Shown in pieces: positions 1 to 64,000 of a stretch of DNA of 64,000 bases. Under the pieces are notes generated by a model that was given only the letters and a program-made list of their open reading frames with translations, searched no databases and had not been told where the DNA came from. Each line of letters opens with the position of its first letter. Position 1 is the first letter of the stretch. Location: the NCBI RefSeq assembly GCF_018873765.1, contig NC_057923.1, positions 9,188,413 to 9,252,412 on the forward strand, in the 5' to 3' direction. A program made the translations under genes and the position numbers. Origin of the DNA: Telopea speciosissima (Eukaryota; Streptophyta; Magnoliopsida; Proteales; Proteaceae).

Positions 1-732
1 TTGTTAACTTTTTTTTTTTTGTGGTTGTTTTTGCATGTTTCATTGGGGTCATCCTCTTTTGCTAGCCTGTTTGGTTGTTGTGTTGTTCTTTTCTTCTTCT
101 TCTAATATATTTTTTCATTCACAACCCAAAAAAAAAAAAAAAGTCTGTTCCCACTCAGAGTTGGGAAAATGCACAGTAATGTCTAGAGTATCGGTACACA
201 TGTATGGACATACACGGGGTGTGTGTGAATACAATCTGGAGTAGTTGATTGAATTAAATATTTTAAATTTGACATGTGGTTAATCTAGACCATGTCCTCT
301 TTATCCAATGGTTGGAATGGACATGTCATCTATCGATATGGCAGCATAGATGCCTTGTGGCATTTGGAAAAATAGCAATAATTCACCTATTTTTTTAATA
401 TGCTGGGTTTTGCTTGGTGTAACCAAGCACCAGTTACCCTTACCATGTAATAAGGGAATTTTTTGGTATTCTAAATTGTGAGACTGATATCAGGTCATAA
501 TGAATTTTGTCTTTTCCTTGGTGACAATTTGGTGTACACCAGGATTCTGTTGCAGAGATTATTCTCTTTTTTTTTATTTGTTTCCTCTGGGAGCTACTTT
601 ATGTTGATCCGATTGCACTGTCTTGCTGGTTTGCTTGGTTTCCTTTGTCAATTCTTCCCACTGTACATATCTGTCTTGCGTCAAGCTTGTTATTTCTTCT
701 CTTACAGCAGAAGATTTTGTTATATTGAACAG
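1..732 (+). other. Intron 3 (3' part) of TNL-A
   Basis: No exon is visible here. The stretch from about 390 to 732 is clearly related to the end of TNL-B intron 3 (about 13,820-14,374), including the run ending in TTGAACAG just before the LRR exon. TNL-A has two extra bases (GTTATATTGAACAG against GTTATTGAACAG), which would break a reading frame but are harmless in an intron. An open frame runs through 478-732, but this comparison shows it is not coding. The TIR, NB-ARC and first LRR exons of TNL-A should lie upstream of the window. Confidence 0.75.
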
Positions 733-3013
733 ATGACTGAGGAGCTTCAGGTTCTGAATCTCTATGGTTGCTATAACTTAACTGCTACACCTGATTTCTC
801 TGAGCACTCAAAATTGGTAAAACTTATTCTTGAAGGTTGTACTGAACTGAGACATATCCATAAATCGATTGGGTATCTTAGCAAGTTACGTCACTTTAAC
901 CTGAGGAGATGTGAGAATCTGGAGGTGTTTCCAAATGAAATTACCAGGTTGAGGAAGCTGGAAACCCTTATAGTCTCTAGTTGCTACAGGCTGACAAAAT
1001 TACCCGATGACTGGAGGCCCATGAAGTCTTTAACTGAGCTTCTACTTGATAATACTGCCATAGTAAAACTACCTGATTCTATATTCCATCTTGAGAAAAT
1101 TGAGAGGCTTGATCTCAAAGGATGCTTGTCATTGAAGCAACTACCCATCTCCATCGGAAAATTACCCTCTCTAAGAGAGCTTACTCTTGATGGTTCTGCT
1201 TTGGAAGAAATTCCTGAATCCATAGGATCATTGAAAAATCTCGAAATACTAAGTTTGGCGAGCTGTAAATCAATCACTGCAATTCCTGATTGCTTCCACA
1301 ACCTGGCATCCCTACTGGAACTTTTTCTTAATGATATTTCAATCGAAGAACTGCCAGATTCCATTGGCTGTCTTTCCCATTTGGAGCACTTGTCAGTGAG
1401 TCGTTGCAGGTTCCTTAGCAAATTGCCTGCTTCCATTGGATTATTAGCATCTTTGGTTGAACTTCATCTGGATATGACACCAATCAAAGAACTGCCAAAT
1501 CAGATTGGAGACTTGAACATGCTTCAGAAACTTATAATGATTGATTGTAAATTGCTTGCCTGTTTACCAAATTCAATTGGAAAGATGTCAAATCTAACCA
1601 CTTTGATTCTACAAAATTGCATCTTAACAGAATTGCCAGAGTCCATATGTTTATTGGAGAAGCTTGAAGTTTTGAAAGTCAACAAGTGTAAACAACTCAG
1701 CCGACTTCCAGATTCAATTGGAAAACTAAGCAATCTGTGCCGGCTTCAAATGAAGGAAACTGCTGTAGCAGTACTCCCTGAAGATTTTGGGATGCTTTCA
1801 AACTTAAGGATGTTGAGAATGGCAAAAATGCCGTGTTATGAACGACCTCAAAATGTTGAAGCCCAAACAGAAGAAGGCCACCATAAGTCCATGGTTCTTC
1901 CTGCTTCTTTCTCAAATCTCTCTTTACTATATGAGTTTGATGCTTGTTACTGCAAAATATCTGGGGCAATTTCTGATGGCTTTGAGAATCTGTCATCATT
2001 ACAGACCCTGAAACTAGGCCACAACAATATCTGCAGCCTTCCATCTAGCCTGATGGGGCTTTCTGTTCTCACAAAACTTTCTTTACCGTATTGTGCAGAG
2101 CTCAAATCTCTTCCTCCACTTCCTTCCAGTTTGGTTTGTGTGGATGTTACAAATTGCACTGCACTGGAAACTATTTCTGATCTATCAAACTTGGAGAGTT
2201 TAGAAGAGTTGTGCCTTGCAAATTGCCAGAAAGTAGTGGATATTCCAGGCGTTGAATGTTTGAAATCCTTAAGAAGGTTGTACATGAGTGGTTGCACCAC
2301 ATGTCATGCAGTCGTAAAGAGAAGTCTCTCCAAGGTAACTCTTTGTCATGGCTAACATTTCCAAATTATGTATTTCTGGCTGAGTCCAATCTTGTTCGAC
2401 AACCTCAAAATAGTTAGGAATCATGTGTATGTTTGCGGGTCTCAAATGCATGTACATAAAAATCCATGGGCAAAAGGTTGTGCTTCTAATGAGATTTGTC
2501 CAATTGCAGGTTACTCTGAAGCAGATGCAATACTTGAGCACTCCAGGAAGTGAAATCCCAAGCTGGTTTGTTCCTGAAGTGCTGAGCTTTTCAAGCCTCA
2601 AGAACCGCAGGATCAAGGGTATAGTTATATGTGTTGTTATATCTCTTGACCAACAGATACAGAGACCGGATTCCCCTGGAATAGTGGACATTCGCGTAGA
2701 AATCCTTGATAACAGTCTCAGACAAAAGTTCTGTTCCACATTTTACTTGCCTGGAGTTCCAGAGACTAACGAAGATCAATTTTATTTCTGTCGGTATGCG
2801 GAATGGCATCCACTAGTTTTTTTCCTCCATGATGGCTATAAAATGCAGGTGACACGGCAGAACCCACCAATTTTTACAGGACTTGAACTGAAGAAGTATG
2901 GGATCCATCTAGTTTTTGAAGATGATGATGACTACAATGGTGATGAAGAATCATTGGATGAAACCCAACTCTCTCTTTCAGAGAAACTGGTGAAGTTTTT
3001 CAGCTCCTTGTAA
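733..3013 (+). CDS. TNL-A: TIR-NB-LRR disease-resistance protein, 3' part (LRR and C-terminal exons)
   Basis: Two exons, 733-2334 and 2510-3013, joined in phase 0 (AAG|GTAACT ... TTGCAG|GTT). The first codes for 534 residues of plant LRRs of the type LPxSIGxLxxLxxLxLxxC, about 20 repeats. The second codes for the 167-residue C-terminal domain that follows the LRRs in many TNLs (PGSEIPSWF near its start; C-JID-like), with a strongly acidic stretch FEDDDDYNGDEESL and the ending SEKLVKFFSSL. Family knowledge: LRR and C-JID regions recognise effectors and hold the NB-ARC switch. The frame is open throughout and nearly collinear with TNL-B, its closest relative in the window, so the visible part looks functional. 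The 5' exons are outside the window; the upstream extension of this frame to 478 is intron. Confidence 0.9.
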
Positions 3014-3787
3014 TTGGTTTAAAGCCTTGAGGTCGAATTCTTGTGAATTAGAGATGGAGCAATTGAAGCAGGAAATGGTACCCTCAAACCTTGGAAATCT
3101 TTCCTTCTCCTTCCCCTGTTCCTGTTGGCCATTGCTCTAATGTGCTTTCTATATTAGATTGTGTTGCTTTGTTTTCCCTCCACTATTCTTCTGAAAGGAC
3201 CATACTGAATATTTAGTATTTAGCTAATGAGGCACATGGGGAATTAATGTTCTACCCTTTGGCTCGTACTAGGAATTTGACAACCAAACTTGCTGCAAAT
3301 TTTCTAAGCGTCTCTAGTTCTTTAGAAGTTTAAAATTCTGCTTCATCTAATAAAATGTTTTACAATTATTATGAAAGACTAAAGTCCATCCAAAATTTCA
3401 ACTGCTGACTTGGAAATTGATGAATGGGGATGTTACTACTAGGGGTGATTTGAAGCGTTTTCGGGGCTAGCATAGTCTAATATTTGGTATCCAACCGGTT
3501 TCGTGGTGTTGACTAAGAGTGGAGTGAGCTAGATCCAATGTTTGTAAGTGATTATTAGCGTAATATTGGATCATATTTAACACACCGTAATGGTGTAGAC
3601 CTAAGGCATTAGAATTTGAAAAAATTTTAATTACAGAGAAAAAATACAGAAACTAATCATTATTTTTGCCATATTATGATGTTCTTTTCTTTATTTTTTT
3701 TTCACCTTCCAAACGTACTCTAAAGATGCAAACAAAGTTAAGTGAGGATGTAGAGACGTAAAGGAAGCCTGTCGATTTATGATGGAC

Positions 3788-4319
3788 TGGATAGGGAATT
3801 GCAGGAGATGATTTTTCAGAAAAAGAGCCACTGAAAGAGAAACCATTCGATTTTGGATTCGGCAATATTGCCCACACTACACCCAATCTCAAATGTTCTC
3901 ACATTTTAGTGTTCTAATAGGGGGTGGAAATGACCACCCTACCCCTACCCGAACACACTACCCAGGTGGGGTCCACCCCCTATTAGAGGGATTGGGGGAA
4001 ATGGACTGGGTAGGGAATTGTAGGGGATAATTTTCTTGAAAACCAATGCGCTGGCTTGATTCTGGGAAATTTATCTGCTCCATTCCTGCCTGATCCATTT
4101 ACCCAAGTCACTCTAATGGGGGATGGACCCCACCCAAGCTGTGTGTTTAGGCAGGGGGAGGGTGGTCATTTCTACCCTCTATTAGAACACTAAAATGTGA
4201 ACATTTGAGATTGGGTGTAGTGTGGGTAATATTGCCGAATCCATCACAAATCGAATGTTTTCGCTTTCAGTGGCTCTTTTTTCTGAAAAATTATCTGTTG
4301 CAATTCCCAGCCCGATCCA
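3788..4319. repeat. Foldback (MITE-like) inverted repeat
   Basis: The left arm (about 3788-3925) and the right arm (about 4178-4319) are reverse complements with some mismatches. GGATAGGGAATTGCAG at the left pairs with the CAATTCCCAGCCCGATCC region at the right, and the ACACTAAAATGTGA region pairs with TCACATTTTAGTGT. A partial extra copy of the arm end lies near 3998-4050. No coding capacity. The size and structure fit a non-autonomous foldback or MITE. I found no convincing target duplication. Confidence 0.6.
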
Positions 4320-4539
4320 AATTCCTAGTGCCTATAATAAGAGGGGGTGGATCCCAACCGGGCAAGAGTGGAATGGTTATTGTGCCCCATTGTTAGGAGA
4401 ACTGGACCGGGTAGGGAATTGGAGAATGGATCAACTACACGTACCAACAGGTGAAATTACACCTCAAAGCTAATCACATTTTAATTTTGTTTCCATAAAA
4501 ACCCCTCCTCCCCTTGTAAAATGGAATTTTTATCCTATG

Positions 4540-4715
4540 TAGTTACTGCACGGTGCAGTAACAGGAGTGGATAACGATTCTGTAAAACGTACATCTAAAA
4601 GCTAATCACTGCACATGGCATCTGTAGCCGCTGCCTGATGCAGCACTACACCGTGCAGTAACAAGAGAGGATAACGATTCTATAAAACGTACTTCTAAAA
4701 ACTAATCACATTTTT
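4540..4715. repeat. Diverged direct repeat pair with GGATAACGATTC core
   Basis: Two copies of about 57 bases, at about 4552-4608 and 4654-4710, share GTGCAGTAACA, GGATAACGATTC, TAAAACGTAC and CTAATCAC in the same order. The same core recurs near 41,270-41,455, so this is a dispersed repeat family. Confidence 0.6.
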
Positions 4716-5086
4716 ATTTTGTTTCCATAAAAACCTTTCCTCCCCTTGTAAATGGCAAAATTACGTCAGGTAATTGGCTCACACATGTACGCTCACCTAT
4801 TGGTACGTGGAGGAGAACCGAACTCGGGAATTGCAGGGGATAAAGATTTCCCTTTCTCTAGTTTCAATTTTCACTTCCTTTATGAGAGTCCATGAGTCTT
4901 CATGAGTCATAACTCCTCAGTCACGGCTATCGTGTCTTTCTTCAGAGCGTCTTTGGCTTTTCTCTGTGAAGCAACCGTCTACTGCAGGGGAGAGAATCCA
5001 TAGTGTCTTTACTGTCTTTGAGCCAGACTAAATTCCCATTTTATTTGATGTAAGCAGAGTGAAGGGAGAAGTATCAGAGCGGGGAA

Positions 5087-8000
5087 ATGGTGGAGGAGAT
5101 CCAAGAAGAATATTTTCCATCACTCGTCTTCCGATGGGACGTGTTTCTGAGTTTCAGAGGCTTCGATACTCGCCATAACTTTACTAACAGCTTATACAAA
5201 GAGCTCGTACGGAACAACATCCGGACCTTTCTCGACGATGAGGGTATGGATGGAGGAGACGATCTTGCCCCGAGCCTGTCGGCGGCGATCAAGGAATCAG
5301 CGGCATACATCGCAATCATTTCGGTGAACTACGCGTCGTCGAGGTGGTGTCTGGAAGAACTCGCACAGATTTTGGAAAGCAAGCGTCGGTTGTTTCCGGT
5401 GTTCTACAAGGTGAATCGTTCTGACGTCCGCAGGCAGAAGGGCCCCTTTGAAGATCACTTCCTACACCACGAGCAACGTTATGGGAAAGAAAAGGTCCGT
5501 AAATGGAGAAGAGCTATGGAAGAAGCTGGGGGCAAGAAGGGTTGGGATTCCAGTACCTGGTATTCTCCTTACTTTCCTTTATCCTGCTTTCCGTTATCCT
5601 TCTCCAGTCTCCCCCACCCTTTCGTGTGCCTTTCATGTAATACTGTAATTGAGTAATCAAAACAGTACCACACATAATCGAAAGGATAGCCGTACACGTA
5701 CATAATCCACCTCAAAGCTTATTTCCAATAAAATAAGCCCATTCTGGTGATTTAACTGCATCAACGTTTTTTCTTTTCATTTTTGGCTCGTGGTTTTGTG
5801 TGATTACGCGAGCATTAGACAATGTCAACCTGTTATATCATTAAAGCCGAGAGGGGGGGGGGGGGGAGGAGGAGTTGATGCAGTGAGCTTGCTCCATGGC
5901 CTAGAATGGTGAGTGCATGTGGTTGTTGAACACATAACCTTAGAAGGGCTTTCTTATATCTATGGCATCAGTGTCTGTATCGTTCTTGGCTGATACCGAT
6001 TGAATGTAATTCAAAACTGATTCACTTTTTGGTTGATACACCCAATCCGGATTGGATGTAATTCAAAACTGGTTCACTTTTTGGTTGATGCACCCAATCC
6101 GTATCTGTATTGATTACACCTTCCCCTTCCAAGTTCATAATTCAGTATCCTCTTGCCACAGGGTTCCTCTCCTATTATAAAGTGCCCCAGGATTAATATC
6201 CATGCTTAGAAGAAACACATCTCCATTTGCAATTAAGACCGCTCGTTATTGGTTTGAATGCTGAACTACTTTTAAGAGTGTTATATACTGATATAAAATC
6301 TTTCCTTTCTCCACAGGAAGTTAGGATGCATGTAAAATTGTAACATCACATGGGCAGAATACCACTGCACCAAATTGTATTTGATTTCCTGTCATTTAAT
6401 TTTATTTACATTAACTATGTGCTGATGTTAACTGACAGGAAGGAGGACTTACAGTTGATTCGAGACATAGTTAAGAAGATTTTGCCTAAAGTGAATAACA
6501 GTCCCCTGGGTGTGGCTAAATATCCTGTTGGTATCAATTTGCATGTATCAGAGCTAGTGGAGCTGTTAGACATGAAATCCAATGATGTCCGAGTTGTTGG
6601 ATTTCATGGGATGGGCGGGGTTGGCAAGACCACCCTGGCTAAGGCTGTTTACAATCGGATTACTGTTCACTTTAACTGTCGCTGCTTCATTCCAAATGTT
6701 AGAGACGCTTCGAGAAAACATAATGGTTTGGTTTCCCTTAAAGAGAAACTTAATCATGAACTTAATAAAGAGCACAGTGGAGGTGAGGTTATTACAGCTA
6801 TCAATAATATTTTTGAGAAGCGAGTTCTTATTGTTCTTGATGATGTAGATGATGTAGAGCAACTTCATGCTCTAGTTGGTAATAGTGGTTGGCTTTATAA
6901 AGGAAGTAGGATCATTATCACAACAAGAAATAAAGAAGTTCTAAGGGAGGAGTTTGTGAACTTTGTCTATGAGGTGAAAGAATTAAGTTCCTCTGAGTCA
7001 CTTCAACTCTTCAGTTATCATGCATTTGGAAGAGGAACACCGGTGGAAAATTTCTTGCATCTCTCTGAGCAAATTGTATCCCTCACAGGAAGACTACCTT
7101 TGGCTTTAGAAGTATTTGGTGCTTCAATGTTCAATAGGAAAAAGGAGAAGGAGTGGGAAGCTGCACTGGAAAAGTTGAGAAATATTCAACCAGCTAATAT
7201 TCAAGAAGTGTTAAAGATAAGTTACGATGGGCTAGATGAAGAAGCGAGATGTATATTCCTTGACATTGCATGTTTCTTTGTCTCAAAAGGTATGGAGATA
7301 GAAAGTGCTATTGATATATTTAAGGGCTGTGGTTTCAATGCTGAGGAGACAATCAAAGACCTCACAGAAAAATCTCTTATCAAGATTTTGGATGACAATA
7401 CCTTGTGGATGCACGATCAACTTAGAGATATGGGACAGACAATAGCTCGACAAGAAGACTTTACAAATCCTGGTAAACGTAGTAGATTGTGGGATCGTGA
7501 TGATGTAATGGCTGTTTTGGATTCTAAAAAGGTATGCATGATAACAATTTTTTTTTCTTAACTTGTGTTGACAAAATTCTCTATTGAAACTTCAGTAACA
7601 AAGATGAACCAATCAGGGTCTGATTAAACTACTAAGCAAAAATATGGCAAGGATATTTGGGCTGCCACAGTACTACAGAAGCCAAAGGAGGATGGTTAGC
7701 AATTATGTGATAATCAAAATATACACTTATCTCCTGGACGGGCTTCCCGATGGTTTTGTAAATAGTTCATTCTCAACATGATAAATTTTTAACTTAGCTT
7801 TCACCATCACCCCTAGAAACTTCATTGAGCATTCCAAACTGATATGATTGCTGAGACCACTTACGCAACTTTCCCAATATCGTTATTAGTGCATTCCGAG
7901 GGAGAGTAACACTGTGCCATCAATTGGCTGAATTTGGAACTACAAATCTCTCAAAGATGTGTCTTTCCTTGATCTAATTCCTGATTCCATCGTAAATATT

Positions 8001-11000
8001 GTCTCCGAGGAAACATCATCTGCTTCTGTAGCTGATCAATGAACCAATGATGTTTATGTTAGACGGGTGTTTATGTAAACAATATGAACATAAAACAGTC
8101 CTTGCTACTTATATAACCACTTGACATTTGTGTAGGTGGTTTAGCAGCTAACTCATGTGTCTCATACTGTTTCAGAAGTAACGACTGCAGAATTCCTTCT
8201 TTTTTTATTAGAAAATCCCTCAGAGGCGGATATTTGACAAAAGTAATTGGACTATTAATGTAAAATAATAATAATAAAAAAAAAAGCATAATGAGCTTAG
8301 AAGGTAACTGGAAAACATGCAAGCAGGTAGAAATTTTTGGGATCCCTCCTAACTCAAATAAATTAAATTGATGCCTTCTTCTATTTTTGGTTGCTCGGCT
8401 GCCCTCCACCCTCGAATCCTTCCCCCTATTTCATTACGACGTTGTTGCCACTTGGTGACCATAGCCATTACTTGTTATACTGATAACAATCTCTGTCCTC
8501 CATGATAATTAGTTGAAGGCAACATTCTAGTGCTTTCATTTAGCTAGGTGATGAGCCTTGTGGATGTGATTGTGCATAAGCTGGCTGTACAAGCTGAAGA
8601 TAGGCGATAGCATGCATTTGATTGTGTGGACCCATCTAAAAGGATTTACTGTTTTTTAATCTTCTCTTACCATGGCCAATACTTCTGTTCTCAGTTTTCT
8701 GAAGTTTTTCTTGTATGATTGGTTTTAGGGTACAGGAGTTACTCAAGGCATCATCCTTGACTTTGGAGGTATTTCAGAATCTAGAGAACTTGCTAAGATC
8801 AGCAACCCAACATATTCCATTATTACATGCTTGAAGGCAATCCTTGAGAACATTCTTGATTTTAAACGACAGAAAGATAAAGAGGTCAAGCTGTGCACTG
8901 TACCATTTCAACCAATGGTTAACCTTAGACTGCTTCAGATCAATCATGTGAAATTGGAGGGATCCTTGAAACATTTCCCTCCTGATCTGAAATGGCTACA
9001 ATGGAAAGGATGTCCTTTGGAAGTTCTTCCTTCTGACTTTTGTCCACGGAAACTTGCTGTCCTCGATCTCTCGGAGAGCAAGATCAAACAATTATGGAGC
9101 CAAAGACAGTGGTGGGGCCAGTACAAGGTAAGGTTCACTGATCAAGTCAAGCCTTTTTTCTTATATTTCGTTGTTTATGGTGCTGTGATTATAGTTTACT
9201 GCTTTGAGGAGCATGATTGCACTTGTTAACCTGATAGTTGAACACAAATGCTACCCCCCAAAAAAAAAATGATTCAAGCGGCTAACTTGATTTCTTTCCA
9301 TCAGTGCTTGAGGTTTTCGATTGCTGGTAAGATTTCTAACATCAAATGACCTAAACTTTGTCTATTGACCTGATAATCTGTGATGTAGACAGGAACCTTG
9401 TTCTTATCCTGTTATCCATTATCGTTTATTAACCATTTGGTCTGATCCATGTGGTTCTCAATCCCACAAACATTTGCAAATCCATTGGTAAAGTTCTCAA
9501 ATCTGATTATACAGCACTAAACTTGGTTTTAGTTTTATGACATTTTAGGATTGAATGAATTAGATTACCAGCATATCATCAGTCATTACTTTTTATTGTA
9601 AAACCAGAGGTTCACAACAAGATGATACTGTGAAGAATGAATTAAATCTCCAAATAGACCTGGAATGGTTATTGGTTAGGGTATTACAAGAGATAGAATA
9701 GTTGTTGTTTGGGTCTACATAAGAGTAAAAGAGTGAAAACTGAGGTGGTAAATAGATGGTGAAACCATGGGTTGAGTCTTAATTTATTGATGATAGACGG
9801 GAGTTCCCCTCATCACAATCCTATCTAGTCGAACATGGTTACAATTTGCTACAGTTTTAGGGAATTAAGGAGCTAGAATCTCATTGCAACACTTTCATGC
9901 TGTTAGCAAGGGCACAGGACTAACTTCCACTCAATATTGTTGAGATCAAGAGGTTGGCAATAAATACACATGGTGCCCTGGCCACTGAAACAATGACAGG
10001 TTGGCTTTTCATGATTTTGTTCAGGTGCTTAGATAGTCCAACTCCAGAGCGATAGGGAAACACGCATTTTATGTGCTCAACAGCTACATACAAATGGACA
10101 CCCACCTATTCCCAATCTTGTCTAGAGTAGCTATGATGCAACCAGATCTTATCAAAATACTTAAATTCCTTTCAGTGTTTTCAAGCAAAGGAAGAGAAGT
10201 CAATTGCAATCTGATTTATAGAGCAGTGATCAGTAAATTTGTGGAGACCTATGGGTCTAATCAATAGGAGAAAATCAGAAAAGGAGTTCAGTGACATTGA
10301 TGGAATATTAAGGCCAAAAGAAATATGTCTAGGTAATCAGTAACAGAGCAGTCTGTCTCTTTTCTTTACAGTTAATTATGGGTGGCCAAAACTTGTCCAT
10401 TTTGTGTAATTTTGATGATGTTTGAAAGGTTATTATATTTTAAATTTGTACTCGTAAAGTTGTGAATGATTTATTGAAATGGTATTTGTCTATGAAAGAG
10501 GTTTTCATTTTTTATATTTATTTTGTTTGAGAGTGTTAGAATATTGTACACCAGAATACCGTGGGGGTATTCTGGTCCTTTTGGGGTTATTTTTATGTTA
10601 TTAAGTGTTATTAGCTTATGTCGGCTATGTGGGTTTTAGTCCCACATCGCCTAGCTTCTATTATTTGTAACTTCTCCTCTATTATAAATAGAGGGGCCTT
10701 TCTATCATTTATACAAGCCATTCTATTATTTTATTTCCTCTCTCTGACCCACGGTTCAACCAACATGGTATCAGAGCTGGTCTGATCTAGGTTAGAGAGA
10801 GAAAAAATCCTATTTCTCCCTTCTTTTCCTCCAATCGATCTCTCCCTTCTTCTCCCTTTTCTCGGTTTTCTCCTGCTCCTGTTCTTCTTTTCAGCCCAAC
10901 AAAAGGGGCAGCACTAATGAGGTAAACATAATATCGATGATTTAGTTGTTGCCCCCCTTCTCTTCTATCGTTTTTATTATAAAAAAAACCTCTTGGAGCC

Positions 11001-14000
11001 TCATCTGCGATTTGGAGTTTCCCTTCTTTGAGATCAGATCTCTATGAACCTGATCCTCTAATTTAGGAACACCCTATGCAGCCTTTTTCCAGCCATATTC
11101 TACCCTATTCCTAAACCTAACTTCCCTTTTTCTTTATCTCCATCTTTTATTATTTGTTTTCCAGCCTAAATCCCCAAATCGATTTCACCTTGTCAGGGTT
11201 TTTCAAAACCCTGACTCCAATCGATTTTGGGGTTTCCCTTGTCAGATGTAGCCAATATTTCAGGGATAATTCCCAACTAATCCAAGCCCTAATCAACCTC
11301 AGTTTGAACACAATCTGATGGCTGGATCTGTCCCTACAACAAAAACTTCTCATCTTGCCTTTTATGGTTCCTTGTTAAAACCCTAACTCAAATCGACATT
11401 AGGGTTACAAGTTTGAATTCTTGCAGCCTTTTTTTTAGGGATGATTACTCCACCTACAGAGACCACTCGACCTCAGTATTTGTCTCTTTCCAAGTGTTTG
11501 AAGACCCCTAACCCCAATCGATCCTTCTTTTCAGGGTTTTTTTCAAAACCCTGACCCATATCGATTTTAGGGTTAGGGTTGTTTGTTGCTATTGGAGTTT
11601 TTGTTGGTGTTTCTACCATCAAGAAGGATATTCTACTTCAACTATTCTTGGCTTAAAGAAGGTCTATTGCACATGATACCTGCTGCCCTATTTTTCTGCA
11701 ATTTTTTGGTGTTTCTCCCACGTGAAGATCAAGTCTCAATTACCAAGGAGGTTGCTTATTCGAATTGGAGATCCATTCCAGCAGTGGTGGTCAACATCTA
11801 TTACCAGAAGACATCACCTTTGACAAGTCATCATTACTTTGTTGAAGCCCCCTTCCCTACAATCGATCTTCCCTTTCAGGGTTTTTTACAAAACCCTGCC
11901 TATAATCGATCTAAGGGTTAGGGCAGTCCACTATTGCTGATTTTTTTAGGAGAGTTTTATAAACATCAGAGGAGTATTCAGCCCCTATTTCAGCATCATT
12001 CATCAGGTTTTTTTTTGCAAAATTTACAGTTCATTCTGTTGGCTTGGTTTCTCCAATTATCAACCTGTTTTTCTTGTTCCTATATGGCTGGCTGCTTCAA
12101 CTACCTATGGATTTGTCTGGTTATTTATCTTATATTTGCTGGTTGTTTTGAGCTTCACTACCTACCTGGCTGGTGTTCTTGATTGGCTTCTGTAAGCATG
12201 ACTGGTTGATGTGTTACTGTTGCCTTCATGTGGAATACTGCTGCCCTATGATTATGACTGAGTTTCCTATTATTGGAGATCGAATTTCTTTCGTTATGGA
12301 AGACTCGAATCTGCTACCTTGGAGATCAGCCTATTTGGGATTACTACAGTGTATTCCACGATTATTGGTTGCACCTACGAACCTATTCAGTTATGTGGAG
12401 TTTTTCTGGTTCATATCCGGCACACTTTGGAGCTTATCCTAGCATTGTTCCCTAATTCCGATCTGATCCAATTTTTTGTTGAAGCTTCTTCAATCTATTG
12501 CTGTCCAGATGTCTTCGTTAGTACTGTTTAGCATGTGGGAGTTTATACCTTGAGGTTTTTTGCACAATTGTTCCTCCTTGTTTGAAGATTAATCAAGCCT
12601 TGAAAAATGGAGCCTTTCCTTTCATCACATCAAATCTGAATATTGGAGTTAGGAGTTTCTCCCCTGCAGGAGTTTCCATCAAAAGTGTTTGTTTGATCGA
12701 TGGAAGATGGTTGGAACTTTATATGTTGCATTATTTACTCCTACTTCATTATCCCAATGCTGTTTTTCCTTCACCACCTCCCAAAACATACCTTTGGCAT
12801 TCCCCATAACCACCTTGGAAGTTAATGGTATTCTCTTCTTTACCATTTCTTCTTTTTACCATTACACTTGGCAGCCATTGAAACATTCTGGAATGTTATG
12901 TTTAGCCCTATCTCTAAAATCATCTCTCTTATGTCCACGTGCACTACACGTGAGGGGGGGATTATATACAGTATACCTGCAGCCATTGCAGAGAGCAGAA
13001 CATGCAGGGACACTTGGTTTAAAACATAGAAGGTCAGAGGTTTCACCATTGCCAATGGGTATCTACTTTGTTATTGGGTTAAAGTTTGTCATAAGGGGGA
13101 GGTTGGCCTTAAAGTTTTGAAGATGTTTGGTTATTGCCTGCCCATATGAGATCCTACAGGTTGGTTGTTTTTCCGCTGCTTGATCTTTACTGTTGCTTGA
13201 CTCATTTGCCGGCTACCCTAGTTACTTATCTTCAAGATTATAATTCAGAGATTCATTATTGGACAAAGATTGGTGAGAGATGCCTTTTTGCTGATCAAGT
13301 CTGTCCAAGTTTGAAGGTCTATTTTTTCAAGTTCTTGAATGTCTATTTGCGAGCTGCATTCATTTTGGAGCTGGGTTCTACTACAACTTATTTTTCCCAT
13401 TTTATTCAAGTTGGGCATTAGTACCTTGTATGCGCCAACTTGAGGGGGAGTGTTAGCATTGTTATGGAAAGAGTTTTTTTTCTTTAGTCCAAGCTGGTCC
13501 TTTTGGGATTATTTTTATGTTATTAAGTGTTATTAGCTTATGTCGGCTATGTGGGTTTTATTCCCACTTCGCTTAGCTTCTATTATTTATAACTTCTCCT
13601 CTATTATAAATAGAGGGGCCTTTCTATCATTAATACAAGCCATTCTATTATTTTATTTCCTCTCTCTGACCCACGGTTCAACCAACAGAGAGTTTTAGCA
13701 AGATTAATTTATCCTTTTATTTTATTTATTGTAGGGATTAAAACCAGCCATTAGATTACTTTAGATTAAAGGGTAATAGTTGGGTTTTTCCAGAATCCTG
13801 GATTGTTATTGTTATTTTTTAATATGCTGAGTTTTGCTTTGTGTAAACAAGCACTGGTTACATTTACACTGAACCTTCACCAAGAAATCAGGATGACCTT
13901 GATTTGCATACAATAAGGGGTATTTTTTATATTCTTAATTATGAAGCTGACATTGTTATTGTTATTTTTTAATATGCTGAGTTTTGCTTTGTGTAAACAA

Positions 14001-16667
14001 GCACTGGTTACATTTACACTGAGCCTTCACCAAGAAATCAGGATGACCTTGATTTGCATACAATAAGGGGTATTTTTTATATTCTTAATTATGAAGCTGA
14101 CATTAGTTGATGTCAGGTCATAATGATTTCTCTCTTCCCGGGTGACAACTTGGTGTACACCAAGAGTAACTGTTGCAGAGATTATTCTCTCTTTCTTATT
14201 TTTTCCCCATACCTTTTGGGTTTTTCGGAGCTGGGTGCTACTTTATGTTGATCCAATTGCACTGTTTTTCTGGTTTGCTTGGTTTCCTTCGTCAATTCTT
14301 CCTACCATACTTATCCGTCTTTCGTCAAGCTTGTTATTTCTTCTCTTACAGCTGAAGATTTTGTTATTGAACAGATGACAGAGGAGCTGCAGGTTCTGAA
14401 TCTCTATGGTTGCTATAACCTAACTGCTACACCTGATTTCTCTGCGCACCCTAAATTGGTAAAACTGATTCTTGAAGGTTGTAATGAACTGAAAGAGATC
14501 CATAAATCAATTGGGGATCTTAGCAAGTTACGTCACTTGAACCTGAGGAGATGCGAGAATCTTGAGGTGTTTCCAGATGAAATTACCGGGTTGAGGAAGC
14601 TGGAAACCCTTATACTCTCTTGTTGCTACAAGCTGACAAAATTACCCGAGGACTTGAGGTCTATGAAGTCTTTAACAGAGCTTCTGCTTGATGAAACTGC
14701 TATAGTGAAACTACCTGATTCTATATTCTATCTTGAGAAACTTGAGAGGCTTGATCTAAAAGGATGTTTGTCACTGAAGCAACTACCCATCTCCACTGGA
14801 AAATTACTGTGTCTAAGAGAGCTTACTCTTGATGGTTCTGCTTTGGAAGAAATTCCAGGAACCATAGGATCATTAAAAAATCTCGAAAGACTAAGTTTGG
14901 TGGGGTGCAAATCAATCAATGCAATTCCTGATTCCTTCCACAACCTGACATCATTATTGGAACTTTTTCTTGATGGTAGTTCAATTGAAGAACTGCCGGA
15001 TTCCATTGGCTGTCTTTCCCATTTGGAGCGCTTGTCAGTGAGTTGTTGCAGGTCTCTTAGCAAATTGCCTGCTTCCATTGGATTATTAGCATCTTTGGTT
15101 GAACTTCATTTGGATACAACACCAATCACAGAACTGCCAGATCAGATTGGAGAGTTGGACATGCTTGAGAAGCTTGAGATGATTGATTGTAAATTGCTTA
15201 CCTGTTTACCAAATTCAATTGGAAAAATGTCAAATCTAACCACTTTGATGCTACAAAATTGCGTCATAACGGAATTGCCTGAGTCCATATGTTTATTGGA
15301 GAAGCTCGAGGTTTTGAAAGTCAGCAAATGTAAGCAACTCAGCCGACTTCCAGATTCAATTGGAAAACTAAGCAATCTGTGCCGGCTCCAAATGGAGGAA
15401 ACTGCTGTAGCGGTACTCCCTGAAGATTTTGGAAAGCTTTCAAACTTAAGGATGTTGAAAATGGCAAAAAGGCCACATTCTGAACAGTCCCAAAATGTTG
15501 AAGAATGTACCGCTCAAACAGAAGAAGGCCACCCTAAATCCATGGTTCTTCCTGCTTCTTTCTCGAATCTCTCTTTACTATATGAGTTTGATGCTCGTTA
15601 CTGCAAAATATCTGGGGCAATTTCTGATGGCTTTGAGAAGCTGTCATCATTACAGACTCTGGAACTAGGCCACAACAATATCTGCAGCCTTCCATCTAGC
15701 CTGAGGGGGCTTTCTGTTCTCACAAAACTTCTTTTACCACATTGTGTAGAGCTCAAGTCTCTTCCTCCGCTACCCTCCAGTTTGGTTAGTGTGGATGTTA
15801 CAAATTGCACTGCACTGGAAACTATGTCTGACCTGTCAAACTTGGAGAATTTAGAAGAGTTGTGCCTTGCAAATTGCCAGAAAGTAGCGGATATTCCAGG
15901 CGTTGAATGTTTGAAGTCCTTAAAAAAGTTGTACATGAGTGGTTGCACCACATGCCATGCAGTCGTAAAGAGAAGACTCTCCAAGGTAACTCTTTGTCAT
16001 AGCTAGCATTTCCAAATTATAGATTTCTGGCAGAGTCCAATCTTGTTCTACAACTTCAAAATAGTTAGGAATCCTGTGTATGTTTGTTGGTCTCAAATGC
16101 TTGTACACAAACATGCATGGGAAAAAAGGTTCTGTGCTTCTAATGAGATTTGTCCAATTGCAGGATACTCTGAAGCATATGCACTACTTGAGCGCTCCAG
16201 GAAGTGAAATCCCAAGCTGGTTTGTTCCTGAAGTGCCGAGCTTTTCAAACCCCAAGAACCGCAGGATCAAGGGTGTAGTTATATGTGTTGTTATATCTCT
16301 TGACCAACAGATACAGAGACCGGAAACCCCTTTAATAATGGACCTTGGAGTGAAAATCCTTGATAACAGACTCAGGCAAAAGTACAGTTCCACGTTTTAC
16401 TTGCTTGGAGTTCCAGAGACCAACGAAGATCAATTTTATTTCTGTCGGTATGCAGAATGGCATCCACTAGTTCATTTCTTTCATGATGGCTATAAAATGC
16501 AGGTGACACTGCGCAACCCACCAATTTTGGTTGGACTTGAACTGAAGAAGTATGGGATCCACCTGGTTTTTGAAGATGACGACGACTACGATGGTGATGA
16601 AGAATCATTGGATGAAACCGGACTATCTCTTTCGGAGAAACTGGCTAAGTTTTTCAGCTCCATGTAA
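5087..16667 (+). CDS. TNL-B: complete TIR-NB-LRR disease-resistance protein
   Basis: Five exons: 5087-5559, 6439-7531, 8729-9127, 14375-15985 and 16164-16667. Phases agree (2,0,0,0) and total 4080 nt, 1359 residues. Exon 1 is the TIR domain (WDVFLSFRGFDTR at 17-29; SRWCLEEL with the presumed NADase glutamate E91). Exon 2 is NB-ARC: P-loop GMGGVGKTT 215-223, kinase-2 LIVLDDVDD to 296, GSRIIITTR near 314, GRLPLAL 375-381, CIFLDIACFF 429-438, MHD 482-484. Exon 3 holds the first LRRs; exon 4 (537 residues) the main LRR array; exon 5 the C-terminal C-JID-like domain with EDDDDYDGDEESL. Family role: an intracellular receptor whose TIR makes NAD-derived signals after effector binding. Oddities: GLPL reads RLPL, and the usual VDPSDVR of the TIR reads VNRSDVR. 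Intron 3 (5.2 kb) carries an LTR element and a tandem duplication. I infer a functional gene; introns were placed by eye. Confidence 0.9.
10534..10765 (+). repeat. 5' LTR of the element in TNL-B intron 3
   Basis: 232 bp, TGTTAG...CAACA. It contains a promoter-like ATTATAAATAGAGGGG near 10680. It matches the 3' LTR closely over its last ~190 bases (about six differences seen), but the first ~40 bases are unlike those of the 3' LTR. Confidence 0.85.
11190..11925 (+). repeat. Internal hairpin-and-ATCGAT repeats of the LTR element
   Basis: A module recurs at about 11,190-11,240, 11,505-11,580 and 11,855-11,925: CAGGGTTTTT followed within a few bases by its inverse AAAACCCTG, and next to it AATCGAT and AGGGTTAGGG. 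A weaker copy is near 11,370. The inverted halves could form a short RNA hairpin. Function unknown; packaging or dimerisation is only a guess. Confidence 0.55.
13451..13687 (+). repeat. 3' LTR of the element in TNL-B intron 3
   Basis: 237 bp, TGTTAG...CAACA, preceded by the polypurine tract TTGAGGGGGAG and followed by the GAGAG target duplication. Confidence 0.85.
13802..14101 (+). repeat. Recent 150-bp tandem duplication in TNL-B intron 3
   Basis: Positions 13802-13951 and 13952-14101 are the same 150-bp unit twice. I noticed a single difference (GAACCTTCAC against GAGCCTTCAC). TNL-A has only one diverged copy of this intron segment, so the duplication is specific to TNL-B and young. Confidence 0.9.
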
Positions 16668-16916
16668 TTGGGTTAAAGCCTTCGGGTCAAATTCCAAATT
16701 CATGTGAATTAGGGAAAGACATCAAGAAGCAGGAAATAGTACGACCAAACCTAGGGAAACTTTCCTTCTGCTTCCTCTGTTCCTGTTGGCTATTGATGTT
16801 CTGTGCTTTCTGTGTATATTTTAGGCACTGTTTCTTTAAGAAACTGTATAAGATTGTGTTGCTTTGTTTCCCCCTCCACTAAACTTTCTGAACTATTAAC
16901 AAAGACTACCACTTGC
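16668..16916 (+). other. TNL-B 3' untranslated and downstream sequence
   Basis: Related to the sequence following TNL-A, which marks it as part of the ancestral duplicated TNL unit. The relationship is interrupted at 16,917 by the retroposed segment and resumes after 17,880. Confidence 0.6.
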
Positions 16917-17864
16917 AAATACACACAAGCCCAAACAGAAGCTGATTCTCTAAAACCCTAATCGCTATGCTCTCGGCAACTTACCCACCGCTTGCACCAT
17001 CTCTACCTGTGTCATTTGCTCTCTCTGCCCCTGTGGCGTGTAGTTTCTCCGCCCTAGTGGCGTGTCTCCAACCATGACTTCGGGTGTCGTCGACAACGAC
17101 GACGACGATCCGCCACACCCACCTTACCACCACCCCTACCCACTCCTTCGCCACCTCCATCACCCTCAGCGATGCCCCCTGCTCACTGCCTCCATCCTCC
17201 ATGATTTAGCCCTAGATGTACCCATGCCCATTTCACATTTTTTCACCTCCACGACCCCCTCCTCTCCCATCGCCACTGCCCCCTCCTCTCTCATAGCCAC
17301 TAACCCCTCCCCCTCCCCTTTTTCAGGCCAATGTTCCCTCTACCTCCCCTTTTTTCCGGTAATCTCCTCTCCCCTTTTCTTTTTCTTTTTTTTGTTTGTT
17401 GTTTTGCAGGTCACGCCGGTTCTGGCGTTGGTGTTGCCATGGATATGGCCGACTCCGTTGCCCCTTCCGCCGTGCAAATCTAGTGGCATTGTCACCGTTC
17501 ACCGAAGCTCCTTTCGGCGCGATAGTGTGCCGGCTCGTGTGGGCATGATGGCACTGATCTTTTCGGCACTTGTGGGGTCTTTTCGATTGGCATGAAAGTG
17601 CAAGCGCTTATCAGTTGCTGTGTCGACAGCTCTATTCATGGGGAAATGGCTTTCAGCCATCCCCTTCTCTGGATGGCTCAGTCTTTGGCATGCAAGACCG
17701 GGTCGATTTCCGCTCTATGGTTCTGGGTTTTGTCTACCCATATTACCTGTTTGTCATGCTACCTATCCTTTTTTCGTTTCTTTTTATGTATCGTGTTTTT
17801 TCTATTGGCGTTGGGCACGCGTGAATGAATAGCCATATTATCTACCCAAAAAAAATAAATAAAT
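16917..17864 (+). mobile_element. Retroposed segment with poly(A)-like tail and 16-bp target duplication
   Basis: A 948-bp insertion bounded by perfect copies of AAAGACTACCACTTGC (16901-16916 and 17865-17880). It ends in an A-rich tail (AAAAAAAATAAATAAAT). These are the marks of target-primed reverse transcription. The sequence just before the tail (GCCATATTATCTACCC) looks like the 3' end of plant L1 LINEs. The 5' half is rich in CCTCC/CCAC. The longest frame (17062-17595, 177 codons) is low-complexity and matches nothing I know. It is either a 5'-truncated LINE or a retrocopied transcript. Confidence 0.75.
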
Positions 17865-18179
17865 AAAGACTACCACTTGCTTTGGGATTTTTCTATTTTT
17901 GGTATTTGGTTCATTGTGGACACCTGAATTCTATTTTCCTCTGGTTTTTTTCAATCTCCAGAAAGGACCATACTGAATATTTAGTCCTAAGTTCAGAGCA
18001 CATGGTTAATGTTCAAATGCATTCTAGTTTTCTTTCCTTCTAGATATATCTTCTAGAACATACTTTTTTGCTTAAACTTTGTGGTGGGGAATGGGGATGT
18101 TACATAAGTCCATGTGGATCGCATGTACCACAATGTCCTGCAGTCCTAAAGAACCTCAAACATTATTTCCTTCATGTCC

Positions 18180-18400
18180 CCTTTCGATGACTTTTGAATT
18201 GCAATCCAAAAGGAACTTGACGATGCTTAATCGGCCGGTGGTTGCGGCGACATGAAGAGGGGTGTTTCCATTTCAGTTTGGCTTCAAGAGAAGAGTAGGG
18301 CATCGCTGTAACAGAAGTTACAAGATGGAATAGTGTCATAAGCTCGCTGCCATGTGAGCCACTGTCTTCCCTTGAAGATGAGTTGCAGGTGCGCAAAGGA
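18180..18400 (-). pseudogene. Ankyrin-repeat protein fragment (broken)
   Basis: Read on the - strand, one frame gives NGNTPLHVAATTGRLSIVKF followed by LLDCNSKVIERG, a clear ankyrin repeat. A second piece about 100 bases upstream reads GKTVAHMAAS, another repeat. Stops lie between and within the pieces (TGA just before NGNTPLH; TGA after MAASL). The style resembles plant ACD6/ITN1-type membrane ankyrin proteins, but no membrane part is seen. It is a dead fragment. Confidence 0.55.
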
Positions 18401-18710
18401 AAGGATTTGGGAGTTTTCCCCAATTTTAAACCCTAAACGACTGAAAGGGTTTTGAAACCCAATTGCCCTTGGCAATTTTGTCGGTTCATCTCATATTTTT
18501 AATTGTTAGTTATAAACTGATGGAATGGGTGTATGCGATAACGTTTGTAAACCTCAGGGGGTACGCAAAATATTCAAAACTGGGGGTATGATTATACTTT
18601 TGTGATACCTTAGGGGTGGTATGTGTAAATTTCCTTTTTTGTTTTTTGATAGAATTTTTTTGTTCATCTTTGATATATCAAAATAATAAATAGAGAAAAA
18701 AAAATTACCT

Positions 18711-19439
18711 TTTTTTTTTTTAACCTGAATATTATTTGAGACCCGGGGAAACCCCTAAAGCTTTATTAAAAGTAGGGAAAAAATAATCATAATCACAATA
18801 CAAGGGGGGGGGGGACTTAACCCGCCTTATCCCAGCCCAAAGAGAATAAAATAGACCACTCTCACACTCAAGCCTTTCTAAAGAAAACAGAAAACCAAAC
18901 CCCATATAGAACACCAACTAAACTCAAAATACTGGCTAACCAGCCTTATCTTCTCTGATGATATGTGAAAGATCAGTAGGAAACTCCCTTTGCAACCGGT
19001 AAAATGTACTACATTTTGACTTACAGGCCATGTTAGCCAAAAAATCAGCAACATAGTTACTTTCTCTATAAGAAAAAAACACATTCGCTTCCAAATTATC
19101 GATCAACTGAGTAACTTCATGGAACTAATACCCGCATTTCCATAAAGGGTACACTCTCGTTGAGTAAACCAAACTATTGTTTTGAAATTCGAGTTAACAT
19201 GACGTATGGCCCATGTTAGCACACATTTGAAGGCCATCCAGGAGAACCCTCAATTCTACTTCAGTATTGGAACATATGCCATAGAGGCTTGCAAAGGCCA
19301 TAAGAAAATTACCGTTCTGATCACAGATGTTGCCACCACCTCCCACCTCTATTTAAGCCTAGATTTCTTTTAGTCCTCCCATCAATATTAATTTTAATCC
19401 TATTGAATGGAGGACACCTAATAACCGAGGAGAGACAAC
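18711..19439 (-). mobile_element. 5'-truncated LINE with RNase H remnant
   Basis: On the - strand the order is an RNase H-like region (INIDGRTKRNLG, then after a frameshift GGGNICDQNGNFLMAFASLY, EVELRVLLDGLQMC, and finally SNYVADFLANMACKS), a short 3' part and a poly(A) tail, seen as the T-run at 18711-18721. The RNase H wording is typical of plant non-LTR elements. One frameshift and an internal stop are visible. The flanks share AAATAGAGAAAA (18688 and 19440), probably the target duplication with A-run slippage. Confidence 0.7.
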
Positions 19440-19924
19440 AAATAGAGAAAATAACTTGATACCCCCTTTTTTTTATTAAAAGCTACAATCTGAACTTTTA
19501 CTTTTTTGGTAGCATTGGAACATTTTTTATTTTTGAAAACACTTTTTGTTACTTTGCAATCAAGTATATATTCCATACAACTAATAGTGCCACGTAGAGA
19601 AGTGATGTGGTTTCTAGCGCTGGACCGTCCAGCTTCCACCACGGTTGGACAGAATCTTTTTGTCATTCTCATGCTATGGTACGTACGAAGTTGCAAAGGC
19701 CTAATGACGGGCGTGGCACTCCAATTTCTCCGAACCCCCACTTCACTGTACATCACGCTGGAAGCAAATTTCTACTTTTCCCTTCTTAAAATCGTCTATG
19801 GCGTTTCTCAGTGACAGTTGCAGGAGGTAGCATACACAGTGCCTGCTGTGCATCATCAAAAGGGTCTTAGAATCGGCCAGTGTCCCTTTCATCCGACGAG
19901 AGGGAGGGAGAGAGAGAGGGAGGA
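19440..19924 (+). other. Upstream region of TNL-C
   Basis: No gene is seen. It should hold the TNL-C promoter and leader. An AGAGGGAGGGAGAG purine tract lies just before the start codon. A frame opens earlier at a GTG (19880), but the ATG at 19925 aligns with the TNL-B start. Confidence 0.5.
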
Positions 19925-22900
19925 ATGGAGGAGCGCCGGAAAGATCTGCCCTCGCTCGTGTTCAGATGGGACATGTTTCTGAGTTTCGGCAAAGACACTC
20001 GAGACAACTTCACCCGCCGTTTATACGAGGAGCTTTTGCGGAACAACGTCCGGACGTTTCTGGACGATGAGGGTTTGAAGGGAGGAGACGAACTCGCCCC
20101 GGGCCTGTCGGCGGCGATCGACGAATCGGCAGCATACGTTGCAGTTATTTCGGAAAACTACGCGTGCTCGAGGTGTCTGGAAGAATTGGCCCAGATCTTG
20201 GAACGCAAGCGCCGGTTGCTTCCGGTGTTCTACAACGTGGATCCTTCTAACGTCCGCCGGCAGGAGGGTCCCTTCGAAAATCCCTTCAGATACCTTGAGA
20301 CACGTCATGGCGTAGACAAGGTCCAGAGATGGAGAAAAGCTTTGGAAAAATCTGGTGGCAAGAAGGGTTGGGATTCCATGAACTGGTACTTCCTTGCTCT
20401 TTGATTTCTCTTCCTTTTTCGTTCTTTGGTACTTCTTGTCATTTTCAGATAGTATGTGCGTGTTTTTGTGTCGTCCGATTGGTTTTGTTTTTCTGAGAGT
20501 TGATAAAGTAGCCATACACTGTATCGAGTGTGGAATCTGGAATTGTCTAATGTTAAATATCAATGGATGAAAATATGAGAAAATTACTTGGACACCCCCT
20601 TAGGCTATTGCCCGTTTTCTTACTATCCCCTTTTTTTCAAACAATTACTTGAACTCCCCGTACATTTTACCATTTCATTCAAGTAGGTCATGTTCGTTAG
20701 TTTAGTGATGATGTCATCGGTTAAATTTTTTGTAATGCCTAAACTACTCTTAAAGGGTTTCGAAGTGACAAATTTACCTCCCTTCTTCTTCTTCTTGCAA
20801 CCCCACCACCCCTACCCCCTATTGCATTGCATCTGCAACACGACTGTTCAGTGCCAATAAGATATATGGGTCAAGCCCACATTGAATCTCATCCTAAATG
20901 TTCCGCTTATATTATACCAAATCTGATTCCTGTACAACTGATTTCTGAACTCTAATGCCAGATTTGGGGGCGCATTTGTTAACATATGAACCGAATCCAA
21001 CCTCACCTCTCCGGGTCTCAAAGAGAAGGCTTGAGGGCTTGAGGGCTTGAGTTGCAATAAGCCTATCGAAGAAGTAGAGCTCGATTTCCAAGTATTCAAA
21101 CCTCACATCAATCTTGGGATTTGGGTTGGAGAAGTTAGCGAGAAATATGAAATCACCATTTACATAGTCTGGGTGATGCAGATTCATTATCGAAATGGGC
21201 TTATTTCTTTAGAAATAAGTCTAGGGTTGGAATATATATATGTTGGGCCTTTGATCCCAAGGGTTTTTTATGTAATAGGCCATTTTTATGGGCCTAAAGT
21301 TGGGTTACATGAGTTGCATACGGGAATAGCCCTATACATAGTTTATTTTCATGTTTTTAATGTTTTAAATTGAACCGGTTCAAAGCTGGTTTGAACTAGT
21401 AGTTCAATTTAAGTGATTTTATTAGTTTTTCTTTTAGTTGTTTAGTTGGGCTGGATTATGACTCTATTTTGAATCTATTTCAGTTTCCTAGTCAGTTTAA
21501 GTTAGCTAATAGGTTAAGGATTGGATTAGGCCTTTCCTTTTTAGTATCTAAGTCTATTTTTGAGTCTTCTATATAAGTTTGTAAGGGAGGCCAGCATTGA
21601 AAACGAATTTGATTAATGAAAAAACTTTTGCTTGCTACCATAGTTGCTGCTGCTCTGAGAGTATTGCATCCTTGTGGGTTTATCAAGGTGCAAAAGGTAG
21701 GTGGATCTCCTACGACTCCTTACGCCGTGATGCACTGATGGCTGGGAGAGTCTCCATTGAAGTGGTTCTATCCTTCTCCAGTGCTCAATCCAGTAAAGTT
21801 AGTTTAATTTTCTGCAATTATCCTTCTCTCCTAATCCTCTACAGCCTTCATCCTTCATTAGATTCAGCCCAAATTCCCATTAGAACCCTAAAACTTGCAA
21901 CTATTCTTCTTCCCTTCTAGAAGGTCACATGCAACGTGATTTTAGCTAGAATTCTGCCCAGCCAAATCTAACCGTTAGAATCATCTCAAGTTTTGACCTA
22001 CTGTTCTTGAACCTAATTCATTAACTTGATTTCAGTTTGGTGTAATTCTGACATGCAGATCTGTTTCTGCTGTGAATTTCCAATTCTGCCCTTATTGTTA
22101 TATTGTTCTTTTGAGGTCACAATTAATACCTATTCTGCTGATCTGTTATTGCTGATTCTTATAGGCTAAATTTGCATTCGATTACTGAACATAACCCTAA
22201 TTTCTGATCTCTGAATTTCCTGGTTAAATTACTGTTTTGCCCTTTTCCTAGTTGTACTAGGATTCCCCCATATTAGCTGATCTAACGACTGGATCAATTC
22301 CAAATTTCAACAATTGTTTCAGCCCCTATTTGGTAAGCTCTTATGGAATTTGGGATCATTCTAACCATCTGATTTTTTGTTATCAAGATTTTCCTTAATC
22401 TGAACTATCCTTTGATGAGAAGATCCTGGTTTGGTTCCTAGTTTGATTATTCGAATCTAGGACTACATTACTGGGGAATCTAAGTAAACACTATTGAGGG
22501 TCGCACTGGTAGTTTCGAGTAATGGGTACTTGGGTTTGTAGACGAGGTAGATGATCAAGGTGGAAATTCCGGCAATGATGAGAAGAAGGCTGAAGATGAG
22601 ACAAATGATAGCGTAACACCAAACGAAGGGGTTAGTCCGGCGAGGCTTCCGGAGTAGGGTGGCATTCCTTGGTTTGCCGACGATGAAGTCTGTCACCGGA
22701 GACTGTTGATTCAAGTTCAAGGTTTGCTTTGATAAGACAATTTGATTGTGAGGTGTGGGATTGTAGCGCTTCTGAGGTGGTGGTGGAAGCGGTGGAAGTG
22801 GTGGTGGTGGAAGTAGTGCTGGAGTTTTTGAGGGAAGTATCTTTGGGTTTGGGGACTGGGGAGGGAGGGGTTTTGGTTTTCAGAGGAAACCCTTGAAAAC

Positions 22901-25900
22901 AAAGAAAAATGGAGGATTTGTGGAAAAAAAAATCTGGTTACAGCAGCTTTGCCTGGAATTTCAGATTGATTGAGCCTCCAACAAAGAATCCTTGAAAGAT
23001 CTGGTGAGAACACCAGCTCTGATGAAGAAATTTCATTAACAGCTGAGACTGAAAAAACGAGGAAGAAGAAGGAGGAGGAGGGTAAGTTGGCCATTTAACT
23101 TCATAAGTTTCAGTTGAATAACTAATTAGGGTAAAATAGACATTTCCATTTAAAACACTAACAGCAAACTAACACCGTCAGGTTTCAAGGGGTGTCACGT
23201 AATTGTTTGAAAAGTTGGGGATAGTAAGAAAACGGGCAATAGTCTAGGGGGTGTCCAAGTAATTTTCTCTAAAAATATTTAATCTCCATTGACAAAAATA
23301 GCTGCATGTCAATGTCAATGTCAAATGCTGGTTTCGGTCAAGTTTATTTGTTCATGTAGAAATGAAAAGAGTAGGAGTAAATTACTGCCCTCTCCCCTCG
23401 ATTATGCCTGATGACAAGGCCCACCCCTGCATATTGAGTGATAGCTCTCCCCTCCCCTGAAATCAAAAGATTCTATCAAAAGTGATGCTTGCCTTGGCTC
23501 TTCCAATACCCCCGCTTAGTTGACGCTATGAGAACTATGCTGACATTGTCCCAGAAGACTGCTAATGCCCAAAGCCCCCGGGTTTCTTGTGCTACTTCAA
23601 TCCACATTGAGTTAAATTATAGTAAAAGGAAAAGTGTTTCCATCATCCTGAATGTTATCCTTGTGAGGCTTTGGTAAACCAAGTGGATTAATTTGTGTCT
23701 ATTTAATTTTTTTAATCTTTGTTTGAGACCCCAAAAAAGAAAAAATTGGTGGCTTTCTATTCTCTGTCCAGACAATATTCCTTTTCATTTCAACTAGAAT
23801 AATGAACTTGTTATGTGTTCAGAGTTTTGTTTCCATTATCTATGTCTGTCAATGCTTTTGACAGGAAGGACAACTCGCAGTTGATACAAGATATAATTAA
23901 GAATATTTTGCGTGAAGTGAATAACACTCCCTTAGGTGTGGCTAAACATCCTGTGGGAATCAAATTTCGTGTTGAAGAGCTGATGAAATTGTTAGATGTT
24001 AAATCCAATGAGGTTCAAGTCATAGGATTTCAAGGGATGGGGGGTATTGGCAAGACCACCCTTGCTAAGGCTGTTTACAATAAGATTGCTTCTGAATTTG
24101 AACACCGAAGCTTTATTTTTGATATCAGGGAAACTTCGAGCCAACATAAAGGTTTAATTTCCCTTCAAAAGCAACTTATCCATGATCTTTTCAGTGAAAA
24201 ATTCCTTGCAAATGAGGTTAGTGAAGGTATCATTAAGATCAGAGAAAGAGTTAACGAAAAGCGAGTTCTTATTGTTTTAGATGATGTCGATGATGCAAGC
24301 CAACTTGATGCGGTAGCTGGTGCAAGGGATTGGTTTTTTGATGGAAGTATAATCATTATCACCACAAGAGACAAGAAAGTTTTAAGGAAACCATTTGTTA
24401 ATGAAATCTATGAGGTGAAAGAGCTTAGTTCCATTGAATCGCTTCAACTCTTCAGTCATCATGCATTTGGTAAGGGAAAACCTGCAGATAATTTCTTGCA
24501 TCTCTCTGAGCAAGTTGTGTCCCTCACAGGAGGACTACCTTTGGCTCTAGAAGTATTTGGAGCTTTGCTGTTCAATAAGAAAAAGGAAATGGAGTGGGTA
24601 GAAGCACTGGAGAAGTTGAGAAAGATTCAGCCCGGTAATCTTCAAGAAGTTTTGATGATAAGTTACAATGTTCTAGATGAAGAAGAGAAGTGTGTATTTC
24701 TTGACATCGCTTGTCTCTTTGTCAAAATAAGGATGGATAGAGAAAGCGCCATTGATATATTTAAGGGCTGTGGTTTCAATGCGGAGATGGTGATCAAAGA
24801 CCTTACAGAAAAATCTCTCATTAAGATTGGGTATGACAATACCTTATGGATGCATGATCAACTTAGAGACATGGGACAGATGATTGTTCGAAAAGAAAAC
24901 CTTATAGATCCCAGCAAGCATAGTAGATTGTGGGATCAACATGAAATAATGGATGTTCTGAATTTTAGGAAGGTATGAACTAAATTCTTGATAGCACTTC
25001 TTTTTCTCCTCTCTTATTCTGACAGCGTCCTCTACAGAATTTTTATAGAGAAGCTGAGCCAATCAGAGAATAATTAAAGTGACTTGACAAGTGTTCCCCC
25101 CCCCCCCCCTCCTTCCAATGAATCAATAATTTGTTTAGACATCCTTTGGGGACTGACAAGGACACAACTTCTTTTGTTTATTGGAAAATATACCCTTAAC
25201 TCTTGGGCAGGCTTCTGTAAACTTCTGTATAGGTTTCATGCTCAACATAATAGCATAACAAAGAAGCTGAATGGAGAGTGGGACTTCATGGCACCCACTA
25301 ATGAAGGGGAGCCATGATTTTGAACCTCTTGTCTTCAGTCATGTGCCCCACATAGATTTGAAGCTTTAAATTTTATTTTTTCTTTTTGACTTGGGAAAAT
25401 TTCTAGAAAATCATCACAGAAAGAACTATTCTCTAATTTTTTGTGTCAAAACCTAAATTTACCCCTCACTATCTTTTGCCTTTTGTCTGTTTGAATGTTC
25501 AAAATGGCAACACCACCACTAAAAATCATGTTGTAAGTGTTTAAAAATACATTTAAAGGGTTAGCAAGCCTTCTTATATGAAGGACAAAATACTGCAAAA
25601 AAAACACATTTTAGGATACTTCTCTCTTTTCCCCATGCTTTGATTGTTAGAGAGCTATTAGAGGGGTAAGATGACGCCCTTAGTTTTGATGGATACACAA
25701 ATTAAACAATCGACTTTTGGTTGGGATGCTACTTGTAGATATTCCTGTCTGGTGTTTCCTCTCTTTTTCCCCCTACTTTTTTGAGATCCTCCAAATTAAG
25801 AAATAGACGATGATTTGGCAGGCCGGTGGCCTATTTCAACTGTATGGTTCACCATCTATGGGCTTTACCCTTGAATTTTGTTGAAATATTGATCCGGTTC

Positions 25901-28900
25901 ATAATTGGTTCTCTACAATTGGTTCTTTTCTATGTAATGTCTAGATTCAATGTACCTGCATGCTAGATAAGGCCTATGAGTCAGCCCTAGCTAGCATCCC
26001 TTATTTGTAATTCCTTTTCATCATTATAAATAGAGTAGTGGCCTCTATCACTCTGACAAGCCATTATTCTCTCAACTCTCTTCTCTTCTTCTCTAAATTC
26101 TTCTTGGTATCAGAGCCCAATTCTTTTGGGATTTTTTTTTCTTGATCTCTTGTGAAGGTCAGCCCCGTAACAGAGGCTTCGGCCTCCCAAGGCTAAGCAT
26201 GGTTACCTAAATGTCATGCTGCCTCCTTTGCTGACCACTAACACCACCACCGCCACCATTTCTGCCGTTGCCACCACCATCTGAGGGTTTACCGACCATA
26301 TGACCAGGGGCCTCAACCCTAACCTCTGACGCCGTCCGCTGCACTAGGGGCCTCTGCCCCTTTGATCAACCCCGCCAAGTACCAACAGGGGTCTTTGCCC
26401 CTCCGTTTGACGTTACCAGGCCCCGCCAGGGCTTTCCGCCCCCTGTTCGATGCCGCCTGGCCTCTGCCCCCTGTTTCAACACCGCTAGGCTCCATATGGG
26501 GGATAAGTAAGAGAAGAGGGGAAATCTGAGAAGGGAAACCTGAGAAGAATCAGAGTTGCAGGGGAAAAGAGAAGAAACCGTGAAGAAGAAGAAATAGAGG
26601 CGGGGGGGAAGAAGAGAGAGCAAACGCACACAATTCAAACTCAATTCATTCTTTCATTATCTCAATGATGGGGGATTACATCATATATAAAGAAAAATAA
26701 AACTCACTGATGCAAGAGAATTTTGGACCGGCCTGGCCCAACTGGTGCACTACCTTGGACTGACCCAACTCAATTGAACCGGGTCTAGTTTGAATTTTTG
26801 GATCTAGTAGTATTTTTGGAATTTATCTTATTTGGGGAAATAATGTGTTTCATTCTTTCATCATCTCAATGATGGAGGATTCCATCATATATAAAGAAAG
26901 ATAAAATACTCCTAAAAAAAAAAAACTCATTGATGCAGGAGAATTTTGGACCGGACCGGCCCAACTGGTGCACTACCTTGGACCGACCCAACTCAATTGA
27001 ACCGGGTCCAATTTGAATTTTTGGATCTAGTAGTATTTTAGGAATTTATCTTATTTGGGGAAATAATGTGTTTTAGTTTATTTTATTCTCTCTTTATTTT
27101 AGAAGTTAGTTACGTAGGATATTTGGTTTCCAATTGTTTTTGTTTCCCTCTTTGGATAAGTTTTAGTTAGAGGGTGAGTTTTATTTTTTCAGGAGTCTTT
27201 TATTTTTCTTTATATATGATGTAATCCCCCATCATTGAGATTATGAAAGAATGGATTGAGTTTCTGTTTCTGGTTGTGTGCGTGTGCACTCTCCTTCCCC
27301 CCCCCCCCCTCCTTCTCACGACCTCTTCTCTTTTCTCCAAGCAACTCTGATGCTTCTTAGATTTCCCCTCTTCTCCTTCCCGGTCCCCCATTACTCACCC
27401 TCTAACTAAAACTTATCCAAAGAGGGAAACTAAAACAATTCGAAACCAAATATCCTACGTAACTAACTTCTAAAATAAAGAGAGAATAAAATAAACTAAA
27501 ACACATTATTTCCCCAAATAAGATAAATTCCTAAAATCCTACTAGATCAAAAAATCCAAATTGGACCCGGTTCAATTGAGTTTGAGTTGATCCAAGGTAG
27601 TGCACCAATTGGGCCAGCCCGGTCCATGATTCTTCTGCATCACTCTGCCCCTTGTTTCGTCGCCGTCCAGCACTGCTAGGGGCTTCCACCCCCTCTCGCT
27701 GCACCTGAGGCCCTCTCGCCCCTTGCTCCAACACCGACAGAGGCTCTCGCCTCCTCTTTTCTTTCGATCGACTTTACAAGGGCCGCTGCCCCCTTATAGT
27801 TGCTGCTGCATGTTGTTTACTCCACTTTGCCGCTGGACTGCTTACATGCCAGGTTCTTTTTTCGCTTCTCATTGATTGATTATTGCCCTTCTATGCTTCC
27901 ACTTTCGAGTTGATTGTTCTCTACATGTTTGTGAGTACTTTTTTGGCCCCCTCTACTATTACTTTTTCTCCTTAAATGGAGGACAGTTCAACTACATCTA
28001 CAAGGAGAGTTGAGGGTAGTGTGGAGGGTCGTCTTGGAACCCATGACCATAACCCTACTCTCCCAATTGGGCCTACTAAGTTGAATGGGGCTAACTACCT
28101 GACTTGATCTCGAGCTTGTATGCTCACGATACGTGCTAATAATCTCCAAGGTACTAAAACTCAGAACTCGACCCCAACTCGAGTTAGAAACTAAATGGAG
28201 GTTGATTCTAATGGAGGAACAAGGTCTAATAGCAAGAGGAAGAGAAGGAGAAGTGAAGAAGGAAGAAGAAGATAAGAGTTGAGAGAAATCATTAGAAGAG
28301 GAAAAACTATTCCTCTCCCCTATATTGTTTCATTAAACACTCATGGAAATTATGTATACCTCCCTAGGGAGGTAGAAGGTAAAAAAGTAATAAAGATAAA
28401 ATTACAACTTAACATAACATTCCAGTAAATAAGAGACTAAAGTACCCCTAATCTCTAACACTCCCCCTCAAGCTGGAGAATAAATGTCATGCATTCCCAG
28501 CTTGCATAATAGAGTACCAAACTGAAGAGAAGTAAGCCCTTTGGTGAATATGTCCGCCAATTGATCACCAGTCTTCACAAAAGGAGTGCAAATGTAGCCA
28601 GAGTCTATCTTCTCCTTGATGAAGTGTCGGTCCACTTTGATGTGCTTTGTTCTGTCATGTTGCACAGGATTGTGGGCTACACTTATGGCAGCCTTGTTAT
28701 CACAATAAAACCTCATAGATGCTTCAGTATCGAACCCCAACTCTTGGACTAACCTCTTCAACCATAGGAGTTCACAAACTCCATGAGCCATAGCCCTAAA
28801 ATCAGCGTCTGCACTAGATCTGGCCACCACATGTTGCTTCTTACTCCTCCAAGGGACTAAATTACCACCCACAAATGTACAATAGCCTGATGTAGATTGT

Positions 28901-31900
28901 CTATCTGAAATTGAACCAGCCCAATCAGCATCAGTGTAGCCTTCTATCCTCAAATGGTTTTGCCTGGTATAGAGAAGACCTTTTACTGGAGAAGATTTCA
29001 AATATCTGATGATGCGATATACAGCATCCAAGTGCTCACTCTTGGGGGCATGCATAAATTGGCTCACCACTTCAACTGCATAAGTGACATCTGGGCGAGT
29101 CAAAGAGAGATAAATCAACTTCCTTACAAGCCTTTGGTATTTTCTTGCATCAACAAGGGGAGGTCCACAGTCTTCTCCAAGCTTATGATTCTGCCCATTC
29201 TTGATCTCTTCTCTCATAACTAATTGGCTGTATTCTTTTATCTCAATCCATCATCATCTACGTTCCACCATCAACCTCTTCCTGTATTCCAGTTGGAAGT
29301 CCTACCAATATTTTTCCAATGCAGTTATTTATGACATCTTTGCTCCATGTTAATTTGGTAAAAGGGAGCCTTGTGTACTTGCACTTACATTTATTTGGGC
29401 ATGAGCTTTATGGTTGGTAGAGAAGCTTGTTGTCCTAGTTAGATCGTAGATAAGCTGCAAATCCAGGTTCAAACGCAGCACATAGACGGGTAAAGCCCAT
29501 GTTATTGTATGTGCTGTTACATGCAAGATTTTATATTCTGCTAACATCAAAAAAGGTGGAAAAACTTTGTGTTGTGCCCCCATCAAAAAAGTTATACATC
29601 TTTGTATTTTATTGTTCTACCGTTGACTGTTCAGTTCCAGTCTTGTGAAGTTCTCTTTATATGTTTTGGCTTTAGGGAACAGGTGAGACTCAAGCTATAA
29701 TCCTTGATTTTGAAGATCATAAGAGGATTTTAGAGTCAAAGGTTTTAGAGTCAAAAAGACCATCTACAATCAGCAACTGGAGTCCCATTTCATACTTGAA
29801 TGAAAATTTCAAGAATGCATTTTATTTTAAAGCTGAAGAAGATAACGATCAGGTCAAATTGTGCACCAAAATGTTTCAGCCAATGATCAATTTGAGACTA
29901 CTTCAAATCAATCATGTGAACTTGGAGGGAGACTTTAAGCATATGCCTGCTAATCTGAAATGGCTACAATGGAAAGGGTGCCCTTTGGAAGCTCTTCCTT
30001 CTGATTTTTGCCCGTGGAAACTTGCTGTCATTGATCTCTCAGAGAGTAAGATTAAACAAGTATGGAAGCAAAGATCGTGGAAAGGTCAGTTCAAGGTGAG
30101 TTCTCACCGACCCCAGTTAGCTACATTGATCAACTTGTCAACTTGAGAACATGCCCCTAATGTCTTGATCCCAAGTGGTCACCTAATTCATCTTTTCCCA
30201 TCAGTCCTTTAGTTTTTCTTGTACTGGTTGGTTCTTCACCTTAAAATGACTTTAACATTGTGTAACCTTGAATGAGCTGTGTCTATGATGCGGCATTGAC
30301 TGCAAGGCATTTGTTCTCATCCATGGGTACGAAACATATTTGCATGCACATATTAAATGGATATATTTGGGTTGTATAGGAGGAAATCAAGAACATAGCT
30401 TTTTGTACATGCACCACCAAACACTGCCTTCACCATTTTTGCCTGAATTCCAATTTGATGATGTAAAATATAAAAGTGAAATTTTTGTTAAAAAACCGTG
30501 TTAATCAATTGAATCATGATGAGCACCAGTAGAAAAACAAAACAAATGAACTAGTTTGTGTGTATGGATGAGAGAGAGAGGAGTTCACTCTAATAGTGTA
30601 ACCTTTTTGATTGATAAGTTCGTAAATATTTGAGATGATGGAGCTTGTTAAGGTGGAGCTCTGGAGCAATATCTTAGTAAGATTGGTATTAGAGGAGGGG
30701 ACATGTATTGCCAACTTTATCTAATCCATCCTTAACTATAAAGTGGGATCATTACCATATATTTCCATCTGTGTGTCAATATAGTAGTCCTCTTCCTGTT
30801 TCGTTTTGAGTGAGTTCATGTCTCCATGATTGGTTATTTATTCTGTTGCAGCTGACAGCCTTGTTCTTGAACAGATGGCTAAGGATTTGCAGGTCATGAA
30901 TCTCCGTGGTTGTTGTAATCTAACTGCTACACCTGATTTCTGTGGGCATCCAAAATTGGAAAAACTGATTCTTGAGCGTTGTTTAAAGCTGAAAGAGATT
31001 CATAAATCAGTTGGGGATCTTAGCATGTTACGCCTTTTAAACCTGAAAGACTGCTGGAGTCTTGAGAATTTGCCAAATGATATCTCTGGGTTGAGAAAGC
31101 TTGAAACCCTTATCCTCTCTGAATGCTTGGAGCTGAAACAATTACCAGAAGATTTGAGGCCCATGAGGTCTTTGACAGAGCTTTTGGTTGATCAAACTGC
31201 CATAGTAAAGCTACCTGATTCTGTATTCCATCTCGAGAAACTTGAGAGGTTGAGTCTCAGAAAATGTTTGTCACTGAAGCAACTACCACTTTCAACAGGA
31301 AAATTGGTTTCTTTAAGAGAACTTCATCTTGATGGTTCTGCTTTGGAAGAACTACCTGATTCCATTGGATCGTTGGAAAACCTGGAAATTCTAAGTTTAA
31401 CGAGTTGCAAATCAGTCACTGCAATTCCTGATTCCATTGGCAATTTGACATCATTGTTGGAACTTTTTCTTAATGGTAGTGCAATCAAAGAACTGCCAGA
31501 TTCTGTTGGCTTTCTATCTAATTTGAAGCTCTTATATTTGAGTGGTTGTCAGTCTCTTTGCGAATTGCCTGCTTCTATCGGAGGATTAATGTCTATGATT
31601 GAACTTCATCTGGACTTCACACCAATCAGAGAACTACCAATTCAGATTGGAAAATTGAACATGCTTGGGAAGCTTCTGATGATTAACTGTACGGCACTTG
31701 CCTGTTTACCAGTTTCAATTGGATACATGTCAAATCTAACTACTTTGGTCCTAGAAAATGGCATTATAATGGAGTTGCCAGAGTCTATCTGTTTATTGCA
31801 GAAGCTTGAGGTATTGAGGGTCGCAAAATGTAGACAGCTTAGCCGACTTCCAGAATCAATCGGAAAACTAAAGAATCTGCGCTGGCTCCAGATGGAAGAA

Positions 31901-33178
31901 ACTGGTGTAGCAGTACTACCTGAAGAATTTGGGAGGCTTTCAAGTTTAATGGTATTGAAAATGGGAAAAAAAAACCCGCATCCTGAACTGTCCGAAAGCA
32001 CTGAATGTACCGAGTTGACTGCTCTCAATCCAAAGGATGGCTCCCATAAGCTCCTTGTTCTTCCTACTTCTTTCTCAAATCTCTCTTTATTACGTGAACT
32101 TTATGCTTCTTCCTGCAAAATATCTTGGATTCCTGATGATTTTGAGAAGTTGGCATCATTAGAGATCTTAAATCTGGGTCACAATAATCTCTGCAGCCTT
32201 CCATCCAGCCTAAGTGGTCTTTCTGTTCTCAAGAAACTGTATTTATCACATTGTACAGAGCTCAAGTCTCTCCCTCTGCTTCCCTCAAGTTTGGTTCTTC
32301 TAGATGTTACGAATTGCACTTCACTGGAAAGTATATTTGGTCTGTCAAATTTGGAGAAACTAGAGGAGCTGCACTTCACAAATTGCAAGAAAGTAGTGGA
32401 TGTTCCAGGCCTTGAATGCTTGAAGTCTTTAAGAAATTTGTATATGAGTGGTTGTAGCAAATGTCATCCGGTCATAAAGAGAAGATTCTCGAAGGTACTC
32501 TCTCTCTCTCTCATGCTCATAATGGGGCTAGTAACTTCAGATTTTGATATTGTTGGTGAATCCATGCTCTGACAACATTGCTAGGTATCTGTGTAAGCTA
32601 ATGCATGCTGAGTCCTGCACACAAACGGCCATATTCAAAGGTTTAATGACATGTTTTGACTACAGGTTGCTTTAAAGCATATGCAATCTTTAAGTTTCCC
32701 TGGAAGTGAAATACCAGACTGGTTGGTTAAGGAGACACTCAGGTTTTCAAGCCGAAAGAACCATAAGGTCAAAGCTGTGATTATAGCTGTTGTCATCTCT
32801 CTTGACCAACAATTACAAGATGACAATAGAAATAAGTTTCCTGCTATTGTAGACATTCAAGCGAATCTCCTTACAGATGACGCGCATGCGCCAAAACAGA
32901 GACACACGATGAAATTGCTAGGAGTTCCAATGACTGATGAGGATCAAGTATATTTCTTCCGCTATCAAAATCATCAACTAATTTTGGGCCTGCATGACGG
33001 CGATAAAATTCAGGTAACAGTGCGAAACACACCATGGTTTAGAGGACTTGAATTGAAGAAGTATGGGATCCATCTGGTTTTTGAAGATGATGATGACTAT
33101 GATGGTGATGAAGAATCATTGACTGAAATCCAACAATCCGTCTCTGAAAAACTGGCAAGGTTTTTCAGTTCCTTGTGA
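19925..33178 (+). CDS. TNL-C: complete TIR-NB-LRR disease-resistance protein
   Basis: Five exons: 19925-20385, 23865-24972, 29676-30095, 30875-32494 and 32666-33178. Phases agree (2,0,0,0); 4122 nt, 1373 residues. Same exon plan as TNL-B. TIR in exon 1; NB-ARC in exon 2 with GMGGIGKTT 211-219, kinase-2 to 297, GGLPLAL 376-382, CVFLDIACLF 430-439 and MHD 483-485. LRRs are in exons 3 and 4, and the C-JID-like domain is in exon 5 (GSEIPDWL; EDDDDYDGDEESL; ending ARFFSSL). Oddities: two in-frame single-codon losses in the TIR. FLSFRGxDTR reads FLSFGKDTR (Arg lost) and SRWCLEEL reads SRCLEEL (Trp lost); the presumed catalytic Glu (E87) remains. Exon 3 has a short internal repeat (LESK twice). Introns 1 (3.5 kb) and 2 (4.7 kb) are enlarged by mobile elements. 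The gene looks translatable; whether its TIR is active is uncertain. Confidence 0.9.
20848..23094 (-). pseudogene. Captured LEA_2/NHL (NDR1/HIN1-like) gene, broken
   Basis: On the - strand, 22,463-22,900 reads a proline-rich stretch, then SPVTDFIVGKPRNATLLRKP, RRTNPFVWCYAIICLIFSLL and a single membrane segment, ending in SVYLDSP at about 22,469. The protein resumes at about 21,168 with DYVNGDFIFLANFSNPN, RFEYLEIELYFFDRLIATQ and later PNLALEF and YNISGTF, ending near 20,848. This is the LEA_2 domain of NHL proteins, membrane proteins of which some act in defence. The 1.3-kb gap could be an original intron (a GTAATG donor is near, but one base seems missing). Breaks: TCAAGCCC is repeated three times at about 21,030, shifting the frame; the start region is interrupted; and the conserved C-terminus is lost. 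Not functional as protein. Confidence 0.75.
21240..21710 (+). repeat. Possible retroelement piece inside the captured gene's gap
   Basis: TGTTGGGCCTTTGATCCC near 21,240 followed by a TATATAAG near 21,570 looks like an LTR or promoter fragment. No partner copy, target duplication or primer site was found. Weak call. Confidence 0.25.
25879..26104 (+). repeat. Degenerate 5' LTR with primer-binding site
   Basis: Begins TGTTGAAATATTG, contains ATTATAAATAGAG near 26,022, and is followed at 26,105 by TGGTATCAGAGCCC, the initiator-Met tRNA primer site used by copia elements. The 3' LTR was not found. Confidence 0.6.
26647..27642. repeat. Tandem plus long inverted repeat in TNL-C intron 2
   Basis: A unit of about 204-224 bp starting CATTCTTTCAT is present twice in tandem (26647-26850 and 26851-27074). 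The second copy, extended to 27178, is repeated in inverse orientation at 27394-27642. The arms 26931-27178 and 27394-27642 (about 248 bp each) are separated by a 215-bp loop that itself holds an inverse piece of the unit start (about 27,190-27,260). Transcribed within the TNL-C intron, it could fold into a long hairpin. Confidence 0.75.
27976..28193 (+). pseudogene. copia gag N-terminal fragment
   Basis: From the ATG at 27976 the frame reads MEDSSTTSTRRVEG and later TKLNGANYLT, a TGA stop, then SRACMLTIRANNLQG. This is the usual start of copia-type gag (KLNGxNYLxWSR), with W changed to a stop. It is cut off before any zinc knuckle. Confidence 0.6.
28250..29217 (-). mobile_element. 5'-truncated Ty1/copia element (RNase H end plus 3' LTR part)
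   Basis: On the - strand, 29217-28468 is an open 249-codon frame, the C-terminal end of a copia polyprotein. It has YADADW-type GYTDADWAGSISDRQSTSGY, WRSKKQHVVARSSADADFRA, YCDNKAAI, HNPVQHDRTKHIKVDRHFI and DIFTKGL, the RNase H domain. A polypurine tract (TTGAGGGGGAG) follows, then an LTR beginning TGTTAGAGATTAGGGG at about 28,462 and extending to about 28,250. Integrase and most of the reverse transcriptase are missing. The open frame suggests a fairly recent insertion, opposite in direction to TNL-C. Confidence 0.85.
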
Positions 33179-33375
33179 TAACTTTGCCAAACCTTTTGTT
33201 ATAATGAATTAGGAGTGGTGCAACAATTGCAGCTTGAAATGACAATCTCAAGCAGTAGAAATCTTATTCTCTCATTTTGGTCTTCCTTTCTCCAACCCCT
33301 TATCAATGTGGGAAAAATCATTCTCACGAGGCCATGCTTGCCAAATAACTGACATAGGTTGGTCAGTGTGTGATA
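33179..33375 (+). other. TNL-C 3' untranslated region
   Basis: Follows the TGA stop; no other gene visible. I could not place a poly(A) signal with confidence. Confidence 0.4.
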
Positions 33376-33383
33376 GTTTAAGC

Positions 33384-33747
33384 TAAGGGTGTCAATCGAG
33401 TGGTTTGGTTCGGTTTTTTTTTCAGTTTTGGTCGGTTTGAGTTTCAGGGAAATCGAAACCGAATCAATAAAGACTCTTCGGCTGGGTTTCGGTTTGGTTT
33501 GGATTCGGGTTCATTTAGGTTTGTGTTAGTTTCAGTTTGGTTCGGTTTGAAAATTGGGTATAGATTGGTTTTGGGTAGGGTTTTTAGGGTTTGGGTTGGT
33601 TTTAGTGTTTGGCCTCATTGGTGGTCTGTCGGTTTAGTCCGAACTGATACCGAAATGTGTTCTAACCTGCAAACCGAAGGCAAACCGATAAGGCCTTGTT
33701 TCGGTTTGTATTGAGTCAATCAAGCTTGGCCGGTTTTGCCACCTTTA
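33384..33747. mobile_element. hAT-type MITE downstream of TNL-C
   Basis: Ends TAAGGGTGTCA and (inverted) TAAAGGTGGCA, flanked by a perfect 8-bp target duplication GTTTAAGC (33376-33383 and 33748-33755). Length 364 bp. The interior is made of GGTTTGGTTCGGTTT-like repeats. The 8-bp duplication and TAGGGGTG-like ends point to the hAT superfamily. Non-autonomous. A second family member lies at 61,439. Confidence 0.85.
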
Positions 33748-33755
33748 GTTTAAGC

Positions 33756-35356
33756 TATACCCATTACTAATAGGGTGGATCAGTTTCTAATTTTAACGGG
33801 TTGGTTCTAGAATGGTCCGATTTCAGCCCCAAATTGTAATTTTAATTCCAAATATGTTGGGTTGTATGCAGGTTTTGAGTGGAAGAGAAGTGGGCACAAT
33901 CGTGGGGCTAAAATTTTCCCCCAATATCAGTATCATTTTTTCACTTTTTTCCCCTCCCTTTGGTGGCATTTCTTACTTTGAATTTTTTTTTTGAAAAATG
34001 AAGGAATAAAAGGGTAGTTGAAACTTGAATGTGCCGAGGAAAATGCCAATGCTGGGAGGCTTCATATGATTGAATTGGCTTTGAAATTGCTACATCACCT
34101 TCCCATATAACAAAAGTAAGTGGGCCAAGTTAAGAAGCTTTGCCTTGAGTTTTATAAAAAATAAAAAATAAAAAAATTTGATAATAAAAAGAAAATGGTA
34201 ATCAAAGGAAAGATAGACCTTGAATTTCATAAAATTACAATAATGCATTTCATATTAATCGATTTACTGGTTTTTCTTTTAGATTTTGTTGTTTAGTTTT
34301 TCTTGTAGGTGAAGGGGGTTGGAATTTGTTTAAACAAAATTCAATTTTTCCTATGAAATTATTTGAAGATCAAGGGAAAAACCCATATATGGTGAAGAGT
34401 TATAAGATTAAGATGAAACACCAAATTTGACGGAAAATTTGACAAATTATCAATCTACAGTTCTACACAGCAAAAAACACAGTACACGACTGGTAAACCT
34501 TTATACTTTTTTTTTTTTTTTTTTTTTTTTTGGAGGGAGGGGATGTTATGTACAATAGTCCCACATCAGTCCTATAAGGGCTTGGATGTTGCATATATAA
34601 TATTGGGTTCCCTCCTCTTGTAGACCAGTTTATGAGGGTCAAGTCTTCCAATCGTAACATTGGTGCTTTCATTGACCCGTCTTTTACGATTGACTACTTA
34701 GGAGGGGCAACCTGGTGCCAGAACGAGTCCCTAGGAAAGGGCTACCTGTCACCGAACAAAATCCTGGAGCAAGGTGGTGCCGCCTTGAAAGGGCTACCTG
34801 ATCCGAAGTGGACCGACAAGGATGGTGCCGCCCAGGTTTTATGTTCCAAAACTTAGATTTTATATAGGACGCAACTACAAAGTAAATCAAGTCAGGCAAG
34901 AATGTTCAAGGTGTACGTAGTTCATAGCTGCCAAAGGTTAGAATCAAATTCCACACCACTGATTTTAGATGATGCTCATCTTATACTTAATTTCACAATT
35001 GAAAGCATCATTTGTAGTTTGGCACTGCATCATCTTAACCAAGTTTCATAACATTGCTCATCCTGGCAACACAACCATATAGAATATAAAAGTGATGTCA
35101 TTTTGTTCAACAATCAGCAATCAGGCTTTCTAAGAATTCTATTTTGGGAGAGAAAACTCATCCTTCAACCCCATCTGCCGGATGCATGTGTGCGCTTCAA
35201 TGGTCTGATCATGGTGGGTTTTCACTCATCCTTGTGTGCGCTTCAATGCTTTTGAATGCTGCTAAAGTAGTAATCTAGGTTCACTTCTAAATTTTATGCA
35301 TTGGATTCAAATGTATCATTTCATGTTGCCATCCTTCAACCCCATTAGCCGTTTAG
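33756..35356. other. Spacer between TNL-C and the 5-FCL gene
   Basis: AT-rich, with a long T-run near 34,508-34,531 and a short LTR-like piece (separate entry). The part next to 35,357 should be the 5-FCL 3' untranslated region. It contains the phrase CATCCTTCAACCCCAT twice (about 35,160 and 35,330). No gene seen. Confidence 0.5.
34544..34659 (+). repeat. Possible short solo LTR (TRIM-like)
   Basis: 116 bp from TGTTATGTAC to ATCGTAACA, with a TATATAATATT-like box. It is followed by TTGGTGCTTTCATTGAC, which resembles a primer-binding site. No second LTR or target duplication found. Confidence 0.35.
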
Positions 35357-36643
35357 TCACATCCTCTCAAATGCTGCGGGAGTAATTGGAATCACACCAG
35401 CCGGGGAAACAATTGCATCCACAGGAATATCATTAGGAGTGACAGCGATGACGCCCTCATCCATTATCTGCAAAGAATATGACAGTGCAACTGCAGACAA
35501 ACAAGAGCTAAGCAAGCATCAAAAGAGAAGGTTCAGAAGACTTCCAGAATTAGATTTACCAAAGAGAGGTTGATTCCATTTCCGCTCTGCAGCAAGCTTT
35601 TGGTATTTATTCAGGAGCATATCATAATAACTTTTTCGAGTGTGCATCATATAAGGTCACGAACCATGGAAAAGCAAAAACAGACTTCATAAATAACGTG
35701 CATGAAAGCATAGTAACCATAATTAAAGGAAGAACTAAAATGAACGAGAAGAAGAAAAAAAGGAGGAATAATTCCATTTTCCTGAAACATGACCCAATAG
35801 GATACCATGTGATATTCATTTGTGCTATATTCACACATCAGAGATATGACTAGTTGGCACAACAGACAGGCTAAGGAAGTGAATCACCAAAAGTAACTGA
35901 TGTGGTGTAATGGGATTTATGAAGCCAACACAGATAGTTGGATAAGGTAGGATGATGATGATGAAGATGGTATAATTATTTGTTTGGTGAAGGGACACTA
36001 ATAACAGATTGAATGAATCATTTTCCGTTCTGCTACACTGGTCTCTCATTAGGCAAACAATATGAAAAAAAGTACAAGCAAATATAGATCAACTTACCCT
36101 CCGCCACGGCCCAGGCGTCTTCCAGATCTGTCAAAGGCGAGCCCTGGTAATAAAAGAATAAAGATCAGAAAGCAGGGATTCAACTACAGCTTTTGGTGTA
36201 GTATGGAATAATGCAGTGAATTATTTCCACCACCCCCCACCCTCCCCCAAAAAAAAAGTGAGGAGATGGAAAGGAAGGATTACCTGGTAGAAGGAACAAG
36301 TCCACTGGGTCAGTAGCCTGCATAACTGCACCACAAGAACTATTTTAGATGTACAATTGAATTCAGTTTCACCAGCCATCACCAACGGTACCCCAAATCC
36401 ATGGAGATCCCAAAGGTAAATATAAAACCAAGTCTTATGAAAAAGAACAAGACATCAGAAGAATGTTATCATCAATTAGACAGAAGTGGGTTCAAGTGAA
36501 GAGGCAAGGAAATAGTCCCAAAGCTTCAGAAAAGTGGGAAATCTTAATAAGGGGCTAAAAGAATAAAAATATAAAAATGACATTATTATATCTCACTTAA
36601 TTTTATTTGCAAGATTATTATATCTCATTTACTTTTCTTTGCA

Positions 36644-36681
<38 letters not shown>

Positions 36682-39600
36682 TATCCTTAAACCTTTTGGG
36701 TAAAGGATCGCTGCATTAGAAAAAGGCAAAAACTAAATACTACATTTTTTTTTTTTGATAAAATACAATACTACATGATGGTTTGATTTTATTTTATTTT
36801 AAAAAAAAATCAGCAACTGAAGTATGGTTTCACTATATGTAAGCCTATGAGAGATGTACAAGGTAAGCATCAAGAACAGGGACCAATGCAAATAACAGAA
36901 GACAGCTATATCACCCACAGTCTCATTAATTAAAATTTTTTTATCTCAACAAAAAAATTTATTTTTACTATATGAGCAAACCACCAACTTGTGGACAATC
37001 ATGAATGGGAAGCCAATGCAACAACATAAATTCTAAAGGAAGCAACAGCTGTCATGACCATATTTGCTATTCCACCGCCTCAACTCTCGATAACCTATTG
37101 GTTGCAGGTTCAAAACTAGGAAACAGACTCTCCTGTGAAGGAGGCAAGGCTGCGTACATTTAGTAGCTGGAGCCTCGTGCACTGGGTAGCTCGTCTCAGA
37201 ATCTCAATGTCCCCCCCCCCTCCACCCCAACAAACAAAATATGGCAGATCTGAACTCTCCACACCCCCAACCCAAAAATAAAAAACAAAAATAGAGAAAA
37301 ACAGAAATCGCTCCATTACCTACCGGGCCCTTCCCAAAACAACCTAAGCTTCTTGACTAAAAGTATGGAAGTCGGTGATTATCTTGACTTCTTTTTCCTC
37401 CTCTTTTTTTTTTGGGTTGGAGGGGAGGGGGGGGGGAGGGGAGGGAGGGGGTGAGTGGGTTGGAGAGATTAAAAGTATGGAAGTCGGTGATTCCAGGCAG
37501 AAACCACTACTAAAAATTGAAAATTCCAGGCTAACAACAAAAGAAGCACATACAAATTATCTGTTGAATTATCCAACCCAAAAGCTTAAACTGTTAGATG
37601 GAAAGGCCCAACTGGTATATAAAGTTATTTCAAGGTCTCAAACTTAATTGAAGTGGGAATATTCCCAAACACTCCTCCTCAAATGGTACATGAGGCACAT
37701 GTGATTCCTCATAACTAGATCGTACACGTGGATGTATTATTGAAGTATTGTAGGAGATCTACATCATCAACTATAAAACAACCTAAGCTTCTCCCTTCAT
37801 GAACAATGATTCTATTAGGGAAGCATACAATATACAAGGAGAGGTTACGTGCTGTTATGATGGAAGGCTTAATAATTTCTCAGCTAACACTTTCATTGCA
37901 TCCCCTCTGTTTTTATTTCTCTTATTTTTTTTTCCATGATATGTAATCAAGTTCTCCAAACAAGAATTTACTACATATTAGATACATCAAATGTTCAAAT
38001 TCCTTGACAATGAATATCTTTGAAAGACGAGGTACCATGTCATGGTACCAAGCGAAAAAAGTAAGCTTATTTGAGAACATCCATGATGCAGAAATAACTC
38101 ATAATACAGCAATTCAGATCAGGAAAAAAAGTCATGACTTAACATATAAGAAACAAAAGAAAAGGGATACCATCTTCACGTTGATTTCCATCACTGTCTA
38201 CTGGGGCTGGCTCCAAAATGTTCATTGAATTTGGAATTAGATCAGAGGTATTTGAGATATTGAGCATTCGCATGTAGCTATTCCTATCCTCAACCCGCGG
38301 GACATAAAGCTTTTTCCTCTTCTGCTTCTGACCCTCTTGATTGAAAACAAATGATAAGAAATCCGAGACAAACTTAACTATACACTTCACAAAATTCACC
38401 ATAACAACACAAAAGAAAAATGTAATCTCTTAAGAGAACTGAGGCAGTGTTTGCTTTTGCTTTTGCTTTCAGAAAGCATCCAACATCTAGTTGATTTGCT
38501 TGATGAAACAATTGTGCTTCTCCCCTCCCCCCCCCCCCCCCCAACCCCCCACCAACAACGTGCATATGCACATGTCATGGCCAATGCAAACACATGTGTG
38601 CACAGATAAAAAAGAAACCTAAAAACAACACATACTGTAAAAACACCTTATAATTCATCTATCAAATGAGCTTTCAATGATGAGAAATTTTGACTCGCAT
38701 AAAAAGAAAAAATGCAATCCCATAAAACAAACAAAACTGCATATTGACTGTAACCTTAATGGACACTTCACCACCTCCTCAGCCAGCCGTATATTAAAGT
38801 TGTGGGACTGGGAATTCACCCCTCCCCATTAGATGAATTCCTTAATACTTATTTGGAAAAAAGGGAAAATGTACTGGTACATCACCATTTTTTTAGAATT
38901 GATCTCAATCATCTGATCCATCCATTTATTTCCTAAACCACTCACCATATTTCTTTCATGTGAAATTGTGTATACATGATCATGTGTTTGTGTCTGTCTG
39001 TCTGCAAAGTAATGACAACAACTTTCATTGATATCAGCAAAAATGAATTACAAGAAGAGGTACACTATGGTTTATGAGCTGCACATGAATGAACATAAAT
39101 AAACTTAATCATCCATTTAGAACATTATGGGATATATTTTGATTACAATCATCCAAACAAGTTGAATATTACCCCAAATGATGTATTAAGTGGAACCAAC
39201 AAGATTATTGTCCTGAAACCTCTTCCCCAACCAGTGAGAAGAATGTGTTCAATCACACACTACCCATATAACAGCTGGCAGTAAGAGTTCTTTTGTAAAA
39301 CATCAATGCAGTATTTGGAAGGTATCCCAGACATCCAAAATTTCCATAAGCGAAAGGGGTATAAAAAACATAAGATACATAAAGAAGGGGAAGAAGGCCA
39401 CATTCATTAGTGATCCCACTGACATGCTAATGTACTAGCAGCCTAATCACATTATCGGAAAAATGGCTTTTGAAAGAATGGTCAAAAATATGTCAATTAC
39501 CTTCTACAAAAAGTCAGGTAGAAAATTCAACTGCCAATCAAGGTATTATATCACTTTGTGCAAATAAAAAGTTGCGACACAACCTAGGCACATCAACAGT

Positions 39601-41040
39601 CAAGGTGGAATAGAAAATGCACCTTCAGCTGTATTGCACAATATTGCTGATAAAATTTTTGATGTGTTGACTTCCCGCAAGGAATCACAGCTTACATAAG
39701 CACATAAACTCTTACTGGACTTAAACCATGAAGCTTCCAAAACAATATCCTGAATTGCAATATCTGAAAGGAGCCAATTTTCGAAATAGGTGGTCACCGA
39801 ATAAATAGTGTATCTAAGAAATGAAAAGTAAATATATTAAATAAGATTTCTTCCTACGAAGTGTCATCTGTGAGCTATAAAATTTTAATACCATTCCTCT
39901 CTCAAGAATTGAGCACAAAAGAACTAAGAAAAAAAAAAATTTACAACACATAAGAAACAACAAAGAGATATAACATAATGACTATGTTGAAATCAGAGTA
40001 GGGCATTGAAAAATCTTTTGTTACCTAATAAATACTCTTGAACATAATAATGCATTGATGAAAAAAATCCAAAATTTAGTTCTAGTTTACAGACAACTAA
40101 TCCAAAACATAGCTCTAGGCTAGGTAAAACAACATTATGTTATACAAATTTTGGAATTATGAAGCATCACAGATTTAGATTTATTATAAAGACCACAGGT
40201 TTTAATAAGAAGTTTACCTCTTAAGTATCTGAGAGTTTCTTTCACCAAGAAGAAAGATAAAAATATAACCAGCAATGTTTCATAACTAAATCAAAGCCTA
40301 AAAAGAGGTTCAAATTCAAACTTTACCATGTCCATATCTTCTCAAAAATTTGAACTTCCACATTATTTATGTCCCAGTGTATTAATTGAATTGCCCAAGA
40401 GTCTTATAAGCAATCAGAAAATACCACTCTGCACCAACCTAACAATAGAAATCGGGTAGGTTCCTTGCCAGTATTTGGATTTGTTCTGAAGGTATTGAAA
40501 AAAGGGTAACTAATTGCAGAGTGAAGCAAAATGAATTAATAAGAAATAGGTTCAACGCGGCCGTGACTAGTTGTCACTTGGAATGAAAGGAATCCAGCAT
40601 GTTTTCCCTTAGCACTAAGTACTCCTACTCCATACAGATAACTAATTTACCTATAGTAGCAACTCCAACGATAATCAGCATTCTCTGCACAGACCAGTTT
40701 TGGTCTCTCTCAGACTAAGAACATGAGCTTTCAATTGAACAAAAATTGAATCAAAAAAGAAGAAGAAAAAACCTTCAAGGGATCTCTGTGCGCGAGTCAT
40801 GAGCTTGAGCTCCTTGCGCACATTTGATCGAAGGGCTTTCTTCTGCTTAGCAATGGCGTCGAGACTAGCGTCTTCATTCATTTTGACGAAGGAGCGGTGA
40901 GAGTTACCGGGTGGGGGATGAGTAACAGAACGGACGGACCTGATGGGGAAGTAGATTTGAGACGCTGCGGATGCAAATGGAGAAGCTTGGATCATCAGCA
41001 GCACCTCCTTTGTCTTCTGGATTAACCCATCTTTTCTCAT
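35357..41040 (-). CDS. 5FCL: 5-formyltetrahydrofolate cyclo-ligase (methenyl-THF synthetase), mitochondrial
   Basis: Seven exons on the - strand: 41040-40773, 39763-39623, 38335-38171, 36325-36284, 36143-36098, 35630-35560 and 35490-35357. Phases agree throughout; 867 nt, 288 residues (the Arabidopsis protein is about 277). It converts 5-formyl-THF to 5,10-methenyl-THF using ATP, the only known way to recycle that folate. Visible motifs: SLDAIAKQKKALRSNVRKEL at the start of the enzyme domain; ASWFKSSKSLCAYVS; KKLYVPRVED about 144-153; MNILEPAPVD; GRRLGRGGGYYD 213-224 (ATP/substrate loop); AVTPNDIPVDAIVSPAGVIP near the end. The N-terminus (MIQASPFASAASQIYFPIRS and on) looks like a mitochondrial transit peptide. 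The start could be ATG 41040 or the in-frame ATG 15 codons later. The donor of intron 1 (GTTTTT) is weak. Confidence 0.93.
36647..36675. repeat. (TC)n microsatellite
   Basis: About 14 TC units, in intron 3 of the 5-FCL gene. Confidence 0.95.
37050..37195 (+). mobile_element. Diverged Au-like SINE in 5-FCL intron 3
   Basis: Contains GGTTCAAAACTAGGAAACAG, AAGGCTGCGTACATT and GAGCCTCGTGCACTGGGTA, the body and 3' end of the Au SINE family. Pieces are missing and no target duplication was found, so it is older than the two copies in the CLE gene. Confidence 0.65.
37358..37492. repeat. 23-bp direct repeat around a G-rich insert
   Basis: The 23-bp phrase at 37358-37380 (containing AGTATGGAAGTCGGTGATT) is repeated exactly at 37470-37492. 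Between the copies lies an 89-bp piece with a T-run and a long GGGAGGGG tract. It looks like a filled duplication in 5-FCL intron 3. Confidence 0.8.
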
Positions 41041-41265
41041 ATTCTGCACTCGATAAACAAATACCAATCCATCTCCATAGCCATGGAACCTTCCACTTTG
41101 GGTTTTTAAAATCGGGAATCGAATCAATGAATCAGTAGTTTCATATCGGAATAGACTTTGACTGATCCAACAGATTTGTGACAATCCCGGCCGATTCCGA
41201 CCAATTTCAATCCTTTCGGACCTTTGGTATAATTGGTTTTCCTTTACCTTTTTTTAGAAAGCACG
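41041..41265 (-). promoter_or_regulatory. Upstream region of 5-FCL
   Basis: Should hold the leader and core promoter of the - strand folate gene. I see no clear TATA box. The region shortly beyond is occupied by repeats. Confidence 0.35.
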
Positions 41266-41269
41266 CTAC

Positions 41270-41615
41270 CTAGGAATTATTATCCTATGCACTAACTGCA
41301 CGGTGTTGTACTGCATCGGGCAGCTGCAGAGGCCATGTGCATCATGTGGGGCCCACTGAGTCACATGGCATCTGCTGCACCACACGATGCAATACTGCAT
41401 CGTGTAGTTACAGTACTGCATCGTGCAGTTACAGGAGAGGATAACGATTCCGCTACCTAGTCACATGGGGTGTCCGGCCCCTGCACCCAGACATAGGGCT
41501 ACGTAAAATGACCGTCGAGTCCTCAAGAATTTTCACCTTTCCATGAGGGCATGATGATCATTTCACGCAGCCTATGCTGGACACAGGGACCACACACTGC
41601 ACGCAATCAAGTAAT
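41270..41615. repeat. Repeat cluster: GGATAACGATTC family and a TGACCGTC foldback
   Basis: 41,270-41,455 has repeated ACTGCATCGTGTAGTTACAG units and ends with GGATAACGATTC, like the pair at 4,540-4,715. 41,490-41,610 (AAAATGACCGTC ... GATCATTTCACGCAGCC) is a second short family with partner copies near 43,790, 59,700 and 60,750. Confidence 0.55.
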
Positions 41616-41664
41616 TTCTTGTTTTTTTAACAACTAGGTATCGTTCTCTTTCCCCTTTTTATTT

Positions 41665-42960
41665 TTGGTTGTTGTTGAAGGGGGTGGAGAGGGGGGGAGG
41701 GGAGGGGGTATTAAAATCCTCTGCAATACCAGCGGGGCGGCCGTGCACATCCGGTGGCACAGCAAAGGCCATGTGTGCCATGTGTGCCACCTGGCCTCTG
41801 CTTGTGCTGTTAGATGTGCACTGCTGCCCCGCCGGTACTGCAGAGGATCCTGGTCCGGCGAGGGGATGGGGGTGGGTGGGGAGGGATGTGTTTAGTTACA
41901 CCTTCCAAGAAAATGACATGCTTGGAGTTGAGCTCAGCTCCGCATACGAGGTCGTTCCTCAGGAGCCGACCTCTATTTAGAGGAATCCACTGCCATCAAG
42001 TGGGTCCAGTGGATTCCATCTAAGTGGAGGTCAGCTCCTGTTGCGTGTGGAATTCTCCGATGCTTGGTTCGCCTACGGATGAGCCTGCAGAGACCAAGTG
42101 ATGAGCACAAGAGGCCCGGTGTGGCTCCGGCCTAGGACTCTTTGATGCTCAAGTTAGATCACCAGTGCAACAGCTTAACAACTAGGAAAAGTGAGATGAG
42201 GAATGGTGCTCCGTACCTGGGTCTTTATTGAGTGAAGATGAGATGAGGCGGTTGGAAGCGTCCTAGTATGGTAAGAGTCCTTCTTTTGGAAGGCTCTCTC
42301 GCGTAGAGCAGAGTGGAGAGCTATTTTCGGGGTTGGGCTCTTATTAAGGTAAGAGTCCATATAAAGTATGATTTTGTATTACGCCGAGATCGTGGCTCAA
42401 CCCTTATCCCGTGATTCCTGGGATGTGCTGACGTGGCCCCACGATCCCTAGTGGGACATTATGGTAGCTTCTATGGAGGAGGGCTCGGCCTGGGAGGTCG
42501 GCCTCAGAGCTCGGCTTAGGAGCTCGGCCCCGGCCTGTATGACCTGAGGGTCATCACTAGTTGTGTGAGCTTGGCCGCGCTATGGTGCTCCAATCAAGAC
42601 CGACTTGAGTAGGCTCGGACCGTGGGGTCGGCGAGCTTGCTACTCAATCGTGATGGGGGATCTCTGGGTTGGTACTGGTCTGTCGTGTCGTGCGGCCAGA
42701 GATCGTCCGAAGAGCTCTGCCCACTGGGTCGGCCTCGTCTGACCCGTACTAGTTCGGCTCAGCATCCGGTTGACTTGGATGTGTCCAACGAGCTCGGCCA
42801 AGCAGTAAGGTTCGTCGAAGATCGGGTCGGCCCGGTCTTCCACTGAGCTCAGTTCGGCCATGTGGTAACTTTTGATTGGTGGGGTGTTTTATGCCTTACC
42901 AGCTTCCAAGGAGCGAGCTTGTGCGAGAAGGTGAGCCAGACTCGCTTGAATAAAGGATCT
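41665..42960. other. GC-rich repeat-like stretch
   Basis: Clearly richer in G and C than its surroundings, with many GAGCTCGGCC and GGTCGGCC phrases (42,480-42,850). Frames on both strands are short and match nothing. It reads like the LTR or interior of a decayed retroelement, but I found no ends. Confidence 0.4.
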
Positions 42961-42995
42961 AGCAATTTCTTTTAAAAAAAAATAAAGGGCAGCAG

Positions 42996-43147
42996 TTTTT
43001 TGTCTGGAAATGTGGCCTACCCCAGCACTTCCATATGTCTATCTCTCCCCTCCTCAAAATAAGGGGTAGAGGTGTCTTTTCATATGGGGAGGAGAGAAAT
43101 GGATTCATAGGAGCGTTGGTGTAGGCCACACTCCCAGATAGAGTTTG
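42996..43147. repeat. MITE-like inverted repeat
   Basis: Starts TGTCTGGAAATGTGGCCTAC and ends with the approximate inverse (GTAGGCCACACTCCCAGATA). The inner parts CTCTCCCCTCC and GGGGAGGAGAGA are also inverse. About 150 bp. Confidence 0.6.
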
Positions 43148-43784
43148 TTTTCCAAAAAAAAAAAATAGGATTGAGTTTCTTGGCTACATAACGTACATTA
43201 GCACTTTCCTTAGTTTATATCTTCCCATAATAAGGGCAGATATGTAATTTTATAAGAAGAGTATGCTACGCAGCCTGACAGCATTTTTTCCCCCAAAAAT
43301 ATTTATACCAACCAGTAATTTTTATTTAACTTCACCAGAAAATCTACTATGTTAACAAAAAATATTAACTCTAATGGCAAATTAATGCAAGGAGTTAAAA
43401 TTTCTACCAAAAAGAATTGGAGTGTTGATTTCGATAGAATCGGATTAGAATCGGTTGGAATCAACCAATTGTATTGGATTTCTAGGTTCATGCTGATTCT
43501 AATTGAATCGGAGTGTCAGACTCAATAAAGGCCAATCGCATTGCCGATTCCATTTACTTGAACCTTGATGCCATGTTACAGTCCCTAGATGCATTTCACC
43601 AACCTGAATTTGATAATGATATATTAATAGACCACTTTAAATTAATTTTTTAAAACCATTTATTATCCTTAACCTAAAGGAATTTTAGGAATAAAATAAG
43701 GGCAATCTAAAGTAGGTGTCAAATTCTAAATACACATAGAGAGGTGTCATTCGGACAACGAAAAAAAAAGCTATGAGAGAAAAA

Positions 43785-43975
43785 ACGATATCTGGGTGCG
43801 TGTAGTGCAGTGCCTCTGTACCCAAACAAAGAGGTGGGCGAAATGACAAACATGCACCCATGGAAAGATGGAATTTCCTAGGATTGCAACGATCATTTCG
43901 CACACCCTTGTGTCCCTGGGCACAGCGACACCGTACCACACACACCCAGGAAACGTTATCTTTCCCTTAAATATA
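43785..43975. repeat. Short dispersed repeat (family of 41,490)
   Basis: Shares GAAATGACAAACATG, CCATGGAAAGATGG, GATCATTTCGCACACCC and ACGTTATCTTTCCC with the copies at 41,490 and 59,700. No coding. Confidence 0.5.
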
Positions 43976-46084
43976 AGACCCAACCAGTGGTCGGGGGTAG
44001 GAGGATGTCTAATAATTGAATGGCACATCTCTTGATGCACAAAAAAAAATAACTTAGATGGTATTGTTGCTTGTCCGGATTCTGTTGGAATCAACTAGTC
44101 ATTTTCAACACTGAGTATTTATGGTGGGAAAAGCTTTTTTAAGCCCCTAAAGTAGAGTGTGGTGGCATTTCTGTGTCTATCTTTTTGGCTCTTTCTTATT
44201 CACATGAAATGACATTATTGCCAATACGGGTGCAAGCGTGTCCCTGACGGCCCGAGCTTGCCTTGAGCCTGAATAAGCTCTGGGTTGAGATATTTTACCC
44301 CTGAGGGCGGGTTAGGGGTGAAAATTTCTGACCCTGAATCAGGACCAAGTCAGACCAGGGTTGAGGCCTCGGGCTGAGCTTGGCCCTGCCCAAATCGACC
44401 TTATCTTTTTCTTCCTCATGTTCTTTCTTCTTTTTTTCTTTTCCTTCTTCTTCTTCCCAACCCGGCCAGGTCATGCTCCCATCCCTCCCATGGTCAGGGC
44501 CAATTAGGGTCGGCCAACCCAACCTTGTTGCAGCCCTATTTGCCATTCAATGCACAGTATCATTTTGCCACACTTCATTGGTGCACTCCTCTATGCCGCT
44601 TGCTTAGAAAATCCTCTCCTATTTATGATATATCAGTATATGCTGTTTTAGTTTTGGCATTGCATAAGGAACTCCTTCAAAGTGAGAATGTAATACAATG
44701 GACTACACAAGTACTTTCATTAGCAAAATCCTCTTTCAATACTATTGATTCTCTTGGGGCAAATTTTATTGAGCATAACATCCGGCTAGAGATAATCCCA
44801 AGAGAGGATTAGATTTTCATATTGGTGTCAAATAATTGGTAAATTTATTTTTTTACCCATTAAGTATGGCATACTTTTTTCTTTTGAGAGTAAAATCTTA
44901 TTTCATATATGTACTCAAATAAAAAGTATGATAATAGTTCTTGAAAATGACATAATGATAAATCATTTTCAAATGATTTTGAAAACCTTATATTACCCTT
45001 ATTTTAAAGAATTTTTGAGAATAAGACAAGGGATAATTTAAAAAAAAAAAAAAGATTACATGTTCTAAACACGTATATAAATCTATCATTTAGATAAAAC
45101 CTTATAAATTAGCATATACATATATCTCATGATACATCGATACTCCCCAATAAAATACTCTTGTCCTATTGGTAGAAATGATTTCTACACTCATATAGGA
45201 ATCTTTCCTACATGTTCATTTAAAATATTTCCACGTCGATAGATGATATGGCTATTCTAATGATTGGATAGAAAGTTCATGATCTGGATTAATCATATGC
45301 CAAATTTTGGAGCCTAATTCAATCAAAAAGCTTCCTATGCTTGGCCATGGTACTCCAACCACTAATGAGTAGTCTCCCATAGCCTCCTAGATTTTAAAAG
45401 TTTTGTTTCTCCATGTGGAAAAACTTCGATATGTATGAAATTCGACATGTGAGTAGAAGGCCTAGGATCTACAAGTCCACAAAATTTAAGTATATTTTAC
45501 TTGCCACATGGTGTTTTTTGTCATTTAAAATGAGCATATGAGAAATGTTCCTATCATGGACATGTAGGTGTTAGATTCCCATCTAATTGTTTTTTAATTT
45601 TTAAACATGCACAACACTCAATGGACCCAGTTTTCTCTCATCCAAGCTTTTTGCACCTATCATTTTTGATGGATGAATGAGTCTTCAGAAACAATGTCAA
45701 GAGCATTTCAGACATTCGTACAATGAATGGAGTTATTATCAAAATAAAGTGGTGGATAGAGTAAAACATTCTCCATACATTTTCTCTTACTTTAATTCAA
45801 ATTCTTGCATTGCCTCTTCTAACTTTCACTTTTCAACCTAAAAAGATATGTTTCTCTTAAACCACTTATTAAATAGAATAACATCTTTATATGGATATTG
45901 TACCTGCTTTTGCCCCACTCTGACTGAACTAGAATGGAGCCAATATCAATCAGTTCTAAGTTGGTGTAGATATTGTTTAGTATTTCTAGCTGTTTAGTCA
46001 CATCCTATTTTGACCATGTACGCTACCATGATTTCATAAATAGTCTTTTATTGTTGCTTCAAAAATCTTAACCAAAAAAAAATA
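43976..46084. other. Gene-poor stretch
   Basis: AT-rich, without a credible gene on either strand. 44,390-44,470 is a pyrimidine-rich tract (TTCTTC runs) and 45,035-45,055 an A-run. Confidence 0.5.
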
Positions 46085-47697
46085 GGGTTTTTTTCAAATG
46101 CCTCCCTGAAAATGTCCATTGATCCAAATGTCCCTTTGCAATTTTTCTAATCTTAAAGTCTCCCTTATTTTTAACAAATTGTAGTATTTTGGTCTAGTCC
46201 GTTAATTTGGGACGTTAGATGTTAGTTTTAGGGAGTGTAATGACCAAAATGCGCTTATGACTAAAACCAACAAAAATTAAAAAATAAAATGACCAAATTG
46301 CCCTCATCTTCCCCAAATGGATTAGGGTTTGAAACTGAAAATCAACCATTTGGGGAAGATGAATCCCAAAACGGTTAGGGTTTGAACCCATCTGGAAAGC
46401 AAGGGATCAGAAGAACAAAATGGTGGATTCCGAGACCACACCACTGCTTGTAAGTTATTGTTGATTTGAAGATCAAACCAGACCTTGCAGCTGGTTATTT
46501 TCTCTGTTCCTACTGCTAGTCCGAGTGTACTGATCTCTGCAAACTGAAGGCCTTTGCTGCTGATATTTTGGGATTGAAATATCCCCCTAAGGAGTCACAC
46601 TCGACCAGCATTTGAAGGAGATCTGACCTCTGGGAGATATTAAGATCTCCCATCACTGCCTGCGGCTGACTTGTCCCCAAGTTTTCCTCTGCTGCAACTT
46701 TGAAGAGCTATATCTTAGCAATCACCTATTGGAATTGGGTGATATTTGGAGCCTAGGACCTTCACATAGAAACCAACACTCTAACTGAATTAGGTTGTCT
46801 TTGGATCACTGCAAGGGCTGATGCCAGATTTCTCCTTTGGTGATCTAAATTAGGGAAGTTTTGCAACTGCAGTTCCAGCCATCAATTGAACCTGATTTTT
46901 GAAGAGCTGATTCACCATATCATTCTTTCCATTTGTTGGTAACTTCCTCCCTAATCCATTGACTGATACTGTGGTATTTAATTCCAAGTTTAAATCTGAA
47001 AATAGACTCTGTTCTGAGCATGCGATAGTTGAATGGAAAATGTCGAGTGAAATATGCTTCATAAACGAAAGTGTTTTCTCCATTTACAGTGAAATTTATT
47101 CATTTTTCATGGTTTATCTTTATGCATTTGGGAGGAGAGCCAGATCCTACAAAGCTTACAAATTTTGTTAGATGACATCTGTTGGTTACTTGGTTGCCTC
47201 CATGGATTTAAAAGTTCCCAATTTTGAGCGCCCAGTATCGTATCCAATTTCATGTGTTGATATTATAAATCCCAACTCTCTTGTGATGTTTGCATTTATC
47301 AAACTTTGAAACTGTGTCTTCAATTTCGTTGAGCGCCCAGTATCGTATCCAATTTTTTCTTCTGATCCTTTGCTTTCCAGATGGGTTCAAACCCTATCTG
47401 ATTTGGGGAAAAAAATTTCAGTTTCAAACCCATTTGGGGAAGATGAGGGCAATTTGGTCTATTTATTCTTGAATTTTGATGAGTTTTTATTAGAGGGGCA
47501 TTTTGGTCATTACACTCCCTAAAACTAACGGCTAACGTCCCAAACTAACGGACTAGACCAAAATGCTACAATTTGTTGAAAATAAAGGGGAGTTTAGGAT
47601 TAGAAAAGTTGAAAGGGGGCATTTGGACAAATGGACATTTTCAGGGGGGGCATTTGGACAAATGGGCATTTTCAAGGGGGGCATTTGACAAAAACCC
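46085..47697. mobile_element. Mutator-like element with about 340-bp terminal inverted repeats
   Basis: The left repeat 46085-46425 and the right repeat about 47355-47697 are reverse complements over almost their whole length. Shared landmarks are GGTCTAGTCCGTTA, GGGAGTGTAATGACCAAAATG, GACCAAATTGCCCTCATCTT and GAACCCATCTGGAAAGCAA. The flanks are a perfect 9-bp target duplication AAAAAAATA (46076-46084 and 47698-47706), as in Mutator-like elements. The 930-bp centre has no transposase and no protein I recognise. GAGCGCCCAGTATCGTATCC occurs twice (about 47,227 and 47,332). The right end repeats its terminal 30-bp phrase (CATTTGGACAAATG). Confidence 0.88.
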
Positions 47698-47854
47698 AAA
47701 AAAATATTGCTTGAGAAAAATTTAGGTTAAAAAAAAAAAATGAAAGGATTCCTAACATTATAAAGGTTTTCCTTCACCCTGATGAAGAGATTCATTCGTG
47801 ATGTAACGCTACGATTGAACTTTGGGTTCATCATTAACTCTCGGGCAAGATTCA

Positions 47855-48029
47855 GATCCTCTACTATCCAGCTGCCTCGTCCTGTCGTGTTGGGCAAACA
47901 CAGCAAGGTGAGAAATGATTGCCCTACCCTCACTTGGGCAAGGCATTCGGGCAGGGGTAAGGCAATTCTTTCCCACCTTACTGTGTCTGTGCAACACGGC
48001 AGGACAGGGCAGCTCGGTAGTAAAGGATC
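47855..48029. repeat. Foldback element
   Basis: Left arm 47855-47930 and right arm about 47957-48029 are inverse: GATCCTCTACTATCCAGCTG against CAGCTCGGTAGTAAAGGATC, and CTGTCGTGTTGGGCAAACAC against GTGCAACACGGCAGGACAG. A hairpin of about 175 bp, short enough for a MITE. Confidence 0.7.
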
Positions 48030-48516
48030 CAATTTTGTTAAGTCTCACTTATATGCGATTGAAAATATTCTTTCCTAGTTCATTCATAGGATTAGATCCT
48101 ATTGTTGAAGAGATTCTCTCTTCTCTTTTCAACATAAATGAAGACAAATTGGATCCCATTAATATAAGTGAAGATTTACAGAAGGAAAAAACTTACTCAT
48201 CGTGTAGTAATTTTTATAGGTCTTCTTCATCCTACATTGCAGAGTTTCGCGTTTTGAAGCACCAGTAGCATAAGGTAACTAGGTCGCTTTTATTAAAAGC
48301 TATACCAGTAGCATATTTGTGGATTCTTCCTCCACTCACCTCCACATGTGAATGGAGTCTACTACATTCTCATAAACAAATATATTAGGAAGGGTCGTGT
48401 TGGATTTCAAATAAAGCAATGGAGAAAGTGTTGTGTAACCTTCGAAGGTTCATGCATGGAAGCAAAATTAGCAATAGGATTTCAATTCTGATTCTGTCAA
48501 TATCAATCAGAATCAG

Positions 48517-48615
48517 CTAATCCTAAGGGGTAGCTCAGTTGGCAAAGATCAACACCTCATACTTAAGAAATCATGAGTTCAGATCTCCTTGTAGCCGATC
48601 TATCCCAACAAAAAA
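48517..48615 (+). mobile_element. Short tRNA-derived SINE
   Basis: About 99 bp flanked by perfect copies of ATCAGAATCAG (48506-48516 and 48616-48626). It holds a good pol III A box, TAGCTCAGTTGG, at 48531, a weaker B box (GAGTTCAGATCTC) about 44 bases on, and ends in a short A-run. The head resembles a tRNA. It lacks the Au SINE 3' body, so it belongs to another family. Confidence 0.75.
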
Positions 48616-48626
48616 ATCAGAATCAG

Positions 48627-49289
48627 ATGAAAATTGGCTTAAATCAGTTGATTCGATTCGAAATCTAATAGAATATAATTTGATTGAATGAATTTTTCTT
48701 GATTGATTGTATGGATGATTACAGAATATATAGATGAATAGTTCCAATATTTGGTCAATAAAATCAATCGGGATGGATTCCAATATCTTGATTTTACATA
48801 TATGAGTCTAACTAAGTCCAGCTGAGTTAAGACCGATTCCCAATGAAATATAAACTGATTGTCATTTGCTTCATACATTGTTTTTGTTGGGATTTCATGT
48901 TTTTCACACCTTCTCTTTAATGACTAGCTTTTAAGAATGAATTTAATTTGAGTCCCAACAAATGATATCTGTGTTAGGTATGATAACTTTAGTGTACTTC
49001 TAAGGATGGAGAAAATCCTTTAACGAAGATATCGATTATTCCACATAGAAAATTATCAAGGTTTCACGTAGAAACAATGATCCCACATCGAATGTGAATA
49101 ACCCTCCAAGCTTTTTATGATGAGTTCTATTCGAATCCCAACAGTTTGTAATTCAGTATCCAAAGGCTTGGGATAACACTTTTTTACCCACAAAAGATTA
49201 ATAATGAAGCCTATAGGAAAGTTATTCGCATCAGCTAACATCATTTTACTATTAAAACTGATCTGTCCATGTCTCCATGACAAGATCAT

Positions 49290-49330
<41 letters not shown>

Positions 49331-50885
49331 ATGGATGGATACACGTGTCGATCTAAAACACAATATTCGTGCGAATAACTAACAAATAACCTCTAATCCT
49401 CTTTATTATTCCAAGGTAAAAGTTTTCATGCATAACCGTGTATGTACACGACTTACATTAAATGCCATCAAATTTGGCATTTATGTCAATCAAAAATGAC
49501 ATAAAAGCCCCTACACCCCTTATTTGATGGAGTTGATGGGAAAATTTCCAGTGTACGAATACCTTCCCCTTAAATGAAATAAAACCAGAAGGAGGGAGAG
49601 AGGGAGGAATTAGAAGATAGCTAGGGATTGTTTCTTTTTTGGACCCCAAGACAAGAAAGTGTAATAGAGATCAAATAAATTAGGCTTCACCACCATACAA
49701 CAAAAGAGCACTCCCATGCAAAATTAATATTTGCATAAAGAAGCTTGTACAAGAAAAAGGGCCATAGGAGAACCCACTAGTACTAGTGATGCTTCTTCAT
49801 TATTGCCAAGGAAAGGGATATGGTTAAGCATAAAAGTGAATGCTTTTTGGCCTCCAAATCTATTGGTTTCTGTGGCATGGAATCAAAACTTGGAACTAAC
49901 CTTTAAGATTAATACAATACAAGACCAATTTATATAAATTTGTGGGGCTTGCAGGGATAAATGTGCAAAAGTGTAATGAACAACAAATCCCATAAAGAAG
50001 AAGAGATTTTGATTAAATAGTGGGAGCTGAGGTGGGGTCCTTATCAATACTGAGCTACTGTAAACTGTAAGTAGTGTCCATGAAAGGGTGTACATCAAGA
50101 GTACAGAAGAACATTAGAGTCATACTTTGTTTGGGTCCTTTATTGTGATTCAAGGAATTGAAGCCCATCCACATAATGGTCACATTGAATATTCATTTGA
50201 ATGTGCAAAAGAAAGGATTCATGTCAGTATAATGTCGGGTATGGCCGTATGGGTATTAAAGTAGATTCAATTTGGGAGTAGTACTGGAACCTCCATGACA
50301 TTTCTAATCAGTCTCTCCATGCAGTTCTAGTGAGAAACCAAGAACAGGCTTTTTCATCTTCATCATTTCATTTAATCAGGTTCATCTTTATCCTTAGGAA
50401 ACAGATATTGGGAGTATTTGAATGACACCTTTTGTAGGTGTATTTAGAACTTGTAATAGTCTTGATTGCCTCTTATTTTATTCTCAAAATTTTTTTGAAA
50501 TATTTTCAAAATAATTTGAAACTATACATACAATAATATCATTATCAAGAATTGAAAATTTACTGTCACTAATAGAAGAAGTGTGTGTGTTATACTAAGA
50601 TGACAAAAAGTAAGATTATAATTAGTCGACACCCTAAGGGGCGTCAATAAGAAAATTCCTTTTTTGAATTCATATTGTTCTTATTGTAGTAGAGGATTTA
50701 TCTACCACGGTAGGTCATTTGAATGTTGTAAAACAAGCAATTCTCCGCCTAAAGGGTCTGCCCAGGGATTTTCGAGCCTCATATTGTTGTATTGGGCATC
50801 TTGCATCATATTTTTGGTGTTATGTTTTATGGTTTACGGAATTTGGATACCAAAAGAAAAAAGAATTTACCTTCAAGTGTTTCAT
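48627..50885. other. Gene-poor stretch
   Basis: No convincing gene. Contains a (CT)n tract (49,291-49,328) and AT-rich unique-looking sequence. All frames are short and without recognisable domains. Confidence 0.5.
49291..49328. repeat. (CT)n microsatellite
   Basis: About 19 CT units without interruption. Confidence 0.95.
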
Positions 50886-51060
50886 ATAATCATATGGGAA
50901 AAAGAACGTTGTTTGGTCGGATGGCTCTTGTGCTTAGACATAGGAGCATGAGAAATTACCGCCCAAACCCTCCTGTAATAGAAAACCTCATCTATGTTGA
51001 TGCCCTTAATTGCATGCGCTCCCATTGCCCCCCCCCACTAGTGTAGTGGCTACACGTCCA
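50886..51060. repeat. Dispersed repeat with CTTAGACATAGGAGC core
   Basis: Shares CTTAGACATAGGAGCATG, GAAATTACCGCCCAA, ATCTATGTTGATG and TTGCATGC..CCC phrases with copies near 54,240-54,560 and 60,460-60,640. Non-coding. Confidence 0.55.
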
Positions 51061-51754
51061 AGCAACGATCTGACGCAATAAGAAGTATGGGGGATAGATT
51101 TCGTTCTAGCGCTCATGACCCTTCAATCTTCAAGGTAACGAAAATTCTAATTCCAATGAGGAAGAAAAGCAAACAAAGCAATTAAACTCAAGATGATCTT
51201 ATTTTGTCTTAAACGACCTTAATATAAGATGGTCGGATTACAAAGGAAAAATAAACCTAAATATAACAGGAAACGAAATGATATAGGAAAATGAACTAGG
51301 AAATTAATATTCCTAAATCGCGCACAAAATTTTGGAGGTTGTGTATACCCCTTAAGCATGTGAATTTGGCTCTGAAACCTCGGTCCAATGAATGAATTTT
51401 ATTAAACAACCCGTAGAGTACTACCTTCCATTTCCGAAAAGATATTACGGTTCTCGTAACTCCATCCTAGTGAAAAGTTATGACCCTTGGAAGTTGAGCT
51501 AGCAAATTAATACTTTCGACCCGATCAAGTGGACTTCTACCGATCCAACTGATTCAGGAATTCTTTGGAAATCTTCTCTACATAACGATCTCTTGCCCTT
51601 AATCATATAAACTACATTGTACGGACAATGAGTTCTACATGGACATACAACTTGGAGAAGAAAAAAAATGTACAATTCCTAACTACCTCAATGTTCTAAA
51701 GAGAACTATGCTTTATGTGAATGCTTCCTTTTGACACAAGCTCCCTAAAATTAT

Positions 51755-51960
51755 GAGACCTCACATCACTCTATTTTGTTCTTACATGGAACACTTGATT
51801 CTTTGCAAGATGTATGACACCCTGATTGTCACAATACAATACCGTACCTTCTTCCTTTATACCCAACTCACAAACCAAGCCTATCAATCAGATCCCCTCC
51901 TTGCCAGCCTCAACTGCAGTCATGCACTCTGCCTTAGCTTTGTAGTAGACAAGGCAACTA
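51755..51960 (-). pseudogene. copia RNase H fragment
   Basis: On the - strand it reads YYKAKAECMTAVEAGKEGI, a TGA stop, then GLVCELGIKEEGTVLYCDN and QGVIHLAKNQVFHVRTK. This is a copia RNase H domain, different from that at 28,468. Short and broken. Confidence 0.75.
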
Positions 51961-54180
51961 TAGACTAAATGAGCATTGGCCTACGGCCTTATAACGACCC
52001 TTCATTCAGAGAAAGCCTACAATCTAAACTATAGAATACATGATATCATCCCTTAACATAAAGTTCAATTTCATGGCCCACTTTCTTATTATTCTCCAAT
52101 GTCGAATATCGGTAAATATTCCTTTTAAGAAGCTAGTTTCAATTAATATTGGGATTGTTAAGGTCCATAGTGTCTTCATATACTTGAGAAGCTCTTTCCA
52201 CCTAATGCCCTAAGGTTTTGTGTGTTGAAACCTCCAAAAATTAAGCTTGCTTTTGGCAAGGATATATAATTTTCTTTATTAATTAAGACCTACCAATGGT
52301 GGTGTAGTGTTCTTATTGATTGTTTATTGCTAGAATCATCTCTATCTAGGCTTGAAAAGTGAAGCAGTTCCTGATGCTGTTTGTCCCTTCTTCCATAGCT
52401 ACAGATCGAGAGAATTTCTTGGGCCTCTTTAGTGGAAGAAGATAGCTTTTAATTAGTGGATTGCCTAGGATGCTAGTTCACTTGATATTGGAACTGATTT
52501 TATAGGACCATATCAAAGACAGATTCCATATCCCAAATCATTAATTTGTGAAAGCCTAAAAGAATTATCACCTTTTCGTATATGTTCCATGTCCTGTGAG
52601 CTTGGTTGTGAGCAGCAATTTGAAGGCACAAACAACCATTTCAAGGGCCCTTGTGAATACTAAATTATCATCCTTGTCTGAGAAGCCATTAACATGTGAA
52701 GCTTTTTGATTCTTATAACATAAAACTTTTTGTGGAGTACTTAATATTGTTTGGTTCATTTGTGTGGATAAGACTGGACCAGATTAATAATGTGCCATAT
52801 GCTATACTATAGCAAGAATATAGAATAAGGTGTTTCATCAAATATTCCCTAGTCAAGGCTAGCTTCTTTATCAAGGAACAAGCTTTCTCCTCATTCTACT
52901 CTTGTCTCATTCAAATCTCAACATATATATCTCTCTTTGTTATGCAGTTCTAGCTTCATGATCTGTGTAATATCATATTCTCCAAGATATAATCTTCTAA
53001 GAGACTTTGATATGCAATCTAGCTAATAAACCCACTTAATTCAGAGTGGTTCGACAGATGGAAAGGGGAGGAGGAATCATATCCATATGTGCCGCGTTTA
53101 ATTAAAATAAAATAGGAGATCAGTGTCGTCCCTATTGGAGTATTTAGAAATTGCATTAAATGTTGCATTTAATCCTCTTCAACTTTTTGAAAAACTCTTT
53201 TTAATTCTTACATTAAGTGCTGCATTAAGTAACTTTTGAAAATAAAATAAAAGGTAAAAAAATAAGGTTACAAATGTATCGACACTAAGAAAATCCCAAT
53301 AATTCTAACAAAAAAAAAAATCCCAATAAAGAAACACGGTGAGGGGTTAGTATTGCTAAACCTTGATTAATTATGTGATTGTCATTAATCATTTACAGTC
53401 GACATTTAAACGAGTGTAATTTTAGATGCTTTATCATTGTAAGATGATGACATATTATTTTCGGAAAAGGATGGCGTGTATATCGCTCTAACACTCCCCC
53501 TTCTCCTGAAACTTTCTCTCCTTTTTGATCATGTGGGTCTCTTTATATATACTCCTATTTACCCATTGAAGGGAGATACCATTACGTACATACATTCGAA
53601 TCGGGTATAGATCTCCCCCACGACCCCCCTTTCCCTTTTTTAGCTAACAATTATCTCAATCTATTGATACAGTAAAATAGTACTAGTACTAAATCTGTAC
53701 CATGTTAAAAACATAATATTCTAGATGATATGAGAGAGAAAATCATTAGATCCGTAAGAACAATAATTTGAATTCGTACTCTGAAAAGCAAAAGACAAAA
53801 TTTGATCTCATCATCCAAGGCCTCTGAATGTGTTCAACTGTCGCATAGTAGAACAACAAATAAAAAAGTTTTTCATTGTCATAATTGCTAAAATAAAGAC
53901 TGGTTCATGTCTTCCGATCCTTTGGATGGACAACTTGGTGACCTACCATGGAAGTACCTTTGTTCTACCACATCAGACCAAAGGTGTTTGGCTATAGGTT
54001 TTTCTTCGAAATTTATCCTCTCAAGTGCGGTGTGTTGGGCAACGCACCACACTTAAGAATCCAATCGTAAAAACATGGGCAGTGACATATTTTTATCCTC
54101 TCAAATATTGGGTGGACGATTGGATTCTTAAATGTGGTGCACTTATCACATTCCTATGGATGCTCTCACGCTTGCTCTGG
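51961..54180. other. Gene-poor stretch
   Basis: No gene seen. 53,990-54,150 has two inverse pieces (CAAGTGCGGTGTG...CACCACACTTAAGAATCCAATCG and CGATTGGATTCTTAAATGTGGTGCAC), a small foldback. Confidence 0.45.
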
Positions 54181-54239
54181 TTGGCCTCTATGTTGGTGTA
54201 GTAGCCATGCAGCCTAACAGCGAACCCTTACCCAGAATA

Positions 54240-54560
54240 TTATATAGGAAAACGATCCTTGCGAGCCTATGCCCAGACATAGGAGCATGTGAAATTATTG
54301 TCTGGCTCCTATAAAATAAAAAAAGGGCAAGAGATCTCTACTTGGTTGCATGGTATCTACACAAGTGTCTGGGCCAATGGGGGAGCACGTTTGGGTATCT
54401 ACCTAGGGGACAAAGGCATCATTTCACTGTGCCCTGTGAGAGAGAGTAGGAAACACCACCGAGTAGAGTTTTTTTTTCCAATAATAAATCCCATCTATGT
54501 TGATGTCTTTGCACATGTTCTCATTAGCCCCCACACTGGTGCAAGGGTTACACAGTTTGG
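54240..54560. repeat. Dispersed repeat, copy of the 50,886 family
   Basis: CCCAGACATAGGAGCATGTG and ATCTATGTTGATGTCTTTGC appear in the same order as at 50,886. The middle is expanded. Confidence 0.5.
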
Positions 54561-54992
54561 CAATGTTCTTTCTCCCAATATATTATCAAAGTAGAGGCAG
54601 AAGCGTATAAATAGTAGGACCGAGTTTCCTTTCAGCCATGGTGAATGGGAATCGAAATAGATTCAGATGCACGCAGGGGTATCGAAGGGTATTTTAGGGA
54701 AAATACTTAAACCTAGTAGGGATTTGCCAACCCTAGGATGATGGAGGGAAACTTAATTAGTCCTAAATAGTATTAGGTAATTAATTCAAAGGTACGTAAG
54801 AGTAAGAGTCAGGTCCCTTTTGGTTATCGTAGCTAGGTGCATGAAAATACACAAACCAAAAGCGTATGGACTATGGACCGACCCAATTGGTATAAAGCAA
54901 GGGAGTTAATTCACTGCATGTCACGTTCGAACCCAGCTAAGCTAGATATCTTTGTTGTTTCTTCCTGTCTCTCTTCTCTTATCTCTCTTTAA

Positions 54993-54994
<2 letters not shown>

Positions 54995-55038
<44 letters not shown>
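54995..55038. repeat. (TC)n microsatellite upstream of the CLE gene
   Basis: About 22 TC units about 250 bases before the CLE start codon, in the likely promoter or leader. Confidence 0.95.
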
Positions 55039-55041
<3 letters not shown>

Positions 55042-55294
55042 CAAGGTCTGAGAAAGTGCAACAAATAGAATCCCTTAACACCTATAAAGAAAATCAAACC
55101 ACTCCTTAGTCCTTACCCACCATACTACGTAACCTTCTCTTCCTTCCCTTCCCTTCTCTTCCTTTCTTCTCTTAGTCTCTTCCTTGCTTGAGAGTATTAT
55201 CACCTCTGCACAACATGTTTGTGTTGATATTGTGTCCATCTCTCTTCTTCTAAATTGAGACAAAGGAGCCGTTGGAGGCAAGGAGAGGAGAAAT

Positions 55295-56769
55295 ATGGGT
55301 TGTGCAGGTATTAAGTCTTTGAGGGTCTTCCTTGTATCTCTTGTATTTGTTGGTTTTATTGGGTTTTTGTTGGTTGAGATCCAAGCAAGTAGTGGAGGAA
55401 ATTCCAAAACAAAAACTACTATTACTTCTTCAACAGCAAGTTTCAAGCAATTGGAGCTGATAGGAACATATGCCCCTGTTGTTCATCCAGATTTAGACCT
55501 CAATTACATGAGCAAGAGACAGGTTCCTAATGGCCCTGATCCCATTCACAACAGGTACAATATATATCCATTTATCCCCCCCCCCCCCAACACACACACA
55601 CACACAAACAGAGAAGGAAAGAAAATGTATTTCTTTTATTTTGAACCAAACAGTAAGGGGGGAAGAGATCTATTCTCTCTTATTTTCATTCTTTTCCTTT
55701 AACATCATAGAATTTGTTGCACAACCTTTTTGTTTTCTACAAAAAAACAGAGTTAATCATTAAGGACCTTATGCATGGACCACAAAATAATTTGGAGAAA
55801 TTTTTCCTTCATCCTGTGACAAACCCTTATAGAACTTACCCAATGCACGAGGCTTCCACCATTGCGGTGTCTGGGGAGGGTCATATGTGCGTAGCCTTAC
55901 CCTTTGCTTTCGCAAAGAAGTTGTTTCTAGAGTGACAAACCCTTATAGGATTTTAGTATATTGCTCAAAATACCTTCCTAATATGCTTCTTCGCATCTGA
56001 AGGCCCGCGGTGAATAGATTCTCATTCATTGTGGCTGAAGGAAAACTCGATCTCAATAACTTTATCACCAAACCCAATTCAAATTTGATTTCAGGACATA
56101 ACATGACAGTCCATTATGATCATCAATATTTTTCTAGAACTTCAGTTCAAATACCAATTTTACAATAAACCTACGAAATAGTTTGTTCTTTCCTCCCCTC
56201 CCCTCCCCTCCCCTCCCCTCCCCATTCTACAAAGAAAATATAATTTAGAGGTTTTAATCTTAATTGACCAGTTAAGTGATCTTCTTCATGGGCCCCAAGT
56301 CAAAGTTTCAATGTCCCCAACTTTGTTTGCACTTGCTTAGTCATATAAAGTTCAAAGGAAAAAAAAGATGGAGAGTTTACATCTTCACTTTATATTAACT
56401 CAAAGCTAATTATATCTCAATTATGCTCTTTTTTATTTATTCTCCTTTTACCTTTTGCATGGTTTTCTCTCTCTAAGTTTCTTTTATCTTTATACTTATG
56501 CATTAAGAGTTAAGAGATCAAGAGGTCATTGGTTCGAGTCTGGAAACAATCTCTTTGCGTAAGCAGGGGTAAGACTGCGTACATTATAACCCTTCCCGAA
56601 CCCCCCAATGGCAGAAGCCTCATGCATTGGGTACGCCCTTTTTATTAAGAGTTAAGAGATAGAAAGGAGCTCAAATCAAGATTTTGGTGTTGGGCTAATG
56701 ATCTTTTTCTTTTCTGTGGTTATTTTCAGGAAAGCAGGGAATTCTAAACAGCCACCAGGCCAAGCTTAG
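55295..56769 (+). CDS. CLE25: CLE25-type CLAVATA3/ESR-related signalling peptide precursor
   Basis: Two exons, 55295-55554 and 56730-56769 (phase 2; 300 nt, 99 residues). An N-terminal hydrophobic secretion signal (about 7-32: SLRVFLVSLVFVGFIGFLL) is followed by a variable region. Then comes the CLE motif at 75-86, RQVPNGPDPIHN, preceded by SK. The intron splits the codon after IHN, and exon 2 adds KAGNSKQPPGQA. Motif and tail closely resemble Arabidopsis CLE25 (RRVPNGPDPIHN, tail ending RPPGQA), from memory. Family role: the 12-residue peptide is cut out, secreted and read by LRR receptor kinases. CLE25 is known in phloem formation and as a root-to-shoot drought signal through BAM receptors. 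The intron (1175 bp) carries two SINEs. Orthology is inferred from the motif and tail. Confidence 0.92.
55833..55931 (-). mobile_element. Au-like SINE (inverse) in the CLE25 intron
   Basis: 99 bp, 5'-truncated, flanked by a perfect 17-bp duplication GTGACAAACCCTTATAG (55816-55832 and 55932-55948). Reverse-complement landmarks are ACCCAATGCACGAGGCTTCC and GTGCGTAGCCTTACCC, the Au SINE 3' body. Confidence 0.88.
56519..56643 (+). mobile_element. Au-like SINE (forward) in the CLE25 intron
   Basis: 125 bp flanked by a perfect 17-bp duplication ATTAAGAGTTAAGAGAT (56502-56518 and 56644-56660). It keeps the B box (GGTTCGAGTCT), TAAGACTGCGTACATTAT, AAGCCTCATGCATTGGGTA and a terminal T-run, as in Au SINEs. 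The A box region is missing (5' truncation). Confidence 0.9.
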
Positions 56770-58373
56770 GGCCTCAGATGATGGAGAAGCTTCACTTGTT
56801 GTAACAGAAAGATTCACAAGATGTCTGCCACCTTGTATGTTCTTTTCTTTTTTCTGAAAAGAGAACTATAACTTTGTCATACCCATTAGAAAAAAAAAAT
56901 CTTAATTTGCAGAATCTTAAGCTCCACTTTTACACAAATTGTTACAGAGAAGGTGGTGAAGAAAGCAAAGCTTCTCTCTTGTACGTACAAGAATCCTGAG
57001 AAGGATTAAACCACCTTTGCAGACAACCCCCACTTTAGTATTGCCATGTCCTTTTAAATCTTAGAGAGAAGAGATTCATGGATTGGGAACTGGATTATCT
57101 TTACTTAACTTTGTTCATGTAAAGACCAAACAAGTAGATACTACAAAAAGAAAAGTAGATGGAACACAACCCAAGAAATGTTCTAGTAGTAGATATCTGA
57201 TATGGGAGGGTATGTAAACAATCTCTTTCAGTCAATCAATCAAACATCTTTGGCTTTGGCTTATTATTAGCCTTTTTAAGTGGTTTTGTGTTCCAAAACT
57301 AAAAGCAAATTCCACCATTTAATTAAAGGTGATCTCATTCCTCATCTCCTTCTAGTTTTTTTTCTTTTTCAGCTTTAGATTCTTTGGTTGAAGGGCTTTA
57401 GACTGTTTGGTCTTTGGTCCATTTTAACTTTATAAAAAAATGCATGAGATGCTTCCAGTCTTGTTGTAAGTTGTAACAGTGAAAACAAAGTAGGGAACCT
57501 CTCTGTCCCCATGCTCTGCTTTTCTTTCTCCTTTCTCTTTTTTTACTTCTTTTCTTGTTTGATTTTGGTTGGATCGAGAAGCTAAGACTCGGTCTAAAGT
57601 TGGAGACATTCAAACAAATATAGGGTTGTGGAGAGAAAAGCTAGTTCTTCACTGGTTAGCAACATTTGTTTATGATACAAATTAAGAATCTTATCCATGG
57701 TCTACAATGGTTTACTACAATATTAAAAGGGTATGAGTTCTCTGTCTAGGAGCATGGCTCTCGCACTAGCGTGGAGGTCAATGAAAACGTGGAAGCATTT
57801 GTTTGGGTGGTATTTTTGTCTTTCATGGGATGGGACAGTAATTTCAACCCCTTTGGTGCTTTCTTTTCATAGTCTCCTTTCTCTCTCTTCATTAAAGGCA
57901 TGGGATCTCTCTTTAAGATGCATTGATGTCCATTGTAATTTCATGTATTATTTTTTCTATTGGCTTGACGTGTAAAATGCTAATATATATATATAGTCAA
58001 CGCACACGATCCCTCTCCCATAAATATTCCCTACATTAGGTGCTCATGCAAAACTTAGAATTATGGACGTCAATGGAGTGTGAGATGAGATTAGAGTTGG
58101 ATAGTATGTGAAAAACGACGGAGATTTGGATATGGTACATGAAAAAGCACGGGTACTTGCTTGGCCTGCCTCCTCCCACTTGCACAATTAGTAAAATTTG
58201 ACAAAAGGTTAATACCGCAGTTGATTTTAGCAAAGATGTTAGCAAAGAAAATCCCAAGACTAGGGATAGTACTATTCGAATACTATTGAGACCAATTGTG
58301 CGAGTTATGTCAAAAAAGTATGATAAATTAATGTCAAATATTCATCAATTTAATACATGCACCACCTATATAG
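56770..58373. other. CLE25 3' region and spacer
   Basis: The first few hundred bases are probably the CLE25 3' untranslated region. No further gene is seen. 57,730-57,980 has a short open frame without recognisable features. Confidence 0.45.
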
Positions 58374-58935
58374 TTGTGCACTCTAAGTTCTCAATGGCCA
58401 CACGTAGTTTGGGGTATAGATATCATCGGCCAAGTTGTCCCCAAGTCCCCTAGTGATCCTGGATATATTTTAGTCACAATAGATTACTTCACCAAATGGG
58501 CAGAAACTCAGTCATATGCCAAGCTCACAACCACAGAATTAACTAAGTTATTAATGAAAATATTATTTACTGACATGCAGTACCACAATAGTTGATTTTA
58601 GATCAAGGATCATACTTTACGAGAGATGTGGAGACAATATGTGATTGATCAAACATCAAAAAGCACAAATTCTCATCATATAGACCACAGATGAATAGGG
58701 CAGTTGATGCCACCAATAAGAATATTATCAAGTAAATTCTAGAAAAGATGGCCAAAGGCCCAAAAGAAATATTGATTGGGCTGAGGAGATGTCCTATGTA
58801 CTATGGACCTACAGAACATCCATTCATACATTTAATGGGGCAACAATACTAGTTAGGATACGGCATGGAGGTCGTACTCCCAATAGAATTGGAATTCCCC
58901 TCCTTGAGAGTATTCATGGATAGTGAACTCCAAGA
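58374..58935 (+). pseudogene. Ty3/gypsy integrase remnant
   Basis: Begins with WGIDIIGQVVPKSPSD, GYILVTIDYFTKWAE and later pieces RPQMNRAVDATNKNIIK, ILEKMAKGP, MSYVLWTYRTS and GGRTPNRIGIPLLES in shifting frames. This is the integrase core and C-terminal part of a gypsy polyprotein with stops and frameshifts. No LTRs seen. Confidence 0.8.
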
Positions 58936-59699
58936 AGCCAAATGGATGAAATCAAGGTATGAGGAATAAATCTTTATTAATGAGAAAAAGAATGCATGCT
59001 ATGGATAATATGAAGAAGTATAAGTAGAGGATAATATGAGAATCCCTTTAAATCTTAAGGGTACATAGACAGCTTGATGAAGTAGCACCCATGCATGCTA
59101 AGGGGGAATGCTACCAACAATCTACAACTACCAGGGGGAGAGGGGTGCCTTTTTGGGCACAATATGCAGTTCAGAAGAGTCGATCTCTTGACCTCCTGTG
59201 GGGCATGTACTCAATTAGCAAATCACCAACCAACCGAGCTAGCGTGTTCTCAACCTAGGATTCATTACAAGAATGCAAACCAAACACAATTTACATTTGA
59301 TATTGGTGTGATTGTATGTGATATCACTTCTTTAAATAGCCCAAAGCAAGGATTTAGGGCTTATAATTAACTGGGGTTGAATTTGCCATTAATCTGGAGT
59401 CAATTTGGCTGAGTTTTTGTAGGATCGACAAACTACCAACACAAAATGGGTTCTCCAAGTTTGTTTATAACCGAGTTATAAAGTGTGATTATTGAGTCAA
59501 CTCAGATCGGCCAAGTTTTGACTCCCTCAGCCCATATGGCTAATTTGGACTCCTAGCTAAAATCAGGTGTGACAATTTACTGTGCCAACGCCTGGCTGAG
59601 CGTAACCTACTAGATAAGGGCCTCATGTCAAGCTTGGGCCTGGCCCAGCCCAGAATTTAGAAATCCCTAATTCAAGCCCATGAACATATATCTAACTGG

Positions 59700-59860
59700 T
59701 CGCACGCGGCACCCGGCCCTGGCCCTTCACCCAAATACAAGGCTGCACGAAATGATCGTCATGCCCATATAGAAAGGCAGAAACATTTGAGGGCACGACA
59801 GTCATTTTGCGAGGGCCTATGTCTACGCCACACACGACCACGTAGCTTTCTCTTTCCCTA
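59700..59860. repeat. Short dispersed repeat (family of 41,490)
   Basis: GCACGAAATGATCGTC, GGGCACGACAGTCATTTTGC and CACACACGACCACGTAG match the layout of the copies at 41,490 and 43,785. Confidence 0.5.
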
Positions 59861-60459
59861 TATTTTACAACTTTAAATATTTCTTCAACCATTGTTTCTT
59901 TTTAGAAATTAGAATTGTCTTTGATCCTTAGGCTCTGTTTGTTTCGATGTAAAATTTTACTTGAAAATTTTCACTTTCAAAAAATGTTCCAATGTTTTTT
60001 TTAGTTTTTATGGAAAAAAACATTGAAGGAATTTTTAACATATAAATTTACCAAGGAAAATTTTCCAAGTAATATTTTACGCCGAAACAAATGAAGTCTT
60101 AGGATTTTAATGGGTAAAGGATCAAAATTTAAATGAAATATCAAACACCTAATATATCATATTTTGACACAGTTTACATATTCAAACCCAGGCCTAGTAC
60201 TAAAATTTTCGGGCTTCCACGGGCCTGGCCCTTCAGTTGGCAAGCCTACCGGGCTGGGCTGAGCATGTAGCAATAGGATGTCAAAACCAAACCAAAACCA
60301 TTTATATCGAAACAAATCAATCAGTTTTATACCAAACCATGAAACCGTTTAATAAATATTTTGATTTTGAATAAAAAATGAGGCTACTAGTTAAATGGTT
60401 GGTTTTGGTTTAAAAAATGAAACCATTAAAACAGCTTAAATTTCGATTTATGTTTTAAA

Positions 60460-60640
60460 TAAGGGGAAAAGAACGCTAATTGGTCGAAGGTTCCTATGCT
60501 TAGAAATAGGACCGTGCAAATTACCGTCCAACCCCTAATGAATTAAAAAATCACATTCAGTCAAATGCTTTTGCACGCAGTCTTATTGGTCCTTGTGTTG
60601 GTGCAGATGATACATGACTAGACAGCATCTCTTGCCCCTT
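60460..60640. repeat. Dispersed repeat, copy of the 50,886 family
   Basis: CTATGCTTAGAAATAGGACC, GCAAATTACCGTCCAACCCC and TTTTGCACGCAGTCTTATTGG follow the order of the copy at 50,886. Confidence 0.5.
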
Positions 60641-60746
60641 TAAATAAATAATACCCCTCCTGAATCTTTGACCTCCCGGCCTCATCCCCCTATTGATGAA
60701 ATAGTTTAAAAAGATAAAATATGTTTATATTAAATAAGGGAAAAGG

Positions 60747-60893
60747 AACACTAATCGGTGTTGTGTGTGGGTGTGTACCTGCACTCAGACACAGTTTGAT
60801 GCAAAAGACCACTGCACCCCTAGACCTTTCCACCTTTCCAAGGGGTGTGGTGCACAAGTACACGCCCACACACAACACCGGTTAGCGTTCTTT
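60747..60893. repeat. MITE-like inverted repeat
   Basis: GAACACTAATCGGTGTTGTG at the left pairs with CACAACACCGGTTAGCGTTC at the right, and GTGGGTGTGTACCTGCAC with GTGCACAAGTACACGCCCAC. About 147 bp; a hairpin with short loop. Confidence 0.75.
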
Positions 60894-61438
60894 CTTTCAT
60901 TAAATAGTTTGTTTTTGTCTTTCGCTATAAAAATATGTTATTGAGTGCACCATTTTCTATGAAACCATTTAAAAATTATATAAATAGTTAATAAATGGTT
61001 CAATTTTAGTTTCATTGTATAGAACCGTTTAATAATGACATAGTCAAAATCCAATCAAAGTGCACTCATGTTCTCATACGAGAACCAATCCAACTCTCTT
61101 GGATTCCATATGTGCGATTCAAGCCGTACGAAAATGATTCTCAACAACCTGAGCCAGCATGCCATTAACCAAAATCACATCCCTTATCTACCACCAATTT
61201 GGCTCTTCTCCAACCGTGGGGGAGATTTTACCTGTGAAATAACCCAAACACCCCTCTTTTGGCTGGGCTGGATCATCCAGCTCCCACCATGGTTGGAGGA
61301 GAGCCAGATCCATTACAAACACAGGAACGATAACAGAGGGGAGATCTGGACGTCATCAGTATCTTGCCTTTGCGGCCCTATACGGCAGTGAATGCGGGGT
61401 AACAGGTAAATTCAGTAACTGCCGCACAAGGCTCCAGC

Positions 61439-62045
61439 TAGGGGTGTCAATACCCAACCCGAACCGGTGAAACCGGCCCGAATCACCCCGAACGAGCCCG
61501 GACCACACTGGACCGAACTCTTAATGGTTTGGTTCGGTTTGTGGATCCATAAAGGCAAACGGTTTGGTTTGGTTTGGTTTGGGCTAGCCTGACGGTGCAC
61601 CGGTAGCCCGAACCCAAACCGAACCGACCTAACCCGAAAATGAGTAAATCACTAAATGCCTAATGCCCCATTGCCCCCTAAATGTGTTGTGATAGTTTCT
61701 CACTTTATCTCATATCCTTTGTTAGTGATTACCCAACCAATTGTATCCATAGGCCATAGGACATAGGATACAGGATACAAAGATGCATTGTATTTGAAAT
61801 ATTTTATGTACTTAAAAGAGAAAGAGAAGAAAAATTAGCACTAACCGGACCTTACTAGTTATATAAAACCGGTATCAAACCGAAATCAACCCGTTATCAT
61901 AAATCGAAATCGACACGAAACCAAACCGCGAAACGCACCGAAACCGAATATTTCTTAATGGTTTGGTTTCAATTTCTATAAAAGTCACACCGAAACCGAA
62001 AAGCCCGAACCGAAACCGGCCCGAACCGGCCCATTGACACCCCTA
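61439..62045. mobile_element. hAT-type MITE
   Basis: 607 bp from TAGGGGTGTCAA to TTGACACCCCTA, perfect 12-bp inverted ends. Flanked by a perfect 8-bp duplication GCTCCAGC (61431-61438 and 62046-62053). The interior is made of CCGAACCGG, ACCGAAACCG and GGTTTGGTTT repeats. No transposase. Same family as 33,384. Confidence 0.92.
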
Positions 62046-62505
62046 GCTCCAGCCGTCAGTTTTAATGGATGCCACGTGATTGATTAGTCATTCATTAGCT
62101 TAAGTAAATATAGTCTTAGTCATTAATTTTAGTCATTAGTGTAAATATAATCCTTCCTGATAGTGTAGCTACAACTGGCACGTGTCCGTATTCCGAACTG
62201 AAGATCGTCGGAGCCACCGGATTGAGAAAATGTTCCAAACAATCGAGGATAAGACTAGAAATGGAAAACCTCTCTGAGAGGGAGAGAGAGCTTTCAATTT
62301 GGATTTGAGTTTCATCTGAGGTGACATGTGGACCTCAACCCACTACTCTCCACATAGTGTCACGTACCCGTCATTAGCCATTTTGCACTTATTTATTCCA
62401 CTTAATAGTTAATAGTTAATAGTTAATACTAATAATATAGATTAATAAAGACTAATATTTTAATATTAGATTTGGGCTACCGAGTGTCAAAACTCAAAAT
62501 TACTT

Positions 62506-62528
62506 GAGAGAGAGAGAGAGAGAGAGGG
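62506..62528. repeat. (GA)n microsatellite in the PP2A leader region
   Basis: About 11 GA units, some 315 bases before the PP2A start codon. Confidence 0.9.
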
Positions 62529-62742
62529 TTTTCTTTTTCTCTTCTAGACGAAAGGCGAACCTCAAAAACCAGAAATCGAAAGATGATGCTTGGCTGCGAG
62601 GAATGAACGAAGGAGGATCGAAGCCAAAATTTTCTTTCTCTGGTTTTCTCGTCATCCGTTCTCTCAATCCCCAACTCTAACCCTAACATCAATCTATCGC
62701 CGATCGCTGCTACCGATGCTACGGAATTGATCCGCAATCTCT

Positions 62743-64000
<1,258 letters not shown>

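Follow-up and report, generated by a model that had tools for sequence, protein, structure and literature searches.

We found that the segment at positions 20577..23269 of the window (the whole stretch of 64,000 nucleotides that was analysed) is very probably a Pack-MULE, a non-autonomous and now decayed Mutator-like element, which captured part of a LEA_2 gene from contig C10, was inserted into an intron of a TNL gene and later received a nested LTR. A Pack-MULE-like element at this place had been proposed by a sequence-only reading, and the terminal inverted repeats (TIRs), the target site duplication (TSD), the family of related ends and the gene capture all confirmed the proposal. That is, it is a real but ordinary case of a well-understood type of event, namely Pack-MULE capture followed by insertion. 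We call this element W. LEA_2 genes of the shape described here go by the name NHL.

Results

Ends of element W and their family

The features that define W and its ends are as follows.

20577..23269, no strand: Pack-MULE (element W), 2,693 bp including the nested insert, with TIRs, TSD, end family, captured gene and a sibling on contig C2
20577..20659, + strand: left TIR, 83 bp by local alignment
23189..23269, - strand: right TIR, 81 bp by local alignment
20568..20576, + strand: left copy of the 9-bp target duplication, TGAAAATAT
23270..23278, + strand: right copy of the 9-bp target duplication, TAAAAATAT, with 1 difference
20577..20855, no strand: left terminal and subterminal region common to the family (C1:65070423 and C1:38783382 align to query position 279, and L075 aligns through 20855)
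22937..23269, no strand: right subterminal and terminal region common to the family

The long inverted ends of the earlier proposal were borne out as a perfect inverted repeat of 24 nt (20577-20600 / 23246-23269) followed by a 57-nt arm at 89% identity. When gaps were allowed, 83 bp on the left and 81 bp on the right were well conserved, and a degenerate similarity continued out to about 220 bp. The near-identical 9-bp target duplications were likewise found, TGAAAATAT and TAAAAATAT agreeing at 8 of 9 positions.

The 22-base end, with at most one mismatch, occurred 274 + 272 = 546 times in the 823-Mb genome, and the same pattern read backwards occurred 0 + 0 times. With no occurrence at all in the control, these ends are not the result of chance. 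At the unshifted computed ends, 12 of 17 elements had a pair of 9-bp flanks agreeing in no fewer than 8/9 positions, compared with 4 of 272 swapped pairs; when shifts of up to 2 were allowed, matches were obtained in 15 of 17 elements and 15 of 272 swapped pairs, respectively. A good TSD was absent in two of the 17 elements, shifts included. Elements with W-type ends elsewhere in the genome carry pieces of PsbO, of a gene with a VARLMGL motif and of an ankyrin-like gene. Of the further copies of the element, for which the sequence-only reading had proposed a search, a sibling lies on C2.

The captured gene piece and its parent

On the strand opposite to that of the TNL gene, W contains a piece of an NHL-type gene in two parts.

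20853..21173, - strand: captured gene, C-terminal part, reaching codon 229 of 255 by alignment to the parent
22471..22920, - strand: captured gene, N-terminal part, including 75 bp that precede the ATG in the parent, to which it is 93% identical
22838..22840, - strand: site of the start codon in the parent, here ATA instead of ATG

The homologous NHL gene elsewhere in the genome, whose absence had been set beforehand as the refutation of the proposal, was found as an intact copy on another contig. This parent is an uninterrupted gene on C10 (C10:49706940-49707707; L071 3441-4208) with an open frame of 255 codons. It matches W at 93% over query positions 1-450 and at 87% over about 320 bp, and both stretches are contiguous in the parent. 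The parent scored 29.5 bits for LEA_2 in Pfam against a cut-off of 25.4 bits; the C-terminal piece of W alone reached 13.3 bits, which is below this cut-off, and the N-terminal piece gave no LEA_2 match in Pfam. The genome contains 47 LEA_2 matches, and what was established for this gene is its LEA_2 membership; this does not support a role in defence, which the sequence-only reading had considered. A genome search with the N-terminal part returned W itself, the parent, the sibling and one match of 43 bases (all four candidates scored), and no match to the element ends or TIRs was detected in 8,001 bases around the parent.

Another fragment on the same contig, C10:36049442 (L079, 85%), was considered as the parent and ruled out, since only the C-terminal part matches and the fragment is missing from the N-terminal search. 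Its homology starts a few bases at most from the target site of the LTR described below, which we took as a coincidence.

The captured stretch amounts to about 763 bp of a single LEA_2 gene, that is, 75 bp 5' of the ATG and 229 of the 255 codons. The start codon of the captured copy is gone (ATG to ATA), a 9-bp in-frame deletion lies near 20972 in the C-terminal part, and the frameshift noted previously proved to be a 7-bp tandem duplication near 21029-21042. The C-terminus, in contrast, had been described as lost, which does not hold: the match to the parent stops at codon 229, so that the last 26 codons lie outside the captured piece and were never captured. The 3-bp sequence GCC, which ends the left shared region, is also present in the parent gene at the junction.

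The sibling copy on C2

The sibling holds the same captured piece but lacks the inner insert, and the place at which the LTR later entered is still empty in it. It aligns to W at 89-92% identity in three pieces; about 114 of its bases (L039 1781-1894) have no match in W. At 32 aligned sites (15 + 17), and also in having a 4-base insertion, W and the sibling group together against the parent. Over the N-terminal part, W shares 94.4% identity with the parent and 93.3% with the sibling, with 19 sites joining W to the parent versus 15 joining W to the sibling; the corresponding numbers in the C-terminal part are 7 versus 17. The dN/dS ratio was 1.01 between W and the sibling, and 0.44 and 0.42 against the parent. 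Judging from the ratio of 1.01, the captured copies of W and the sibling differ like neutral sequence.

These results bear on another explanation, namely that the gene piece has been a neighbour since ancestral times, or came here as a dispersed duplicate, and that inverted repeats surround it by chance. Such fragments do disperse, as is seen from C10:36049442, a further piece of this type of gene at 85%. However, the C2 copy has the same capture limits inside the same ends and the parent lacks element ends, which argues against an ancestral neighbour; moreover, the junctions are flush with those of family members bearing other cargo, and TSDs are present. We regard this explanation as having practically no chance of being correct, and retain that of a Pack-MULE capture.

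The nested solo LTR

21174..22470, + strand: nested solo LTR of 1,297 bp, oriented like the TNL gene
21169..21173, + strand: left copy of the target duplication CTGGG
22471..22475, + strand: right copy of the target duplication CTGGG
21570..21576, + strand: TATATAA in the solo LTR, a candidate promoter motif, kept in 15 of 16 alignments at 15 loci

The captured gene is in two parts because this solo LTR was inserted at 21174-22470. The solo LTR was absent from the sequence-only reading, which had described the gene as being in two parts. That the two parts are separated by an intron of the captured gene was ruled out: the parent has no interruption at this point, and the inserted sequence is a repeat bounded by its own target duplication. 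It consists of one LTR without an internal region, set between the two copies of a 5-bp target duplication; further copies of the LTR family have 5-bp duplications, and a two-LTR relative (L022/L017) has TGGTATCAGAGCC after its 5' LTR, which we take to be a plant primer-binding site. The TG start, the 5-bp target duplication, the many copies and the two-LTR relative are all shared with plant solo LTRs, whereas the end, ATTA, differs from the usual CA; ATTA was found in 11 of the 14 3' ends listed.

The host TNL gene

19871..20385, + strand: TIR-domain exon of the TNL gene (PF01582, E 2e-31); 19871 is the start of the open frame and the putative exon start
20386..23864, + strand: predicted intron 1 of the TNL gene, holding W; phase 2, 3,479 bp, GT...AG, with an open frame across the join (W-K-D-N-S-Q)
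23865..24978, + strand: NB-ARC exon of the TNL gene (PF00931, E 1.6e-35); the frame is open to the stop at 24976-24978, the putative exon end

The element had been placed inside the intron of an immune receptor, and this agrees with our gene model, in which the predicted intron lies between the TIR-domain and NB-ARC exons. The assignment of both exons to one predicted gene comes from Pfam and from the open frame across the join, and the same phase is seen in a paralog at 5109-7536. The captured gene is antisense to the TNL gene and the solo LTR is sense. As for the flanks, 19871-20576 and 23270-24978 match the paralog within the window only in the exons and at most about 40 adjoining bases of the intron; the intron comparison, made with the left flank only, gave a best E of 0.066. 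No empty site of W was seen in the genome, where the flank 20386-20576 matches only itself.

Transposase

MULE transposase domains are abundant in the genome (828 candidates, of which 150 were scored and listed). Among these 150, none lies in the window, and none was seen by eye within about 100 kb of the listed TIR places of the W family. Three reading frames of W were searched in Pfam and the remaining frames were judged by eye, and no transposase was found. In one 4.6-kb TIR pair, the first 2,851 bases contain four frames of at least 100 codons, none recognised by eye as a transposase. W would have been mobilised in trans by a transposase encoded elsewhere.

Discussion

W resembles the Pack-MULEs of rice, tomato and Arabidopsis in being a non-autonomous MULE with long TIRs and a 9-bp TSD, which carries a gene fragment without a recognised transposase, has an intact unlinked parent, is present in more than one copy and shows microhomology at one capture junction. 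It differs in being split by a solo LTR and in its position within an intron of an immune-receptor gene. Furthermore, its TIR of 83 bp is below the 100-500 bp described as typical of the long TIRs of MULEs in the portion of PMC3310237 used here, which also gives at least 50 bp as the rule for multiple-TIR elements.

The history can be considered as follows. The junctions show that an element of this end family took about 763 bp of the C10 gene, probably by template switching or gap repair, with GCC common to both sides of one junction. The copies and their TSDs show that the element subsequently moved, giving the copies on C2 and C8, the latter in intron 1 of the TIR-NB-ARC gene. An LTR retrotransposon then entered the captured gene; one LTR is left, and the reduction to a solo LTR may have occurred by recombination between LTRs. 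Both captured copies decayed without protein constraint. It is most likely that the element has no function beyond making the intron longer.

We also considered whether small RNAs directed at the parent could arise from W, either because antisense sequence in the TNL pre-mRNA pairs with the parental mRNA or because dicing of a TIR hairpin spreads into the captured piece. By sequence, such control of the parent is possible: the captured gene is antisense to the TNL gene, exact matches to the parent make up 162 of the 726 21-mers in the captured stretch, and the two are identical over up to 46 nt in a row. The parts of PMC4858842 and PMC3310237 consulted refer to small RNAs from Pack-MULEs and to their potential for regulating parental genes. 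However, the antisense stretch is intronic, 7% diverged by substitutions and interrupted, and PMC4858842, in the same parts, deals mainly with 24-nt RNAs and the methylation of the elements themselves. We think that a role of W as such a source is very unlikely.

A sense LTR between the TIR-domain and NB-ARC exons would be slightly more likely to have an effect. It is conceivable that the nested insertions alter TNL processing, the LTR contributing a promoter, poly(A) sites or splice sites and thereby giving rise to transcripts with the TIR exon only, or to LTR-started transcripts that lack this exon. The direction of the LTR, the TATATAA kept in 15 of 16 alignments, and a stop after five more residues on read-through past the TIR exon (YFLAL after the W codon) are in line with this. 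In contrast, a scan of the + strand of the intron gave no AATAAA (AATGAA was found twice and AATAAT once), and intronic LTRs are frequently spliced out without harm. Precedents exist in Arabidopsis: according to the sections of PMC8116057 consulted, a TE-spliced transcript of RPP4 encodes the TIR domain only, and a COPIA element in intron 1 of RPP7 (COPIA-R7) holds poly(A) sites. They resemble our case in that the RPP7 element occupies the first intron of an NLR gene and the RPP4 element is spliced to exon 1 of one; they differ in that here two elements are nested, the captured gene of the outer one is antisense, and our case is known from sequence alone. Taken together, we consider altered TNL processing unlikely.

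That both effects combine into an immune-locus switch, in which the sense LTR yields a TIR-only isoform and the antisense piece yields small RNAs tying the receptor to the NHL-type gene, seems to us highly improbable. A search for Pack-MULEs with NDR1 found no report in the collection of literature searched.

The case matters mainly for annotation, in that the NHL frames lying antisense in the TNL intron are transposon cargo and not a gene. The main stages of the event are visible in one genome: the parent is intact, one capture junction is flush, the sibling lacks the LTR, and the family of ends has taken up pieces of several unrelated genes.

Ends, target duplications and cargo of the element

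Features of the window and of related loci (window positions unless a contig or locus is named)
20577-23269: the element, with an LEA_2 (NHL-type) gene piece on the minus strand
21174-22470: inner insert, 1,297 bp, starting TGATGC and ending CTACATTA, with CTGGG on each side
5109-7536: paralog of the host immune-receptor (TNL) gene; TIR 79% and NB-ARC 77% identical to the host gene; intron of 879 bp, same phase
L071 (locus on contig C10) 3441-4208, minus strand: parent gene, LEA_2, open over 255 codons
C2:49728570-49730050: sibling copy, 1,481 bp, 89-92% identical to the outer element in three pieces

The inverted ends of the element start at 20577 and finish at 23269. In a gapped local alignment they gave TIRs of 83 bp versus 81 bp, with looser similarity further in, and the flanking 9-mers are TGAAAATAT and TAAAAATAT. 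The duplication was tested on 17 two-ended elements, that is, this one and 16 distinct others (the C2 sibling included) from 37 loci scanned; one-ended loci and second loci of an element already counted were omitted. With the computed ends, the flanks were alike at 8 or 9 of 9 positions in 12 of the 17 elements, against 4 of 272 swapped pairs. When the ends were allowed to move by as much as 2 bases, the values became 15 of 17 and 15 of 272, and L063 and L076 were the two of the 17 elements without such a match. These results bear out the inverted ends and the near-identical 9-bp target duplications described in the sequence-only reading. The window is C8:9188413-9252412 of a genome of 823 Mb and 1,287 contigs, whose gene content (TIR-NB-ARC genes) marks it as that of a plant. 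In this genome, the 22-base end with at most one mismatch occurred 274 times forward and 272 times in reverse, versus 0 and 0 for the control pattern read backwards.

The portion of PMC3310237 used here gives target duplications of 9-11 bp and TIRs of typically 100-500 bp for MULEs, and describes Pack-MULEs as non-autonomous, with genes or gene fragments as cargo. By these features the element is a Pack-MULE, with a TIR somewhat below that typical range.

An all-against-all comparison of 15 elements showed six with one common interior, two with another, and our element and its sibling with theirs; the remaining five had interiors mostly their own, some partly overlapping. Seven frames from five elements were chosen for Pfam among 17 reading frames listed from eight other elements. 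A PsbO/MSP piece in a C1 element (L046 585-848, E 2e-16) and a VARLMGL motif (L049 1092-1424, E 1e-7) were over the cut-off. An ankyrin-like piece (L057 2296-2586, E 6e-4), which has 10 other genome matches, two of them under 70 bases, was just below it. The other four tested frames gave two weak matches far under the cut-off and two without a match.

The captured gene and its parent

One half of the captured gene matched C10:49707020-49707342 at 87% and the other matched C10:49707338-49707782 at 93%. The two matches adjoin with a 5-base overlap, which is the LTR target site. The genome search for a parental gene, which the sequence-only reading had proposed together with a search for further copies, thus found an uninterrupted 255-codon LEA_2 gene (29.5 bits, cut-off 25.4), and no element ends were found in the 8,001 bases of L071 around it. 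The C10 gene fits the rule, as worded in the part of PMC4858842 consulted, that the parent is the best match without flanking TIRs. With an N-terminal query, the four candidates scored (4 of 4) were the element itself, the parent, the sibling and one 43-base match. One more fragment of this gene type, C-terminal half only, lies at C10:36049442, at about 546-930 of L079 (C10:36048900-36050700); its homology begins within a few bases of the site of solo LTR entry in the window's captured copy.

The captured segment corresponds to L071 3521-4283, that is, 75 bp upstream of the ATG plus 229 of 255 codons. The C-terminus earlier described as lost had not been taken up at all: the captured segment stops at codon 229, short of the last 26 codons.

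On the left, the match between the window and L075 (the same element as L046, with other cargo) extends through the GCC that ends at 20855, and the match to the parent starts with that GCC, at 20853; this capture junction thus has a 3-base word common to the L075 family sequence and the parent. On the right, the parent match stops at 22920 and the family sequence common with L074 restarts at 22937, leaving 16 bases that belong to neither. For animal Pack-TIRs, the section of PMC8277862 cited here reports microhomology at at least one breakpoint in 67.6%, with a median of 2 bp.

A solo LTR within the captured gene

The whole-element query (79 matches from 40 scored of 6,620 candidates) returned the element, its sibling and many matches limited to the inner insert, at about query positions 593-1914. 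Ten loci of this repeat family, apart from the insert itself, were printed at both ends. By eye, five (L013, L019, L020, L030 and L037) had a 5-bp duplication and five (L010, L014, L017, L022 and L028) did not. None is expected at L022 and L017, because both are LTRs of one element; they lie about 1.3 kb apart, and after the first comes TGGTATCAGAGCC, a motif known as a plant primer-binding site. The CTGGG flanks, the repeat family with 5-bp duplications and the two-LTR relative L022/L017 together show that the insert is a solo LTR, oriented as the TNL gene. The captured gene had appeared in two parts because this LTR splits it; the two parts are real, but the nested LTR as their cause had been missed. 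Where CA is usual, the 14 3' ends printed for this LTR family (L010-L037) gave ATTA in 11 cases, ATGA in two and GTTA in one.

The sibling copy and decay

The search for further copies found the C2 sibling, which carries the same captured piece without the LTR; about 114 of its bases are unmatched in our element, and it has a target duplication of its own, TTTTTCATT and TTTTTTATT. A single capture is favoured on these alignments, because the two copies share junctions and a 4-base insertion. Over the aligned captured stretch, sites shared by two of the three sequences against the third numbered 32 for element and sibling, 26 for element and parent, and 18 for sibling and parent; in the same order, the N-terminal part gave 15, 19 and 9 and the C-terminal part 17, 7 and 9. 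In the N-terminal part alone, the parent (94.4%) was a closer match to the element than the sibling was (93.3%). Our reading is that the sibling decayed faster, though the N-terminal half may have had a history of its own. With the C10 fragment as outgroup, in the C-terminal part only, 10 of the 16 sites separating the parent from both copies look parent-side and 6 element-side.

By Nei-Gojobori counts, excluding codons with gaps or stops, dN/dS was 0.44 for parent and element (223 codons), 0.42 for parent and sibling (217 codons) and 1.01 for element and sibling (213 codons; 8 synonymous and 28 non-synonymous differences). The reading frame is broken in both copies. In the element the start codon reads ATA, 7 bp are duplicated in tandem and 9 bp are deleted; the sibling is missing 19 bp and, read in the frame of the parent, contains three stops.

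The host gene and possible effects

A TIR frame (PF01582, E 2e-31) and an NB-ARC frame (PF00931, E 1.6e-35) lie on opposite sides of the element, and a predicted splice from GT at 20386 to AG at 23864 gives a continuous open frame (GWDSMNWKDNSQ) that runs as far as the stop at 24976-24978. From these frames, the open join and the same-phase intron of the paralog, the element is placed in a predicted intron of the TNL gene with the captured piece antisense, as the sequence-only reading had it. The paralog's intron has no such element; without the element and one duplication copy, the host intron would measure 777 bp. Downstream, between the NB-ARC frame and LRR frames, a 260-codon open frame (28468-29250, minus strand) resembles by eye the RNase H end of a Copia-type polyprotein.

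Small RNAs from the captured piece could possibly act against the parent, with which 119 of 430 and 43 of 296 of its 21-mers are identical (longest run 46 nt). The sense LTR might also alter TNL transcripts: 15 of 16 alignments (15 loci) conserve its TATATAA at 21570, but the plus strand of the TNL intron contains no AATAAA. Most likely, we infer, the element does nothing except lengthen the TNL intron.
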